A DNA stretch of 64,000 nucleotides, taken from positions 656,999-720,998 of the forward strand of contig NZ_BMQY01000003.1 of the NCBI RefSeq assembly GCF_014648355.1. The letters are read 5' to 3'. The notes under the pieces are model-generated. The model was not told where the DNA came from, searched no databases, and was given only the letters and a program-made list of their open reading frames with translations. Positions 1 to 64,000 of the stretch are shown here, in pieces. Within the stretch, counting starts at the first letter, position 1; each line of letters begins with the position of its first letter. The position numbers were made by a program, and so were the translations under genes. The DNA comes from Couchioplanes azureus (lineage in GTDB: Bacteria > Actinomycetota > Actinomycetes > Mycobacteriales > Micromonosporaceae).

Positions 1-906
1 GCCCCGGGCCCCGACGCGGCCGCCGCCCCGGCAGGCGTGATCGTCGTCGGTGATCTGGTCACGGACGTGCTGGTGGTGCGGGCCGGGCCGCTGGCCACCG
101 GGTCGGACACCGACGCCCGGATCCGGGTCGGCGGGGGTGGGCAGGCGGCGAACACGGCCGCCTGGCTCGCCCACGCCGGCGCCTCGGTGACCCTGGTGGC
201 GGCGGTGGGCGACGACGCCGGCGGACGGGAGCGGGTGGCCGAGCTGGCCGAGGCCGGGGTGCGCTGCGACGTGCGGCGCCACCCGGGCGCGGCGACCGGC
301 AGCGTCGTCGTGCTCAGCACCTCCGACGAGCGGACGATGATCACCGACCGCGGCGCGGCGCTGCTGCTGGCGCCGGACGACGTCACGGCCGCGGTCGAGA
401 CCGCACCGGACGCCGGGCACCTGCACCTGTCGGGGTATCCGCTGCTGCACCCCGGATCCCGGGCGGGCGGGCTGGCGGCGCTCGCCGCGGCCCGCTCGCG
501 CGGGCTGACGACCAGCGTCGACGCGGCCTCGGCGGCGCCGCTGCGGCGCTCGGGCGACTTCCTGGAGCTGGTACGCGGAATCGACCTGCTGCTCTGCAAC
601 GCGGACGAGGCGGAGGTCCTCGCCGGTCCGGGCGGGCCGGAGCGGCAGGCGGCGGTGCTCACCTCGGCCGCCCGCAACGTGGTCGTCAAGCGCGGGGGCG
701 ACGGTGCCGTCTGGGCGACTCGTGACGGGGTGTTGCGGTCGGTGGCGGGTGTCCGCGTACCGTCGCTCGATCCGACCGGCGCGGGTGACGCCTTCGCGGC
801 GGGCCTGCTGCGGGCCTGGTGTTCCGGCGCGGATCCGCAGGCCGCGCTGGCGGCCGGCGCCGCACTCGGGGCCGCGGCCGTGCAGCGGATCGGCGCACGC
901 CCTTGA
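1..906 (+). CDS. PfkB-family carbohydrate/nucleoside kinase (5' end may lie outside the window)
   Basis: A ribokinase-fold (PfkB) sugar or nucleoside kinase. The N-terminal substrate-side motif GGGGQAANTA and the C-terminal ATP/anion-hole signature DPTGAGDAFAAG, with its catalytic Asp, are both present, so the fold looks complete and active. The frame stays open to the window edge. The first in-window start is GTG at 37, just before the first beta strand (VIVVGDLVTD), but the true start may lie upstream. The substrate cannot be read from sequence; adenosine, ribose, fructose or pseudouridine kinases are all possible. It converges on the DUF3099 gene with a small hairpin between them. Confidence 0.85.
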   Translation, partial: APGPDAAAAPAGVIVVGDLVTDVLVVRAGPLATGSDTDARIRVGGGGQAANTAAWLAHAGASVTLVAAVGDDAGGRERVAELAEAGVRCDVRRHPGAATGSVVVLSTSDERTMITDRGAALLLAPDDVTAAVETAPDAGHLHLSGYPLLHPGSRAGGLAALAAARSRGLTTSVDAASAAPLRRSGDFLELVRGIDLLLCNADEAEVLAGPGGPERQAAVLTSAARNVVVKRGGDGAVWATRDGVLRSVAGVRVPSLDPTGAGDAFAAGLLRAWCSGADPQAALAAGAALGAAAVQRIGARP

Positions 907-952
907 GGCGGAATTGAGTTCCTCCGGAGAACCGGGCGGCCGGCCCGAGGCA

Positions 953-971
953 TGCTCTCAGCGTGAGAGCA
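953..971. terminator. Short perfect hairpin between convergent genes
   Basis: TGCTCTCA and TGAGAGCA form an 8-bp perfect stem around a GCG loop, between the converging stops of the PfkB gene (906) and the DUF3099 gene (990). There is no T-run, so this is a plausible but unproven bidirectional terminator. Confidence 0.45.
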
Positions 972-989
972 CGCATGTCGCCCACGCGC

Positions 990-1340
990 TCAGGGCTCGG
1001 CGTCGATGGTGCGGTGCGGGGCCGGCTCGTCCGGCTGCTGCGTGACGGCGCGCGGGTGCGGCCGGGGCTGCGGCGCGGGCGGGTGCGTCTTGCTCTTGGG
1101 CGGGCGGTCGTTGGCGATCAGGACCGCCGCCCAGGGCAGGAAGACCATGCCGGCCGCGCAGAGGATCAGCCAGAGCGGGAGCAGCGGAGGCTGGGCGCTG
1201 ATGAGCACGGCCCCGAGGATCAGACACCCGGCACGAATGCCCATCATCGTGACATAACGGATCTGTCGGCTACGGAGTTGATCTTCTTGGCTGCGGGCGG
1301 CGTCGGTGATCAGCACCGGCCGCTCCGGCTGCTTCTTCAC
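990..1340 (-). CDS. DUF3099 family small membrane protein
   Basis: A 116-residue protein with a GTG start. It has a short N-terminal segment (VLITDAARSQEDQLRSRQ), two hydrophobic helices at roughly residues 30-47 and 52-76, and a Pro-rich hydrophilic tail. The ITDA...DQLRSRQIRY arrangement followed by two helices is typical of the actinobacterial DUF3099 family. No function is established for the family; it is presumably an integral membrane protein with both ends in the cytoplasm. Confidence 0.8.
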   Translation of the reverse strand: MKKQPERPVLITDAARSQEDQLRSRQIRYVTMMGIRAGCLILGAVLISAQPPLLPLWLILCAAGMVFLPWAAVLIANDRPPKSKTHPPAPQPRPHPRAVTQQPDEPAPHRTIDAEP

Positions 1341-1426
1341 CGGCCCATCCTCGCACTGTCTCCGGTCCGCATACCACCGGACGCCGGTCGTTCAAGTACG
1401 GCGCGCAACGGCCGATCAAGTACAGC

Positions 1427-3811
1427 GTGCTGACGAGTACGCCCGTCCTCAAGCGGCGCCGGTGGTCCGGCGTCGCCATCGTGGTCGTGGTCGCGCTCAC
1501 CGGGATCGCCGCGTCCTGGGGTGCCGCGCAGGGCGCCCGCGACACCGAGCAGCGCTACGCCGCGCAGCTCATGGACCGTTACACCAGCGACCTCAACCGG
1601 GCCATCTCCAACGAGATCCAGCGGTACGGCGACACCCTCCTCGACGTGGCGATCGCGCTCGGCGCCCAGAACGACCTCAACGCCGAGCACTTCACCTGGA
1701 TCACCTCCAAGGTCAGCACCCGCCGCCTGCCCGGCGCGACGTCGCTCTCCTTCGTGGTCTCCTCCCAGGACACCGGCGTCGCGATGCTGGAGCAGTACTG
1801 GCGCGGCAAGGGCGCGCCGGACCTGCGGTTCAAGCCGGTGGGCACCGGCATCGAGCACACCTTCGTCGTGTTCACCAAGTCGTTCGACGGCCGGCCGGTC
1901 TCCACGGGCTGGGACCTCAACAGCACCCCCGAGGCCGACGAGACCCTGGACGAGGCCCGGATCGTCGGCGGGCTCGCGGTCAGCCGGGCGTACGTGTTCC
2001 CGGCCGACCGCGGCCTGCCCCTCGCCGAGCAGCAGCAGTCGTTCACGCTCGCGGTGCCGGTGTACTTCAAGAACGGCCCCATCCGCGGGTGGCTGAGCCT
2101 GGGCGTGCACGGCGGCGACCTGCTCAACGAGACGCTGCGGGCACAGGCCCACGGCGCGGTGACCGCCGAGCTGGCCGACCCGGCCAGCACGAGCGACCGG
2201 GTGGTCGCCCAGGCGACCGCCGAGCTGGCGCGTCCCTCGGCGACCCTGAGCCGCACCGCCTTCATCCCCGCCGGCCTGCGGATGTGGAAGCTGGAGGTGC
2301 ACCCGACCGAGCGGCTGCTCGCGGAGACCGACCGCGGCATCGTCGGCTCGGCGTGGGCCCTCGGCCTCACCATCACCCTGCTGCTGACGGCGCTGGTCGG
2401 CATCCTGACCGGCGCCCGCAACCGGGCGATGAGCAAGGTCGACGCGGCCACCGCCGCGCTGCGCCGCGACATCGAGCGCCGCCAGCAGGTGGAGACGAAG
2501 CTGCGGCAGCGCGAGAACGAGCTGCAGCGGTTGGCGCTGCACGACCCGCTGACCGGGCTCGCCAACCGGGCCGGCCTCGAGGACCGGCTCGCCCGCACGG
2601 TGGGCGACCGCGAGGACGTGGCGCTGCTGCTCATCGACCTCGACGACTTCAAGCTGGTCAACGACGCGTACGGGCACGCCGCCGGCGACACGATGCTGAC
2701 CGGCTTCGCCGAGATCCTGAGCTCCTCGGTGCGCGCCGAGGACGTGGCGGCGCGCATCGGCGGCGACGAGTTCGTCGTCCTGCTCACCGACGTGACCGAC
2801 GCCGACTCGGCGCTGGCCGCCGCCCACCGCATCCTCGGCGCCGCGGCGGCCTCGCCGGTGTGCTTCGGCAACGACACCGTGCCGGTGCGCGCCAGCGTCG
2901 GCGTGGCCACGACCCGCGCCGGCGACACGCCGAAGGACCTGCTGCGCCGCGCGGACATTGCGATGTACCAGGCCAAGAACCTGGGTACGCACGGCGTCCA
3001 GCTCTACGACCCGTCGATGACCGACGGCCGCGCGGCCGACGCCCAGCTCGGCGAGGACCTCACCGGCGCCCTGGAGCGCGGCGAGCTGACCGTGCTCTAC
3101 CAGCCGCTCGTGGACCTCTCCGACAGCCGCCCGGTCGGCGTCGAGGCGCTGGTCCGCTGGCAGCACCCGGAGCTCGGGGTGGTGTCCCCGGCCCGGTTCA
3201 TCCCGATCGCCGAGCGCAACGGCACGATCAACACCCTGGGGCTCTGGGTCCTGCGGGAGGCGTGCGCCCAGGTCGTCTCGTGGGGCGGCGACACGTACGT
3301 CAGCGTCAACCTGTCCCCCCGCCAGCTGCACGAACCGACGCTGGTCCACGACGTGCTCGCCGTGCTGCAGCTCACCGGCCTGGAACCGGGCCGCCTGGTC
3401 CTCGAGATCACCGAGTCGGCGCTGGTCGACGACGTCGCGGGCATCACCATGCTGGCCGAGTTCCGCGCCCACGGCATCCGGGTCGCCATCGACGACTTCG
3501 GCACGGGCTATTCCTCGCTGCACTACCTCACCCGGCTGCCGGTCGACATCCTCAAGATCGACCGCAGCTTCGTGGCCGAGCTCAACGGCACGCCGGAGGG
3601 CGCCGGCATCACCGAGGCGATCCTGCGGCTGAGCCACGCGCTGCACCTGACCACGGTGGCCGAGGGCATCGAGACCACCGAGCAGGCCACCGAGCTGCAG
3701 CTGCTGGGCTGCGGCATCGGCCAGGGCTACCTGTTCGCCGAGCCGCTGCCGCCCGCGCAGATGCTCAGCCTGCTCGCGCGCTCTTCGCAGCCGCCTTCAT
3801 CTCTTTCTTGA
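1427..3811 (+). CDS. CHASE-GGDEF-EAL c-di-GMP turnover protein
   Basis: A 794-residue membrane sensor with both c-di-GMP domains. One N-terminal helix (about residues 13-33) and another near 305-325 bracket a periplasmic CHASE-like sensor domain. A short coiled coil leads to a GGDEF domain (about 375-525) and an EAL domain (about 545-785). The diguanylate cyclase site is canonical (GGDEF at 445-449). An RAED inhibitory I-site lies exactly five residues upstream. The phosphodiesterase site also looks intact (EALVRW at 573; DDFGTGYSSL later). Both activities are therefore possible, and the net direction cannot be predicted. Its 3' end overlaps the converging HhH-GPD gene by 47 bp. The GTG start has only a weak ribosome site. 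Confidence 0.92.
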   Translation: MLTSTPVLKRRRWSGVAIVVVVALTGIAASWGAAQGARDTEQRYAAQLMDRYTSDLNRAISNEIQRYGDTLLDVAIALGAQNDLNAEHFTWITSKVSTRRLPGATSLSFVVSSQDTGVAMLEQYWRGKGAPDLRFKPVGTGIEHTFVVFTKSFDGRPVSTGWDLNSTPEADETLDEARIVGGLAVSRAYVFPADRGLPLAEQQQSFTLAVPVYFKNGPIRGWLSLGVHGGDLLNETLRAQAHGAVTAELADPASTSDRVVAQATAELARPSATLSRTAFIPAGLRMWKLEVHPTERLLAETDRGIVGSAWALGLTITLLLTALVGILTGARNRAMSKVDAATAALRRDIERRQQVETKLRQRENELQRLALHDPLTGLANRAGLEDRLARTVGDREDVALLLIDLDDFKLVNDAYGHAAGDTMLTGFAEILSSSVRAEDVAARIGGDEFVVLLTDVTDADSALAAAHRILGAAAASPVCFGNDTVPVRASVGVATTRAGDTPKDLLRRADIAMYQAKNLGTHGVQLYDPSMTDGRAADAQLGEDLTGALERGELTVLYQPLVDLSDSRPVGVEALVRWQHPELGVVSPARFIPIAERNGTINTLGLWVLREACAQVVSWGGDTYVSVNLSPRQLHEPTLVHDVLAVLQLTGLEPGRLVLEITESALVDDVAGITMLAEFRAHGIRVAIDDFGTGYSSLHYLTRLPVDILKIDRSFVAELNGTPEGAGITEAILRLSHALHLTTVAEGIETTEQATELQLLGCGIGQGYLFAEPLPPAQMLSLLARSSQPPSSLS

Positions 3812-4343
3812 AGGCTCGCACCCGCGCCAGCGACTCCCCGTCGACGATGTCGGCCACCGAGCGGTACGAGCCCTCCTCGCCGTACGCGCCGGCAGCCTCC
3901 CGCCAGCCGGGCGGCCGGACGCCGTACTGCTTGCCGAGCAACGCGACGAAGATCTGCGACTTCTGCTTGCCGAAGCCGGGCAGCGCCGCGACCCGCCTGA
4001 GCAGCTCCTTGCCGTCGACGGCGTCCCGCCACAGGTGGGCCGCGTCGCCGTCGTAGCCGTCGACGAGCGCCCGGCAGACCTCCTGCACCCGTGCGGCCAT
4101 CGCCTTGGGAAACCGGTGCAGCGCCGGCGGCTCGGCGAAGATCGCGATCAGCGCATCGGGGTCGAAGGCGGCCAGCTCCTCGGCGGTGGGCGCGTGGCCG
4201 AGCCGCTGCGCCAGCACGTACGGCGAGCTGAACGCCTTCTCCAACGGGATCTGCTGGTCCAGCACCATGCCGACGAGCAGCGCCAGCGGGTCGGTGGAGA
4301 GCAGCTTGTTGGCCTCGGCGTCGATGGGCAGCGAGAGCGTCAT
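3765..4343 (-). CDS. HhH-GPD-type base-excision DNA repair family protein
   Basis: A 192-residue protein starting at ATG 4343 (MTLSLPIDAEA); an ATG three codons upstream (4352) is an alternative. It contains a helix-hairpin-helix (LPGFGKQKSQIFVALLGK) and the family's conserved GMVLDQQIPLEKAF segment. It belongs to the actinobacterial HhH-GPD family usually annotated as an uncharacterised base-excision repair protein (TIGR03252-like). Glycosylase activity is inferred from the fold only, because I cannot confirm the catalytic Lys/Asp arrangement. A longer open frame runs upstream to 5099, but it is antisense to the GntR gene and is rejected as coding. Confidence 0.85.
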   Translation of the reverse strand: MTLSLPIDAEANKLLSTDPLALLVGMVLDQQIPLEKAFSSPYVLAQRLGHAPTAEELAAFDPDALIAIFAEPPALHRFPKAMAARVQEVCRALVDGYDGDAAHLWRDAVDGKELLRRVAALPGFGKQKSQIFVALLGKQYGVRPPGWREAAGAYGEEGSYRSVADIVDGESLARVRAFKKEMKAAAKSARAG

Positions 4344-4389
4344 GGGCCACATCCTATGGACAACCCCCGGGCCGGTGAGGCAACCTCTA

Positions 4390-4405
4390 GGTTGTCTAGA
4401 TGACC
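4390..4405. promoter_or_regulatory. Palindromic operator candidate upstream of the GntR-deoC operon
   Basis: GGTTGTCTAGATGACC follows the pattern GGT-N2-TCTAGA-N2-ACC, an interrupted palindrome centred on CTAG. HutC-subfamily GntR regulators such as DasR bind similar cores (TGGTCTAGACCA). It lies 10 bp upstream of the GntR start codon, overlapping the likely promoter/leader, so autorepression and co-control of deoC is the simplest reading. GGAGG at 4407-4411 is the ribosome site for the following ATG. Confidence 0.6.
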
Positions 4406-4415
4406 TGGAGGACCA

Positions 4416-5144
4416 ATGGCGAAGACGCCGCTCTATGTGCGGATCGAGCGGGCCCTGCGCACCCGTCTCGCCGGGGCCAGTCCAGGCGACCTGGTGCCGG
4501 CCGAGTCCGCGCTCGCCGAGGAGTTCGGCGTGGCGCGGATGACCGTGCGCGCCGCGCTCAACGCGCTGGAGGCCGACGGTCTCATCGAGCGGGTGCAGGG
4601 CCGGGGCACCTTCGTGCGCCAGCGTCCCGCTCCACGCGCCGCCGCCACCCTGATGAGCTTCCACGACCAGGTGCTCAGCTGGGGCCGGCGCCCGTCGTCG
4701 CGGGTGGTCGAGGCCGAGCTGCGGCCGGCCCGCGCCGAGGAGGCCGCGGCGCTGCAGCTCACCGCCGCCGCGCCGCGGGTGATCTCGATCGTCCGGGTCC
4801 GGCTCGCCGACGACGTCCCGATGGCGATCGAGTACGCGAGCTTCCCGCCGCACCTGACCGCCTTGCTCGACGTCGACCTCGAGACCGGCTCGCTGCACCG
4901 GGCCCTGCACGAGTTCGGGCTGCGGCCCACCCTGGGCTCGTCCACGCTCAGCGCCCAGCTCGCCGGCCCCGACGGCGGCCACCTCCAGGTCGCCGCCACC
5001 GAGCCCCTGCTGGTCGAGAGCCGCGTCATCGTCGACCAGTTCTCGCAGCCCCTCGAACACTCGGTGAGCCGCTACGTCGGCAGCCGCTACTCGCTGCACG
5101 TCACGTTCGACGTGCAGCCGCCCCGGACAGGAGACACCCGATGA
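4416..5144 (+). CDS. GntR/HutC-family transcriptional regulator
   Basis: A 242-residue regulator. It has an N-terminal winged helix (about residues 5-70; PAESALAEEFGVARMTVRAAL contains the recognition helix) and a C-terminal UTRA ligand-binding domain (about 90-235) of chorismate-lyase fold. The ATG start has a good TGGAGGA site. The stop overlaps the deoC start (ATGA), so the two genes are translationally coupled. Linkage to deoC suggests that the effector is a deoxynucleoside-derived metabolite, but this is inference. The palindrome at 4390-4405 is the likely operator. Confidence 0.88.
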   Translation: MAKTPLYVRIERALRTRLAGASPGDLVPAESALAEEFGVARMTVRAALNALEADGLIERVQGRGTFVRQRPAPRAAATLMSFHDQVLSWGRRPSSRVVEAELRPARAEEAAALQLTAAAPRVISIVRVRLADDVPMAIEYASFPPHLTALLDVDLETGSLHRALHEFGLRPTLGSSTLSAQLAGPDGGHLQVAATEPLLVESRVIVDQFSQPLEHSVSRYVGSRYSLHVTFDVQPPRTGDTR

Positions 5145-5845
5145 ACGTCGCCAAGATGATCGACCACGCGCTGCTGCGTCCCGAGCTGACCCCCGAGGAC
5201 GTCCGGCAGGGCTGCGCCGTCGCCGCCCGCTACGGCACCGCCTCGGTGTGCGTGCGCCCCGCCGACGTGGCGCTGGCCAAGGCCGCGCTGCACGGCACCG
5301 GCGTGCTGGTCGGCACGGTGGTGGGCTTCCCGCACGGCAGCACCCCCACCGCGGTGAAGGTGGCGGAGACCCACGCCGTGGTCGAGGCGGGCGCGGACGA
5401 GATCGACGTGGTGCTCGCCATCGGCATGCTGCGCGGCGGCGAGCACGCCGCCGTGCGCGCCGACCTCGCCGCGGTGGTGGCCGCCGCCCAGGGCCGGGTG
5501 GTCAAGGTGATCCTCGAGACGGCGTACCTGACCGACGAGGAGAAGGTGCACGCCTGCCGCCTCGCCGAGAGCGCGGGCGCCCACTTCGTGAAGACCAGCA
5601 CCGGCTTCGCGCCGGGCGGCGCGACCCTCGACGACATCCGGTTGATGCGCGCGGCCGTGTCACCCGCCGTCGAGGTCAAGGCCTCGGGCGGCGTCCGTAC
5701 GCTGGAAGCCCTGCTCGCCCTCTACGAGGCGGGCGCGACCCGCTTCGGCACCACCGCGACCGAGGCCATCGTCGCCGAGCAGGAGGCCCTCGCCCGCGGC
5801 GAACGCCCGGCCGTCGCCGCCCCGGCCACCGCCGGCGACTACTGA
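5141..5845 (+). CDS. deoC: Deoxyribose-phosphate aldolase
   Basis: A 234-residue class I aldolase that cleaves 2-deoxyribose-5-phosphate to glyceraldehyde-3-phosphate and acetaldehyde in deoxynucleoside salvage. The Schiff-base lysine is K151 in VKTSTGF. The second catalytic lysine is K180 in VKASGGVRT, and the proton-relay Asp is D89 in EIDVVLAIG. The length matches the family. The ATG overlaps the GntR stop by 4 bp. The 3' end overlaps the convergent NACHT gene by 7 bp. Confidence 0.96.
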   Translation: MNVAKMIDHALLRPELTPEDVRQGCAVAARYGTASVCVRPADVALAKAALHGTGVLVGTVVGFPHGSTPTAVKVAETHAVVEAGADEIDVVLAIGMLRGGEHAAVRADLAAVVAAAQGRVVKVILETAYLTDEEKVHACRLAESAGAHFVKTSTGFAPGGATLDDIRLMRAAVSPAVEVKASGGVRTLEALLALYEAGATRFGTTATEAIVAEQEALARGERPAVAAPATAGDY

Positions 5846-8800
5846 TCCACGGCCTGCGCCACGCGGGCGGCCAGCGCGCGGTCCGCCGCGAGCACCTGCC
5901 GGGCCTGCGGGTCGGCCAGCGCCACGGACACGCCGCGCACCAGGTACGCCCGCAGGCGCGAGGCCGTCCGCGGGGGCAGGCAGCCCCGCAGCTCGTGCAG
6001 GGCCGCGAGGACGCGGAGCTGGTCCACCGCGGTCAGCTGGAGCCGCAGCAGGTTCATCTCGTCGACGAGCTCGGGCACGCCCTCCCCGCCGGGTATCCGG
6101 GCGGCGGCGAGGCACTCCAGGACCTCCGGCACCACCCGCCGGAAGTAGCTGCTGCGCACGTACGCCCCGAGCCAGCGCAGCACGTCGGCGACCGGAAGCC
6201 GGGCGGCGTCGCGGGTCAGCATGCCGAGCAGCAGCCGGGCGGCCCGGCCGAAGTGCAGCTGCGAGGCCGCCTGCTCCGGTCCCCCGCTGAGCAGGGCGTC
6301 CACCGCGCGGGCGTAGCCGGCGGCGAGGGTGGCGGCGTCGGCGCTCGCCGCGCCGACCCAGACCCGCACCAGCGCGTGCGCCACGGACTCGGCGTCCTCC
6401 TTGCCCATGGCCACCACGGTGGTGACCGCGTCCGGCATCCACCGGGCGAGCGGTTCGGCGGCCCACCGGACCAGGTCGGCCGCGGTGTCGGCGGTCAGAT
6501 GCAGGCGGTTGGCGACCCGGTCGTACGGCACCGTGCCCCAGGTGCCGGGCGTGCCGGCCGTCGCGCCGGCGGTGCTCCAGCGCAGGTCCACCGCCGGGAA
6601 GCGGCGCTCCGCGGTGGGGTCCAGGACGAGGTCGCGGCGGTCGCCGTCCCAGCCGCGGATGACCGTCAGCGTGGCGACGAGCTCGTTCCAGATGCCGGAC
6701 GGGACCGCCGCCTCCCACTGCAGGGCGGCGCCGCGCAGCCACGCCGCCGGGTCGCCCGCGTACAGGAAGAGCTCGGAGGCGCGCAGCGGCTCACCGCAGG
6801 CGAGCGCGAGCAGGGTGAGGTTCAGCGAGTACGTCGCCATCAGGTGGTCCACCCGCTTGTCGACCGGGCGGTATTCCTGGGCCGGATGCGCCGGCCGGGT
6901 CAGCGCGACGCGCAGCGTGTCGACCAGCCACCCGCGGATCATGCCCCGGTCCTCGCCGGCGAGCATCGACGTGACGAACGGCAGCACCGTCGCGCGGGCG
7001 GCCAGCGGCGCGTATCCCAGCAGCGTCCGCACCAGGCCCTCGTCCCGCGGACCGCCCAGGGGCAGCCGCGCCACGGCCGCGCGCGCCGCCGTGTCCCGCA
7101 GCGCCCGGACGGTGAGCCGGGCCACCAGGAACTCCCCGAAGGTGGCGTGCAGGAACTCGTACGTCTGCAGCGTGCGATCGTCCTGCGTGGCCCGGGACCG
7201 CTGGATGAAGAAGAAGCGCCCGATCAGCTCCTCCCCCGCGGTCAGCGGCCGGTGGAACGCCTCGGTGCCGGGCCGCACCGCCGCGAGGCCGAGGGCGGCC
7301 AGGTCGGCGTCGAGCTCCCGCTCGGTGACCGACTGGCGCAGCCGGTTGAACATCGCGAACGCGACCACCGACAGGCGGACCAGCTCCTCCTCGACCAGGC
7401 CCGGCACCGCCGCCTCGGGCTCGCGCGGGTGCAGCCGGCGCACCTCGCGCTCGGCGAAGCTGCTGAGTAACCGCTCGTACAGCTCCGCGGTCTCGAGCGA
7501 GGCCTCGCTCTGCAGCGCGTGCGTGGCGGCGTCGTAGAGCGCGAGCATCAGCAACAGCAACGGCTGCTCGCAGAAGTCCGGGAAGCGCGCGAGCACCTCG
7601 GCCGGCAGCGGCCGGTGCTCCGGGCGCCCGGCGTTGGCCCGGTTCCAGGTCGCCAGCCAGGCGGCGACCTGGGCCTCGTCGAAACCCTCCAGGCGCACGG
7701 CGAGCGTGCCGCCCGGCAGCCGGGCCCGGTCGGCCACCGCCAGGCGGCTGGTGACCACGACCGCCACCGGCCGGCCGAGGACGGCCTCGCGTTGCTGGAA
7801 CGCCGCCACCCGCTGCAGGTAGTCGGACTGGTGGATGCCGGTCGCCTGGATCAGCTCGTCGAACCCGTCGAGCAGGATCACCGGCAGCGCGCCGGCCGCG
7901 GCGCGGGTCAGCTCGGGCCAGGAGACGCTCTCCCCCACGGCCGCGCGTACGGCCAGCTCGACCTGGTCCTGGACGGCCGCCTCGGCCGGCACGTCGCGCA
8001 GCACCACCCGCACGACGAGGAAGTCCGCGGCGGGCAGCCGCGCCGCCAGCACCCGGGTCAGCGCCGACTTGCCCGCCCCCGGCTGGCCGAGCAGCACCAG
8101 CGGCGCCTCGAAGGCCTGCGGCGTGGTCAGATGGCCGGCGAGGAAGGCGGCGAGGTCCGCACGGGTCTCCCCGGTCCACCACGACTCCTCCGCCAGGCTG
8201 GAGTTCGGCGACGCGAGCCGGGCCCGGAACCGCGGATCGAGGTACGCCTCCCCCAGCGACGGGACCCGGACCTCCCCGGTGTCGCCGCGCAGCACGGGCA
8301 GCTCCAGGTCGGCGCGGTACGCCGCCGCGAGCGCGGCCCGCCAGCCCTCGGCCCGACGTCCGGAACCCGTCCGTTCCAGCAGCTCGCGCAGCTCGCCCAG
8401 GCTGTGGCCGATGGCCTGGCGCTCGGCGCGCGCCACCCAGAAACCGAATTCCGGCACGTCCACGGCCAGGCGCAGGCTGATCTCCTCGTAGCGGCGGACC
8501 GCCAGGCCGGGAAGCCGGGCGCCGATCAGGTCGCCGGCGGCGCGCCGCTCCCGCTCGCTCGCCCGCTCCCAGACCGCCAGGCCCTCGAGGAAGCCGCGCA
8601 GCCGGGCGCTCGCGGCCGCGTAGAACTCGGCCAGCTCCGCGGCCAGGCCCCGGTGCGGCCGCGCCGCCGACGGGACCGGGAGCTCCGCGGTGACCAGCGA
8701 CTCCAGCCAGTCCCCGTCGACCCTGGTGCCGGTGGAGAGCAGGATCTGCTCGTCGCGGGTCAGGGCCGCCGCGCCGATCCCGGCCTGCGCCACCACCTGG

Positions 8801-9090
8801 TCGAACGCCTCGAAGTAGGCGGCCAGCACCAGCACGCCGTGTGCGGCCTGGAGGCGGCTGCTGCGGTCGTGGCGGGGGAGTCCCCGTACGGAATCATGCA
8901 GCTTGCCGGCCACGACGTGGCCGAGGCGGACGATCTCGGTCTTGGCGTCGAAGAGCGACAGAGCCGCCGCCGAGCCGCCCGCGGTGGCCACCGCCAGCAC
9001 CCCGCCGAGGAGGTCGTCGACCGCCTTGGCGGCGGGCCCCGCCCCGTCGAGGATCTTGACGGCATCGACGTAACGCAATCCGCGGGCCAT
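5839..9090 (-). CDS. Large stand-alone NACHT-domain NTPase (bacterial NLR-like; candidate anti-phage protein)
   Basis: A 1083-residue protein with ATG at 9090 ([14 protein letters not shown]). A longer GTG-started version to 9156 would overlap dtd and is not preferred. Residues 1-300 are helical and resemble the actinobacterial NACHT N-terminal helical domains (NNH7-like: [30 protein letters not shown]). The NACHT core has Walker A GQPGAGKS (335-342), Walker [11 protein letters not shown] (404-413) and a sensor-like VVVTSRL (444-450). The NACHT-associated helical region ends in [12 protein letters not shown] (644-655). The remaining ~420 residues are helix-rich, with no WD40, TPR or LRR pattern visible to me. 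Related bacterial NACHT proteins defend against phage. No separate nuclease, TIR or protease effector is visible, so any effector must be within the unknown N- or C-terminal regions. It sits alone between deoC and dtd, with a 56-bp divergent promoter region shared with dtd. Confidence 0.88.
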
Positions 9091-9146
9091 CCGTCCATGA
9101 TGTCCGGTACGCGGATCGCCGCCAAGAGCCGGTACGCTCGGCGCCG

Positions 9147-9569
9147 ATGAGGGCACTGATACAGACCGTCAGCCGGGCGAGCGTGACCGTGGCCGACGAG
9201 GTCGTCGGGAAGATCGAGGACGGCCTGCTCGTCCTGCTCGGCGTCACGCACACCGACACCGCGGAGACCGCCGCGACCATGGCCCGCAAGGTCCACGAGC
9301 TGCGCATCCTCGACGACGAGCGCTCGGCGGCCGAGGCCGGCGCGCCGCTGCTGGTGGTCAGCCAGTTCACCCTCTACGGCGACGCGCGCAAGGGCCGGCG
9401 GCCGAGCTGGTCGGCGGCCTCACCTGCGGAGGCCGCCGAGCCGCTGGTCACCGCCGTCGTCGAGGCGCTGCGCGAGCGCGGGGCTACCGTCGAGACGGGC
9501 CGGTTCCGGGCCCACATGCTCGTCGAGAGCGTGAACGTGGGCCCGCGAACCGTCCTGCTGGAGATCTAG
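9147..9569 (+). CDS. dtd: D-aminoacyl-tRNA deacylase
   Basis: A 140-residue cytoplasmic deacylase that removes D-amino acids (and misattached Gly) from tRNA. It begins [13 protein letters not shown] and carries the SQFTLYGD active-site motif (residues 72-79). The C-terminal Gly-Pro motif reads NVGPRT rather than the usual NxGPVT, a conservative variation that keeps the cis-Pro. Its TAG stop shares bases with the opposite-strand TAG of the Spo0M gene in a CTAG tetranucleotide. Confidence 0.95.
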
Positions 9570-10351
9570 AAAAGACCGCGGCGCTGGGCGGACTGCTGCA
9601 GCCAGCCGTTGAGCTGCGCGGTCCAGTCGACCTGGTCGACCGTGTGGTAGTCGACGTCGAAGCGGCCGAACGCGTCGTGGCCCTCGGTGAACAGCCCGCC
9701 CCGCTTGTCGATCTCCAGCACCACCTGGAGCTGGTGCGGCGTCGGGATGAACGTGACCTCGAGCTGGTTGATGCCGTGCGCGAACTGCGCCGGCGGGTAG
9801 AACTCGATCTCCTGGTAGAACGGCAGCGTCTGCTGCACGCCGTAGACCCGACCGCTCTCCACGTCGGCCCGGCTGAAGCGGAAGCCCAGCCGCAGGAAGG
9901 CGTCGAGGATCCGCTCCTGGGCCGGCAGCGGGTGCACGGCCACGGCGTCCAGGTCGCCCTTGTCGACCGCCCGGGCCACCTCGAGCTCCGTACGCAGACC
10001 CATGGTCATGCCGTGCAGGTGCTGCCCGTACACCTCCGTGATCGGGGTCTCCCACGGCACGTCGAAGCGGAACGGGATGTCGTAGCGCGCGCCCGCGTCG
10101 AGCTTGAAGGAGCCGGTGAGACGCTGGCGGTGGAACTCCTGATCGGTGTTGTACTCGCTGTCGCCGCTCTCCACCTCGACCCGGGTCATGAGTCCGACAG
10201 CCACGTACTCGATGTCGACGGCGTGGTCGCCGCCCATCACGTGCACCTGGCCCTCGAGGTAGCCGCCGGGGCGGCAGTTGGGGTTGGCGAGCACCGTCTC
10301 CACGGACGGCCCGCCCACGCCCATCGCCTGCATCAACTTTTTGAAAACCAC
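9566..10351 (-). CDS. Spo0M-like sporulation-control/arrestin-fold protein (copy 1)
   Basis: A 261-residue Spo0M-family protein with a GTG start preceded by GAGGAGG. The family starts MVFKK(L/V)..[10 protein letters not shown] and has an arrestin-like beta sandwich in the N-terminal half; both features are recognisable here. Spo0M affects sporulation and cell division in Bacillus; in actinomycetes its role is not established. A paralogue with the same opening and the same VHPLPAQE and LPFYQEI motifs lies at 60075-60887. Between this gene and sigB is a 257-bp divergent promoter region in which I recognise no specific operator. Confidence 0.88.
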
Positions 10352-10608
10352 CGAACCTCCTCGTACGACCCGTGCCCTCCTGGCAGATTACCGGTCCTCG
10401 ACCACGCATTCGGAATTGAGCCGCGTTCGGTAAATGTCACACCAATCCGGGCGCCTGTCGGCTTGCCGACCTCATGGTTCTCCCCGATTCATGCCACCCG
10501 CACGCTTGCCTTACCTCGGCTTAACGCCCCCCGGTCCACACTTCTGATCACCGGCACGAATGCGGCTGGGAACGCACGACATCGGTTGAGCGGGGAGGGG
10601 ACTGAAAG

Positions 10609-11619
10609 GTGGTCCTGCAGATGAAGGCGATGGAGTCCACGGTGGTTGCCGCCGAGAACATCATGACTGACGGTGTCGAGGCCCTGGCCGATCTGGACGC
10701 CACCGACGAGCGCGGCGTCTCCGCGGACCTCGTCCGGGCGTACCTCAACGGCATCGGCCGCACCCGCCTGCTCACCGCGGTCGAGGAAGTCACCCTCTCC
10801 AAGCGCATCGAGGCCGGCCTCTACGCCGAGGAGAAGCTCCCCGAGGCGGGCGAGGACCTGGCCCCGCTCCTCGAGATCATCGTCGCCGAGGGCCGCGCCG
10901 CGAAGAACCACCTGCTCGAGGCCAACCTGCGCCTCGTCGTCAGCATCGCGAAGCGCTACACCGGCCGCGGCATGGCGTTCCTGGACCTCATCCAGGAGGG
11001 CAACCTCGGCCTGATCCGCGCGGTCGAGAAGTTCGACTACACCAAGGGCTACAAGTTCTCCACGTACGCCACCTGGTGGATCCGCCAGGCCATCACCCGC
11101 GCCATGGCCGACCAGGCCCGTACCATCCGCATCCCGGTGCACATGGTCGAGCAGGTCAACCGCATGGTCCGGGCCCGGCGCGACCTCGCCGCCCAGCTCG
11201 GCCGCGAGCCCGCCGTGGCCGAGATCGCCAAGGCCCTGGGCGTGCCCGAGTTCCAGGTCATCGAGCTCATCTCGTACGACCGCGAGCCGGTCAGCCTGGA
11301 CCAGGCGGTGGGCGAGGACGGCGAGAGCGCCCTCGGCGACTTCGTCGCGGCGGTCGACCCGAACGCCGAGCCGGGCGGCACCATCACCCAGGGCGAGCTG
11401 CGCAACGAGGTCGAGATCGTCCTGGCGACGCTGTCGGAGCGCGAGTCCGCGGTGATCCGCCTCCGCTTCGGCCTGGACGACGGGCGTCAGCGCACGCTCG
11501 ACGAGGTGGGACGCGAGTTCGGGCTGAGCCGTGAGCGGATCCGCCAGATCGAGAAGGTCACGATGTCGAAGCTGCGGGACCCGCAGCGGGCGTCGCGCCT
11601 GGAGGCGTACGCCAGCTGA
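10609..11619 (+). CDS. sigB: Group 1/2 sigma-70 factor, SigB-like
   Basis: A 336-residue primary-like sigma factor. Region 1.2 ([11 protein letters not shown]), region 2 ([26 protein letters not shown]), region 3 and region 4 ([20 protein letters not shown]) are all intact. It lacks the long acidic N-terminus of a SigA/HrdB principal sigma, and its neighbours (ideR-type regulator, lexA, recA) match mycobacterial sigB, a stress/stationary-phase group 2 sigma. The start is ambiguous: GTG 10609 follows GGGGAGGGG with 8-bp spacing, while ATG 10621 is also possible. No convincing terminator was found. Five near-copies of TCACGGGGG follow the stop. Confidence 0.9.
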
Positions 11620-11672
11620 GTTTCACGGGGGTTCACGGGGTCACGGGGGATCACGGGGGTTTTACGGGGGAA
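11620..11672. repeat. Imperfect tandem TTCACGGGG repeats after sigB
   Basis: Five consecutive 9-11 bp variants of TTCACGGGG(G) start directly after the sigma-factor stop codon. They do not form an obvious hairpin. They are followed by a direct repeat of GGCCGGTC (about 11674 and 11692). Confidence 0.6.
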
Positions 11673-11850
11673 GGCCGGTCGCGGTATGCGGCCGGTCTTT
11701 CTCGTCCGGGTGTTTCTTGCCGGGTACCTGTGTCGGTACTTCGCTTGCAGGGGTGTTCGTCTGCGCTTCGCATGCACGCGCCTCGTCCGTGGTCCGTCTG
11801 CATGGCGCCTTCTCCGCGCCCCGTTGGCGTGCCGTCTGCCCGGCGCCTTG

Positions 11851-11990
11851 GTCCGCGTCCCGCCTACCCGGCGCCTTCGTCCGCGTCCCGCCTACCCGGC
11901 GCCTTCGTCCGCGTCCCGCCTACCCGGCGCCTTCGTCCGCGTCCCGCCTACCCGGCGCCTTCGTCCGCGTCCCGCCTACCCGGTCCTGTG
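11851..11990. repeat. 28-bp minisatellite, about five units
   Basis: Four identical 28-bp units (11851, 11879, 11907, 11935; containing CGCCTACCCGGCGCCTTC) and a diverging fifth are arranged head to tail with no spacers, so this is not CRISPR. It fills most of the 418-bp gap between sigB and the acetyltransferase gene. 28 is not a multiple of 3, and no gene is supported here. The rest of the gap holds nothing I recognise. Confidence 0.9.
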
Positions 11991-12037
11991 CCGGGCCCCT
12001 CGGTGATGGGCCGCTCGTTGGACGCTGGGTGCCGGCG

Positions 12038-14599
12038 TCAGGCGGTGTGCAGGCGGCGGGGGCCGGTGTCCGGGCGGGTGCCGGCCTCGCCGATCTCCAC
12101 CGAGGCGTGCAGGACCGTGTATCCGTCCGGGCGGGCCAGCACCGGTTTCAAGGACAGCGCCCGGACGCGCGGGTGCTCGTCCGCGAGGCGGCCGACGCGG
12201 AGCAGCAGGTCGGCCAGCGCGTCCCGGTCGACCGGCTCGGAACCGCGGTAGCCGTGCAGCAGCGGCGCCGCCCGCGGCTCGTCGACCAGCGCCTCGGCGG
12301 CCCGGTCGGTGAGCGGGGCCGCCCGCCAGGCCAGGTCGCCGAGGAGCTCGCTGGCCACGCCGCTCAGGCCGAAGCCGATCACCGGGCCGAAGGCGGGATC
12401 CTCGACCACCTCGATCGTGCACGCCACCCCGGGGGCCACCATGGACTGCACGAGCACCTGCGGGCCGAACGCCGCGGACAGCTCCTGGTAGGCGGCGACC
12501 ACGTCACCCTCGTCGGCCAGGGCGAGCCGGACGGCGCCGAGGTCGATGCGGTGGCGCAACGAGCGCCCGGCCGCCTTCACCGCCACCGGGTAGCCGAGGG
12601 CCCTCGCCGCGGCGACGGCCTCGTCGAGCGTGGCCGCCGAGACGGACGGCTGCATCGAGATCCCGTACGCCGCGAGCAGCTCCGGCAGCGGCCCGTCGAT
12701 CTCGGCCGCCGCGGGATCCACCCCGGAGAGCACCGGCAGGACGCCCGGTGGCCGGCGCAGCCAGTCGGCGTACGACGCCACCCGGCCGAGGGCGCGCACC
12801 GCCTCCTCCACGGACGGATACGCGGGCACCCGGGCGGGCAGCCGCCCGAGCAGGAACGTCGCCACGGTGGGCTTCTCCCCCGCCAGGGCGACGCTGCCGA
12901 GGGCGGCGGCGAAGTCGGCGTCCTCGTCGGAGAGCTGCCCCGGCAGCGGCGGCGCGAAGACCACCACGAGCGCGTCGACCCGGTCGTCGACGGCCGCGTC
13001 GGCGAGGGCGTCCGCGAAGTCGTGCGCGCCGGCCTGCGGGCCGATGTCATGCGGATAGCCGTCGGCCACGGTGAGCCCGTTGGCCCGGCACGCGGCCACC
13101 GCCAGGCCCGACAGCGCCGACGAGTTGCCCACCACGGCGACCCGGCGCCCGGTCGGCAGCGGCTGGTGTGCGAGCAGGACACCCACGTCGAACAGCTCCG
13201 CGACCGTGTCGACGCGGATGACGCCGGAGCGGGCGAACAGCGCGGTGACCGCCTTGGTGTCCGGACCGGGAAGATCTCCGGCCAGCCCCGGCGGGCGGCT
13301 CGCGGACGCCACCGCGACCACGGGCTTGGTCCGGCTCATCCGCCGCGCCAGCCGGGCGAACTTGCGCGGATTGCCGAACGTCTCGAGATAGAGCAGCACG
13401 ACATCGGTGCCGGGGTCGTCCTGCCAGTACTGCAACAGGTCGTTGCCGGAGACGTCGGCGCGGTTGCCCGCCGACACGAAACTCGACAGGCCCAGCCCGC
13501 GACGGTCGGCCTCGGCCAGCAGCGCCACCCCGAGCGCTCCCGACTGGCTGAAGAAGCCCACCCGGCCCGCCGCCGGCAGGAGCGGCGCCAGCGTCGCGTT
13601 CAGCCGTACCGAAGGGTCGGTGTTGGCGATGCCCAGGCAGTTGGGACCCACGACCCGCAGGCCCGCCGCGCGTGCCGTGTCGACCAGGGCCCGCTGCGCC
13701 TGCGCCCCCTCCGGCCCGGTCTCGGCGAAGCCGGCGGAGATGACCACCAGGCCGCCTGCCCCGGCCGCGGCCGCGTCGGCCACCGCCGCCGCAACCCCGT
13801 CCGGGGGTACGGCAATGAGCGCGAGGTCGACATCGGCACCGGCGTCGGCGGCCGACCGGTACGCGGGCAGCCCCGCGACCCGGAGGGCACGCCGGTGCAC
13901 GGGCACGACGGTGCCGGTGTATCCGCCGTCGCGGAGGTGGGCGAGCAGGGCCGCACCGATGCCCTGCCCGCTGGCGCTCGCCCCGTACACGGCGACACCG
14001 CGCGGATGCAGCAGGCGCGCGATGGACCGCGCCTCCGTACGCTGCTCGCGGCTCTCCTGCACCTCCCGGGACTTCTCGGTGGGGGCGATGGGGAAGCTCA
14101 GGTGCACCACGCCGTCGGCGTACTGGCGCTGGACCTGGTAGCCGAAGTCGCTGAAGACGCGCAGCATGCCGCCGTTCTCGGGCAGCACCTCCGCGACGAA
14201 ACGCGAGATGCCGTTCTCCTGGGCGGCGTCGGCGAGATGCTCGAGCAGCACCGACCCGATGCCCCGGCCCTGGTGCGCGTCCTCGACCACGAAAGCCACC
14301 TCGGCCTCGGGCGAGTCGGGACCGAGGCGCTCGTAGCGCCCGACGGCCATGATGCGCGCACCGGACACGATGACGAAGGCCTCGCGGTCGCGGTGGTCGA
14401 CGTTGACGAAGCGGTCGAGGTCGCGCTGCGGGATGCGCGGGTAGGGCGAGAAGTAGCGCAGGTAGCGGGTGCGGTCGCTCATTCGCGAGTGGAACTCCAC
14501 GATGGCGGGTGCGTCATCCGGGCGGATGGGACGCAGATGCACGGCGCTGCCGTCGGAGAGCAGCACGTCGGCTTCTCTGGTCACGGACTCTCTGCTCAC
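12038..14599 (-). CDS. GNAT acetyltransferase fused to ADP-forming acyl-CoA synthetase (protein acetyltransferase, PatA-like)
   Basis: An 853-residue fusion. The first ~165 residues form a GNAT domain (VHLRPIRPDDAPAIVEFH; AHQGRGIGSVLL acetyl-CoA loop). The remainder is an ADP-forming acetyl-CoA synthetase-like module: CoA-binding Rossmann domain with GPNCLGIANT, ligase domain, and C-terminal ATP-grasp. Such proteins acetylate a catalytic lysine of AMP-forming acyl-CoA synthetases and shut them off. The GNAT domain is N-terminal, as described for the Streptomyces enzyme and opposite to Salmonella Pat. GTG 14599 is preferred because GGGGAGG lies 7 bp upstream; GTG 14608 would leave no spacing. 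It lies downstream of acuC on the same strand (133-bp gap), pairing acetylase with deacetylase. Confidence 0.88.
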   Translation of the reverse strand: MSRESVTREADVLLSDGSAVHLRPIRPDDAPAIVEFHSRMSDRTRYLRYFSPYPRIPQRDLDRFVNVDHRDREAFVIVSGARIMAVGRYERLGPDSPEAEVAFVVEDAHQGRGIGSVLLEHLADAAQENGISRFVAEVLPENGGMLRVFSDFGYQVQRQYADGVVHLSFPIAPTEKSREVQESREQRTEARSIARLLHPRGVAVYGASASGQGIGAALLAHLRDGGYTGTVVPVHRRALRVAGLPAYRSAADAGADVDLALIAVPPDGVAAAVADAAAAGAGGLVVISAGFAETGPEGAQAQRALVDTARAAGLRVVGPNCLGIANTDPSVRLNATLAPLLPAAGRVGFFSQSGALGVALLAEADRRGLGLSSFVSAGNRADVSGNDLLQYWQDDPGTDVVLLYLETFGNPRKFARLARRMSRTKPVVAVASASRPPGLAGDLPGPDTKAVTALFARSGVIRVDTVAELFDVGVLLAHQPLPTGRRVAVVGNSSALSGLAVAACRANGLTVADGYPHDIGPQAGAHDFADALADAAVDDRVDALVVVFAPPLPGQLSDEDADFAAALGSVALAGEKPTVATFLLGRLPARVPAYPSVEEAVRALGRVASYADWLRRPPGVLPVLSGVDPAAAEIDGPLPELLAAYGISMQPSVSAATLDEAVAAARALGYPVAVKAAGRSLRHRIDLGAVRLALADEGDVVAAYQELSAAFGPQVLVQSMVAPGVACTIEVVEDPAFGPVIGFGLSGVASELLGDLAWRAAPLTDRAAEALVDEPRAAPLLHGYRGSEPVDRDALADLLLRVGRLADEHPRVRALSLKPVLARPDGYTVLHASVEIGEAGTRPDTGPRRLHTA

Positions 14600-14732
14600 C
14601 GGCTTCACCTCCCCAGTCTCCGTCTCCGATGCGATCCCGTCGCGGGTCTCTCCCGTTTGTCCCTTGCGAAGGTGGCGCTCCCGCCCCTACGGAGCCGTCA
14701 CCGGTCGACCGCGCTCCAGGGCGCGGGGGCGG

Positions 14733-15917
14733 TCAGTCTCGGGGGTCATGGGGGTCCAGTCCGTGCAGGGGGAAGACGGCCGACCGGGTCGCCATGATGG
14801 CCTTGTCGACCGCGTCCGTCGCGGTGCCCGGCTCCCAGCGCTCGACGGGCGGAGGGTGGCCGTCTGTCAGCGTCGCCGGGACCGTGCCGCCGGGGCAGCG
14901 CTCGGCGGCGAGTTTGCGCCAGCCTGGCGGGGTCGCCGTGCCGGGGTCCAGCGGTGCGCCGGTGGCCACCGCGAGGAGGTGCGCCCAGGCCCGGGGCACG
15001 ACCTCGACCAGCGCGTATCCGCCGCCGCCGGTGGCGATCCACCGGCCGCCGGTGACCTCGTCGGCCAGGGCGCGCAGGGCGATGTAGGCGGCCCGCTGAC
15101 CGTCCACCGACAGGCGCAGGTCGGCGAGCGGGTCGAGCCGGTGGGCGTCCGCGCCGCACTGGGTGAACAGGACCTGCGGCTCGAACGCGCGCACGACCGA
15201 CGGCACGACCGCGTGGAAGGCACGCAGCCAGCCCGCGTCGCCGGTGCCCGGTGGGAGGGCCACGTTGACCGCCGTGCCCTCGGCTCCCGGCCCTCCCGTC
15301 TCGTCGGGGAAACCCGTGCCCGGGAAGAGCGCCAGCGGCGACTCGTGCAGGCTCACCGTCAGGACGCGAGGGTCGTCGTAGAAGGCGGCCTGGACGCCGT
15401 CGCCGTGGTGGACGTCGATGTCGATGTAGGCGACGCGCTGGGCGCCGAGGTCGAGCAGGCGCGCGATCGCGACGGCGGGATCGTTGTAGACGCAGAACCC
15501 GGACGCGCGCGAGGCCATCGCATGGTGGAGCCCGCCGGAGACGTTGACGGCGCGGGTCGCCCCGCCGGACCAGACGGCCTCGGCCGCGGCGATCGTGGCG
15601 CCGCAGATGCGGGCGGACGCCTCGTGCATGCCGTCGAAGACCGGGTTGTCCGGCGTGTTGAGGCCCCAGCCCTGGAAGAAGGGATCGATCGGCGCGGCCC
15701 GCACGGCATCCAGGTAGTCGGCGCGATGCACGCGCGTCAGGGCGTCGTCGCCGGCCGGCGTGGGCACGATCATCCGGACCCCCGGGCGGTCGAGGACTCC
15801 CAGCTCGCGAGCGAGCGCGATGGTGAGCTCGACCCGGACCGGGTTGAGCGGGTGATCGCCCATGTCGTATGCGAGCAGCGCTTCGTCCCAGATCACTGCC
15901 GTCGTCCCATCCGCCAT
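14733..15917 (-). CDS. acuC: AcuC-type class I histone-deacetylase-fold lysine deacetylase
   Basis: A 394-residue Zn-dependent deacetylase. Hallmark motifs are present: GLHHAM (H131-H132), the FCVYNDPAVAI segment, and the zinc site DIDVHHGDG (D168, H170). AcuC reactivates acyl-CoA synthetases by removing acetyl-lysine. ATG 15917 (MADGTTAVIWDE) matches the family start; the open frame continues 25 codons further but those look non-coding. With the downstream acetyltransferase it forms a likely operon controlling acetate/acyl-CoA metabolism. Confidence 0.92.
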   Translation of the reverse strand: MADGTTAVIWDEALLAYDMGDHPLNPVRVELTIALARELGVLDRPGVRMIVPTPAGDDALTRVHRADYLDAVRAAPIDPFFQGWGLNTPDNPVFDGMHEASARICGATIAAAEAVWSGGATRAVNVSGGLHHAMASRASGFCVYNDPAVAIARLLDLGAQRVAYIDIDVHHGDGVQAAFYDDPRVLTVSLHESPLALFPGTGFPDETGGPGAEGTAVNVALPPGTGDAGWLRAFHAVVPSVVRAFEPQVLFTQCGADAHRLDPLADLRLSVDGQRAAYIALRALADEVTGGRWIATGGGGYALVEVVPRAWAHLLAVATGAPLDPGTATPPGWRKLAAERCPGGTVPATLTDGHPPPVERWEPGTATDAVDKAIMATRSAVFPLHGLDPHDPRD

Positions 15918-15968
15918 GCCGTCACTCTGCCACGCCGGCCCGACAGATTCGGATCGCAAGCCGAGGGC

Positions 15969-15977
15969 TGTGGATAA
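15969..15977 (-). promoter_or_regulatory. Consensus DnaA box upstream of acuC
   Basis: TGTGGATAA, the complement of TTATCCACA, is a 9/9 match to the E. coli DnaA box, 52 bp upstream of the acuC start. A single box by chance is possible; I report it because similar 9-mers recur upstream of nrdR and recA. Confidence 0.35.
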
Positions 15978-16022
15978 CAACGCGCCGGGCACTCAGCGGC
16001 CGCGGCAGCCAGCGAGGCGCAA

Positions 16023-16130
16023 GAGGCCAACGAAACGCAGCAGATCAACGGCAGGACACAGGAGGCCAACAACGGGACGCAGCAGATCAACGGCAGGAAG
16101 CAGCAGGTCAGCGGCGAGACGCGACGGAGA
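16023..16130. repeat. 39-bp tandem repeat in the acuC-ideR gap
   Basis: Two near-identical 39-bp units (16023-16061 and 16062-16100; shared core ACGCAGCAGATCAACGGCAG) and a degraded third. They lie in the 402-bp divergent gap between acuC and the DtxR-family gene. Translations in several frames give low-complexity Arg/Gln or Cys/Leu runs that look non-coding. The stretch 16180-16319 should contain the promoter of the regulator. Confidence 0.75.
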
Positions 16131-16319
16131 TACGGCGGGGCCGGGTGGACGGCGAGCCGAGGACGGCGAGAGCGGGATGGGCCGGGTTGACCGCGGTGGA
16201 GGCGATTTGTCGGGTCCAGACATCTTCGAGTGCCGTCCGGTAAGGTCTCCACACGCACCTCGTCGGCACGAAGTCAACCCCCGGCTGCGAGGTAATATCG
16301 CTGCTGGGAGGGCCGCACT

Positions 16320-17018
16320 GTGAATGATCTCGTCGACACCACCGAGATGTACCTGCGCACGATCCTCGAGCTCGAGGAAGAGGGCGTGCCGCCACTGCGC
16401 GCGCGCATCGCGGAACGCCTGCACCAGAGCGGCCCCACGGTCAGCCAGACGGTTGCGCGGATGGAGCGCGACGGCCTGCTCACCGTCGAGAACGACCGCC
16501 ATCTCCTCCTGACCGAGCAGGGTCGCGTCGCCGCGGTCGCGGTCATGCGCAAGCACCGGCTCGCCGAGCTGCTGCTCGTCAACGTCATCGGCATGCCCTA
16601 CGAGGAGGCCCACGAGGAGGCCTGCCGCTGGGAGCACGTGATGAGCGACGCCGTGGAGAAGAAGGTCTACGAGCTGCTCAACCGGCCGACACGCTCGCCC
16701 TACGGCAATCCGATCCCGGGCCTCGAAGTCCTCGGCTCCCCGTCGGAGGAGCTGCTGGACAGCAGCGCCGCGACGGTGAACGCGGGCGAACGCAACCTTG
16801 CCTTCCCGGGGCTCAGCGGCAGTGTGGTGGTACGCCGGATCTGCGAGAGCGTCCAGACGAACGCCGGCGTGCTGCGCCAGTTGCACGCCGCGGGCATCGA
16901 CCCGGGCGCGACCGTGACGGTCGCCCAGGAGCGTGACGGGGTCACGATCGACCGGTCGGGTGACAAGATCCGGCTACCGCGCGAGGTCGCGTCCCGGGTG
17001 TTCGTCGACGCCCACTGA
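16320..17018 (+). CDS. ideR: DtxR/IdeR-family iron-dependent repressor
   Basis: A 232-residue metal-activated repressor. It has an N-terminal winged helix (VDTTEMYLRTI..., recognition helix near SGPTVSQTVARMERDGL), a dimerisation/metal domain and a C-terminal SH3-like domain. Every DtxR metal ligand is at its textbook number: site 1 H79, E83, H98; site 2 M10, C102, E105, H106. This strongly predicts Fe(II)-dependent control of iron uptake and storage genes. The GTG start has GGGAGGG 8 bp upstream. Its place downstream of sigB matches the mycobacterial sigB-ideR arrangement, although two genes intervene here. Confidence 0.94.
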   Translation: MNDLVDTTEMYLRTILELEEEGVPPLRARIAERLHQSGPTVSQTVARMERDGLLTVENDRHLLLTEQGRVAAVAVMRKHRLAELLLVNVIGMPYEEAHEEACRWEHVMSDAVEKKVYELLNRPTRSPYGNPIPGLEVLGSPSEELLDSSAATVNAGERNLAFPGLSGSVVVRRICESVQTNAGVLRQLHAAGIDPGATVTVAQERDGVTIDRSGDKIRLPREVASRVFVDAH

Positions 17019-17280
17019 GCGGTCCCCGCGCAGGCCGGCGTGCCCCGGCAGAGCCGCCAGGATCAGGCATGTTGAGCCCGGCGGAGTACGGCACACCCAG
17101 GCAGACGGCGCCCCGCGCAGGTGGAATGCGCCGCCGCAGGAAGGAATAGGGCCGCGGGAGGAACCCGCGGAGCGCCAAGCTCGTAGGACAGGGCCGCGAC
17201 GACGACGCCGCCGGACGAACCAACGGAGCGCCAAGTCAGGGACAAGCTCGACGCGGCAAGACTCCGAGGCAGGTTCGCAG

Positions 17281-17340
17281 CGGCATGGTTCCGAGACAGC
17301 CTGCGGCATGGTTCCGAGACAGCCTGCGGCATGGTTCGCA
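17281..17340. repeat. 23-bp direct repeats in a 436-bp gap
   Basis: Two identical 23-bp units (17281-17303 and 17304-17326; CGGCATGGTTCCGAGACAGC plus CTG) and a partial third. They lie in the gap between the regulator (17018) and the lipoprotein stop (17455). The rest of the gap is GC-rich with no credible gene or terminator that I can see. Confidence 0.8.
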
Positions 17341-17454
17341 GAGGGTCCGGAGCGGCACGGCCCGGTACACGTCAGGCGGGAGGCGTCGCGGTTACGCAGA
17401 GCATCCGCCGCTTGGGCAGGCTGCCGGGCGGCGGTCGTGCCAATCGGTGGGCGG

Positions 17455-18009
17455 TCAGCCGTTGGTGGTGTTCAGCGCCTTGGCCAGCGACAACAGCCTG
17501 GGCTGCATCCGCTCGACGTCCTTCGCGGGGGCGCCCTTCGCGAAGGTGAACCGCAGCGTCTGGAGCTGTTCCGCCTCGCTCAGCCAGCCGAACTCGATCG
17601 TCGGGCCGTGACCGCCGGACGCCTTCGTCACCAGGCGGTAGCCCGCCTTGCCGAGCCCCTTCACCTTCGTCGACTTCGCGGGCATCATCTCGTCGAGGAA
17701 CAGGTCGGCGTCCGCTTTGGTGCTTTCCACCACGGAGAGCACCAGATACGGCCCTTCGGCCGACGTGGTCTGGACCACGCAGGTCGAGGTCTCGTCGACC
17801 TGGTCCGAGGCCGCGACGGAGAAGGCGACGCCGATGGTCTTCTGGATGAACGGGTAGTCCCAGAGGATGCAGGCCCCGCCCGCCGATGCCGCCGGTTGTT
17901 CCGCGATCCGGACGGGAGGAAGCGGCGTCGTGCCGGGTTGCTCCTTCGAGCAGCCCGCCGGCGCGAGCAGCGCCACCGCGGCGCCGAGGGCGATGAGACG
18001 CTTGCGCAC
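17455..18009 (-). CDS. Putative secreted lipoprotein of unknown function
   Basis: A 184-residue protein starting at GTG 18009 after GGGAGGACC. It has a basic N-terminus, a hydrophobic stretch and a lipobox-like LAPAGC (Cys about residue 20), followed by a Pro-rich linker and a globular domain with two Cys (CILWDYPF, STCVVQ) that could form a disulfide. It is presumably anchored to the outer face of the membrane. I do not recognise a family. The open frame continues far upstream to 18429 but lacks coding character there. Confidence 0.75.
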   Translation of the reverse strand: MRKRLIALGAAVALLAPAGCSKEQPGTTPLPPVRIAEQPAASAGGACILWDYPFIQKTIGVAFSVAASDQVDETSTCVVQTTSAEGPYLVLSVVESTKADADLFLDEMMPAKSTKVKGLGKAGYRLVTKASGGHGPTIEFGWLSEAEQLQTLRFTFAKGAPAKDVERMQPRLLSLAKALNTTNG

Positions 18010-18071
18010 CTGGTCCTCCCGAATATTTCGGGCACACCGTACTGGTCTCCGGGGGCCGGCGGAAGGCCGGG

Positions 18072-18314
<243 letters not shown>

Positions 18315-18487
18315 CTAGATGGCAGGCTCCCCTCGGCGGGGCGGAGGGCGGGAGACCGGGAGGCATGCTCCTTGACAGCCCTTGTCTCGCAGATGACACG
18401 ATTTGACCCGCCGAGGACGGCATGAGCATCGAAAACGGCAGGAGCCGCCGCGGACATCACGAGCTGCAGGAAAAGCACCAGGGCCAG

Positions 18488-18589
18488 GACGACACGAGGG
18501 CCGGAAACAGCAGGAGCGCCAGGAACAGCACGAGCGCCGGAAACAGCACGAGGACCACGAACAGCACGAGCGCCGGAAACAGCGTCGGC
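18488..18589. repeat. 18-bp tandem repeat upstream of the hydrolase
   Basis: Units of 18 bp (AACAGCACGAGCGCCGGA and variants) start at 18506, 18524, 18542, 18560 and 18578, with a degraded unit before them. The period is 6 codons and is in frame with the hydrolase, so a charged N-terminal extension from 18403 is formally possible. The good ribosome site at 18616-18621 argues for the downstream ATG. The array sits in the 319-bp gap 18306-18624, which also contains the promoter. Confidence 0.75.
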
Positions 18590-18624
18590 GCCGAGGACAT
18601 ACGGCGTCGAGCGCCAGGGAGACG

Positions 18625-19536
18625 ATGATGATCAATGACCGACTGGTCGACGCCGGGGAGCTTCCGATCGCCGTGCGGGATTTCGGCGGGGACCGGCCTC
18701 CGCTTCTGCTGTTGCACGGGGCCGGCGGCAATCTTGCGATGCTCACCACGCTGGCCCGGGCGCTGCGGCCCCGGAACCGGGTGATCACCATGGACCTGCG
18801 GGGGCACGGGCGCTCCGGCGACGGCCCGTGGTCGTGGGATGCGGCGCTCGGTGACGTCGCCGCGGTGACCGTACAGCTGGAATTGGATCGTCCTGCTGTG
18901 GCCGGGCATTCCCTCGGCGGGATGCTGGCCGTTCTCTGGGGGCAGCGGCATCCGGAGTCGCCGGGTGTGGTGAATTTGGACGGTAATCCGCCGCCCACGC
19001 GGGTCGAGCAGCTGCCGGGCCTGGAGCCGGAGAAGGCGTCGGCCGAGCTGGCGCGGTTGGATGCCGCCTTCGATGCGGCGCAGGCGCAGCTCGGGCGCAC
19101 GATCACGGCGACCGAGCTGCCGGATCTGGTGGAGCGGCAGCAGATGGCGGCCCGGGACATGGGCGCCAACGAGAAACTGTGGATCGAGGGCTTCCGGCGC
19201 AACCTCGTGCACAAGGACGGGGAGACCACGATGCGGCCGACGGTGGAGACGTCGGGCTCGTTGCGTACGCTGATGAGCGAACTTGATCTTGGCCCGGTCT
19301 ACGCCTCGACGCCCGCGCCGACACTGACGGTTCTCGCCACGCGGAACCTGCCGGAGCAGGAGCCGCTCGCCGACCTCTACGCCGCGCACCGCCGCCACCT
19401 GCTGGCACAGGCGGAGACGGCTGCGAAGGTCAATCCGCGCATGCGGCACCTGCAGCTGGCGGACGCGTCGCACGCCATGGTGATCGAGCAGCCGGAGGTG
19501 CTGGCCTCGGTCATCGGCGACTTCCTGCACCGCTGA
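18625..19536 (+). CDS. Alpha/beta-hydrolase
   Basis: A 303-residue alpha/beta-hydrolase fold enzyme. It has the oxyanion-hole HGAGGN motif (about residues 31-36), a nucleophile elbow GHSLGG, and a catalytic His in DASHAM near the C-terminus. The substrate is unknown; esterase, lipase or C-C hydrolase activity is possible. ATG 18625 (MMINDRL) follows AGGGAG. The last 26 bp overlap the 3' end of the convergent MFS gene. Confidence 0.85.
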   Translation: MMINDRLVDAGELPIAVRDFGGDRPPLLLLHGAGGNLAMLTTLARALRPRNRVITMDLRGHGRSGDGPWSWDAALGDVAAVTVQLELDRPAVAGHSLGGMLAVLWGQRHPESPGVVNLDGNPPPTRVEQLPGLEPEKASAELARLDAAFDAAQAQLGRTITATELPDLVERQQMAARDMGANEKLWIEGFRRNLVHKDGETTMRPTVETSGSLRTLMSELDLGPVYASTPAPTLTVLATRNLPEQEPLADLYAAHRRHLLAQAETAAKVNPRMRHLQLADASHAMVIEQPEVLASVIGDFLHR

Positions 19537-20707
19537 CGGAAGATCGGGCGGCGCCCGAGCCCAGCAGGCCGAGCCCGATGGCCACGGCGACCACCGACAG
19601 GGCGCGCAGCACGCCGAAACGCTCGGCGAGCAGGCCGATGAGCGGCGGTCCGGCGAGAAACGCCCCGTACCCGATCGAGCCCGCGACCGACACCCGCAGC
19701 GCCGCCCGCAGCGGGTCGTCGGCCGCGGCGCTCATCCCGATCGGGAAGCCCAGCGATGCGCCCGCGCCCCACAACAGCGCGCCGGCGAGCACGGCCGGCA
19801 CGCCGATGCCGGACACGACCAGCAGCAGACCGGCGAGGGCGGTCACCGCGGTCAGCCGGAGCGTACGGACGCGGCCCCAGCGCTCGATCGCCGCGCCGCC
19901 GAAGAGCCGGCCGAGGGTCATCGCCGTCACGAAGAAGCCGAAGCCGACCGCCCCGACGGTCTCGCTCGCGCCGTAGCCGTCCACGAGGCCGATCGCCAGC
20001 CAGTCGTTGGCCGCGCCCTCGGTGAAGCCGAAGCCGAGCATGATCACGCCGATGAGCAGCGTGCGCGGCTCCCGCCAGGCGTCCCTGACCCGGCCGCCGT
20101 GCGAGCGCTCGTCGCGATCCTCGGGTACGGGAAGGAACCGGCGCACGGTCACCAGCATCAGCACCGCGGCCACGGCGGCCATGACGAACACCTGCACGGC
20201 GACCGTGACCGAAGCCGCGGCCGCCACGGCGCTCACCCCGGCGCCGGCCACCGTGCCGAGGCTGAAACCGGCATGAAAGCGGGGCATCAGCGTCCGGCCG
20301 AGCCGCCGTTCCACGTCCGCGCCCTCGACGTTCATCGCGACGTCCCAGGTGCTGTTCCCCATGCCGATGAAGATCAGCCCGGCACCCGCCGCGACCACGG
20401 AACCGGCCGCCGTGCCGACGCCCAGGCCCACCAGGCCCAGCACGACGGACATGCTGCCGAGCAGGACCGCGCGCGCCGGACCGACCCGCTGGACGACCGG
20501 CCCGGCCAGCGGGATCGCGGACACCGCCGCCCCGGACAGGCACAACAGGAGCAGGCCGAACCCCGCGGGAGAAAGGCTCAGATCATCGCGTACGGCGGGA
20601 GCCCGGGCCAGCCACCCACCGAAGGCGAGCCCGTTCGCGGCGAAGGTGACGCCGACGGCTACCTTGGCGCCCTCCAGCCGGCGGCGGTCGAGAACGTCAA
20701 CGGTCAT
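19511..20707 (-). CDS. MFS transporter
   Basis: A 398-residue major facilitator with about 12 hydrophobic helices. It starts at ATG 20707 (MTVDVLDRRRLEGAKV); a start at 20737 is also open. The first loop carries a GWLARAPAVRDDL motif, and a basic loop (PEDRDERSHGGRVRDAWREP) divides the two halves. This pattern resembles FucP/YbjJ-like MFS permeases. The substrate is unknown. It overlaps the hydrolase gene tail to tail by 26 bp. The strong nrdJ terminator lies just upstream, so it probably has its own promoter. Confidence 0.85.
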   Translation of the reverse strand: MTVDVLDRRRLEGAKVAVGVTFAANGLAFGGWLARAPAVRDDLSLSPAGFGLLLLCLSGAAVSAIPLAGPVVQRVGPARAVLLGSMSVVLGLVGLGVGTAAGSVVAAGAGLIFIGMGNSTWDVAMNVEGADVERRLGRTLMPRFHAGFSLGTVAGAGVSAVAAAASVTVAVQVFVMAAVAAVLMLVTVRRFLPVPEDRDERSHGGRVRDAWREPRTLLIGVIMLGFGFTEGAANDWLAIGLVDGYGASETVGAVGFGFFVTAMTLGRLFGGAAIERWGRVRTLRLTAVTALAGLLLVVSGIGVPAVLAGALLWGAGASLGFPIGMSAAADDPLRAALRVSVAGSIGYGAFLAGPPLIGLLAERFGVLRALSVVAVAIGLGLLGSGAARSSVSGAGSRR

Positions 20708-20742
20708 CACTCGACCGTAGTGGCGGCCGGCGTACAACGCCG

Positions 20743-20776
20743 GATGCCTCCCACCCTGACGCGGGTGGGAGGCATC
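20743..20776 (-). terminator. Strong hairpin downstream of nrdJ
   Basis: GATGCCTCCCACCC and GGGTGGGAGGCATC form a perfect 14-bp stem with the 6-nt loop TGACGC, 11 bp after the nrdJ stop. There is no long U-tract, as is common in high-GC actinomycetes. Confidence 0.85.
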
Positions 20777-20787
20777 ACGTCAAGACG

Positions 20788-23694
<2,907 letters not shown>

Positions 23695-24004
23695 GTGTGC
23701 TCCCCCTCGAACGATCGCGGCTTCCCCACCGCGACCCAACTTTCCCGACATCGGCACGGCCGTGGCCGCGCCATCTTTCAAGCCCTCTGGTACGCGCGGC
23801 GCCCCGTGGCAACGGTTCGTCATCTCGCGCCCTACCTGCGGCCGCCCGGCCCTTCACTGTCTTCCGGGCGGCATCTCCGCCCTGTGTGCATGTGGCTGCC
23901 CGTGCATGCCGGTGCTTCCGCTCTGCGCCCTGCGGTCGCCCGGCACCGGCTCGCCGGGGCTTGGGGACGTCCTCGCCTGTGCACCCGGCCGACGCCCCCG
24001 GTGC
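23695..24004. other. 310-bp gap between nrdR and nrdJ
   Basis: I see no ORF with coding character, no riboswitch signature and no strong hairpin here. It probably carries an nrdJ promoter or is transcribed through from nrdR. Confidence 0.4.
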
Positions 24005-24532
24005 TTACGGCGCGCGGTCACCGACCTTGGGTGCGCGGCCTCCGGCACGGGGAGTGACGACATGCCGCACCGCCGACTCCTTGCTCGTCGCGGCCTCCCG
24101 CAACTCCGTGATCTCCCGCTCGAACTCGTCGAGAGAATCGAATGCCTTGTAGACGCTGGCGAACCGGAGATAGGCGACCTGGTCCAGCTCGCGCAGCGGG
24201 GTGAGGATGGCCAGCCCGACGTCGTGGCTCGGCACCTCGGCCGCTCCCCGGGCCCGGACGGTCTCCTCGACCCGCTGCGCCAGCAGGGCGATCGAGTCCT
24301 CGTCGACGGGACGTCCCTGACAGGCCTTGCGCACCCCACTCATGATCTTGGTCCGGCTGAAGGGCTCGGTGACACCGCTGCGCTTGACCACCGCGAGCAC
24401 GGCCTCCTCCACGGTGGTGAACCGCTTGCCGCACTCGGGGCAGGACCGACGGCGACGGATCAGCTGACCGTCGTCGGCCTCGCGCGAGTCGACCACGCGG
24501 GAATCCGCGTGGCGGCAGTACGGGCACCGCAC
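24005..24532 (-). CDS. nrdR: Transcriptional repressor NrdR
   Basis: A 175-residue regulator of ribonucleotide reductase genes. It has an N-terminal zinc ribbon (C3, C6, C31, C34: RCPYC...SCPEC) and an ATP-cone domain that senses dATP/ATP ([16 protein letters not shown] onward). GTG 24532 follows a near-perfect AGGAGGT site. The ~20-residue C-terminal extension is Arg/Pro-rich and not part of the family core. It is followed by nrdJ in the same direction. Confidence 0.95.
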
Positions 24533-24644
24533 CGCTGACCTCCTGTCGCCGGGGCCCGCCATCCCAGGGAGTTGACCGCGGCGCTCCCCCGCAACCCGGG
24601 CACGCCTCACCCAGCTCCGCGGTGATCATTTTCCGCCTCGGAGC

Positions 24645-24695
24645 TGTGGACGAACCTGTGGATGACGGTGGGACCCGACCCCAACCTGTGGACGA
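24645..24695 (-). promoter_or_regulatory. Three DnaA-box-like 9-mers upstream of nrdR
   Basis: TGTGGACGA (24645-24653), TGTGGATGA (24657-24665) and TGTGGACGA (24687-24695) are same-orientation sites. Each is one mismatch from a DnaA box (TGTGGATAA, or the actinomycete TGTGGACAA). They lie 113-163 bp upstream of the nrdR start. DnaA control of ribonucleotide reductase is known in E. coli nrdAB; here it is inferred from sites only. Confidence 0.5.
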
Positions 24696-24708
24696 CTTAC
24701 ACCCTTGT

Positions 24709-24722
24709 AACTACTAGATGTT
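24709..24722. promoter_or_regulatory. CTAG-centred palindrome, possible NrdR box
   Basis: AACTACTAGATGTT has the pattern AAC-N2-CTAG-N2-GTT. It lies next to the DnaA-box-like sites, 177 bp upstream of nrdR. Its position suggests an NrdR or other autoregulatory site, but the match to published NrdR boxes is loose and I see only one clear copy. Confidence 0.3.
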
Positions 24723-25329
24723 GGGGTCGACGTTAGGCCGCCGGGGACCCCGGCGCAAGTTCACCGGCGCGTCGGCGCGCCGTATTTTCTACCTCAACAC
24801 GACCGGTACCGCGGCAGTCACGGCCAGCACCGGATCGCCTTGATCGCCGGGTCTGAGGCGAGCGCGACGCGTCCGACTCGATCACCATGACGATGGATAG
24901 CGACGACTCCGCACCGGCCCGTGGTTCGCGCCCGGCTCTCCGGCGGCGCCCTGTCGCGCGGGACACGCCGGACGGCGAGTTCGGTCCGGCGGCTCTGGAT
25001 CACGGCGTGCCGTCGGCGTTGCGCTCGACCGGACGACATTCGGCCCGGCAGTCGACCTTGGACGGCCAGCGGCGGGGCGGCCTCAGCGGGGCGGCCTCAG
25101 CTGGGGGGGGGCTCAGCAGGGCGGGCTCAGCAGGGCGGACTTGGCGGTGCGGACGGCCTTCAACGGCTCGCGCTGCGGCGAGCGCCTTCTACGGCTCGCA
25201 CCGCGGCCAACGCCTTTCACATCCGAGCCATGGCGAGCGACCTCCACAGCCCGCGCCGCAGTGAGTGCCGTTGACAGCTCGCACCGTCGAGAGCCCCGTC
25301 AACGCCCGCGATGGCAGGAACCTTGACAG

Positions 25330-25416
25330 CCCGCGCTGCGGCGGGCGACCCCCGACGGCCTGCGCTGCGGCGGGCGACCTCCGACGGCCTGCGCTGCGGC
25401 GGGCGACCTTCACGAC
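25330..25416. repeat. 29-bp tandem repeat in the nrdR-LysM gap
   Basis: Three 29-bp units (25330, 25359, 25388; core TGCGCTGCGGCGGGCGACC) and a degraded fourth at 25417. They lie in the gene-free 24533-25551 stretch of about 1 kb. Earlier in the same gap, near 25072-25136, GGGGCGGCCTCAGC is duplicated, followed by related GCTCAGCAGGGCGG copies. No frame in this gap looks like a real gene. The nrdR promoter region occupies its left end. Confidence 0.8.
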
Positions 25417-25551
25417 CCCGCGCTGCCACGGGGAGCCGATCCTTGCTCGGCGCGGCGTTCGCTCGCGGCCAGGTTGGGCCCTTTCGGACGGCGGCGCCCG
25501 CGGCCGCCGTTCGGACATCTGACCGCTCGGCGGGGTCGCCGCGACGGCGGG

Positions 25552-25878
25552 TCAGTTCGGGGGCGGGACGATCAGTGTCTCCCCGGCGTACACATAGGAG
25601 TGCTCGATGCCGTTGAGGGCGCGGATCTCGGCGATCACCTCTCGCGGCGCACGACCGGGAGCGGCCCGTTCGGCGACGGACCAGAGCGTGTCGTCGGGCT
25701 GCACCACGACCACGGCGGCGGGACCTGCCGGCGTTTCGTCGGCGCGTGAGGCAGTGGTCCACAACACAGCGCTGGCGAGGGAGGCCAGGAGGAAGAAGAG
25801 GGTCAGCAGGACGATCCGACCTCGCCGCGTCAACCGCAGTGGAGCGGGACGACCCGGACGCACACCGGTGGCTACCAC
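25552..25878 (-). CDS. LysM-domain membrane protein divergent from lexA (SOS cell-division suppressor type)
   Basis: A 108-residue protein starting at GTG 25878 after AGGAAAGG. It has a basic N-terminus, one transmembrane helix (about residues 22-43) and a C-terminal LysM peptidoglycan-binding domain ([15 protein letters not shown]...[11 protein letters not shown]). Its position and domain plan match Rv2719c/ChiZ of mycobacteria and DivS of Corynebacterium, which are divergent from lexA, induced by DNA damage, and halt division. Two abutting LexA-type boxes lie 29-60 bp upstream. The cell-division role is inferred from those relatives. Confidence 0.82.
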
Positions 25879-25906
25879 GGCAAATACCTTTCCTCGCGGA
25901 CGATCT

Positions 25907-25938
25907 TCGTACGGGCGTTCGATCGAACGTCCGTACGA
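25907..25938. promoter_or_regulatory. Two abutting SOS (LexA) boxes
   Basis: TCGTACGGGCGTTCGA (25907-25922) and TCGAACGTCCGTACGA (25923-25938) each match TCGAAC-N4-GTTCGA at 11 of 12 defined positions. The two are near-perfect reverse complements, making a 32-bp palindrome directly upstream of the LysM gene. Both are expected to bind LexA. Confidence 0.75.
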
Positions 25939-25998
25939 CGGTGTATCAGAACAGGCGTACGGAAGTCGAGCACTTCCGGGCGACACGCCGCGAGAAAG

Positions 25999-26014
25999 TC
26001 GTACAGATGTTTGA
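25999..26014. promoter_or_regulatory. SOS box of lexA
   Basis: TCGTACAGATGTTTGA matches TCGAAC-N4-GTTCGA at 10 of 12 positions and shares the GTTTGA half with the mycobacterial lexA box as I recall it. It lies 134 bp upstream of the lexA start codon. Confidence 0.65.
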
Positions 26015-26147
26015 ATCTGTCGTACCCCGCCGATACGGTTCTCCATCAAGAGGGGTCAGCCGGACAGACGTCCATCCCCACGGCGCAGGTCCGGCTCCGC
26101 GAGCAGACCACGGGCCTGTGAGGCCGTGGCCGACAAGGAGGGCGGAC

Positions 26148-26945
26148 GTGTCGACCGACGACCGGACGAGCCGGCAGGATCAGAAGGACTCGAAGTCCGA
26201 GGCCACGAACGTCAAGGCGGCCATGCGGCGCCGCAGCCCGGCCCGGGCCCGCAGCGCCGACGCGCCGCAGCTCCGCTCGGTCACACCGGTGGTCAGCCAG
26301 TTCCCGGACCTGGTCACCGCCGACCTGACCGCCCGGCAGCGGCGCATCCTGGAGTTCATCAAGGACTGGGTGGAGCGCTACGGCTATCCCCCGAGCGTCC
26401 GGGAGATCGGTGAGGCGGTCGGGCTCGTCTCACCCTCCAGCGTCGCCTACCAGCTGAAGGAGCTCGAGAAGAAGGGTTTCCTGCGCCGCGACCCCAACCG
26501 GCCCCGCGCGGTCGACGTGCGTTCGCCGAGCGACATGGTCGACGACGAGGCGCTGCGCACGGCCCGCCCGGCCCCGGCGTATGTGCCACTGGTCGGCCGG
26601 ATCGCCGCCGGTGGCCCCATCCTGGCCGAGCAGGCGGTCGAGGACTTCTTCCCGCTGCCGCGCGAGCTCGTCGGCGAGGGCGAGGTCTTCATGCTGGAGG
26701 TCAAGGGCGACTCGATGATCGACGCGGCCATCTGCAACGGGGACTGGGTCGTGGTACGCCAACAACCCACGGCGAACGTCGGCGACATCGTCGCTGCCAT
26801 GATCGACGGCGAGGCGACGGTCAAGAGTTACCGGCAGCGGGACGGCCACGTGTGGCTGATGCCGGCCAACCCGGCGTTCGACCCCATCCCGGGCGACGAC
26901 GCGACAGTGATGGGCCGGGTCGTGGCGGTGCTGCGCCGGGTCTGA
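26148..26945 (+). CDS. lexA: SOS repressor LexA
   Basis: A 265-residue LexA with an actinomycete-type basic N-terminal extension of ~55 residues before the winged helix ([14 protein letters not shown]). The cleavage bond is A154-G155 in RIAAGGP, and the autoprotease dyad is S189 (GDSM) and K226 (TVKSY). GTG 26148 follows AAGGAGGG with ideal spacing; longer frames to 25746 cross the SOS box and are rejected. It controls the SOS regulon, here including itself, the LysM gene and probably recA. Confidence 0.96.
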
Positions 26946-27030
26946 CGGATTCCGTGGCCGCGCTCGGTGAACCCGATCGGCACGCCGGACCATCGAGCCA
27001 CGACACCGTGGCCGCGGTCGCCGGCCCCGC

Positions 27031-27240
27031 CTGCGCCGGTCTCGCCCGCGCTTGCCTGGGCCACGCCGGTCTCACCCACGCCAGCCCGGGCCACGCCGGT
27101 CTCACCCACGCCAGCCCGGGCCACGCCGGTCTCACCCACGCCAGCCCGGGCCACGCCGGTCTCACCCACGCCAGCCCGGGCCACGCCGGTCTCACCCACG
27201 CCGACCTCACCTGCGCCAGCCGGGCCCGCGCCGGTCTCAC
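27031..27240. repeat. 30-bp minisatellite between lexA and the propeller gene
   Basis: Four identical 30-bp units begin at 27061, 27091, 27121 and 27151 (containing CCACGCCGGTCTCACCCACG), flanked by degraded units at 27031, 27181 and 27211. The period is 10 codons, so several frames stay open and give Ala/Pro/Thr or Val/Gly/Glu repeats, but none has a credible start. It occupies much of the 473-bp gap 26946-27418. Confidence 0.9.
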
Positions 27241-27418
27241 GGCGCCGGCCTCGCCCATGTCCGCTTCGCTCGCGGGTGCAGTGGGCGCGGCGGCGCGCCG
27301 CACAGCCGGGCACCTCGACGACGCCGGCGTGGTCCGGAGGTCGCTCGGCGGAGGAACGGGGTTTTCGGCCCTGTGCGGAGCCTCCGTGGCCAGGGTCCTC
27401 CAGGGTCGCGGGGCGCCC

Positions 27419-29869
27419 TCAGCCTGCCGGCGGCGAGGCCGGAGGCCACGACGGCGGAGCTGCCGCCGAGGACGATGGCGGGGTGCCGTAGACGCTTCCT
27501 CCGCGACCGCTCGAGGACGGGCTACCGGAAGCAGAGCCGCCGGAGGCGGGGGCGCTGGAGATGGCGTTTCCGGTGGGTCGGTTGCCAGGTTGTCCGCCCT
27601 GGGCCGGGCGGGTCGGTGCGGCGCCTTGCGGCCGGCCGGCCTGCGCCACGCCGCCCGAGCCGCCGGGCTGCGCCGCGCCGCCCGAGCCGCCGGGCCGAGC
27701 TGCGCCGGCGGGGCGACCCGGCTGGGCCACGCCGCTGAGACGACTGGGCTGGGCACCGGGCTGGGCGGTGCCACTGGAGCGGCCCGGCTGCGCCGCGCCG
27801 TTAGCGAGACCGGCCTGGGCAGCGCCGCTGGGACGGCCTGGCTGGGCGGCGCCACTAGGGCGGCTCGGCTGGGCGGTGCCGCTAGGACGACCGGGCTGCG
27901 CCACGCCTCCGGGGCGGCCGGGCTGGCCGGCGTTGGGATGGACCGGTTGTCCTCCGCCGGGACGTACCGGCTGGCCACTCGTGGGGCGAGCGGCGGGCTG
28001 GCCGGCGCCCGGACGTGCGGGCTGGCCACTCGTGGGACGCGCGGCGGGCTGGCTCCCGGCCGACGGCTGACCGCCGCCACCGGGGCGGCCCTGCGGACCG
28101 CCGCCCGGACGACCCGGCTGGGCAGCGGGACCACCCGGCTGCGCGGCGCCGGGACCAACCGACTGAACAGCGCCGGGACCACCCGACTGGGCGACGCCGG
28201 AACCACCCGACTGGGCGACGCCGGGACGACCCGGCTGCGCGGCGCCCGGACCACCCGGCTGAGCAACGCCCGAGCCGGCACCGGGACGACCCGACTGCAC
28301 CGCGCCGGGACCACCCGCCTGAGCAGCGCCAGGACGACCCGGCTGGGCAGCGCCCGAGGCAGCGCCAGGACGACCCGGCTGGGCAGCGCCCGAGGCAGCG
28401 CCAGGACGACCCGGCTGGGCAGCGCCCGGGCCAGCGCCAGGACGACCGGGCTGGGCAGTGCCGGGCCCACCCGGCTGACCGGCTTGCGGACGGCCGTGGA
28501 CCGTGCCGGGACGACCTTGGGCGCCGCCGGCCGGGGCTGGCTGGGCGGCGCCGCCGGGGCGGGCCGGCGCGCCTCCGTAGACGCCGCCTGCCTTGGGGGC
28601 TTGCTTGGCGCCGTACACGCCGGGGGCTGATGCGGCGCCCGCGCCGTAGACGCCGCCCTTCGGTGCGGAGCCGCCGACGGTCAACAGCTCCGTTTCCGCG
28701 TCCAGCGGGTCCGGGCCGGTGGCGTCCGGGTCCTTCTCCGTCTTCTCCGGCTGGGGCTTCCGGCGGGAGCGCATGATGCCGAAGACGCCCGCGCCGACCA
28801 GGATGGCGCCCAGCACGCCGACGCCGCCGACGAGGTAGGTGATGTCGGAGAGGCTGAGATCGGAGTACCAGCTCGGGCCGGCGGCCGACTTCGTGTCCTT
28901 GGCGGCCTTGGTGCTGGCCTGGGCGATCGTGGTGGCCGGCGTGTAGCGCAGGATGTAGTTGTCGGTCTCCTGGTCTTCCTGCTGGCCGAAGTCGGAGACC
29001 GTGGCGAACGTCTTGCCGTCGGGGCTGTAGGTGATCGCCTCGCCGAACGGCTCGTTGGGCAGGCCCGTTCCTCGCGGCTTCTGCTTCAGCGCGGCGATCA
29101 CGTCACCGTTGGTGACATCCCATTCGAAGGCGTCCAGGTACGTCCGGAGCACCACCTTGCCGCCGCCGGGAGCGACCGCGCCGCCGGTGACCACGCTCTG
29201 TGCCAGCCGGGCGAAGGACGTGCCCGGCGTGTCGGTGCGGGGCAGCTCGACCTGGCCGACCTTCTTGAGCAGTACGCCGTCGGTGTTGTCCGTTTTGAGC
29301 GCGGACGTGGGCGTGTAGAGCTGCGCCGGGCCGGTGATCTCCTTGGTGACGATGATCGGCTTGCCGGTGCCGTCGAGGAGCAGGGCCTCGGCGTCGTGCC
29401 GGTCGCCGGCCGGGTACGCGAGACGGTGGATCTTGGGCTTCTTGGAGCCGTCGGCCGGCATGGACCAGAGGCTGATCGTCTCGCGGGGCTCGGCCGACTT
29501 GGTGCGTACGTTGTTGTCACCGGTGTCGGCGATCCACAGCGTCTTGCCGTCCGGCGACAGGATCAGGTCCTCGGTGTCGCGGGGGCCGTTGCCGCTGAAC
29601 GGCACCTGTTTGGTGATGCCGCAGTCCTTGTCCAGGAAGAAGACCTTCTGGCGCTGCGCGTCGGTGCTGTCGTTGATCACGACGTAGCCGTCGTCCGTGG
29701 CGACGATGCCCGAGAGCTCGTTGAGGAGCGGATCGGTGACCTTGCACACCTTCTTGCCGGCCGCAGCCTTCGCCGCGGTGGCCGCGGGGGCCGGCTCGGC
29801 AGCGGCGGGCACCGCACCCGCCACCACCAGCCCGGAGGCCACGATGGCCGGGAACACGAGACGCCGCAT
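27419..29869 (-). CDS. Membrane-anchored beta-propeller-like protein with a long Gly/Pro/Gln repeat tail
   Basis: An 816-residue protein from ATG 29869 (MRRLVFPAIV). It has a signal peptide (1-25), an extracytoplasmic domain (about 40-325) with propeller-like strands such as DTEDLILSPDGKTLWIADTGDN and GEAITYSPDGKTFATVSDFG, one transmembrane helix (about 345-366), then RSRRK. A ~450-residue tail follows, composed of AQPGRPGA/S repeats punctuated by VYG motifs (GGVYGAG, GVYGAK, GGVYGG, GSVYGT). With the signal peptide cleaved, the tail is predicted to be cytoplasmic. The position beside lexA matches mycobacterial Rv2721c, annotated from memory as an Ala/Gly-rich transmembrane protein. Its function is unknown. 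The open frame continues to 30244, but without coding character. Confidence 0.8.
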   Translation of the reverse strand: MRRLVFPAIVASGLVVAGAVPAAAEPAPAATAAKAAAGKKVCKVTDPLLNELSGIVATDDGYVVINDSTDAQRQKVFFLDKDCGITKQVPFSGNGPRDTEDLILSPDGKTLWIADTGDNNVRTKSAEPRETISLWSMPADGSKKPKIHRLAYPAGDRHDAEALLLDGTGKPIIVTKEITGPAQLYTPTSALKTDNTDGVLLKKVGQVELPRTDTPGTSFARLAQSVVTGGAVAPGGGKVVLRTYLDAFEWDVTNGDVIAALKQKPRGTGLPNEPFGEAITYSPDGKTFATVSDFGQQEDQETDNYILRYTPATTIAQASTKAAKDTKSAAGPSWYSDLSLSDITYLVGGVGVLGAILVGAGVFGIMRSRRKPQPEKTEKDPDATGPDPLDAETELLTVGGSAPKGGVYGAGAASAPGVYGAKQAPKAGGVYGGAPARPGGAAQPAPAGGAQGRPGTVHGRPQAGQPGGPGTAQPGRPGAGPGAAQPGRPGAASGAAQPGRPGAASGAAQPGRPGAAQAGGPGAVQSGRPGAGSGVAQPGGPGAAQPGRPGVAQSGGSGVAQSGGPGAVQSVGPGAAQPGGPAAQPGRPGGGPQGRPGGGGQPSAGSQPAARPTSGQPARPGAGQPAARPTSGQPVRPGGGQPVHPNAGQPGRPGGVAQPGRPSGTAQPSRPSGAAQPGRPSGAAQAGLANGAAQPGRSSGTAQPGAQPSRLSGVAQPGRPAGAARPGGSGGAAQPGGSGGVAQAGRPQGAAPTRPAQGGQPGNRPTGNAISSAPASGGSASGSPSSSGRGGSVYGTPPSSSAAAPPSWPPASPPAG

Positions 29870-30262
29870 CCGATCAGTGTCGCATGCGCGGTCACGAACC
29901 GGCGTTACGCGTAGATCAAGCCTGGTCACCCGGGGCGCGCCGAGCCTGGGGCGGCGCCGAGCCCGGGGGCGCCGAGCCGGGGGGCGAGTCCGGGGCACGC
30001 CAAGCCCGCACCGCCCTGGCCGCGAGGACCCGGGCGGGACAGAGCGGTAGCGAGAAGAGACGCCCGGTGACGGCGAGGGCGCGGGTGAAGAGCGGAGGCC
30101 CCGCGGCGAAGGCCTGAGGTGGACCGAAGGCCAGGTGGGAGGCCACAGGACAAGGTGATCACAGACCGGGGTGACGGGCCGGTGGAGGGGGCAGGTACCG
30201 GGCGGTGGAGGAGGCAGGTGCCGGGCCGCCTCCGCGCTGGGCACGGCGACGGCCGGACCGCC
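29870..30262. other. Gap between hflX and the propeller gene
   Basis: About 390 bp with short G/C-rich direct repeats near 29935-30000 (GAGCC(T/C)GGGGC variants) and 30170-30230 (GGTGGAGGGGGCAGG variants). No gene is supported. It must contain the propeller gene's promoter near 29880-29950, but no clear -10/-35 is readable. Confidence 0.4.
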
Positions 30263-30287
30263 CGGCCCGGGCCTGTCGCCCGGGCCG
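30263..30287 (-). terminator. hflX terminator hairpin
   Basis: CGGCCCGGGC and GCCCGGGCCG form a perfect 10-bp stem with loop CTGTC, 6 bp beyond the hflX stop codon. Confidence 0.8.
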
Positions 30288-30293
30288 AGACCG

Positions 30294-31691
30294 TCAGACC
30301 CGGAACTGCTCCAGCTCAGCCGCCAGCTGCTCGTCGACGCGGACCCGGAGCTCGGTTCCCTCTTCCGTGTGCCGGGTGTCGAGAACCTGCCCCTTCCGGT
30401 GGATTCGCGCCACCAGATCGCCCCGGTCGTACGGCAGGAGCACCCGCAGGTCCACCGCCGGGCGCGGCAGCCGCTGGGCGATGGCCGCGTGCAGGTCGGC
30501 GATGCCCTGCCCCGAGCGGGCCGAGACGAAGACCGCGTCGGGCCAGGCGCGCTTGAGGCGCAGCATCGTCTCCTCGTCTGCGGCGTCGATCTTGTTGACC
30601 ACCAGCAGCTCGGGGATCCGGTCGGCGCCGACCTCGCCGAGGACCTCGCGGACCGCGGTGACCTGGCCCTCGGGGTCCGGGTGGGCGCCGTCGACCACGT
30701 GCACGACGAGGTCGGCGTACGAGACCTCCTCCAGCGTCGAGCGGAACGCCTCGACGATCTGGTGCGGCAGGTGGCGGACGAAGCCGACCGTGTCCGAGAG
30801 GGTGAAGACGCGCCCGTCCTCCGCCGCCGTGCGCCGGGTGGTCGGGTCGAGGGTCGCGAACAGCGCGTCCTCGACCAGGACGCCCGCCGAGGTCAGGCGG
30901 TTGAGCAGGCTGGACTTGCCCGCGTTGGTGTAGCCCGCGATGGCCACGGCCGGCACGCCGCTGCTGGCGCGGCGGGAGCGCTTGGTCTGGCGTACGGTGC
31001 GCATGGCCTTGATCTCGCGCCGCAGCTTGGCGATGCGGTGGTTGATCCGGCGCCGGTCGGTCTCCAGCTTCGTCTCACCGGGACCGCGCGTGCCCACGCC
31101 GCCACCGCCGGCGCCGCCGCCGGCACCACCGCCCTGCCGGGAGAGCGACTCACCCCAGCCTCGCAGCCGCGGGAGCAGGTACTGCAGCTGGGCCAGCTCG
31201 ACCTGCGCCTTACCTTCCTTGCTCTTCGCGTGCTGGGCGAAGATGTCGAGGATCAGCGCCGTACGGTCGACGACCTTGACCTTGGTCTGCTGCTCCAGGT
31301 TGCGCAGCTGGGACGGGGAGAGCTCGCCGTCGCAGATGACCGTGTCGGCGCCCGTGGAGATGACCACGTCGCGCAGCTCCTCCACCTTGCCGCGGCCGAT
31401 GAAGGTGGCCGAGTCGGGGCGGGAGCGGCGCTGGATGAGGCCCTCGAGCACCTGGGAGCCGGCGGTCTCGGCCAGCGCGGCGAGCTCGCTCAGCGAGTTC
31501 TCCGCGTCGGCGACGCTGCCCTCGGTCCAGACGCCGACCAGGACTACTCGCTCGAGCCGCAGCTGCCTGTACTCGACCTCGGTGATGTCCGTGAGCTCGG
31601 TGGAGAGACCGGCGACCCGCCGCAGCGAGTGCCTCTCCTCCAGTTCCAGCTCACCGGTGGTGACGTCGGGTTCGAAAAGCTCAGTTCGCAA
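30294..31691 (-). CDS. hflX: Ribosome-associated GTPase HflX
   Basis: A 465-residue GTPase that splits stalled ribosomes. The N-terminal HflX domain (LERVVLVGVWTEG, GLIQRR) is followed by a Gly-rich linker and G domain: G1 GYTNAGKSS, G3 DTVGFVRHLP, G4 NKID, G5 SARSG. The best start is TTG 31691 (LRTELFEPDV), placed correctly behind GGAGGAGGT; upstream ATG/GTG options in the same frame (to 31841) lack a site and would cross the malic-enzyme leader. It is divergent from the malic enzyme, with a perfect terminator downstream. Confidence 0.94.
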   Translation of the reverse strand: MRTELFEPDVTTGELELEERHSLRRVAGLSTELTDITEVEYRQLRLERVVLVGVWTEGSVADAENSLSELAALAETAGSQVLEGLIQRRSRPDSATFIGRGKVEELRDVVISTGADTVICDGELSPSQLRNLEQQTKVKVVDRTALILDIFAQHAKSKEGKAQVELAQLQYLLPRLRGWGESLSRQGGGAGGGAGGGGVGTRGPGETKLETDRRRINHRIAKLRREIKAMRTVRQTKRSRRASSGVPAVAIAGYTNAGKSSLLNRLTSAGVLVEDALFATLDPTTRRTAAEDGRVFTLSDTVGFVRHLPHQIVEAFRSTLEEVSYADLVVHVVDGAHPDPEGQVTAVREVLGEVGADRIPELLVVNKIDAADEETMLRLKRAWPDAVFVSARSGQGIADLHAAIAQRLPRPAVDLRVLLPYDRGDLVARIHRKGQVLDTRHTEEGTELRVRVDEQLAAELEQFRV

Positions 31692-31864
31692 AAGGTGACC
31701 TCCTCCGCCCGATCGTGGCATGCCGGGGGTACCGGGCGCATCCACATAACGCGGCGGGGCGTTGTCGCAGAGTGTCTGACTCACCAGTAACCACCGCGAT
31801 GTCCACCGGCATTCCCGCGGCGGGAGAATATGAACCTTCACCCGCTGACGACGGAGGGACTTCC

Positions 31865-33325
31865 GTGGTGACCACCCGCCTGCCCAGCGCAGGATTCTCG
31901 ATCACGATCCGGATCGCCGTGACCGCCGACGCCTCGTCCATCGGCCGGCTCACCACGTGTGTGGGTGAGGCGGGCGCCATCGTGACGGCGCTCGACGTGG
32001 TGGACTCCGACCCGGGCCGGGTCCTGGTCGACCTCACCTGCGACACCGCCGACTCGACCCACGCCGACCAGGTCGTCAAGAACCTGGAGGAGCAGGACGG
32101 CGTCGACGTCCGCAAGGTCTCCGACCGGACCTTCCTGCTGCACCTGGGCGGCAAGATCGAGGTGTCGTCGAAGGTCGCGCTGCGCAACCGTGACGAGCTG
32201 TCCCGGGCGTACACGCCGGGCGTGGCGCGGGTGTGCATGGCCATCGCGGAGAACCCGGCCGACGCCCGTCGGCTGACCATCAAGCGCAACACGGTCGCGG
32301 TGGTCAGCGACGGCTCGGCCGTGCTCGGGCTGGGCAACATCGGCCCGGCCGCGGCGATGCCGGTGATGGAGGGCAAGGCGGCGCTCTTCAAGCGCTTCGG
32401 CGGGGTCGACGCCTGGCCGGTCGTGCTCGACACCCAGGACACCGACGAGATCGTCAACATCGTCCGGGCGATCGCTCCGGCGTACGGCGGCATCAACCTG
32501 GAGGACATCGCCGCGCCGCGCTGCTTCGAGATCGAGATGCGCCTGCGGGAGCTGCTGGACATCCCGGTGTTCCACGACGACCAGCACGGGACGGCGATCT
32601 GCGTGCTGGCCGCGCTGACGAACGCGCTGCGGGTCGTGGGCAAGAACCTCGCCGACGTCAGGGTCGTCGTCTCCGGCGCGGGGGCCGCGGGAACTGCGAT
32701 CATGAAGCTGCTGCTGCGCCAGGGCGTGGGCGACATCATCGCGTACGACCGCAGGGGCGCCCTGCACCGCGGCATGGCCGACATGACGCCGACCTGGCAG
32801 TGGCTCGCCGACCACACCAACCGCGACAACTACTCCGGCGACCTGCCCGGCGCGATCGCCGGCGCGGACGTCTTCATCGGGGTCAGCGCCCCGAACCTGC
32901 TGACCGGTGCCGACATCGCCAAGATGGCCGACAAGTCGATCGTCTTCGCGCTGGCCAACCCGGACCCCGAGGTGGACCCGCGGGAGGCGCGCCAGCACGC
33001 CGCCGTGGTGGCCACCGGCCGCTCCGACCAGCCCAACCAGATCAACAACGTGCTGGCGTTCCCCGGGGTGTTCCGCGGCATGCTGGACGTGAGCGCCGAG
33101 GAGTTCACCGAGGAGATGGCGCTGGCGGCGGCGATGGCCATCGCCAACGTGGTCGGCGAGGACAAGATCAACCCGACCGTGATCATCCCCAGCGTCTTCG
33201 ACTCGCGGGTGACGCCGGCGGTGGCGGCCGCCATCCGGGCGACGGTCAAGGGCACGCCGGCCCCGCACAACCCGGCCGCGACGCCTCACGCCGAGCTGGA
33301 CGAGGCTCCCGAAGAGACGTTCTGA
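31865..33325 (+). CDS. NAD(P)-dependent malic enzyme with N-terminal ACT domain
   Basis: A 486-residue enzyme converting malate to pyruvate and CO2. Residues 1-85 are an ACT-type regulatory domain (ITIRIAVTADASSIGRL), then the malic domain (SRAYTPGVARV; HDDQHGTAI metal/catalytic region) and a Rossmann NAD-binding domain (VVSGAGAAGTAI). GTG 31865 (VVTTRLPSAGF) follows GGAGGG at 6-bp spacing and is preferred to ATG 31799. The ACT domain implies allosteric control by an amino acid or similar ligand. The last 40 bp overlap the convergent GDPD gene. Confidence 0.92.
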   Translation: MVTTRLPSAGFSITIRIAVTADASSIGRLTTCVGEAGAIVTALDVVDSDPGRVLVDLTCDTADSTHADQVVKNLEEQDGVDVRKVSDRTFLLHLGGKIEVSSKVALRNRDELSRAYTPGVARVCMAIAENPADARRLTIKRNTVAVVSDGSAVLGLGNIGPAAAMPVMEGKAALFKRFGGVDAWPVVLDTQDTDEIVNIVRAIAPAYGGINLEDIAAPRCFEIEMRLRELLDIPVFHDDQHGTAICVLAALTNALRVVGKNLADVRVVVSGAGAAGTAIMKLLLRQGVGDIIAYDRRGALHRGMADMTPTWQWLADHTNRDNYSGDLPGAIAGADVFIGVSAPNLLTGADIAKMADKSIVFALANPDPEVDPREARQHAAVVATGRSDQPNQINNVLAFPGVFRGMLDVSAEEFTEEMALAAAMAIANVVGEDKINPTVIIPSVFDSRVTPAVAAAIRATVKGTPAPHNPAATPHAELDEAPEETF

Positions 33326-34131
33326 GCCCAGCCGGTCAGCTCCCCGGTGTGGTCGGTGATCAGGCCGGCCACACCGGAGCGCACCAGGTCCGGCCAGAGC
33401 GTCATGTCGTTGGCCGTCCACGGCATGACCGCCACCCGGGCCTCCGCGAGCGCCGCGACGGTCCCCGGCGAGCCGAGCACGGCGTTCATGGACGGGTTGC
33501 AGTGCACGACGCCCAGCTCCGTGGCGACCGCCACCTGCGCGGCGTCGAACGCGTCCCGCAGCAGACCCCGGCGCACGTCCGGGGCGGCCTCGGCGACGAG
33601 GCGCACGATCGCCGGGTCGAAGCTCTGCACGACCGTACGGCCGAGCAGCCCCGCGTCGGCGACCTGGCCGACGATGATCTTCACCTGCTCGAGGGTGGCC
33701 GGCGGCTTGATCTCCAGCAGCAGCTCGACGCGGGGTGCCACCTCCGGCGTGACGCCCGCGTCGTCCGCCGAGTCCGCGAGGACGGCGTGCGGGCGCAGCA
33801 GCGCGAGCGCGTCGGTCAGCCGGGGCACACCGACCCCCGCGTACGCCGGGGAGAACCAGGATCCCGCGTCGAGCCGGGAGATCTCGTCGAGGGTCAGCTC
33901 CCAGACCTTGCCGGAGCCGTCGGTGGTGCGGTCGACCGTGCGGTCGTGGATCACCACCGGCACGCCGTCGGCGGTGGTGCGGACGTCGAACTCGATGAAG
34001 GTCGCCCCGGCGAGGACCCCGGCCGCGAGGGCGGGCAGGGTGTTCTCGGGCGCGACGGCGGAGTAGCCGCGGTGCGCGACCCGGTGCAGCGCCGCCATCC
34101 GATCCGGTGCGGCCGAACGATCCGCCGGCAT
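33286..34131 (-). CDS. Glycerophosphodiester phosphodiesterase family protein
   Basis: A 281-residue GDPD-fold hydrolase releasing glycerol-3-phosphate from glycerophosphodiesters. Catalytic and metal residues are visible: H20-R21 (AHRG), E29-N30 (PENT), E47/D49 (EFDV) and H62 (IHD). There is no signal peptide, so it is cytoplasmic. Its ATG overlaps the dapF stop (TGATG), making it the third gene of a miaA-dapF-GDPD unit. It overlaps the malic enzyme tail by 40 bp. Confidence 0.9.
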   Translation of the reverse strand: MPADRSAAPDRMAALHRVAHRGYSAVAPENTLPALAAGVLAGATFIEFDVRTTADGVPVVIHDRTVDRTTDGSGKVWELTLDEISRLDAGSWFSPAYAGVGVPRLTDALALLRPHAVLADSADDAGVTPEVAPRVELLLEIKPPATLEQVKIIVGQVADAGLLGRTVVQSFDPAIVRLVAEAAPDVRRGLLRDAFDAAQVAVATELGVVHCNPSMNAVLGSPGTVAALAEARVAVMPWTANDMTLWPDLVRSGVAGLITDHTGELTGWAQNVSSGASSSSA

Positions 34132-34988
34132 CAGACGAGCGCCGCCACGTCGATCTCGCCGGTGGCCACCAGCACCGCCGGGCCCGCCAGCCACCAGCGG
34201 CCCCGGTCGTCGGCGGTCACGGTGAGCCGCCCGCCCGGCACGTCGACCGCCACCACGCCGGTCGTGCGCCCCGCGTCGCGCAGCGCGACCGCGCCGACGG
34301 CCAGGGCGCCGGAGCCGCAGGAGAGGGTCTCGGCGGAGCCGCGCTCGTGGACGCGCATGTGTACGTGCAGATCGGCGCCGTCGACCGGCGCGCCGGGGGT
34401 GGTGAACTCGACGTTGACGCCCTCGGGGAACAGGGCGGTGTCGTGGCCGGGCGCCGTGGTCAGGTCCAGCGACGCCAGGTCCACGCCGTCGTGCAGCGCG
34501 CTGACCAGGTGCGGGTTGCCGCAGTCCACGGCCACCCCGGGCACGGTCAGCGGGCCCACGGTCGCGGTGCTGCCGGCGTACACCCGGGGGGTGCCCATGT
34601 GGACGGAGATGAGCGGGTCGCCGACGACCGCGTGCACGACGCCCGATCGCGTCGCGACCGGCAGGCCCTCGGGGCCGGCGGTCGCCAGACCCCGGGCGAC
34701 CAGATAGCGGGTGAAGACCCGGACCCCGTTGCCGCACATCTCGGCGGACGAGCCGTCGGCGTTCCAGTAGTCCATGAACCACTCGGCCTCGCCCGCGTGG
34801 CCCGCGCCGTCCGGATGCTTGGCGCTGCGCACGACCCGCAGGACGCCGTCCGCGCCGATCCCGCGGTGACGGTCGCAGAGCGCCGCGACCAGCGACGCCG
34901 TGAGATCGAGCGCCCCGTCGGGGTCGGGCAGGATGACGAAGTCGTTGCCGGTGCCGTGGCCCTTGGTGAACAACACGCGGTCCATCAT
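34131..34988 (-). CDS. dapF: Diaminopimelate epimerase
   Basis: A 285-residue PLP-independent epimerase converting LL- to meso-diaminopimelate for peptidoglycan and lysine synthesis. The two catalytic cysteines are C85 in SSAEMCGNGVR and C224 in TLSCGSGA. The N-terminal KGHGTGNDFV is typical of actinobacterial DapF. The start is ATG 34988 or the adjacent ATG 34985, overlapping the miaA stop. The reading frame stays open far upstream but is antisense to nothing recognisable. Confidence 0.95.
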   Translation of the reverse strand: MMDRVLFTKGHGTGNDFVILPDPDGALDLTASLVAALCDRHRGIGADGVLRVVRSAKHPDGAGHAGEAEWFMDYWNADGSSAEMCGNGVRVFTRYLVARGLATAGPEGLPVATRSGVVHAVVGDPLISVHMGTPRVYAGSTATVGPLTVPGVAVDCGNPHLVSALHDGVDLASLDLTTAPGHDTALFPEGVNVEFTTPGAPVDGADLHVHMRVHERGSAETLSCGSGALAVGAVALRDAGRTTGVVAVDVPGGRLTVTADDRGRWWLAGPAVLVATGEIDVAALV

Positions 34989-35908
34989 CCCGTAGCCGCT
35001 TCGCAGGCCGCCAACGCCTCCGCCGTGCACGACGGCGACGCGCCGTCGAGCCAGGTGATCCGCGGATCCCGGCGGAACCAGGAGCGCTGGCGGCGGACGA
35101 AGCGCCGGGTGCCGCGGACCGTGTCCGCCTTGGCCTCCTCCTCGGTCAGCGCGCCGTCGAGCTGGGCCAGGGCCTGCTGGTATCCGAGGGCGCGGCTCGC
35201 CGTGCGGCCCTCGCGCAGGCCCGCCGCGTCCAGCTTGCGCACCTCGTCCAGCAGGCCGCCGGCCCACATGAGGTCGACCCGCTCGGCGATCCGCCGGTCG
35301 AGCTCCTCGGTGTCGCGGTCCACCCCGATCTGCACGCTGGGGTAGTAGGGCTTCGGATCCGGCAGGGCCGCGGTGAAGGGTGCGCCCGTCATCTCGATGA
35401 CCTCCAGGGCCCGCACGATGCGGCGCCCGTTGGACTCGAGGATCCGCGCGGCGGCGTCCGGGTCGGCCGCGCGCAGCCGCTCGTGCAGCCGCGCGGGGCC
35501 GGTCTCGGCGAGCTCCGCCTCGAGCCGTTCCCGAATGCCGGGATCCGTGCCGGGAAAAGAGAAGTCCTCCAGCACGGCCCGCACGTACAACCCCGAACCC
35601 CCCACCACGATGGGTACGCGGCCCCGCGCGGCGATCTCCGCCACGGCCGCCCGGGCCGCCTCCTGGTACTCCGCGACGCTCGCCGGGAAGGTGACGTCCC
35701 AGATGTCGAGGACGTGGTGCGGCACGCCCTCCCGCTCCCCGGCTGGGAGTTTGGCCGTACCGACGTCCATACCGCGATAGAGCTGCATCGAATCGGCGTT
35801 CACCACCTCGCCGCCGAGGGCGTGCGCGAGGGCGAGGCTGAGGGCGGTCTTCCCGGCCGCCGTCGGCCCGACGACGGCGACGACTCCGGGGGGCGGGAGC
35901 AATGGCAC
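34985..35908 (-). CDS. miaA: tRNA dimethylallyltransferase
   Basis: A 307-residue enzyme that adds a dimethylallyl group to A37 of tRNAs reading UNN codons. The P-loop is GPTAAGKT (residues 14-21), followed by DSMQLYRGMDVGTAK, the substrate motif GGSGLYVRA, and the C-terminal RRFVRRQRSWFRRD tRNA-binding helix. GTG start. It is first in the miaA-dapF-GDPD unit. miaB, which methylthiolates the product, lies 3 kb away. Confidence 0.95.
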   Translation of the reverse strand: MPLLPPPGVVAVVGPTAAGKTALSLALAHALGGEVVNADSMQLYRGMDVGTAKLPAGEREGVPHHVLDIWDVTFPASVAEYQEAARAAVAEIAARGRVPIVVGGSGLYVRAVLEDFSFPGTDPGIRERLEAELAETGPARLHERLRAADPDAAARILESNGRRIVRALEVIEMTGAPFTAALPDPKPYYPSVQIGVDRDTEELDRRIAERVDLMWAGGLLDEVRKLDAAGLREGRTASRALGYQQALAQLDGALTEEEAKADTVRGTRRFVRRQRSWFRRDPRITWLDGASPSCTAEALAACEAATG

Positions 35909-36080
35909 GGAGCCACCGTAACGGGCTGGTCACGGTCATCCGCGGGCGCTTCCCCGGAACCGGGTTGGACCTGTGACAATGCGCGAGAAAGAATGCCGGT
36001 GGAAAGATGGCATTCGGCTGCGCTATGGCGGCGGTCGCGGGCAGCGAGGCTCGAGCCGCCGGGAGAACGAGGATGGGCTC

Positions 36081-37289
36081 ATGAACGACTGGACGACCTT
36101 CGGGCGCGTGGATGCCGACGGCACCGTGTACGTGAAGACGGCCGAGGGCGACCGGGTGGTCGGCTCATGGCAGGCGGGCACGCCCGAGGAGGGCCTGGCC
36201 CACTTCGCCCGGCGGTTCGCGGACCTGGTCACCGAGGTCGACCTCGTGGAGGCCCGGCTGAAGTCCGGCGCGGCCGACGCGGCACACTCGCTGACCAGCA
36301 TCAAGCGGCTGCGCACCACCCTCGACGAGGCGCACGTGGTCGGCGACATCGACGGCCTGGCCGCCCGCCTGGACCGGCTCGCCGCGATCGCCGACGAGAA
36401 GGCCGGCGAGGCCAAGGCCGCCCGCGAGGTGGCCCGCACCGAGGCGCTGGCGCGCAAGACCGCCCTGGTCGAGGAGGCGGAGGCGATCGCCGCCGAGGCG
36501 ACCGGCTGGAAGAGCGCGGGCGACCGGCTCAAGGAGATCCTCGACGAGTGGAAGACGATCCGCGGCGTCGACAAGAAGACCGACGGCGAGCTGTGGAAGC
36601 GCTTCGCCGCCGCCCGGGACGGCTTCACCCGCCGCCGCGGCGCGCACTTCGCCACCCTCGACGGTCAGCGCAAGCAGGCGCAGTCCGCCAAGGAGGAGCT
36701 GGTCAAGGAGGCGGAGAGCCTCGCCGAGTCCAGTGAGTGGGGCCCGACCGCGGCCCGGCTCAAGGAGCTGATGAGCGAGTGGAAGGCGGCGCCGCGCGCC
36801 GCCAAGGAGGCCGAGCAGCGCCTCTGGGAACGCTTCCGCGCGGCCCAGGACACGTTCTTCAGCCGCCGCAGCGAGGTCTTCTCGGCCCGCGACGCCGAAT
36901 ACCAGGGCAACCTCGAGAAGAAGCAGGCCATCCTCGCCGAGCTCGAGGCGATCGACGTCGACGCGGACCCGCGCGCCGCGCAGAACAAGCTGCGGGACGC
37001 GCAGGCCGAATGGCACGACGCGGGCCGGGTGCCGCGCGAGTCGGCCGCCTCCCTGGACCGGCGCTGGCGCGCGGCCGAGGAGCGCATCCGGGTCGCGATG
37101 GACTCGGCGTGGCGCAAGACCACCCCGCAGGACAACCCGCTGCTGCGGCAGATGCGCGAGCAGGTGGCCGAGGCGGAGCAGCGGCTGGCCCGGGCCCAGG
37201 CGGCCGGCGACAGCCGGCGCATCAAGGAGGCCGAGCAGGCCCTCGCGTCGAAGAAGCAGTTCCTGGCCCTGGCCGAGCAGGCCAACTGA
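36081..37289 (+). CDS. DUF349 domain-containing coiled-coil protein
   Basis: A 402-residue protein starting at ATG 36081 (MNDWTTFGRVD) after GAGGA. After an N-terminal beta-rich segment (VDADGTVYVKTAEGDRVVGSW) come several ~75-residue DUF349 helical repeats with the signature W...(I/L)...WK...ELW.RF..A.D.F..RR, and a C-terminal coiled coil. Its position between miaA and miaB matches mycobacterial Rv2731. No molecular function is established. Confidence 0.9.
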   Translation: MNDWTTFGRVDADGTVYVKTAEGDRVVGSWQAGTPEEGLAHFARRFADLVTEVDLVEARLKSGAADAAHSLTSIKRLRTTLDEAHVVGDIDGLAARLDRLAAIADEKAGEAKAAREVARTEALARKTALVEEAEAIAAEATGWKSAGDRLKEILDEWKTIRGVDKKTDGELWKRFAAARDGFTRRRGAHFATLDGQRKQAQSAKEELVKEAESLAESSEWGPTAARLKELMSEWKAAPRAAKEAEQRLWERFRAAQDTFFSRRSEVFSARDAEYQGNLEKKQAILAELEAIDVDADPRAAQNKLRDAQAEWHDAGRVPRESAASLDRRWRAAEERIRVAMDSAWRKTTPQDNPLLRQMREQVAEAEQRLARAQAAGDSRRIKEAEQALASKKQFLALAEQAN

Positions 37290-37308
37290 GCAGGCGGTCC
37301 GGACAGGT

Positions 37309-37337
37309 CCGGCCCCGCGTCCACGGCGCGGGGCCGG
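37309..37337. terminator. Bidirectional terminator between DUF349 and the GGDEF gene
   Basis: CCGGCCCCGCG and CGCGGGGCCGG form a perfect 11-bp stem with a 7-nt loop. The hairpin is 19 bp after the DUF349 stop and 6 bp after the stop of the convergent GGDEF gene, so it can serve both; GCCTTCT follows on the + strand. Confidence 0.88.
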
Positions 37338-37343
37338 GCCTTC

Positions 37344-38783
37344 TCAGGCGTGGGCGAGGCTGAGCTCTCCCAGGGCCTTCGACTGCTTGGCCTCGTACAT
37401 CGCCAGGTCGGCGCGGTTGATCAGGTCGTCGGTGGTGGCGCGCGGACCGGCGAAGGCGACACCCACGCTGAGGCCCACCCGCACCTGCTCGCCGCCGACG
37501 TCGATGGGCTCGCGGACCACCTTGCGGATCCGCTCGCAGACCGCCTCGACGGCGGCGCGCGGGTCGTCGGCGTGGCAGACGACCACGAACTCGTCGCCTC
37601 CGAAGCGGCTCACCAGGTCCTCCTCGCGGACCGAGCCGCGCAGGCGGGCGGCGACCGCGACGAGAAGCGCGTCTCCGGCGGCGTGGCCGAGGCGGTCGTT
37701 GACCGGTTTGAAGCCGTCCAGGTCGCAGAAGAGCACCGCCTGCCGCCCCGGATCCGTGGCGAGCTCGGCGGCCAGGCGCTCCAGGCAGGCCGCCCGGTTC
37801 GGCAGGCCGGTCAGGTGATCCACGGTGGCGAGCCGCAGCAGCTCCTGCTCGGCCCGGCGGCGCTGCGCCGCCAGCCGGCCGACCCGCAGCATCACGAGCG
37901 GGACCAGCACGGCGGAGCCGACCGCGATCAGCACCCCGTCGACCGGGAGACCGAGCAGGGCCCGGCCGCCGCCGACGACCGGGATCAGGGCCATCATCAG
38001 GCCGAGGAAGACCAACCGGCCGGGCGTCAGGTCGTCCGCGGGCTCCGGCCCCGGCTCGGTGATCAGGACGGCGGTCGGGTGCAGGGCGGCCGACCCCAGG
38101 CACACGTACGCGAGCAGGAACGGCACGTTCGTCCAGTCGGGCAGCGCGTTGGTGACCGGCTCCGCGGCGACCACCGCGACCACGTTGCCGACCAGGCAGG
38201 CGGCGAGGCCCGCGGCGAGCAGCCACACGGCGACGAGGTGCCGCGACACCAGGGCGACCCGCAGCACGGCGCCGAGGATGCCCATCATGACGAAGACGTC
38301 GATGAACAGGAACGCCTGCTCGGTCACCGGCACGTGCGCGGCCTGGTGGAAGGGCAGGAAGACGACGTCCCACAGCAGCCCGCCGAGGGCCAGCAAGGTG
38401 ATCGCCGCGTCGATCACCCCGCCGAGGTCGCGCCGGCCGCGGCGCAGGACGATCAGGACCGCGTCGCCGAGCAGGAAGAGGTAGCCGAGGGCGTAGAGCC
38501 CGGCCGAGGCCACGTCGTAGCGGACCGGCTCCGGCGCGAGATAGGTGGCCCAGGCCCAGGCCACGTTGGCCACGTTGAGCAGGCCGACCGCGGTCAGCAG
38601 CAGCCACCACGGCAGCCGCGTGCCCACCGGGCTACGCCGCAGCCCGATCGCCACCGCCGGGATCGCCGCGCAGCTCACCAGCAGGAACGGCAGCCACCGC
38701 AGATCCGCCGGGAACGCGAAGTACGCCGCGATGACGCCGAGGGAGGCCACGGCATAACCACGGGACGTCACGCTCAGTCCCAT
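37344..38783 (-). CDS. Multi-spanning membrane diguanylate cyclase (GGDEF)
   Basis: A 479-residue protein (ATG 38783; GTG 38792 is possible). About nine or ten hydrophobic helices fill residues 1-310, then a short coiled coil leads to a GGDEF domain (LATVDHLTGLPNRA onward). The active site reads RFGGDEF, with an I-site REED exactly five residues upstream, so it should be an active, product-inhibited diguanylate cyclase. No EAL or HD-GYP is attached. The membrane part resembles no sensor that I can name. It shares the terminator at 37309-37337. Confidence 0.9.
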   Translation of the reverse strand: MGLSVTSRGYAVASLGVIAAYFAFPADLRWLPFLLVSCAAIPAVAIGLRRSPVGTRLPWWLLLTAVGLLNVANVAWAWATYLAPEPVRYDVASAGLYALGYLFLLGDAVLIVLRRGRRDLGGVIDAAITLLALGGLLWDVVFLPFHQAAHVPVTEQAFLFIDVFVMMGILGAVLRVALVSRHLVAVWLLAAGLAACLVGNVVAVVAAEPVTNALPDWTNVPFLLAYVCLGSAALHPTAVLITEPGPEPADDLTPGRLVFLGLMMALIPVVGGGRALLGLPVDGVLIAVGSAVLVPLVMLRVGRLAAQRRRAEQELLRLATVDHLTGLPNRAACLERLAAELATDPGRQAVLFCDLDGFKPVNDRLGHAAGDALLVAVAARLRGSVREEDLVSRFGGDEFVVVCHADDPRAAVEAVCERIRKVVREPIDVGGEQVRVGLSVGVAFAGPRATTDDLINRADLAMYEAKQSKALGELSLAHA

Positions 38784-38823
38784 CGGCCGCACGGAGATGG
38801 AGTTGAGCTATCCCAGAGCCCAC

Positions 38824-40314
38824 CTAGAGGGAGCAGCCGCCGGTCGGCGCGGGCAGGGGCGCCGGGACGCCGACGCTCGGCAGGCCCAGCGAGACGCCGG
38901 GCAGGCGCGGGGTGCGGCCGGCCTCGTACGCGTCGCCCGCCCGGGTGCGCCGGTGGCTCAGCGGGTCGCCGTCGGCGTTCAGGTGGTGCGGCGCCGCGTA
39001 GGTGACCACGGTCTCGATCACGTCGCCGGGGCGCGGGGCGGTGCCGCCGGTGGCGAAGTGCACCAGCCGCCCGTCGCGGGCCCGGCCGCTCATCCGGCCC
39101 GTACGCTCGTCCTTGCGCCCCTCGCCGACCGCGACCAGGACCTCGACCTTCTCCCCCACGAGGCGCTTGTTCTCGGCCCAGGTGATGTCCTCGAGCGTGG
39201 CGATCAGCCGCTCGTAACGCTCCTGGACGACCTGCTTCGGCAGCTGCTCGTCCATCGTCGCGGCGGGCGTGCCCGGGCGCTTCGAATACTGGAAGGTGAA
39301 CGCGCTGGAGAAGCGCGCCTGCCGGACCACCTCGAGGGTCTGCGCGAAGTCGTCCTCGGTCTCGCCCGGGAACCCGACGATGATGTCGGTCGTGATGGCG
39401 GCGTCCGGCATCGCGGCCCGCACCTTGTCGATGATGCCGAGGAACTTCTCCGAGCGGTAGCTGCGGCGCATCGCCTTGAGCACCCGGTCGGACCCGGACT
39501 GCAGCGGCATGTGCAGCGAGTGGCAGACGTTGGGGGTCTCGGCCATCGCCGCGATCACGTCGTCGGTGAAGTCCTTGGGGTGCGGGCTGGTGAACCGGAC
39601 GCGCTCCAGGCCGTCGATCTCGCCGCAGGCGCGCAGCAGCTTGCCGAAGGCGAGGCGGTCGCCGAACTCGACACCGTACGAGTTGACGTTCTGGCCGAGC
39701 AGGGTGACCTCGAGGACGCCCTCGCGGGCCAGCGCCTCCACCTCGGCCAGGATCTCGCCGGGCCGGCGGTCCTTCTCCTTGCCGCGCAGCGACGGCACGA
39801 TGCAGAAGGTGCAGGTGTTGTTGCAGCCGACCGAGATCGACACCCAGCCGGCGTACGTCGACTCGCGCTTGGTGGGCAGGGTCGACGGGAACACCTCCAG
39901 CGACTCGAGGATCTCGACCTCGGCCTCCTGGTTGTGCCGGGCGCGCTCGAGCAGCGCCGGCAGCGAACCGATGTTGTGGGTGCCGAAGACGACGTCGACC
40001 CACGGCGCGCGCTTGACGATGTCGCCGCGGTCCTTCTGGGCCAGGCAGCCGCCGACCGCGATCTGCATGCCGGGGTGCTTGAGCTTGCTGGGACGCAGGT
40101 GGCCGAGGTTGCCGTAGAGCCGGTTGTCCGCGTTCTCGCGGACCGCACAGGTGTTGAACACCACGACGTCCGCCGCGTCCGCGTCGGCGGCGCGGACGTA
40201 GCCCGCGTCCTCCATCAGGCCGGAGATGCGCTCGCTGTCGTGCACGTTCATCTGGCAGCCGTAGGTACGCACGTCGTAGGTGCGGGGCCCGGCGCTCTGC
40301 GAAGTCTCAGTCAT
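38824..40314 (-). CDS. miaB: tRNA-2-methylthio-N6-dimethylallyladenosine synthase
   Basis: A 496-residue radical-SAM methylthiotransferase acting on i6A37 after MiaA. N-terminal UPF0004 cysteines C20, C56 and C90 bind the auxiliary Fe-S cluster; C164, C168 and C171 (CNNTCTFC) bind the radical-SAM cluster. A TRAM domain follows ([12 protein letters not shown]...), then an unusual ~60-residue Pro-rich tail beyond the TRAM domain ending PTGGCSL. It starts at ATG 40314. Confidence 0.96.
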
Positions 40315-40401
40315 GGCAATTGACCAGGGTAGTCCCCCGGGGCGCCCGAGCCCTAGGCGGCCGTGTTCGCGCTCGGCGTGCCTCGGGGCGGGGGCCTGTG
40401 C

Positions 40402-40896
40402 TTACGCGGCGGCGGGGCGTTCCGGCGACGGGCGCGGCTTCCACACCGATCCGGAGCATCCGGGGCCGACCGCGCACGCCGGGTCGGCGCCGGTGCAGGG
40501 GCGCAGGTGGCGGCGCTCCGTACCGTCGTCGGTCTCCGTCTCGTCCACGTGCACGGCCCGCAGCGTCCCGTCCGGCTCGGCCAGCACGTAGCGGGTGGGG
40601 TTGAGGGTGTCGTCCGGGAGCAGGACGTCGGCGCCGAGCCGGACCGCGACGGCACTGGCGATCGTCGCCTCGGGAAGCTCGCCGGGCACGAGGTAGCAAT
40701 CGATCATCGTCGAGAAGTCGCCGCCCACGTGCCAGACGTCACACAACACCGCGCCGTCGGCCGGGGCGTCCAGGGTCGCCACCGGTCGCTGCAGGGCCCC
40801 TGCTACGGCAAGTCGGATAAGTCTGGCGTCCAGAGCTCCCCGAGCGCACCAGTTCCAGAGGCCAGCTGTCGGATCGGCATCTGCCATACCGCTCAT
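40402..40896 (-). CDS. Hypothetical protein, 164 residues
   Basis: It starts at ATG 40896 (or 40887) after GAAAGGACG. The sequence is soluble and acidic, with several Cys (including CTGADPACAVGPGCSGS at the C-terminus, which may bind metal) and no transmembrane segment. I do not recognise a family. The GC3-rich codon pattern and divergent placement to gluA support a real gene. It may be lineage-restricted. Confidence 0.7.
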   Translation of the reverse strand: MSGMADADPTAGLWNWCARGALDARLIRLAVAGALQRPVATLDAPADGAVLCDVWHVGGDFSTMIDCYLVPGELPEATIASAVAVRLGADVLLPDDTLNPTRYVLAEPDGTLRAVHVDETETDDGTERRHLRPCTGADPACAVGPGCSGSVWKPRPSPERPAAA

Positions 40897-41027
40897 CGTG
40901 GACGTCCTTTCGCCACATATGCCCCCGGTGTTACTGCTCCGTGACCATTCTCGGCGCCATCCGATACCCCCGCCCTTCTAGAGTGGCCCCATCCGAGTGA
41001 ACCCAACGACGGGACGGTGGTCAGACG

Positions 41028-41774
41028 GTGACGACGAGTGAGCCTCTCATCGTCCTCGAGCACGTCAACAAGTACTTCGGCCCGTTGCACGTCCTGCAGG
41101 ATGTCAGCCTCTCCGTGGATCGCGGTGAGGTGGTCGTCGTGATCGGACCGTCCGGGTCGGGCAAGTCGACGCTGTGCCGCGCGATCAACCGCCTCGAGCC
41201 GATCAACTCCGGAACGATCACATTCGACGGCCGGGAGCTGCCCGCCGAGGGCAAGGCCCTCGCGCGCCTGCGCAGCGAGGTCGGCATGGTCTTCCAGTCC
41301 TTCAACCTCTTCGCGCACAAGACGATCCTGCAGAACGTCATGCTGGGTCCGGTCAAGGTCCGCAAGGAGAACTCCGCCGCCGTCCGCGAGCGCGCGATGA
41401 AGCTGCTGGACCGGGTCGGCATCGCGAGTCAGGCGGAGAAGTACCCGGCTCAGCTCTCGGGCGGGCAGCAGCAGCGAGTCGCGATCGCCCGAGCCCTGGC
41501 CATGCAGCCGAAGGCCCTCCTCTTCGACGAGCCGACGAGCGCCCTCGACCCCGAGATGGTCGGCGAGGTCCTCGACGTCATGACGTCGCTCGCCAAGGAG
41601 GGCATGACCATGGTGGTGGTCACCCACGAGATGGGCTTCGCCCGGCATGCCGCCGACCGGGTCGTCTTCATGGCCGACGGTCAGCTCGTCGAGCAGTCCA
41701 CCCCGGCCGACTTCTTCGAGAACCCGAAGAGTGACCGCGCCAAGGACTTCCTCTCTAAGATCCTGACTCACTGA
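41028..41774 (+). CDS. gluA: Glutamate-type amino-acid ABC transporter, ATPase
   Basis: A 248-residue ABC ATPase (GTG start). Walker A is GPSGSGKST, the signature is LSGGQQQR, Walker B is [12 protein letters not shown] and the switch His is VVVTHEMGF. It energises uptake by the GluBCD partners encoded directly downstream. Gene order ATPase, binding protein, permease, permease matches gluABCD of Corynebacterium and Streptomyces, which import glutamate. Substrate assignment is by that synteny. Confidence 0.92.
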
Positions 41775-41822
41775 TACGTCCAATGCGGACTCCATTTTGC
41801 TCCCAGTAGGAGGAACGTGACG

Positions 41823-42677
41823 ATGCGCATCACCCGATTGACGGCTGCGGCCGGGGCCTTCGCCCTGGCCATGGCCGCGGCAGCGTGCGGCGGAGGCGAC
41901 GACAGCGGTTCGGGTAAGGCCAGCGGCATCGTGGGCAAGGCGAGCAGCGACAAGAAGCTCGTCGTCGGCGTCAAGGCGGACCAGCCCGGTCTCGGCCTGC
42001 AGACCGGTGGCACCTACACCGGCTTCGACATCGAGATCGCGAAGATCATCGCCAAGGGTCTCGGCGTCCCGGAGACCGGCATCGAATACAAGACCACCGT
42101 CTCGTCGAACCGCGAGCCGTTCATCCAGCAGGGCCAGGTCGACATCGTCGTGGCGACCTACACCATCACCGACGATCGCAAGAAGGCCGTCAACTTCGGC
42201 GGGCCGTACTACGTGGCCGGTCAGGACCTCCTCGTGCCCACCGCGTCGACGATCACCGGCCCGGAGGGGCTGGCCGGGAAGAAGGTCTGCTCCGTCTCCG
42301 GCTCGACGCCGGCCAAGCGGATCCAGACCGAGTACAAGGACGCCAAGCTCCAGCAGTTCGACTCGTACTCGAAGTGCGTGCAGGCGCTCTCCGACGGCTC
42401 CGTGGACGCGGTCACCACCGACGACATCATCCTCGCCGGGTACGCCGCCCAGGAGCAGTACGTCGGCAAGTTCAAGGTGGTCGGCAAGAAGTTCAGCGAC
42501 GAGCCGTACGGCATCGGCCTGAAGAAGACCGACAAAGAGGGCTGCGAGAAGATCAACGAGATCCTGAAGACCGCGGCGTCCGACGGCTCGTACAAGGCCG
42601 CGTGGGACACCACGCTCGGCAAGAGCGGCCAGGCCGCGCCCACGCTGGACGTCACCAAGCTGACCAACTGCAGCTGA
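41823..42677 (+). CDS. gluB: Glutamate-type ABC transporter binding lipoprotein
   Basis: A 284-residue periplasmic-binding (SBP family 3) lipoprotein. ATG 41823 has AGGAGGA at proper spacing; GTG 41817 is too close. The signal peptide ends at AAAACGGG, with the lipid-modified Cys near residue 23. The mature domain shows the family 3 motifs GFDIEIAKIIAKGLG and the hinge region. It is followed by a strong hairpin before gluC, consistent with making more binding protein than permease. Confidence 0.92.
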   Translation: MRITRLTAAAGAFALAMAAAACGGGDDSGSGKASGIVGKASSDKKLVVGVKADQPGLGLQTGGTYTGFDIEIAKIIAKGLGVPETGIEYKTTVSSNREPFIQQGQVDIVVATYTITDDRKKAVNFGGPYYVAGQDLLVPTASTITGPEGLAGKKVCSVSGSTPAKRIQTEYKDAKLQQFDSYSKCVQALSDGSVDAVTTDDIILAGYAAQEQYVGKFKVVGKKFSDEPYGIGLKKTDKEGCEKINEILKTAASDGSYKAAWDTTLGKSGQAAPTLDVTKLTNCS

Positions 42678-42688
42678 GCGACCGCGAC

Positions 42689-42724
42689 GCGGGCGGGGCC
42701 GGTGTGACTGCCGGCCCCGCCCGC
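42689..42724 (+). terminator. Intra-operon hairpin between gluB and gluC
   Basis: GCGGGCGGGGCCGG and CCGGCCCCGCCCGC form a perfect 14-bp stem with an 8-nt loop, 11 bp after the gluB stop. A 180-bp spacer rich in CGGCGCC/GGCGTCGC repeats follows before gluC. It probably acts as a partial terminator or 3'-end stabiliser for gluAB mRNA. Confidence 0.8.
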
Positions 42725-42903
42725 CGTTCCGGGCCGCTCGGCCTCGCTCCACCCGGCGCCCTCCCCGGCGCCTGATCGTTTCTCCGGCGCCGCCTCCCGG
42801 CGGAGCCTGCTGTTCCCGGCGTCGCTGTCCGGCGCCCGTGCTGTTCCTTCGGCGTCGCTCGGCGCCTGTCCTGTTCGTTCGGCGTCGCGAGGAAGCGAGG
42901 GTG

Positions 42904-43581
42904 ATGGACGTCTTCTCCGATCCCACCAACATCGACACGTACGTCACCGGGTTCCTCTGGATCCTGAAGCTCACCGCGGCGGCGACGGTCGGCTCCGTGG
43001 TGCTCGGCGTCGTGCTGGCCGCCATGCGCGTCTCGCCGATCCCGGTGCTGCGCGGCTTCGGCACCGCGTGGGTCAACATCTTCCGGAACACGCCGCTGAC
43101 ACTGATCATCTTCTTCTGCTACTTCGGCCTGTACTCCGCGCTCGGGCTGGCCCTGTCCGACGACGACATCGACCTCAACAACTACTGGCTCGGTGTCGTC
43201 GGGCTCTCCGTCTACACCGCGGCGTTCGTGTGCGAGGCGATCCGCTCCGGCATCAACACGGTGCCGGCCGGGCAGGCCGAGGCCGCCCGCGCCATCGGCA
43301 TGTCGTTCTTCCAGACGCTGACGGTGATCATCCTTCCGCAGGCCGGCCGCGCGGTGATCGCGCCGCTGGGCAGCATCTTCATCGCGCTGGCGAAGAACTC
43401 CACGATCGTCGGCACGATCGGCCTCATGGAGTCCTCGAGCGCGATGAAGGACCTGATCAACGCGAACGGCGACGCGGTCATCCCGATCTTCCTCGTCTTC
43501 GCCGGCACCTTCGCCGCTGTCCTGATCCCCACCGGCTACCTCTTCGGCTGGCTGGCCAACCGACTGGCGGTGAAGCGGTGA
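42904..43581 (+). CDS. gluC: Glutamate-type ABC transporter permease
   Basis: A 225-residue HisM-type permease with about five transmembrane helices. The EAA loop reads EAARAIGMSFFQTLTVIILPQA. ATG 42904 or GTG 42901 could initiate. It is translationally coupled to gluD (GTGA overlap). Confidence 0.92.
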   Translation: MDVFSDPTNIDTYVTGFLWILKLTAAATVGSVVLGVVLAAMRVSPIPVLRGFGTAWVNIFRNTPLTLIIFFCYFGLYSALGLALSDDDIDLNNYWLGVVGLSVYTAAFVCEAIRSGINTVPAGQAEAARAIGMSFFQTLTVIILPQAGRAVIAPLGSIFIALAKNSTIVGTIGLMESSSAMKDLINANGDAVIPIFLVFAGTFAAVLIPTGYLFGWLANRLAVKR

Positions 43582-44483
43582 GCAGCAACACCGACGCTGT
43601 CCTCTACGACCACCCGGGTCCGCGGGCGAAGACCCGCAACGCGGTGCTCACCGTCGTCTTCGGGATCGCCCTCGTGGCGCTGCTGTGGTGGATCTACCGC
43701 AAGTTCGACGAGAAGAACCAGTGGGAGGGCGCGCTGTGGCGCCCCTTCCTCGAGTCCTCCACCTGGACCGACTACATCCTGCCGGGACTGTGGTCGACGA
43801 TCAGCGCCGCCGCGGTCGCCATGGTGCTGTCGCTCCTCTTCGGCCTGATCTTCTCCGTGGGGCGGCTGTCGGAGCACTGGTGGCTGCGGATCCCGGCCGG
43901 TGCCGTGGTGGAGTTCTTCCGCGCCGTACCGCTGCTGCTCATGATCTTCTTCATCTTCTACGGCATCCCGTTCCTCACCGAGGAGCCGATGCCGCCGTTC
44001 TGGGCGGTCGTGGCGGGTCTCACCCTCTACAACGGCTCGGTGCTGGCCGAGGCGTTCCGCGCCGGCATCCACGCCGTGCCGCGCGGCCAGAGCGAGGCCG
44101 GGTACGCGATCGGCATGCGCAAGTACCAGGTGATGACGGAGATCCTGGTCCCGCAGGCGGCACGCGCGATGCTGCCGGTGATCGTCAGCCAGCTCGTGGT
44201 CCTGGTGAAGGACACGGCACTCGGCTACATCATCGGCTACACCGAGCTGCTGCAGAACGGCGTCAACACGCTCGGTGCCAACTTCGGCAACATCGTGGCC
44301 GCGGCCATCGTCGCCGCGGTGATCTACGTCCTGCTGAACGCGTCGCTGACGTTCTTCGCGGGCCTGCTGGAGCGCCGGACCCGGCGCACCGGCAAGGCGC
44401 CGCGGGTCGCCGCCGCCGACAACGACGCGGCCGACACCGCCGTGGCCGCCGGCGGCGCCGGCGCGGGCCTGTCGCAGGGCTGA
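43578..44483 (+). CDS. gluD: Glutamate-type ABC transporter permease
   Basis: A 301-residue permease, GTG 43578 overlapping the gluC stop. It has a hydrophilic N-terminus, one extra helix (about residues 22-40), the HisM-type transmembrane domain with EAA loop SEAGYAIGMRKYQVMTEILVPQA, and an Ala-rich C-terminal tail. It pairs with gluC to form the channel. Confidence 0.92.
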   Translation: MSSNTDAVLYDHPGPRAKTRNAVLTVVFGIALVALLWWIYRKFDEKNQWEGALWRPFLESSTWTDYILPGLWSTISAAAVAMVLSLLFGLIFSVGRLSEHWWLRIPAGAVVEFFRAVPLLLMIFFIFYGIPFLTEEPMPPFWAVVAGLTLYNGSVLAEAFRAGIHAVPRGQSEAGYAIGMRKYQVMTEILVPQAARAMLPVIVSQLVVLVKDTALGYIIGYTELLQNGVNTLGANFGNIVAAAIVAAVIYVLLNASLTFFAGLLERRTRRTGKAPRVAAADNDAADTAVAAGGAGAGLSQG

Positions 44484-44490
44484 TCCGAAC

Positions 44491-44538
44491 GAGCTCGGCC
44501 CACCTCCGCCGCCGAACGCGGGCCGGTGGGTCGAGCTC
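44491..44538. terminator. Terminator between gluD and rny
   Basis: GAGCTCGGCCCACC pairs with GGTGGGTCGAGCTC (14 bp with one G-U) around a 20-nt loop, between convergent gluD and rny; it can act in both directions. Confidence 0.75.
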
Positions 44539-44581
44539 AGCCACTCACGCACGTCGCCGGGTGGGGGAAGGACCTTGGTCC

Positions 44582-46306
44582 TCAGCGGGCCAACTCCGTG
44601 ACGCGCGACTCGCGGACAACCGTGACCCGGATCTGGCCGGGGTAGGTCAACTCCTCCTCGATCTGCTTGGCGACGTCCCGGGCCAGCACCGCGGCGGCGA
44701 TGTCGTCCACGTCCTCCGGGCGGACCATCACGCGGATCTCGCGGCCCGCCTGCATGGCGAAGACCTTGTCGACGCCCGTCTTGCCGCCGGCGATCTCCTC
44801 GATGCGCTCCAGGCGCTTGACGTAGGCCTCCAGGCTCTCCCGGCGCGCGCCCGGGCGACCGCCGGAGCAGGCGTCCGCGGCCTGGGTGAGCACCGCCTCG
44901 ACGGTCTGCGGCGGCACCTCGTTGTGGTGGGCCTCGATCGCGTGGACGACATCCTCCGACTCGCCGTACTTGCGGGCCAGGTCCGCGCCGATCAGCGCGT
45001 GGCTGCCCTCGACCTCGTGGGTGAGCGCCTTGCCGATGTCGTGCAGGAAGGCGGACCGCTTCATCGTCGGGACGTCCAGGCCCAGCTCGGCGGCCATGAT
45101 GCCGGCGATGTGCGCGGTCTCCACCAGGTGCTTGAGCACGTTCTGCCCGTAGCTGGTGCGGTAGCGCAGCCGGCCCAGCAGCGTCGCCAGCTCGGGATGG
45201 ATGTCGGTGATGCCGACGTCCACGAGGGCCTCCTCGGCGGCGCGCTCGCAGAGGCGGTCCACCTCGTTCTTCGCGCTCTCGAAGACCTCCTCGATGCGGT
45301 GCGGGTGGATGCGGCCGTCGAGCACCAGCTTCTCCAGCGTCAGGCGGCCGACCTCGCGGCGTACCGGGTCGAAGCAGGAGAGCAGGACCGCCTCGGGGGT
45401 GTCGTCGATGATCAGGTTGACGCCGGTGGTCGACTCGAACGCCCGGATGTTGCGGCCCTCGCGGCCGATGATGCGGCCCTTCATCTCGTCGCTCGGCAGG
45501 TGCAGCACGCTGACCACGCTCTCCGCGGTCTGCTCGCTGGCGATGCGCTGGATCGCGTCCACGACGATGTGCCGGGCGCGGGTGTCGGCGGTGCGCTTGG
45601 CATCCGTCTCGATGTCGCGGACCAGGATCGCCGCCTCCCGCTTGGCCTGGCCCTCGATGGTCTCGATCAGTTCGGCCCGGGCCTGCTCGGCGGTCAGGTT
45701 CGCGATCCGCTCCAGCTCGCGGCGGCGCTGCTCCTCGGCGTCCGCGATCGCGGCCTCCCGCTCGCCGAGAGCGGCCTCCCGGGCGGTCAGGTCGGAGTCC
45801 ATCGCGGCGAGGCGTCGCTCCCGCTCGACCAGCCGCTCGACCTCCTCCGCGTGCAGGCGCTCGCGCTCGTCGATCCGGGCGGCCCGCCGCTCGACCTCGG
45901 CGGCGTGCTCCTTGGCCGTGGTGTTGAGCAGCGCCACCTCGCGCTCGCCGCTGCGCCGGGCGGCCGCGCGGACCTGCTCGGCATCGGACTCGGCCTGGCG
46001 GTGCGCGTGCTCGAGAATCGTGTCGGCTTCCTCGTGCGCGGACTCGAGCACCCGCCGGGCCTCGGCCCGGGCGGCGGTCGCCTCGGCCTTGGCGGCGGCG
46101 ACTTCCGCGCGTACGGACGCCGCCTTCGCGTTCGCGTCGTCGACCTTGGCCTTGGCGCGCTGGAGGGTGCGTTCGCGGTTCTCCTGGTCGGCGGAGCGGC
46201 TCTCCTGGAGGCGGCGCAGGGAGCGGGCGCCGAAGACGAGGCCGGCTACGACCGCGGAGGCGAGGATGATGACCGCCACCGTGAGCACCCACACCAGGGC
46301 CGTCAT
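44582..46306 (-). CDS. rny: Ribonuclease Y
   Basis: A 574-residue membrane-anchored endoribonuclease that starts mRNA decay. It has an N-terminal transmembrane helix (1-27), a long Ala/Glu/Arg coiled coil (30-230), a KH domain ([12 protein letters not shown]), an HD phosphohydrolase domain with the metal pair H422-D423 (HDIGKA), and the C-terminal RNase Y domain. In actinomycetes it commonly lies between miaB and recX, as here. Confidence 0.94.
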
Positions 46307-46553
46307 CTCGTCGAGTCTCCCTTCGGCGCCGCAGGGGGTCTGCGGGTTCGTTGCTGTGCTGCTTCCTGCTGGGGGCAGGTCGCTATTTTGCGGGGTGGGT
46401 CCGCGGGTTGGTGCGTCAGGGATGCCCGCCCGGAGGCTGTGATCGCAAGGGGCTTCGGTGGACGGGCCGGCGGGTCCCGGGGGCGCTGGACCCCGGGCGG
46501 GACGCCCGTCGCTTCCCGCTCCCGGCTGCCCGGCTTCCCGGCTCCCGGCTACT

Positions 46554-46637
46554 GCCTGGCTTCCGGCTGCCTGGCTTCGCTGCCTGGCTTCCGGCTGCCT
46601 GGCTTCGCTGCCTGGCTTCCGGCTGCCTGGCTTCCGG
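46554..46637. repeat. 28-bp tandem repeat in a 1.4-kb gene-free stretch
   Basis: Three 28-bp units (46554, 46582, 46610; GCCTGGCTTCCGGCTGCCTG plus GCTTCGCT). They belong to the gene-poor interval 46307-47671. The same interval holds GGCC(G/A)TGGCC(C/T) variants at 46780-46890 and two copies of GATGGGTTCGCCGGG near 47417 and 47454. I see no coding gene there. Confidence 0.8.
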
Positions 46638-47671
46638 CTCCCGGTGACTTCATCGGCTGCCCGCTTGTGTTCGGGCGGTGGCTCCGCGGCCGTCGGCGAT
46701 GCGTGCGGCCGCTGCCGTGCTGCTGGTCAGCCACCGCGGACAGCTCGCGGATCCGCCGTGCGAGCCGTTCACGAGCCAGGGGCCGTGGCCTACGGGCCGT
46801 GGCCCGTTGGCCGCGGGCCAATGGCCTGCGGGCCACGGCCGGTGGGCCAATGGCCTGCGGGACGTGGGCCGTGGGCGGGCCGTTGGCCTGCGGGGTCGCT
46901 CGCGGGGCTTGCGGGTCTGCGGGCCGCTCGTGGGCTTGCGCTCGCGAGCGTTCTGCGGGTTCGCGGGCGGCGGGGATCGCCGGTGGTGCGGCGTCCGGGC
47001 GGTGCCGTCGCCGGGTGTCCGGCTCGCCGCGCCGTCCGGGGACCTCGCCGGTCCGCGTGGGCCAACCGTTCGCCGGCGTTCCGAACCCTCGGTTGGTGCC
47101 GATGGTCCGTCCTGCCGGCCTGTGCCGATGTTGTCGCCGGCGTTCCGGTCGTGGCGAAGATCTCGCCGCGTTTCCGGTCCGCCACGTAGCCAAAAGCTCA
47201 CCGCCGGTCGTGGTGAGGCACGCCGACGACGGTGATGGCCGCCGACGAGCCGTCCGCCAAGGGGTGCGGTCCGCCGCGGCGAGGTGCCGCCGAGCGACCG
47301 CTTTCCCGGGATGTCCGGCACGGCGATGGCGTCGCCGAGCTCATCCCGGCAAGCGGTCCGCCGCGGCGAGAGCGTCGCCGGGCGTCCCTGTCCGGCGGAG
47401 GTACGCCTCCCGACGATGGGTTCGCCGGGACCGCCGAAGTGGTGCGCTGACGGCGATGGGTTCGCCGGGCGCCCCACCCCAAGACCGGAAGTGATGCCGA
47501 AAAGTAATGCGATCTATGTTGTGCGCTTAGCCTGCGATGGTCGTGCAAACCTGTGTAACGCGAGGCTAGGTCGCGGGGGCCGGTTCGGTCAAGGACTCAT
47601 GATTCGGCCGCGGACGGGACGTACGGCACAGACCCACACCCGCCCAGGTCACGCACGGTGGCGTGCACCAC
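46638..47671. other. Gene-free, repeat-rich interval
   Basis: About 1 kb of low-complexity GC-rich sequence. All long frames in it are GC-skew artefacts with Arg/Pro/Ala-rich translations and no ribosome sites. The segment 47500-47600 is noticeably less GC-rich and contains no recognised element. No tRNA or rRNA was found. Confidence 0.5.
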
Positions 47672-47689
47672 GGTAGTCGGCCGACTACC
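47672..47689. promoter_or_regulatory. 18-bp perfect palindrome downstream of a membrane-protein gene
   Basis: GGTAGTCGGCCGACTACC is a perfect palindrome, 18 bp beyond the stop of the gene at 47708. As RNA it could form a short hairpin; a second, weaker hairpin (CCACTGG/CCGGTGG) lies between it and the stop. It could be a terminator or a protein-binding site. Confidence 0.5.
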
Positions 47690-47707
47690 ACTGGGCCGTC
47701 CGGTGGT

Positions 47708-49045
47708 TCAGGCGTAGCGGGCCCAGATGTCGCGCATCGGCTCCCACTTCTCGCGCGCACCTTCCTTCCAGAACGCCAGCAGGTACGCCGCCACGGGAGT
47801 GGACGCGTCGTCCCACCAGATCCCGGCCACGGTGCGACCCGAGACCCTGTAGGCGTACTCGACGTAGTTGCCCTTGGTCCGCCCCGACGGGGTGGCCCGC
47901 TCGACGACCGGGCCGACGCCGGGGGTGAGCGTGCGGGCGTCGACGTTCTGCCCGAGCGTCGTCACCCGGGCCTTGTCCCGGTCGGCGGTCGTGGCGTACT
48001 CGACGAAGATCACACTCATCGCGTCCATCTCGCAGCGGACGCGCGCCTTCTCACCCCGGTTCAAGACCGGACCCTTGTCCTCGCCGCTGCGGGAACAACC
48101 GGACAGGTGCGGTAGCCAGCCCTGCGCGACCGTGGCCAGCGAACCGGCGAACCGCGGCTGGTTGATCGCCACCTGGTTCTGCTCGTAGATCCCCGGGGCG
48201 CTGGGGGCCGGGTCGGGGGCGGCGGCCGTGCTCCCGGTGGGCCGAGGCTCGGGTGCGGTGCTGCGTCCGACGAACCAGCCGCCCGTACCGAAGATCAGCA
48301 GGCCCGCGACGAGGCCGGCGAGGGCCGGGACGACGAAGCGGCTCCGGGGCGGTTTGGGGGTGGGCACGATGCGGGGGCCGCTGCCGTAGCCGGGGCCGGC
48401 CTCGAAGCCGAAGCGGTCCTGGGCCGGGCTTGCTGCTCCCGGAGGACCTGCCGCACCCTGCGCGAGGGGAGCTTGAGCAGCGGACTCGGCGCCGAAGTAT
48501 CCCGGGCCGGCGACGTCGAGGCCGTACCGGTCGACCCCGGCGCCGGAGGTGGGCATGGCGGTATGGCCGGAAGCGGACCACCCCGGCGGGATGGGAGTTC
48601 CGGCAGGACCGGGAGCGGACCACCCGGGCGGCGACGACGTCGGACCGGCGCCAGAGGTAGGAGTCGCGACAGGGCCCGAAGCCGACCACCCCGGCGGCGA
48701 CGACGTCGGACCGGCGCCGGAGGTGGGGTATGCCTCGCGAGGGAAAGGTCCGTAGGGCGGGCTTTGAGGAGCAATGCCGGGATGGGCGGAAGCGCTACTC
48801 GGACCGACTGTCGGGGCTGCGCTCGGCGGCGGGGCTGCGCTCGGCGGCGGGGCTGCTGCCGGCGTGGTGTTGCCCGCGCTGGGAGGTACCTGCGGACCCG
48901 GTTGTTCGGCGGCGCCGGGCTGCAGCGGCACCGTCGTCTCGGATCGGTCGACGACTGCCCCGGGAGGCGTGGTCGCGGGCGTCGCGCCGGCGTCCCCGGG
49001 AAGGGTGGCGTCGTCGCGCCGAGCGCCGTGGGAGTCGTCTGTCAC
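47708..49045 (-). CDS. Pro-rich N-terminus, single-TM protein with extracytoplasmic domain; unknown function
   Basis: A 445-residue protein from GTG 49045 (VTDDSHGARRD). A long Pro/Ser/Gly-rich region (1-230) includes PTSGAGPTSSPPGWSA-type repeats. One transmembrane helix (about 236-257, FVVPALAGLVAGLLIFGTGGWF) and a C-terminal domain of ~165 residues follow, with Cys pairs (LSGCSRSG, VRCEMDA). The layout, with a disordered cytoplasmic Pro-rich arm and an outer sensor-like domain, is common in actinobacteria (septum- or wall-linked proteins), but the family is not identified. Confidence 0.78.
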   Translation of the reverse strand: MTDDSHGARRDDATLPGDAGATPATTPPGAVVDRSETTVPLQPGAAEQPGPQVPPSAGNTTPAAAPPPSAAPPPSAAPTVGPSSASAHPGIAPQSPPYGPFPREAYPTSGAGPTSSPPGWSASGPVATPTSGAGPTSSPPGWSAPGPAGTPIPPGWSASGHTAMPTSGAGVDRYGLDVAGPGYFGAESAAQAPLAQGAAGPPGAASPAQDRFGFEAGPGYGSGPRIVPTPKPPRSRFVVPALAGLVAGLLIFGTGGWFVGRSTAPEPRPTGSTAAAPDPAPSAPGIYEQNQVAINQPRFAGSLATVAQGWLPHLSGCSRSGEDKGPVLNRGEKARVRCEMDAMSVIFVEYATTADRDKARVTTLGQNVDARTLTPGVGPVVERATPSGRTKGNYVEYAYRVSGRTVAGIWWDDASTPVAAYLLAFWKEGAREKWEPMRDIWARYA

Positions 49046-49298
49046 GACGATGCAGGTTACCAGTCCGGTCGGGGCCCCAGACGCCGGCGAAGATTCGCGG
49101 AAAGGAATGGACCCGCAGCCCAGGCGGGTCGCGGGTCCATCGCCGGACGACCATCCCACCGTACGGCCGGCAGCACAGCCGGCGGCTGGGTGGGTGAGGC
49201 CCGTTGGCCTCGGAGGGGCGGCGCCGCAGCACCCCTGGGTTCGGGGCGGCGGCGCCGCGTCACTCCTTATGGCGCGTCACTCCTTGTATCGCGTCGCG

Positions 49299-50330
49299 TC
49301 ACTCCGACTCGGCGGTGCGGCGACGGCGCGTCACCAGGATGAGGCCGGCACCACCCGCGGCGATCGCGGCACCGACGCCCGCGATGCTGACGATGTTGCC
49401 ACCGGTGAGCGCAAGGGCGCCGGAACCGCCCTGACTGGCGCTGGCGTTGCGGAAACCGCCAGTACCGGTGCCGTTACCGCTGGCGCCACCGGAGCCGTTG
49501 CCCGAGCCGCCGTCGTTGCCGGATCCGGCGCCCTCACCGGAGTCCGACGGAGTGGCCGGATCGATCGGGTTGGTGGGGACACCGCCGCCGCCTCCAGGCG
49601 TCTCGCCGCCGCCACCGCCCGGAGTGCCGGTCCCACCGCCCGGGGTGCCCGTGCCGCCGCCAGGCGTGCCGGCGCCGCCGCCGGGAGTGCCCGTGCCACC
49701 GCCAGGCGTGCCGGCGCCGCCGCCGGGGGTATCCGTGCCACCGCCAGGAGTGCCGGTCCCACCGCCAGGAGTGCCGGTCCCACCGCCAGGAGTGCCGGTC
49801 CCACCGCCGGGCGTGCCCGTGCCACCGCCCGGGGTGCCCGTGCCACCGCCAGGCGTGTCCGTGCCACCGCCGGGAGTGCCGGTCCCACCGCCGGGCGTGC
49901 CCGTGCCACCGCCCGGGGTGCCCGTGCCACCGCCCGGGGTGCCCGTGCCACCGCCAGGAGTACCCGTGCCGTCGCCCGGGGTGTCCGGCCCGTCGCCGCC
50001 GCCAGGTGTGTCCGTTCCTGTGCCCTCACCGGGGGCGCCCGGAGTGTCCGGGGTTTCGCCACCGGGGTTGCCCGGGTTGCCGGCCCCGCTGCCGCCCGGG
50101 GTTTCCGGGTCCTCGGCGGCGGGAGCCTCGGCGGCCTGGGAGGTGGTCGTGTCGTCATCGGCCGCGGCGGCAGGCTCGGCGAGCGCCACCACGGGAGCGG
50201 CGTTGAGCTCCGTGGCTGCAGCAGCAGAGGTGGCGCCCGCAAGACCGGCGACACCCACGGCACCGACGACGACGCCGAGCTTTACCGCTGCACGCACGCC
50301 ACGACGGCGCGCGAGCTGATTGGTTCGCAT
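49299..50330 (-). CDS. LAXTG-type (sortase E) surface protein with a heptapeptide-repeat stalk
   Basis: A 343-residue protein from ATG 50330, with GGGGAGG 5 bp upstream. It has a basic N-terminus and signal peptide (about 1-40, ending ATSAAAA), an Ala/Asp/Glu-rich region, then about 19 copies of a TPGGGTG heptad, a Ser/Gly/Asn-rich segment, and a sorting signal: LALTG (306-310), hydrophobic helix, RRRR tail. LAXTG is the class E sortase motif of high-GC actinomycetes, so it is predicted to be covalently attached to peptidoglycan. There is no catalytic domain; it looks like a wall-spanning stalk or coat protein. No sortase gene is in the window. Confidence 0.85.
   Translation of the reverse strand: MRTNQLARRRGVRAAVKLGVVVGAVGVAGLAGATSAAAATELNAAPVVALAEPAAAADDDTTTSQAAEAPAAEDPETPGGSGAGNPGNPGGETPDTPGAPGEGTGTDTPGGGDGPDTPGDGTGTPGGGTGTPGGGTGTPGGGTGTPGGGTGTPGGGTDTPGGGTGTPGGGTGTPGGGTGTPGGGTGTPGGGTGTPGGGTDTPGGGAGTPGGGTGTPGGGAGTPGGGTGTPGGGTGTPGGGGGETPGGGGGVPTNPIDPATPSDSGEGAGSGNDGGSGNGSGGASGNGTGTGGFRNASASQGGSGALALTGGNIVSIAGVGAAIAAGGAGLILVTRRRRTAESE
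49605..49995. repeat. 21-bp coding tandem repeat (heptapeptide stalk)
   Basis: About 19 tandem 21-bp units (variants of CCCGTGCCACCGCCAGGCGT plus G) inside the LAXTG gene, encoding TPGGGTG/TPGGGTD/TPGGGAG. High unit identity suggests recent slippage or recombination, so copy number probably varies between strains. Confidence 0.88.
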
Positions 50331-50671
50331 GTTCCTCCCCGTAATTCCTACTGATGTGGTCTTCATTGGACGATGGCGTGCGTCAGTCCGGCGCGAAGAT
50401 TACCGGCAACCACCGGATCACTTCCATTCACGGCGAGCAATACCGGTCAAGCCGGACACTCCCGAGAACGCCGATCCACAATTCACACGGAACGAACGCA
50501 CTCGACCACCCACAGCCAGCGCAAACGAGGCCGTCACCGGGGCGCACTCCATCACCGCCGCGCCGGCACACACCAAGGCCGGGCCTGCGCCTCGTCTGGC
50601 GGCAACGGCACCCGTCGCCAGAGCCGTTCACCGTCCCACAGTCGAGCGCCAACCGGCCGACGCAGGCGCGC
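50331..50671. other. Gap upstream of the LAXTG gene
   Basis: 341 bp that must hold the LAXTG gene promoter and leader. It is less GC-rich than its surroundings, as expected of regulatory DNA. I looked for a c-di-AMP (ydaO-type) riboswitch and did not recognise one. Confidence 0.4.
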
Positions 50672-51478
50672 CTATGTCAGGGCGCCGCCCTCTTGATCGG
50701 CCAAGGCATCGGCGTCTATCTGATCGGCGAACTCCGCCGCCTCGGCGTCCCGGGCCGCGAGTGCGTCCTTGACGGCGCGGATGGCCACACCGGCGGGATA
50801 GCCCTTGCGGGCCAGCATGCCGACCAGGCGACGAAAGATCTGGTCCGGCGTTCCGGTCGCGGCACGGAGCTTCCGGTCCACCAGGGCGCGAGCAGTCGCC
50901 GCCTCCTCGTCCTCGTCGAGGGTCTCCAGCGCCTCGCTCGCCACGTCGGCGTCGACGCCACGCTGCCGGAGCTCGTTGGCCAGCGCCCGCCGGGCGAGCC
51001 CCCGACCGTGGTGACGGCTGGACACCCACGCCCGCGCGAATGCGGCGTCGTCGATGATGCCGACCTCGTCGTAGCGGTCGAGAACCTCGGCGATGACCTC
51101 GTCGGAGATCTCCTTCCGGGCCAGCACCTTGGCGAGTTCGGCGCGGGTCCGCGGGCGGACGGCGAGCTGCCGAAGGCAGATCTCGCGCGCCAGCTCGGAC
51201 TCCGACTTCGGTGGTACGGGCGGCTGCTCCACACCGGCACCTCGACGGCCACGTCCGCCCCTGGCCGCCCACGCGGATCCATCCGCCGCGGTCGCGCGCC
51301 CCCTGCCCGAGCCCGTACGGCCGGGCGCCCGGGATCCGACGCTTGAGCCGTCGACGGAGCCGTCAGCAACGCCGTCGACGGAGCCGTGGGCGGGTCCGTC
51401 GGCGGACGCGTCTCCCATGGACCGGGGAGGGATCGCATCCCAGCCTCGCCCGGATCGCGCCCCACGTCGTCCGGCCAT
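50672..51478 (-). CDS. recX: Regulatory protein RecX with a long N-terminal extension
   Basis: A 268-residue RecA modulator. The RecX three-helix repeats occupy about residues 95-268 (AREICLRQLAVRPRTRAELAKVLARKEI..., VDRKLRAATGTPDQIFRRLVGMLARKGYP). The first ~90 residues are Gly/Ser/Arg-rich, with SVDGVADGSVDGSSVG repeats, and are absent from typical RecX (about 150-180 residues). ATG 51478 (MAGRRGARSG) has GAGGAGG upstream; earlier starts exist to 51637. It is on the recA strand but 553 bp away, so it may have its own promoter. Confidence 0.88.
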   Translation of the reverse strand: MAGRRGARSGRGWDAIPPRSMGDASADGPAHGSVDGVADGSVDGSSVGSRAPGRTGSGRGRATAADGSAWAARGGRGRRGAGVEQPPVPPKSESELAREICLRQLAVRPRTRAELAKVLARKEISDEVIAEVLDRYDEVGIIDDAAFARAWVSSRHHGRGLARRALANELRQRGVDADVASEALETLDEDEEAATARALVDRKLRAATGTPDQIFRRLVGMLARKGYPAGVAIRAVKDALAARDAEAAEFADQIDADALADQEGGALT

Positions 51479-52031
51479 CGTTCGGCGCCTCCTCACTCCC
51501 CTACCCTCGCTTGCGGTCATCGTCGCAGCCCGGCGCCCCGCACTCGATGAGGCACACACCGCGCCCGGCTGAAAGGAGACCTCCCGGCCTGCCCCAGCAG
51601 CACATCGACGGCCGGGACGTGAAGTCTCATCAGTCACGCCGAGGACATGACGCCATCGCGCCGTACCACGCTCCGCGCGGAATGCCCGGCGCTTACGCCA
51701 GGGCGAGCCCGATCAGCTCGTGAAGCAGCTCACGACCCGGCCGGAACACGAAGCCCGACCGACAGCCACAGCCCAGCCCAGCCGCCCTGCAGAGGCGGCC
51801 GACGGCGCCCGCTCCCGGCGCCCGGCTCCCCGCACAAGCTCACGGCCCCCGCGGGCGCCCCGCCCTCCCTCGGGCCGGAGCGGCCGGAGGGAGCGGTCGG
51901 GAGGCCAGCGAGGAAACGGCCGGGAGACCAGCGAGGAAACGGCCGGGAGACCAGGCGGGAGATGCGAGTCCACCCGGCGGGCGGAGCCAGGAGGCCGCGC
52001 CCACCGGAAGCGACGGGTTGCGGGCGATCGA
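51479..52031. other. 553-bp recA-recX spacer with 23-bp direct repeats
   Basis: Two identical 23-bp units (51905-51927 and 51928-51950; CCAGCGAGGAAACGGCCGGG plus AGA) and a partial third lie near the recA end. No gene is supported. recA and recX are usually adjacent or overlapping in actinomycetes, so this spacer is unusual. Confidence 0.6.
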
Positions 52032-53078
52032 TCAGAAGTCGACCGGCGGAAGCTCCGGCCCGCCCGCGGCGTCACCACCGGTCTGGCCGACGCCGAGCTT
52101 CTCGAGGATCTTCTTCTCGATCTCGGCGGCGACGTCCGGGTTCTCCTTCAGGAACTCGCGGGCCTTCTCCTTGCCCTGCCCGAGCTGGTCACCGTCGTAC
52201 GTGTACCACGCGCCGGACTTGCGGATGATGCTCTGCTCGACGCCCACGTCGATCAGCGAGCCCTCGCGGGAGATGCCCTTGCCGTACATGATGTCGAACT
52301 CGGCCTGCTTGAACGGCGCCGCGACCTTGTTCTTGACGACCTTGACGCGGGTGCGGTTGCCGACCACGTCCGTGCCGTCCTTGAGGCTCTCGATGCGGCG
52401 CACGTCAAGGCGCACCGACGAGTAGAACTTCAGTGCGCGGCCACCCGTCGTCGTCTCGGGGGAGCCGAACATGACGCCGATCTTCTCGCGGAGCTGGTTG
52501 ATGAAGATGGCGGTCGTGCCGGAGTTGTTGAGGACACCGGTGATCTTCCGCAGTGCCTGGCTCATCAGGCGGGCCTGGAGACCCACGTGACTGTCACCCA
52601 TCTCGCCTTCGATCTCGGCGCGGGGCACGAGGGCGGCCACCGAGTCGATGACGATGATGTCGAGCGCGCCGGAGCGGATCAGCATGTCCGCGATCTCGAG
52701 CGCCTGCTCACCGGTGTCGGGCTGCGAGACGAGCAGGGCGTCCGTGTCCACGCCGAGGGCGCGGGCGTATTCCGGGTCGAGCGCGTGCTCGGCGTCGATG
52801 AAGGCCGCGATGCCGCCGGCCCGCTGGGCGTTGGCCACCGCGTGCAGGGCCACCGTCGTCTTACCGCTGGACTCGGGTCCGTAGACCTCGATGACGCGGC
52901 CGCGCGGCAGGCCGCCGACGCCGAGCGCCACATCGAGGGCGATGGAGCCGGTCGGGATGACGGCGGTCTGCACGACCGGCCGCTCCCCCAGCCGCATCAC
53001 CGAGCCCTTGCCGAACTGCTTGTCGATCTGCGCCAACGCCAGATCGAGAGCTTTGTCCCGGTCAGGTCCTGCCACCAT
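52032..53078 (-). CDS. recA: Recombinase RecA
   Basis: A 348-residue RecA, starting at ATG 53078 ([20 protein letters not shown]). Walker A is GPESSGKT (67-74), Walker B is [12 protein letters not shown], and loop L2 contains [22 protein letters not shown]. It drives homologous recombination and LexA autocleavage. The frame continues upstream to 53261 through the SOS box and is not coding. A LexA box lies 144 bp upstream. Confidence 0.97.
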
Positions 53079-53221
53079 GTCCGCCACCCCTGTACTCGAC
53101 TTCGCAGGCGTCTTCGCCGATGAGCTTCTGTTCACCACGCGGGTCACGCTAGACGTTGGGTCTGACAGAAAACGACCGCCCGGCCCTGAGCTGTGGATGA
53201 CCACGCCGCTGAGGACAATAG

Positions 53222-53237
53222 CCGAACACTTGTTCGA
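53222..53237. promoter_or_regulatory. SOS box upstream of recA
   Basis: CCGAACACTTGTTCGA matches TCGAAC-N4-GTTCGA at 11 of 12 defined positions. A weaker second site, CAGAACAAACGTACGA, lies at 53254-53269. The DnaA-like 9-mer TGTGGATGA is at 53192-53200. Confidence 0.8.
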
Positions 53238-53276
53238 CGATCGAGCGACACGCCAGAACAAACGTACGAAAGGTGC

Positions 53277-53477
53277 TCAGTGCAGGCGCGCAGGCACCCG
53301 ATCGGAGTACGCGGCCACCACAGCGCGCCAGATCGTAGCCGTGTCGACACCGCCCGCTATGGCCTCGTCGATCGTCCGTCCACCGAGGTCCGCGAAGGCG
53401 TGATCGGCGGCGAGACTGCGCGCGTAGGCGGGCCCGAAGGCCTGCTCGAGGCGCTGCCAGAAATCCGTCAACCGCAC
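53277..53477 (-). CDS. DUF3046 family protein
   Basis: A 66-residue protein (GTG 53477, VRLTDFWQRLEQAFG). The opening MRLTDFW and the FADLGGRTIDEAI segment are diagnostic of DUF3046, a small actinobacterial family next to recA (Rv2738c in mycobacteria). Its function is unknown. It ends 40 bp from the recA SOS box. Confidence 0.85.
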   Translation of the reverse strand: MRLTDFWQRLEQAFGPAYARSLAADHAFADLGGRTIDEAIAGGVDTATIWRAVVAAYSDRVPARLH

Positions 53478-53592
53478 GGGAGAAGCGTACTCGCGCCGCG
53501 GGAAGGACCGGAGACGTCGCCCGGGAAGCCGCCTGCGAGACATGGGTCACTGCCCGCTCCCGGCCACCCGGGTCCGGCACCACAGCCGAGCC

Positions 53593-53972
53593 TCAGGCCA
53601 GCGCCGTCGCCGCCACCTTGAGGTCGTCGACGAGGCTCCGGTACGCGGCACCCCGGTCGTCGGCCCGCAGTACGGCCGAGGGATGGATGGTCGCGAGCGC
53701 CTGGATCTCCTCGACCGGGAGGCCCTCGGGATGCTGCGCGGACGCCGGCCACGGCATGAGCTGGCCCCGCGACCGGGTGACCCGGAACGCCGGGCCGAGC
53801 AGGGCCTTGGCCGCCGCGGCGCCCAGCACGACCACGAGCCCCGGCTTGAGCAGGGCGAATTCCGCGCCGAGCCAGGGACGGCACCCGGTGATGTGGGCGG
53901 GCCCCGGACTCTGGTGGATGCGCCGCTTGCCGTGCAGTTCGAAGCGGAGGTGCTTGACCGCATACTTCTCAC
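53593..53972 (-). pseudogene. C-terminal remnant of a udgX copy
   Basis: Reading the minus strand, [20 protein letters not shown] and everything down to the stop align with residues ~99-220 of the intact UdgX next door, at roughly 80% identity by eye, including the KRRIH motif. An in-frame TGA lies a few codons upstream of the homology start, and the N-terminal half (Fe-S cysteines, GEQPGD motif) is missing. The remnant has the usual high-GC codon choice of the chromosome. Confidence 0.8.
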
Positions 53973-54009
53973 GTTGTCATGGCGGTTTACCGAGGTCAGG
54001 GGACTCCCC

Positions 54010-54672
54010 TCAGGCAACTACCGTCGCCACGACTCGGAGATCTTCCACCAAGCTCTGATACGCGTTGTCTCGATCGTCGGCCCGCAGCACGGCCGAGGGG
54101 TGGATGGTGGCAAGCGCTTGAGTTTTCGTGGTCGGGAAGTCTTCGGGGTGCTGAGCTGATGCCGGCCATGGCATGAGCTGGCCGCGAGACCGGGTGACCC
54201 GGAACGAGGGACCGAACAATGCCTTGGCGGCGGTAGCGCCGAGGGCCACCAGAACTTGCGGCTCCAACAGCGCGAGTTCCGCGACCAGCCAGGGCCGACA
54301 GGCCGTGATGTGCGCGGGGCCGGGGCTCTGGTGGATGCGCCGCTTGCCTCGCAACTCAAAGCGGAAGTGCTTCACAGTATTGGACAAGTACACGGAGGCC
54401 GGATCGATCCCCGCATCGTCGACCGCCTCGCGCAGTAGTCGCCCGGCTGGACCGACGAACGGGAGTCCCTGCTTGTCCTCGACGTCGCCGGGTTGTTCAC
54501 CCAGAAGAACGACCTTCGCGTGTGGGGCTCCTCGCCCGAACACCGTTTGGGTTGCATCCTCGTACAGTTCGCACCCGCGACAGCCAACCGCTGCCGTCTT
54601 CAGCTCGTCCAGGCTGTGAGCGTTGGACGGGACGAACTCCTGTGCTCCTGGTGCCTTCTCAGTCGATCCCAT
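54010..54672 (-). CDS. udgX: UdgX-type uracil-DNA glycosylase (covalent uracil-DNA binding family)
   Basis: A 220-residue family 4-like uracil-DNA glycosylase. Motif A is [20 protein letters not shown] (58-77), and the UdgX-specific loop is KRRIHQSPG with H114, the position of the His that forms a covalent bond to DNA in the mycobacterial enzyme. Motif B is HPS (191-193). Fe-S ligands C31, C34 and C125 are visible; the fourth family 4 cysteine position is H102 (VKH). Codon use (TTG, TTT, ACT, CAA) is clearly less GC-biased than in neighbours, suggesting transfer. It lies between N- and C-terminal remnants of another copy. Confidence 0.9.
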
Positions 54673-54708
54673 GTACCTCTTCTACCCCGCCCACGGCTCT
54701 ACGCTCAC

Positions 54709-54999
54709 CGTGCATCCGGCGACATCAAGGCCGGCACCCTGACGACTGTCACGATCTCGGTTGGTGGCCCTACAGGGGTAGGTCCGCTCTGTGCCAACTG
54801 CCAGAAGCCGCTCGAGGACATCTTGGCGCTGGCAACTGGCCCTGAGGGTGCGGAGGACGTGAAGCCGAAGCCACCGGCACGCCGTTCGGGGCCGAAGGTG
54901 CCAAAGCCGAGCATGGCGGGTGAACGTGTCCTGCTTGCTTCGTCTTCCTCACACGGCTCTGACGCTCGCCGCGAACTCGGGAACTTCGGACGCGAATGA
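54709..54999 (+). other. Possible small gene or gene remnant, unknown
   Basis: An open frame of about 96 codons ends at 54999. Its middle part (DIKAGTLTTVTISVGG...PLCANCQKPLEDILALA) looks protein-like, with a CxxC pair. No ATG/GTG start with a ribosome site is in frame after 54672; the ATG at 54671 is in another frame and stops after 23 codons, so a frameshift is possible. I do not recognise a family. Confidence 0.25.
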
Positions 55000-55319
55000 T
55001 GGACGGGCACCACGCAGAGATCGTGTCAGGAACTTTCAGGAGGGCGGAAGTCCCCTTCCACGACGGATGTTCCCATTACCCTTCTACCTTGGGGATCGGA
55101 ATACACGAAAGACCAGTTGCCGCGAGGCGAGATGACGGTCTTCAGGGTGACCGGTCCCCTCATGAATCAGAGATCGTCCAGCGGAACCCGGCGCTAGACC
55201 CGAACCGATTCGTGCTCGCCGGAGCCCGCCGCGAGATCAGAACTACCGCGTTCGGAAAGTCCTGGCCCTTCCTCGGTCATCGGTCGAGCGGTGTTGTTAA
55301 AGCCCACGCCGTCTTCGGA

Positions 55320-55454
55320 CACCGACCGTGCGAGCCGTTCTGGTAGAGCTCGCAGCCCATCACGGTGGCCTGCGGCGGCCTTGAGCTCGTCGAGTTCGTG
55401 CGCGCGCGGCGGTACGAAATGCTGTGCCCCGATCGGCGCTGCCGTCCTCGGCAT
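55320..55454 (-). pseudogene. N-terminal remnant of a udgX copy
   Basis: From ATG 55454, the translation MPRTAAPIGAQHFVPPRAH and ELDELKAAA aligns with the first 28 residues of UdgX ([20 protein letters not shown]). After a frame slip, GCELYQNG continues the [10 protein letters not shown] region in another frame. Homology ends near 55320. It is on the same strand as the intact gene and the C-terminal remnant. Confidence 0.7.
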
Positions 55455-55532
55455 TCCACCGTTCTACGCGTTCGCGTGCCGTCCACGCCCGGCGGTATCC
55501 CCTGAACGAGGTGGGCGCCGGACGAGCCGCGA

Positions 55533-56879
55533 TCATCGGCTCACGACGCTCACGCCGGGCGGATGGGCGGCAGCCGCCACGACGTCGGCGAGCGGCTCGA
55601 TCGCCTCGTCGTCGAGCGGACTGACGGTGATCCGTACGCCGGGAGGCGCGTCCATGCGGAACAGCGACCCGGGCGCCACCGCGTACCCGGCGTCTCGCAG
55701 CGCGGTGATCAGCCGGGTCTCGTCGGGCGTGCGTACCCAGAGATTGATGCCGGTGGCTCCGTAGGCCTTGACCCCCCGGGAGGTCAGCGCCTGCCGCAAT
55801 GCGTCGCGGCGACGGTCGTAGCTCCGGCCCGCCGCCGCGATCTGGGCAGCGACGGCCTCGTCGCGCCAGATCCGCAGCAGCAGACGCTGCAGCAGCGTGG
55901 AAACCCAGCCGGTGCCGATCCGCATGCGGCCGGCCACCCGCGCGATGGTCGCCTCGTCGCCTGCCATCACGGCGATCCGGAGATCGGGCCCGAACGGCTT
56001 GGACGCCGACCGGACGAACGCCCAGGAGGCGGTGGCACCGCTCAGGCAGTGCAACGGCACGCCGGACAACTCGGCGGCGTGATCGTCCTCGATGAGCAGC
56101 ACTTCGGGGCGGGAGGACAACACCTCACGCAGGGCGGCCGCACGCTCGGCGGTGACCGCGGCGCCGGTCGGGTTCTGGGCCCGGGTGGTGACGACGACCG
56201 CGCGCGCCCCGGCGGCGACCGCGCCCAGCAACCGGTCGGGAAGCGGACCTTCGTCGTCCATCGGGACCGGCACGGGCGTCAGGCCGAGCGCGGCGAGCAG
56301 ATCGAGCAGGTTGGCCCAGCCGGGGTCCTCCACGGCCACCGCGTCACCGGGGCGCAGATGGGTCGTGAGCAGGCGTTCGATGGCGTCGAGGGTGCCGTTG
56401 GTGACGGTGATCGCCGCGCCCGCCACCGGCACGCCGTCGGCCTCGAAACGCGGACCGGCCGCGTCGACGAGCTCGGGCATCGCGGCGGCGGCCGCATAAC
56501 CCCCGGGGGCGCCGACCTCATCGGACACCGCGCGCAGGTGCGGACCGAGCGCGGGCAGCAGCCGGACGTCCGGATCTCCCGACGACAGGTCCAGGGCGCC
56601 GGCGGGCACGGGCAGCCGCAGAGCCGCACGCGCACCGCCGATCGGCGGACGCGACCGGATGCGCGTGCCGCGCCGTCCGGAGGTCTCCACGATGCCGCGT
56701 TGGCGCAGGTCGGCATACGCCTTCGACACCGTGGCGGGGCTGACGTGCAGCTCGTCGGCAAGGATCCGGATCGGCGGCAACGCCTCACCCCAGACCCAGT
56801 CGCCCCGGAGAACGCCGGCCTCGATGCTCCCGGAAATCGCTGCGGCGGTCGAGCCGGTCACCTGGTATTGTTCTGGCAC
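55533..56879 (-). CDS. MocR-family regulator (GntR winged helix + aminotransferase-like domain)
   Basis: A 448-residue protein. It has an N-terminal GntR winged helix (about 10-75; LADELHVSPATVSKAYADLRQ) joined to a fold-type I aminotransferase domain. The PLP lysine is in SASKPFGPDLR, with upstream NPTGAA and DDHAAEL motifs. MocR proteins use PLP as effector, e.g. PdxR controlling vitamin B6 synthesis. GTG start. It is divergent from the PNPOx-GNAT fusion, with an 18-bp palindrome between them, so local control of that gene is likely. Confidence 0.9.
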   Translation of the reverse strand: MPEQYQVTGSTAAAISGSIEAGVLRGDWVWGEALPPIRILADELHVSPATVSKAYADLRQRGIVETSGRRGTRIRSRPPIGGARAALRLPVPAGALDLSSGDPDVRLLPALGPHLRAVSDEVGAPGGYAAAAAMPELVDAAGPRFEADGVPVAGAAITVTNGTLDAIERLLTTHLRPGDAVAVEDPGWANLLDLLAALGLTPVPVPMDDEGPLPDRLLGAVAAGARAVVVTTRAQNPTGAAVTAERAAALREVLSSRPEVLLIEDDHAAELSGVPLHCLSGATASWAFVRSASKPFGPDLRIAVMAGDEATIARVAGRMRIGTGWVSTLLQRLLLRIWRDEAVAAQIAAAGRSYDRRRDALRQALTSRGVKAYGATGINLWVRTPDETRLITALRDAGYAVAPGSLFRMDAPPGVRITVSPLDDEAIEPLADVVAAAAHPPGVSVVSR

Positions 56880-56887
56880 AGCTCCGA

Positions 56888-56905
56888 TTATGTACTAGTA
56901 CATAA
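56888..56905. promoter_or_regulatory. 18-bp perfect palindrome, MocR operator candidate
   Basis: TTATGTACTAGTACATAA is a perfect palindrome and one of the most AT-rich spots in the window, centred in the 45-bp divergent gap. It can overlap the -10 regions of both genes. The GT-N6-AC pattern (GTACTAGTAC) fits GntR-type operators. Confidence 0.8.
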
Positions 56906-56924
56906 ATCCTGGCAAGGAGGATCC

Positions 56925-58166
56925 GTGACCGACCTCTACCAGCTCACCGCCCGCACGACCGCGACTCGCAACCGCGGCCGCATGCGCTACGAGCACGACT
57001 CGGCACACGCGATCCTCGACGAGGCATACGACTGTGCGGTGGCGTTCGTGGTCGACGGGGAGCCGCGTGTGCTGCCCACCATGCACGTCCGTGTCGGCAA
57101 CACGCTCTACCTGCACGCATCGACGGGAGGCCGGCTGGGCCTGACGGCACGCGCCGACGGCGTGCGGGTGTGCGTCTCGGTGACCTTGCTGGACGGGCTG
57201 GTCTACGCGCGCTCGCAGTTCCACCACAGTGCCAACTACCGGTCTCTGGTGGCGCACGGGGTCGCCCGGCCGGTCAGCGACGAGAGCGAGAAGAAGGCCG
57301 CCATGTCGGCCCTGGTGGAGAAGCTGGGAGCGGGCCGGACGGCCGAAAGCCGACCACCGACGACCCGGGAACTGGCGACCACCGTCGTTCTCTCACTGCC
57401 GTTGACAGAGGTTTCCGTACGGCTACGGCAAGGCGGAGTGGTCGACGACTCCGAAGACCTACCGCTGCCGCACTGGGCGGGAGTGATCCCGTTGCAGCGA
57501 GTCGCGGGCCTGCCACAGCCGGACGCGGGCGTGACGTCGGCGATCCCGGCCTACCTTCCTGGCGCGCCGCTCTCACCATGGGCGACACCCGTGCCGATGC
57601 GCGGAACGCACGTCTCCCTGGAGCCGATCTCACCGTCACACGTGGACGGCCTGATGGCGGCGCTCGCGGACGACGAGGTCTGGCAGTTCCTCCCGACGCC
57701 GAGGCCGGGCACCCGCGAGGAGATGGCCGAACACGTCGCGCTCGCCACCCGCGACCAGTGGTCGGGCAAGCGCGTGACGTGGGCGCAATGCGATCCGGCC
57801 ACCGGCGAGGTGATGGGCATGACGAGCTACCACGACGTGGACGAGAAGGGAGGAGCCCTGGCGATCGGCCACACCATGCTCGGCCGCCGCTGGTGGCGCA
57901 CCGGCGTGAACACGGAAGCCAAACTGCTGCTGCTCGAGCGCGCGTTCGACGTGCTCGGAGCCGAGCGCGTGTTCTGGTACACCGACATCCGCAACGAACG
58001 CTCCCAGCAAGCCATCGCCCGCCTCGGAGCAAGCCGCGACGGACTGATCCGGCGGCACCGCCTGAGACCGGACGGCACCTGGCGGGACACGGTCCTGTTC
58101 GCAATGACGGTCGACGAATGGCCGGCAGCCAAGAAGCGCCTCCACGCCCGAGTGACGGCCGGTTGA
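56925..58166 (+). CDS. Pyridoxamine-phosphate-oxidase-like flavoprotein fused to a GNAT acetyltransferase
   Basis: A 413-residue two-domain protein, GTG 56925 with AAGGAGG 4 bp upstream. Residues 1-205 resemble the PNPOx-like/Pyridox_ox_2 (NimA-type) flavin-binding family (RMRYEHDSAHAILDEA, HASTGGRLGL, SQFHHSANYRS). Residues ~225-405 are a RimJ/RimL-like GNAT domain (VSLEPISPSHVDGLMAAL, ERVFWYTDIRNERSQQAI). This fusion architecture is known in actinobacteria but uncharacterised. The first domain probably binds FMN or a related cofactor; the acetyl acceptor is unknown. It is likely controlled by the divergent MocR. Confidence 0.88.
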   Translation: MTDLYQLTARTTATRNRGRMRYEHDSAHAILDEAYDCAVAFVVDGEPRVLPTMHVRVGNTLYLHASTGGRLGLTARADGVRVCVSVTLLDGLVYARSQFHHSANYRSLVAHGVARPVSDESEKKAAMSALVEKLGAGRTAESRPPTTRELATTVVLSLPLTEVSVRLRQGGVVDDSEDLPLPHWAGVIPLQRVAGLPQPDAGVTSAIPAYLPGAPLSPWATPVPMRGTHVSLEPISPSHVDGLMAALADDEVWQFLPTPRPGTREEMAEHVALATRDQWSGKRVTWAQCDPATGEVMGMTSYHDVDEKGGALAIGHTMLGRRWWRTGVNTEAKLLLLERAFDVLGAERVFWYTDIRNERSQQAIARLGASRDGLIRRHRLRPDGTWRDTVLFAMTVDEWPAAKKRLHARVTAG

Positions 58167-58189
58167 CCGGTGACCCGCCACGTCGAACG

Positions 58190-58640
58190 GGCGAGGGTCT
58201 CCCCAGCGCCCACGTCGACCCGACGAGTTGTCTTCAACGCCCACGTCCACCGGGCAAGGGTCTTCCCGGCGCCCACGTCCACCGGGCAAGGGCCTCCCCG
58301 GCGCCCACGTCCACCGGGCAAGGGCCTCCCCGGCGCCCACCTCGACCGGGCAAGGGCCTCCCCGGCGCCCACCTCGACCGGGCGAGGCTGCCCCGGCGCC
58401 CACCTCGACCGGAGGAGGTGTCGCCAACGCCCACTTCGACGGGGTGAGGTCGGCCAGGTGCCGATGCCGCCCGGGTGGAATCGGCCGAACGTCCACGTCG
58501 ACCGGCGAGACCAGCCAGGCACCCACATCCACCGGGTGAGGTCCACCCGGCGTCGGCGTCGACCGGCGAGACCAGCCAGGCACCCATGTCCACCAGGTGA
58601 GCTCCACCCGGCGTCGGGCGCCAACTGGGTGAGGCCAGCT
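58190..58640. repeat. About 32-bp imperfect minisatellite, roughly a dozen units
   Basis: Units of 31-33 bp (GGCGCCCAC(G/C)TC(C/G)ACCGGGC plus AAGGGCCTCCCC) repeat from about 58200 to 58620, with near-identical copies at 58267, 58299, 58331 and 58363, then diverging. The period is not a multiple of three, and all frames are open only because of composition. It occupies half of the 882-bp gap 58167-59048; the rest carries looser GTGAGGTCGGCCGGGC-like copies and a run of ten Gs near 58911-58921. Confidence 0.88.
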
Positions 58641-59048
58641 GAGCACCCGCGTAGCCCGGTGAAGTCGGTCGGGCGCGGGCATCGCTCGGATGAGGTCAGC
58701 CGGGCGTCGGCGCCACCTGAGGTGAAGTGAGCCGGGCACCCGTGACGACCAGGGCTGAGCGCCCGCGACGAGCAGGTGAGGTCGGCCGGGCACTCGCGCA
58801 AGCGGCTGAGGTCAGCCAGGCGGCCCCGGCAATCGGGGGGGAGGCCGTCTGGCGGGCCTCAGCGCACGACGGAGTCGACTGGGCAAGGTTTCGCGCACGG
58901 TGGGGGCGCCGGGGGGGGGGGTGCATACCGTCGATGGGTCCTTTGTCGGTCCCGGACGGCTCGGCGGATGAGGGGTGGTGGGCAAGGCCACATGTTCTTG
59001 TCCCTGCGGAGACTGCCGGACGGAGCTCGGCGAACCGAGGATAAGGCC

Positions 59049-59804
59049 GTGCTGGGGATCACCGACTTCTGGACCTACGTGCTGGGCACCGTGGCGATCA
59101 TTCTGCTGCCCGGACCGAACTCGATCTTCGTGCTGTCCGTCGCCGCGCAGCGCGGGGTACGAGCGGGGTACCGTGCCGCGTTCGGGGTCTTTCTCGGTGA
59201 CACGGTGCTGATGGTCCTGGCCGCCGCCGGAGTGGCTTCGCTGTTGCGGGCGTACCCGCCGATCTTCATGGTCATCAAGTATGCGGGTGGGGCCTATCTG
59301 GCGTGGGTCGGATTGGGAATCATCCGGAGTGCCTGGCGCAAGCGTCGGGAGCGCGGGGTGGCCGGCTCGCCGACCACCGGCACGGCGAGCGGGGATTCGC
59401 CGGATGCCCTTGCCGTTCGCCGGGCCGATGCGGGCGATGATCCCGCGAGCGCCGTTGCCTCGGCGGGGCGCACTCCGCAGCAGGGGACGCCGGTCGGGAT
59501 GCGCCGGCCGTTCCGGCGCGCGCTCGTCGTCAGCCTGCTCAACCCCAAGGCGATCCTGTTCATCGTCTCGTTCCTCATCCAGTTCGTCGAACCGGGTTAC
59601 GCGTATCCGGCCCTGTCGTTCCTCGTGCTCGGAGCGGTCCTCCAGCTCTTCAGCGTGCTGTACCTGAGCGGGTTGATCTTCGGAGGGCAGTTCCTGGCCG
59701 GGCAGTTCCGACGCCGGCGCCGGCTGTCGGCTGCCGCCTCGACCGGCGTCGGAATGTTGTTCGTCGGATTCGGCATCAAGTTGGCAACCGCCAGCGCGGG
59801 ATAA
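59049..59804 (+). CDS. LysE/RhtB-family amino-acid exporter
   Basis: A 251-residue exporter, GTG 59049 (VLGITDFWTYVLGTVAIILL), with about six helices. The N-terminal LPGPNSIFVLSVAAQRG and the second-half NPKAILFIVSFLIQFV are LysE-family landmarks, closest in style to LeuE. The loop between helices 3 and 4 is enlarged by ~45 Ala/Ser/Asp-rich residues compared with E. coli LeuE. The substrate is unknown. The 270-bp gap after it (to 60074) has GGCACGCGCGGC-type short repeats and no gene. Confidence 0.87.
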   Translation: MLGITDFWTYVLGTVAIILLPGPNSIFVLSVAAQRGVRAGYRAAFGVFLGDTVLMVLAAAGVASLLRAYPPIFMVIKYAGGAYLAWVGLGIIRSAWRKRRERGVAGSPTTGTASGDSPDALAVRRADAGDDPASAVASAGRTPQQGTPVGMRRPFRRALVVSLLNPKAILFIVSFLIQFVEPGYAYPALSFLVLGAVLQLFSVLYLSGLIFGGQFLAGQFRRRRRLSAAASTGVGMLFVGFGIKLATASAG

Positions 59805-60074
59805 CCACACCCGGCTCACCAGAAGGTCCGCCGCGCAGCCACAGGGTGGCGCGGCTCGGTGCGGCCAAAGGCACGGCGCAAGCACAGGCATGCGGAAGAC
59901 CGCACGGTCACCGGCCAGACGCAGCCACAGGTACGCAGCACGGCACGGCACGCGCGGCACGAGCGGCACGCGCGGCGAACAGCAAGGCAGGGCACCCGCG
60001 CCACGCGCGGGAAGAGCGGCGCGGGAAAAGCAGCACGGCGCGCCTCACGCAGAGGCAGCGGCGGGAGCTACGGC

Positions 60075-60887
60075 TCAGGGTGCGTGCAGGCCGCCCGCAT
60101 CCGGCAGCTCCGGCGACGAGCTCTCTTCCAGCGCTTCCCGGACGACTTCTTCCACCGCCGCCGTCCAGTCCCGGGTTCCTTCCTCCGCCTCCGAGTGCGT
60201 GACCCGCAGTCGCGCGTACCTGTCCCGGGGGCGGCGCAGGAATCCTCCGTGCTTCTCCATCTCGAGGATCACCTCGACCCCCTCGGCGTCCGCCACGAAG
60301 GTGAGCTCCAGCTCGTCCATCTCCCGCGCGTAGACCACGGGCGGGATGAACTGGATCTCCTGGTAGAACGGCAGGTCCTGGGTCACCCCGTAGATCGCTC
60401 CGCGTTCGACGTCGGCGTGCCGGAACTGGAAGCCCAGCCGCTCGACCGCCTCCAGCACCGCTTCCTGCGCCGGGAGGGGGTGCACGGCGACGATGTCCAC
60501 GTCGCCGTTGTCGACCGCTTCCTCCAGGGTCACCTCGGTGCGCAGGCCCAGGGACATTCCGCTGAGCTTCCTTCCGTACGCGTGGGTCAGCGGCGTCTCC
60601 CAGGGCAGCGTGATCGCGAACGGCAGGTCCTGCCGCTGCCCGGCCGCCAGCGTGAAGCCCGCCGCCACCCAGGCCCGGTGGAACTCGACCAGGGCGTCGC
60701 CGTCCTCCGCCTCGACCCGGGTCACCAGCCCCACCGCGACGGTCGCCACGTTCACGTCGTAGTCGCCGCCGGTGAGGCGGACGGCCCCGACGAGCTCGCT
60801 TCCCGGGTACGTGTCGGGGCTGGAGAGCACGGTGTCGACGGCCGGGCCTCCCACGCCGAACGCCCGCAGCACCTTCTCGAAGACCAT
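60075..60887 (-). CDS. Spo0M-like protein (copy 2)
   Basis: A 270-residue Spo0M-family protein (MVFEKVLRAFGVGGPAVDTVL), paralogous to 9566-10351 along its length: [31 protein letters not shown] and LPFYQEIQFIPP are shared with small changes. Copy 2 has an extra acidic C-terminal tail. The role in actinomycetes is unknown; it may influence sporulation or division. Confidence 0.87.
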   Translation of the reverse strand: MVFEKVLRAFGVGGPAVDTVLSSPDTYPGSELVGAVRLTGGDYDVNVATVAVGLVTRVEAEDGDALVEFHRAWVAAGFTLAAGQRQDLPFAITLPWETPLTHAYGRKLSGMSLGLRTEVTLEEAVDNGDVDIVAVHPLPAQEAVLEAVERLGFQFRHADVERGAIYGVTQDLPFYQEIQFIPPVVYAREMDELELTFVADAEGVEVILEMEKHGGFLRRPRDRYARLRVTHSEAEEGTRDWTAAVEEVVREALEESSSPELPDAGGLHAP

Positions 60888-60925
60888 CCCCGCACCCCTC
60901 TCGGCGCCGGGCGGGATGTAACCGC

Positions 60926-62098
60926 TCAGCGCATCCGGCGACCCACCGGTATGGGATCAGTCTCGTCGTCGAACTCGCCGATGACCTGCTCCAGCAGATC
61001 TTCCAACGCCACGAAGCCCACTCTTTCCCCGGCTCGGGTGACCATCGCCAGCTGGGCCCGGGCTGCGCGCATCTCGGTCACCGCGGCCGTCACCGTCACC
61101 GAGGAGTCCAGGGTGAACGGGCGGTCCATCAGGTCCTCGGCGGTCGCGGGCACCCCGGCGGTCGTCGCCCGCACCGCCTCCCGCACATGAACGACCCCCA
61201 CGACCGCCCCCGCGGGAGAGTCGGGCGAAACGACCGAAGAGTCCGGCGAATCGGGCCCGGAGGCCGGCGAGACCGGCGGGGAGGCCGGTGGAAGGGAAGC
61301 GGGAGCCGACGACGAACCGGCGGCGGAAGCGGATGCCACCACCGCCAGCCGCGAGCGCCCGCTGCGCAGCGAAGCCTCCTCCACCTCCCGGGCCGACGAA
61401 CCCGCCGCCACCGTGACCAGCTGGTCGTCCGGGATGAGCAGGTCGCCCACCGTCATCTCCTGCAGCTTGAGCATGCTCGTCAGCAGCTCGGTCTGCTCCG
61501 CCCCGATCAGCCCCTCCGCCCGCGACCGCTCCAGCAGGATGTGCATCTCCTCCGGCCCGTGCGCCTGGGCGAGCTGATCCTGCGCATGCACGCCGAACGG
61601 CTTCAGCGCCGCGTTGGCCAGGCCGTTGAGGCCGACCAGGGCCGGCCGGGCCAGCCGGACGAAGCCCCGGAACGGCAGCGCCAGCAGGGTTGCCGAGCGT
61701 TCCGGGTCGGTGATCGCCCAGGATTTCGGCATCATCTCGCCGATCACCAGGTGCAGGAACGTGACGACGACCAGCGCCACCAGGAGGGCGACGATCGCGC
61801 TGGGGACGTCCGGGAGTCCCGCCGCGTGCAGTAGCGGGTGGAGCAGGTGCTCGATCGCCGGTTCGGCGAGCGCGCCGAGGCCGAGCGAGCACAGGGTGAT
61901 GCCGAGTTGGGCGCCCGCCAGCATCAGGGACAGCTCGCGGCTGCCCTCGAGCGCGGCGCGGGCGGCCCGGCTGCCGTCGGCGGCGGCATGCTCGAGGCGG
62001 TAGCGCTTGCTCGCCACGAGGGCGAACTCCGCCGCGACGAAGAAGCCGTTGCCGACCAGCAACAGCACCGAGACGATTCCGGCCCACATGGGACTCAT
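60926..62098 (-). CDS. CNNM/CorC-family membrane protein (second gene of pair)
   Basis: A 390-residue DUF21-CBS protein, ATG 62098 overlapping the upstream stop (ATGA). Four hydrophobic segments fill residues 1-165, including NGFFVAAEFALVASKRYRLE and GEMMPKSWAI, followed by a CBS pair. The first CBS domain is interrupted by a ~40-residue Ser/Pro/Ala-rich insertion (256-297), absent from usual family members. It ends after the second CBS (GFVALEDLLEQVIGEFDDE), with no C-terminal CorC_HlyC domain. Family members transport or regulate Mg2+/Co2+. Confidence 0.88.
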   Translation of the reverse strand: MSPMWAGIVSVLLLVGNGFFVAAEFALVASKRYRLEHAAADGSRAARAALEGSRELSLMLAGAQLGITLCSLGLGALAEPAIEHLLHPLLHAAGLPDVPSAIVALLVALVVVTFLHLVIGEMMPKSWAITDPERSATLLALPFRGFVRLARPALVGLNGLANAALKPFGVHAQDQLAQAHGPEEMHILLERSRAEGLIGAEQTELLTSMLKLQEMTVGDLLIPDDQLVTVAAGSSAREVEEASLRSGRSRLAVVASASAAGSSSAPASLPPASPPVSPASGPDSPDSSVVSPDSPAGAVVGVVHVREAVRATTAGVPATAEDLMDRPFTLDSSVTVTAAVTEMRAARAQLAMVTRAGERVGFVALEDLLEQVIGEFDDETDPIPVGRRMR

Positions 62099-63516
62099 CG
62101 CCCGGCCTCCGGATCCGGCGAAGAGGACGGCACCGGCGACGGCGAGAGCGAGGCCGGCGACGCCGAAAGGGAAGACGGCGAGGAAGCGGCGACGCGTACG
62201 GATTCCGGCACGTGGCGGTCCACGGAGAGCACGGCCAGCTCCGCCCCGGACTCCAGCGACACCTCGTCGCCCACCTCCGGCACCCGGCCGAGATGGGCCA
62301 TCACCAGGCCGGACACCGTGTCGTAGTCCTCGCCCTCGGGCAACGGGACGCCGGTCGCGTCGGCCACCTCGTCGATGCGCCAGCGGGCCGGGACGATCCA
62401 GGAGCCGTCGGTCTGGCGGGCCGGGGCGGGCTCGGGCAGGTCGTCCTCGTCCCGGATCTGGCCCACGAGCTCCTCGGCGATGTCCTCGAGGGTGATGATG
62501 CCGGCGAAGCCGCCGTACTCGTCGGCGACGCACGCCAGCTGGCGGTGCCCGGCGCGGAGCCGGTCCAGCACGACCGGCAGGCGCAGCGAGGCCGGCACGA
62601 ACAGCGGCGGCACGGCGATCTCGGAGATCCGTACGGTGGCTCGCGCGGCCGGCGGCACGGCGAGCAGGTCCGCGATGCCGACGACGCCGACGATCTCGTC
62701 CACCCCCGTACCCGAGCGGACCGGGAAGCGGGAGCGACCCGTCTCGAACAGCGCGACCACCTGCGCGACCGGGTCGGACGCCTGCACGGTGTGCACGTCC
62801 ACCCGCGGGACCATGACCTCGGAGGCCGTCCGGCGGCGGAAGTCGAGGCCGCGGTCGAGCAGGGCGGAGAGCTCCGGGTCGAGGTGGCCCTCGGCGCGCG
62901 ACTCCGCGATGATCTGCTCCAGGTCCTCCTCGGTGGCGCCCTCCGGCAGCTCCTCGATCGGCTCGATGCCGACGCGGCGCAGCAGCCGGGCCGCGGCCGC
63001 GTCGAAGAGCTTGACGACCGGGCCGAAGACGGCCAGGTAGATCAGCGTGGAGCGGCCCAGCGCCTTGGCGACCCGCTCGGCCCGGGCGATCGCGAGGTTC
63101 TTCGGGGCGAGCTCGCCGAGGACCATCTGCACCACGGTCGCGACGATCAGGGCCAGCACGACGGACACCGGCATGCTGACCGCGGCCGGTACGCCGGCGA
63201 CCCCGAGCAGGTCCGCCAGGCCCTCGCCGAGGAACGGCTCGGCGACGTACCCGACGATCAGGGCGGTGACGGTGATGCCGAGCTGGGCGCCGGAGAGCAC
63301 GAACGAGAGGCGTTCGGTGACGGCGAGGGCGCGCTCGGCGGATTTGTCGCCGCTCTCCGCCTCCTGGCGCAGGCGTTTGCGGTCGACCGCGACATAGCCG
63401 AATTCCTGGGCGACGAAGTAGCCGGTCACCGCCGTGACGACGATGACGAGCAGGAGCCCCAACAAGATCAACACAGCCGGGCCGAGCCCGGCCGGATACT
63501 GCCACTCATCTACCAA
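62095..63516 (-). CDS. CNNM/CorC-family hemolysin-like membrane protein (first gene of pair)
   Basis: A 473-residue DUF21-CBS-CorC_HlyC protein. It has an N-terminal helix, TGYFVAQEFGYVAVDR, GELAPKNLAI, a CBS pair (SEVMVPRVDVHTV; CVADEYGGFAGIITLEDIAEELVG) and a C-terminal transporter-associated domain, then a Ser/Pro-rich tail. The best in-frame start is TTG 63516, without a clear ribosome site, so the start is uncertain. The last bases overlap the second gene by 4 bp; the two products probably form a hetero-oligomer. Confidence 0.88.
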   Translation of the reverse strand: MVDEWQYPAGLGPAVLILLGLLLVIVVTAVTGYFVAQEFGYVAVDRKRLRQEAESGDKSAERALAVTERLSFVLSGAQLGITVTALIVGYVAEPFLGEGLADLLGVAGVPAAVSMPVSVVLALIVATVVQMVLGELAPKNLAIARAERVAKALGRSTLIYLAVFGPVVKLFDAAAARLLRRVGIEPIEELPEGATEEDLEQIIAESRAEGHLDPELSALLDRGLDFRRRTASEVMVPRVDVHTVQASDPVAQVVALFETGRSRFPVRSGTGVDEIVGVVGIADLLAVPPAARATVRISEIAVPPLFVPASLRLPVVLDRLRAGHRQLACVADEYGGFAGIITLEDIAEELVGQIRDEDDLPEPAPARQTDGSWIVPARWRIDEVADATGVPLPEGEDYDTVSGLVMAHLGRVPEVGDEVSLESGAELAVLSVDRHVPESVRVAASSPSSLSASPASLSPSPVPSSSPDPEAGR

Positions 63517-63572
63517 GGCTATCAGCGGGGCCGGACCCGGGCGGAGCGGATCGTCCCGCCCGGGTCACGGAC

Positions 63573-64000
63573 TCAGGACCTGGTGACGACGACGTCGTCC
63601 ACGGCCGCCTCGACCAGGCTGCCCGTGCTCGCGTCCGCCGCCTCGACCTGCAGCCGGACGGTCTGGCCGGCGTACGCGGAGAGGTTGACCGTGGCCTTCT
63701 GCCAGGAGGCCGCGCGGTTGGTGGCCGCGCCCGCCTGGTTGAACACCGTGGTGGCGGTGGTGCCGGAGATCACTCGGACCCGGAAGTAGTCCGCGCTGCT
63801 GGCGTTGTTCAGGTGGGCCAGGTACCACGAGAACGACAGGGAGAGCGTGCCACTGGGCAGCGTGATCGCGGGCGACTGGATCGTCGTGGCGCCGCCGTCG
63901 ACGTCGTACGTGCCCGCGCTGGTGCCCGCTGCGGCGCCGGTGACCAGGTCGTTGCTGCCGCTGACCGTGGTGCCGAGCTGGGTCGCGACGCCCGAGGAGG
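63573..64000 (-). CDS. C-terminal part of a secreted protein (jelly-roll domain), continues beyond the window
   Basis: The frame is open from the window edge to a TGA at 63573 (142 codons visible). The sequence is Thr/Ser/Ala/Val-rich with no Cys: GTYDVDGGATTIQSPAI, LSLSFSWYLAHLNNASSADYF, AYAGQTVRLQVEAADAST, EAAVDDVVV. This is a beta-sandwich domain often found at the C-terminus of secreted actinomycete hydrolases; from memory it resembles those on M14 zinc carboxypeptidases. The catalytic part is outside the window, so the enzyme class is a guess. Confidence 0.7.
   Translation of the reverse strand, partial: SSGVATQLGTTVSGSNDLVTGAAAGTSAGTYDVDGGATTIQSPAITLPSGTLSLSFSWYLAHLNNASSADYFRVRVISGTTATTVFNQAGAATNRAASWQKATVNLSAYAGQTVRLQVEAADASTGSLVEAAVDDVVVTRS

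Follow-up and report, generated by a model that had tools for sequence, protein, structure and literature searches.

A divergent udgX inside a decaying resident udgX of Couchioplanes azureus, most likely the relic of a GInt-like element that targets and can carry udgX

The window analysed here is a stretch of 64,000 nucleotides from Couchioplanes azureus (contig 3 of genome G000, positions 656999–720998). A udgX match was found in all 67 genomes of the genus, including that of the window, and the surroundings of the gene are well conserved. Of 29 udgX loci of the genus, 27 have a MocR-type gene upstream and 28 a DUF3046-type gene downstream, in each case at a distance of no more than 1.5 kb, and recA is nearby in 27. 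In the window, the usual upstream neighbour is the minus-strand gene at 55533–56879, which we take to encode a MocR-type regulator/aminotransferase, and the usual downstream neighbour is the minus-strand gene at 53277–53543, presumably of the DUF3046 type. The preliminary description of this DNA, made from the sequence alone, had drawn attention to the replacement of such an enzyme next to recA; placement beside recA is the normal arrangement for the genus and is not remarkable in itself.

Between these two neighbours, read along the minus strand, stand an N-terminal piece of udgX (55331–55454, with weak homology possibly extending to 55316), about 0.65 kb of foreign or unassignable DNA without recognisable genes (54673–55330), a complete udgX encoding 220 residues (54010–54672), a 48-nt tail (53962–54009), and a C-terminal piece of udgX that runs to the normal stop (53593–53961). 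The foreign DNA enclosed by the two resident pieces amounts to 1.35 kb. A mosaic of this kind, with an intact lower-GC copy between N- and C-terminal remnants of another copy, had been proposed in the preliminary description and is confirmed by alignment, profile scores and base composition. The complete gene lies exactly where it had been placed, whereas the C-terminal remnant begins at 53961 and not at about 53972.

The two pieces belong to the resident gene. The closest relative seen is a sister species (genome G008, udgX locus L010), with RecA 100% and MocR 94% identical. The N-terminal piece matches its udgX with 89.7% nucleotide identity over 126 nt, corresponding to about 42 codons and thus within the 28–45 residues initially estimated; it contains one frameshift, caused by a 1-base insertion relative to L010, and its homology fades between about 55331 and 55316. 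The C-terminal piece is 92.1% identical to L010 over 369 nt, and the homology begins exactly at GCGGTCAAGCAC, window position 53961. Its GC content at third codon positions (GC3) is 0.932, close to the genus value of 0.922 for the same region, and in the DNA tree it is sister to L010 with an SH-aLRT support of 92. Between the C-terminal piece and L010 there are 14 nonsynonymous and 13 synonymous codon differences, compared with 5 and 37 for the working pair L008–L010 (Fisher p 0.0006 for the excess), and none of 65 genus pairs at 4–12% divergence has an equally high nonsynonymous share. It also deviates at 4 of 49 columns that are invariant in the other sequences, one of the deviations replacing Arg by His at a position two residues ahead of the R-loop. 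The nonsynonymous share together with these departures from invariant columns indicates that constraint on the C-terminal piece has been lost. The two pieces represent the resident udgX in the form of a decaying pseudogene.

The complete copy presents the opposite picture. Its product scores 237.6 bits against the UdgX profile TIGR03914 (cut-off 189.95), aligns with UdgX structures along its length and, of the 82 columns that do not vary in a set of 100 other sequences (two of these being duplicates), retains 80. The translation and the alignments show motif A with Gln (GEQPG), the R-loop KRRIH with the covalent His, and motif B (HPSAVLR). A promoter-like motif, GGGGTAGAAG, as found with udgX in the genus, stands just before the ATG at 54672. 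With a GC3 of 0.746, the copy lies far below the genus mean of 0.913 (sd 0.034, lowest 0.822, 66 copies; z about -5). The compositional contrast noted at the outset therefore holds for the gene; its extension to A/T-ending codons in the flanking DNA is inapplicable, because no credible gene was found at 54673–55316. The copy is 77.7% identical to L010 over 619 nt of DNA. At the protein level, its identity reaches at most 81% with any copy of the genus, 76% with that of one family member (G094), and 74% for the best match outside the genus among matches at 1e-85 in 397 genomes of the order.

Phylogeny separates the complete copy from the resident pieces. We built a DNA tree of the C-terminal region (101 rows, two duplicate rows dropped) and a protein tree (99 rows). 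In the former, the complete copy falls within the genus clade (support 98) on an end branch of 0.27, apart from the C-terminal piece; in the latter, it joins four genus members with a support of 88. The two trees differ on its exact place, and the donor was probably a member or a near relative of the genus outside the genomes sampled. Identity to L010 stays at or below 84% in every 90-nt window (step 45) of the complete copy, which is therefore not a chimera with the resident gene. The complete copy is foreign in origin. Two models had been put forward for the mosaic, and the grouping of the C-terminal piece with the sister species supports that of a foreign udgX-bearing segment inserted into the resident gene.

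The position of the break turned out to be informative. In L010, the sequence around it reads ...ACCAAC GCGGTC AAGCAC (N-A-V-K-H). The homology of the window to the resident gene sets in with GCGGTC (53956–53961, minus strand; codons 99–100 of the resident udgX), which we propose as a 6-bp integration core, and foreign sequence, ...GAGAAGTAT, stands before it. The 48-nt tail (56% GC, minus strand), the proposed right end of an element, abuts this core directly. The preliminary description had suggested inspecting the same interval in relatives for an uninterrupted gene, and at least one full-length udgX is present in 65 of the 66 other genomes of the genus. The exception is G047, where udgX is split at codons 99/100, the same coordinate as the break in the window, by an element of 5,907 bp (5.9 kb). 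Its junctions read ...ACCAAC TCGGTG, then the element from TTCTATTGAG to CTCAATAGAA, then GTGTTC AAGCAC. This insert has inverted ends and encodes three large recombinase-type genes and one small gene, the first recombinase gene adjoining the N-terminal half of udgX. Its GinA passes the Pfam model Phage_integrase, GinC reaches E 1e-4, below the cut-off, and GinB matches no model. The G047 element has no cargo, and no udgX match beyond the two halves was found in G047 at E 0.001; carrying a udgX is therefore not universal among such elements. We call the elements described here GInt-like on the basis of the published description of GInts.

A second element sits at the same site in another genus of the family. 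Our search for udgX near 19 distinct GinA matches covered 27 loci, many of them with a flank of just about 1.5 kb, and besides G047 only G118 (locus L055) has udgX beside GinA. There, the resident gene is divided on the minus strand into an N-terminal half (10643–10353) and a C-terminal half (to 2590) by an element at 2971–10352 (7,382 bp; 7.4 kb), again at codons 99–100, with GCGGTC on each side as a clear 6-bp repeat at the element ends. The element contains three recombinase-type genes and a small fourth gene, followed by about 1.8 kb of cargo, which consists of a HAD_SAK_2 gene (RNA-repair-type HAD; 8757–9371), bounded by a short inverted repeat (GTGTTTGAGAAG / CTTCTCAAACAC), and a complete udgX (9474–10157) near the far end, codirectional with the recombinase-type genes. 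The resident halves are 80–90% identical to the uninterrupted udgX of three congeners, each of which has one complete copy, and have GC3 values of 0.96 and 0.90. The cargo udgX shares only about 56% identity with the congener genes and has a GC3 of 0.714. The contrast between cargo and resident halves in G118 thus parallels that in the window (0.746 vs 0.932). Judging from this likeness, G118 would represent the arrangement of the window before decay, with a low-GC, foreign, whole udgX at the end of an element in udgX.

The G047 and G118 elements are related to each other. Their four gin genes are 41–43% identical and stand in the same order; in G118, too, GinA passes the Phage_integrase model, while GinB and GinC match none. 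In a GinA tree of 20 rows, the two form a clade with a support of 99. No udgX was found in the flanks of the other 18 rows, and in the material examined the udgX target therefore goes with the G047/G118 clade. A third relative, in G108, calls for caution on this point; it is a partial GinA on a contig of 4.5 kb, nearest to that of G118 (55% identity over 109 residues) and too short to be included in the tree; the complete udgX of G108 lies on another contig.

The foreign DNA of the window itself yielded few traces. For the interval at 54673–55330, phages gave no match, and none appeared among the matches listed for plasmids and for 250 genomes of the family. Within it, the segment at 54673–55316 has a GC content of 62.7%. 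A peptide read from its plus strand matched nothing in plasmids, phages and 100 relatives, and one from its minus strand nothing in plasmids. Five weak genome matches of the plus-strand peptide were inspected and look like chance. Homology of this segment to mobile elements, suggested as a check at the outset, was not found, nor was any similarity to recombinases. With 16 Gin-type proteins from four elements as queries, the best E value was 0.1 in 53500–55600, and 1e-3 was reached nowhere in the window. The 48-nt tail resembles none of the known element ends and gave no blastn match in the compared loci at E 0.5. In 250 genomes, its last 20 bases recur at a single further site, which has 2 mismatches. 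Its last 16 bases are present in 13 stretches of IMG/VR, in which neither udgX nor a recombinase of this type was found at E 1e-3. Relatives of the G118 GinA were not found in the IMG/VR scan, and UdgX-bearing plasmids from Georgenia and Streptomyces showed no recombinase operon among the genes listed in the stretches viewed.

We propose that the 6-bp core of codons 99–100, within the target AAC|GCGGTC|AAGCAC that encodes the conserved N-x-V-K-H, served as the specific integration site of a GInt-like element comprising three recombinase-type genes and a fourth, small one. At its end facing the C-terminal half of the target, the element would have brought along a whole udgX, divergent and lower in GC, together with a promoter-like motif belonging to that gene. 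A later deletion might have removed the recombinase end together with resident codons of about 43–98, stranding the cargo gene. The broken resident gene would then have decayed, whereas the foreign copy, presumably expressed and active, would have taken over and remained under selection. We assign a probability of roughly 0.8 to the reading that a GInt-like element inserted carrying a foreign udgX and then lost its recombinase genes by deletion. Because the window contains no recombinase gene, we infer the element from position and analogy; the case is made by the exact break position, the side on which the cargo lies and the precedent of G118. The complete copy of the window adjoins the C-terminal half, consistent with the orientation in G047, where the first recombinase gene is next to the N-terminal half; the element in G118 lies in the gene in the orientation opposite to that which the window would require. 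The right junction of the window lies at the core and the left junction has been lost, so that a paired repeat and inverted ends cannot be seen there.

A foreign DNA fragment with a udgX could instead have entered the resident gene without any mobile element, through illegitimate or end-joining repair that replaced about 165 bp. A single event of this kind would account for both junctions and would fit the lack of recombinase genes found in the window. A metagenome-assembled genome (L054, 1803–1856) has moreover lost codons of about 41–98 of udgX in frame and without any insert, which is nearly the same stretch as is missing in the window; the loss perhaps occurred through a short repeat, or reflects an assembly error. 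Since L054 breaks at nearly the same codons without an element, short repeats may likewise cause breakage at this spot, and deletion of that kind may account for part of the picture in the window. A scan of contigs for a changed base upstream of the K-H-F motif of udgX returned one match, L054 itself, and is no count of rarity, because the pattern misfits the C-terminal half in G118 and did not recover G047. Against repair-mediated joining, the right junction coincides exactly with the integration core of the G047 and G118 elements. If breakpoints were spread evenly over the gene, simple arithmetic from the gene length gives about 1/660 for the exact base and about 1/50 for a position within 6 bp; the agreement at the right junction may be due to chance. 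Random capture would presumably rarely bring exactly one whole udgX, and the absence of any chimeric stretch in the complete copy also argues against it. We regard such joining as unlikely.

The other model raised in the preliminary description, in which udgX was duplicated in tandem and one copy was then partly deleted, has a counterpart in the genus, where G052 (L035) carries two complete tandem copies (4177–4836 and 4999–5658). It is the only such case among the 67 genomes, and its copies are sister sequences that group together with supports of 96 (DNA) and 89 (protein), as expected from duplication within a lineage and unlike the window. The direct comparison of complete copy and C-terminal piece gives 76.8% identity over 367 nt (blastn, E 1e-54), so that the two are 23% apart in nucleotides; they do not group in the trees and are not recent duplicates. 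The pieces, furthermore, flank the complete copy rather than stand beside it, and the adjoining 0.65 kb shows no similarity to udgX, making this history very improbable. Equally remote is an artefact of assembly joining two genomes. The locus lies inside an 850-kb contig, the stated completeness and contamination of the genome are 100% and 0.38%, and decay of the C-terminal piece would not be expected from a chimeric assembly of working genes. We therefore return to the reading of an inserted GInt-like element that has since been reduced.

Several known systems resemble the proposed one in part. In the Tn554 family and in RIT elements, several tyrosine recombinases act together as well. Tn554 uses a 6-nt core and inserts in the DNA-repair gene radC; in gene number and sizes, both groups differ from the elements of the G047/G118 type. 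Islands in tRNA genes regenerate their target with an end piece. The likeness to the islands treated by Islander, in the parts of that source available to us (PMC4383910), lies in an island splitting its target gene and supplying the restoring sequence, whereas the present case involves the supply of a complete, divergent copy that has a promoter-like motif of its own. The closest parallel is offered by GInts, for which the sections available to us describe four gin genes, which encode three consecutive integrases and a small HLH-type protein, 6-nt staggered cuts, high target specificity, targets such as an ABC transporter gene, ssb and a ribonucleotide reductase gene, insertion that probably does not fully inactivate the target, a cargo of 2.5–70 kb and flanking direct imperfect repeats of 10–17 nt (PMC5385486, Bardaji et al. 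2017). The G047 and G118 elements share with them three consecutive recombinase-type genes with a small fourth gene at one end and a specific site, and in G118 the cargo also lies towards the other end. The predicted 6-nt core site, with GCGGTC at both ends in G118, TCGGTG on the left and GTGTTC on the right in G047, and inverted ends, fits the 6-nt staggered cuts. They differ from GInts, as described in those sections, in sitting in the middle of udgX and breaking it, in a cargo that is below the published range (about 1.8 kb in G118) or absent (G047), and, in G118, in a cargo homologous to the target gene, for which the text examined gives no example among GInts. The word 'actinobacteria' is absent from the text of PMC5385486. 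The segment in the window has no gin genes, with no similarity to a ginABCD operon at E 1e-3, and would by that description be at most a remnant. A small search of the open-licence literature found no account of udgX as an integration site. Taken together, the loci suggest a GInt-like element that targets udgX and may carry udgX; G118 has it whole, G047 has it bare, and the window most likely retains a relic of it.

To our knowledge, the natural role of UdgX is unclear. In Mycobacterium smegmatis, His109 of the R-loop forms the covalent bond, and the H109G variant gains conventional uracil-DNA glycosylase activity, according to the portion of the source available (PMC10359453). The cargo of G118 passes the UdgX profile (223 vs 190 bits) and reads TRRIG for KRRIH; the cross-linking histidine is replaced by glycine there and is intact in the copy of the window. 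These observations allow a tentative view, which we consider possible though rather doubtful. The family might harbour a lineage of GInt-like elements that use udgX as their site and can carry a udgX of their own, so that infection swaps the suicide cross-linking enzyme of the host, perhaps for an altered version, with His109 changed to Gly, that excises without trapping. If so, the version carried by the element could excise uracil without trapping and perhaps protect the element's own uracil-containing or damaged DNA in transfer. An element that breaks a gene and also brings a substitute would provide a route by which a foreign homologue takes the place of a chromosomal repair gene, at the original locus and independently of homologous recombination, and some replacements ascribed to recombination may be relics of site-specific elements. 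Three stages can be recognised within one family, namely G047 with a bare element in its udgX, G118 with an element whose cargo includes udgX, and the window with a probable relic that leaves the swapped gene. A target-and-resupply element, once with a changed cross-linking histidine, would also offer a way to ask what is gained by the presence or loss of the cross-link.

Some further features of these loci were recorded on their own account. In L138 (G172), at about 2303–2345, udgX has an apparent frameshift near codon 112, at the R-loop, seen as tblastn pieces in different frames. Loci L062 (G024, 5740–8495) and L063 (G010, 5547–8215) contain about 2.7 kb of extra DNA in the udgX/DUF3046 and DUF3046/recA gaps, with no gin similarity at E 1e-5. 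Elsewhere in the window, the minus strand at 49299–50366 encodes a predicted surface protein with many PGGGTGT repeats, and the region at about 58150–58800 is a GC-rich repetitive stretch (repeats such as RASPAPTSTGQGPPRRP) with long overlapping open frames on both strands.
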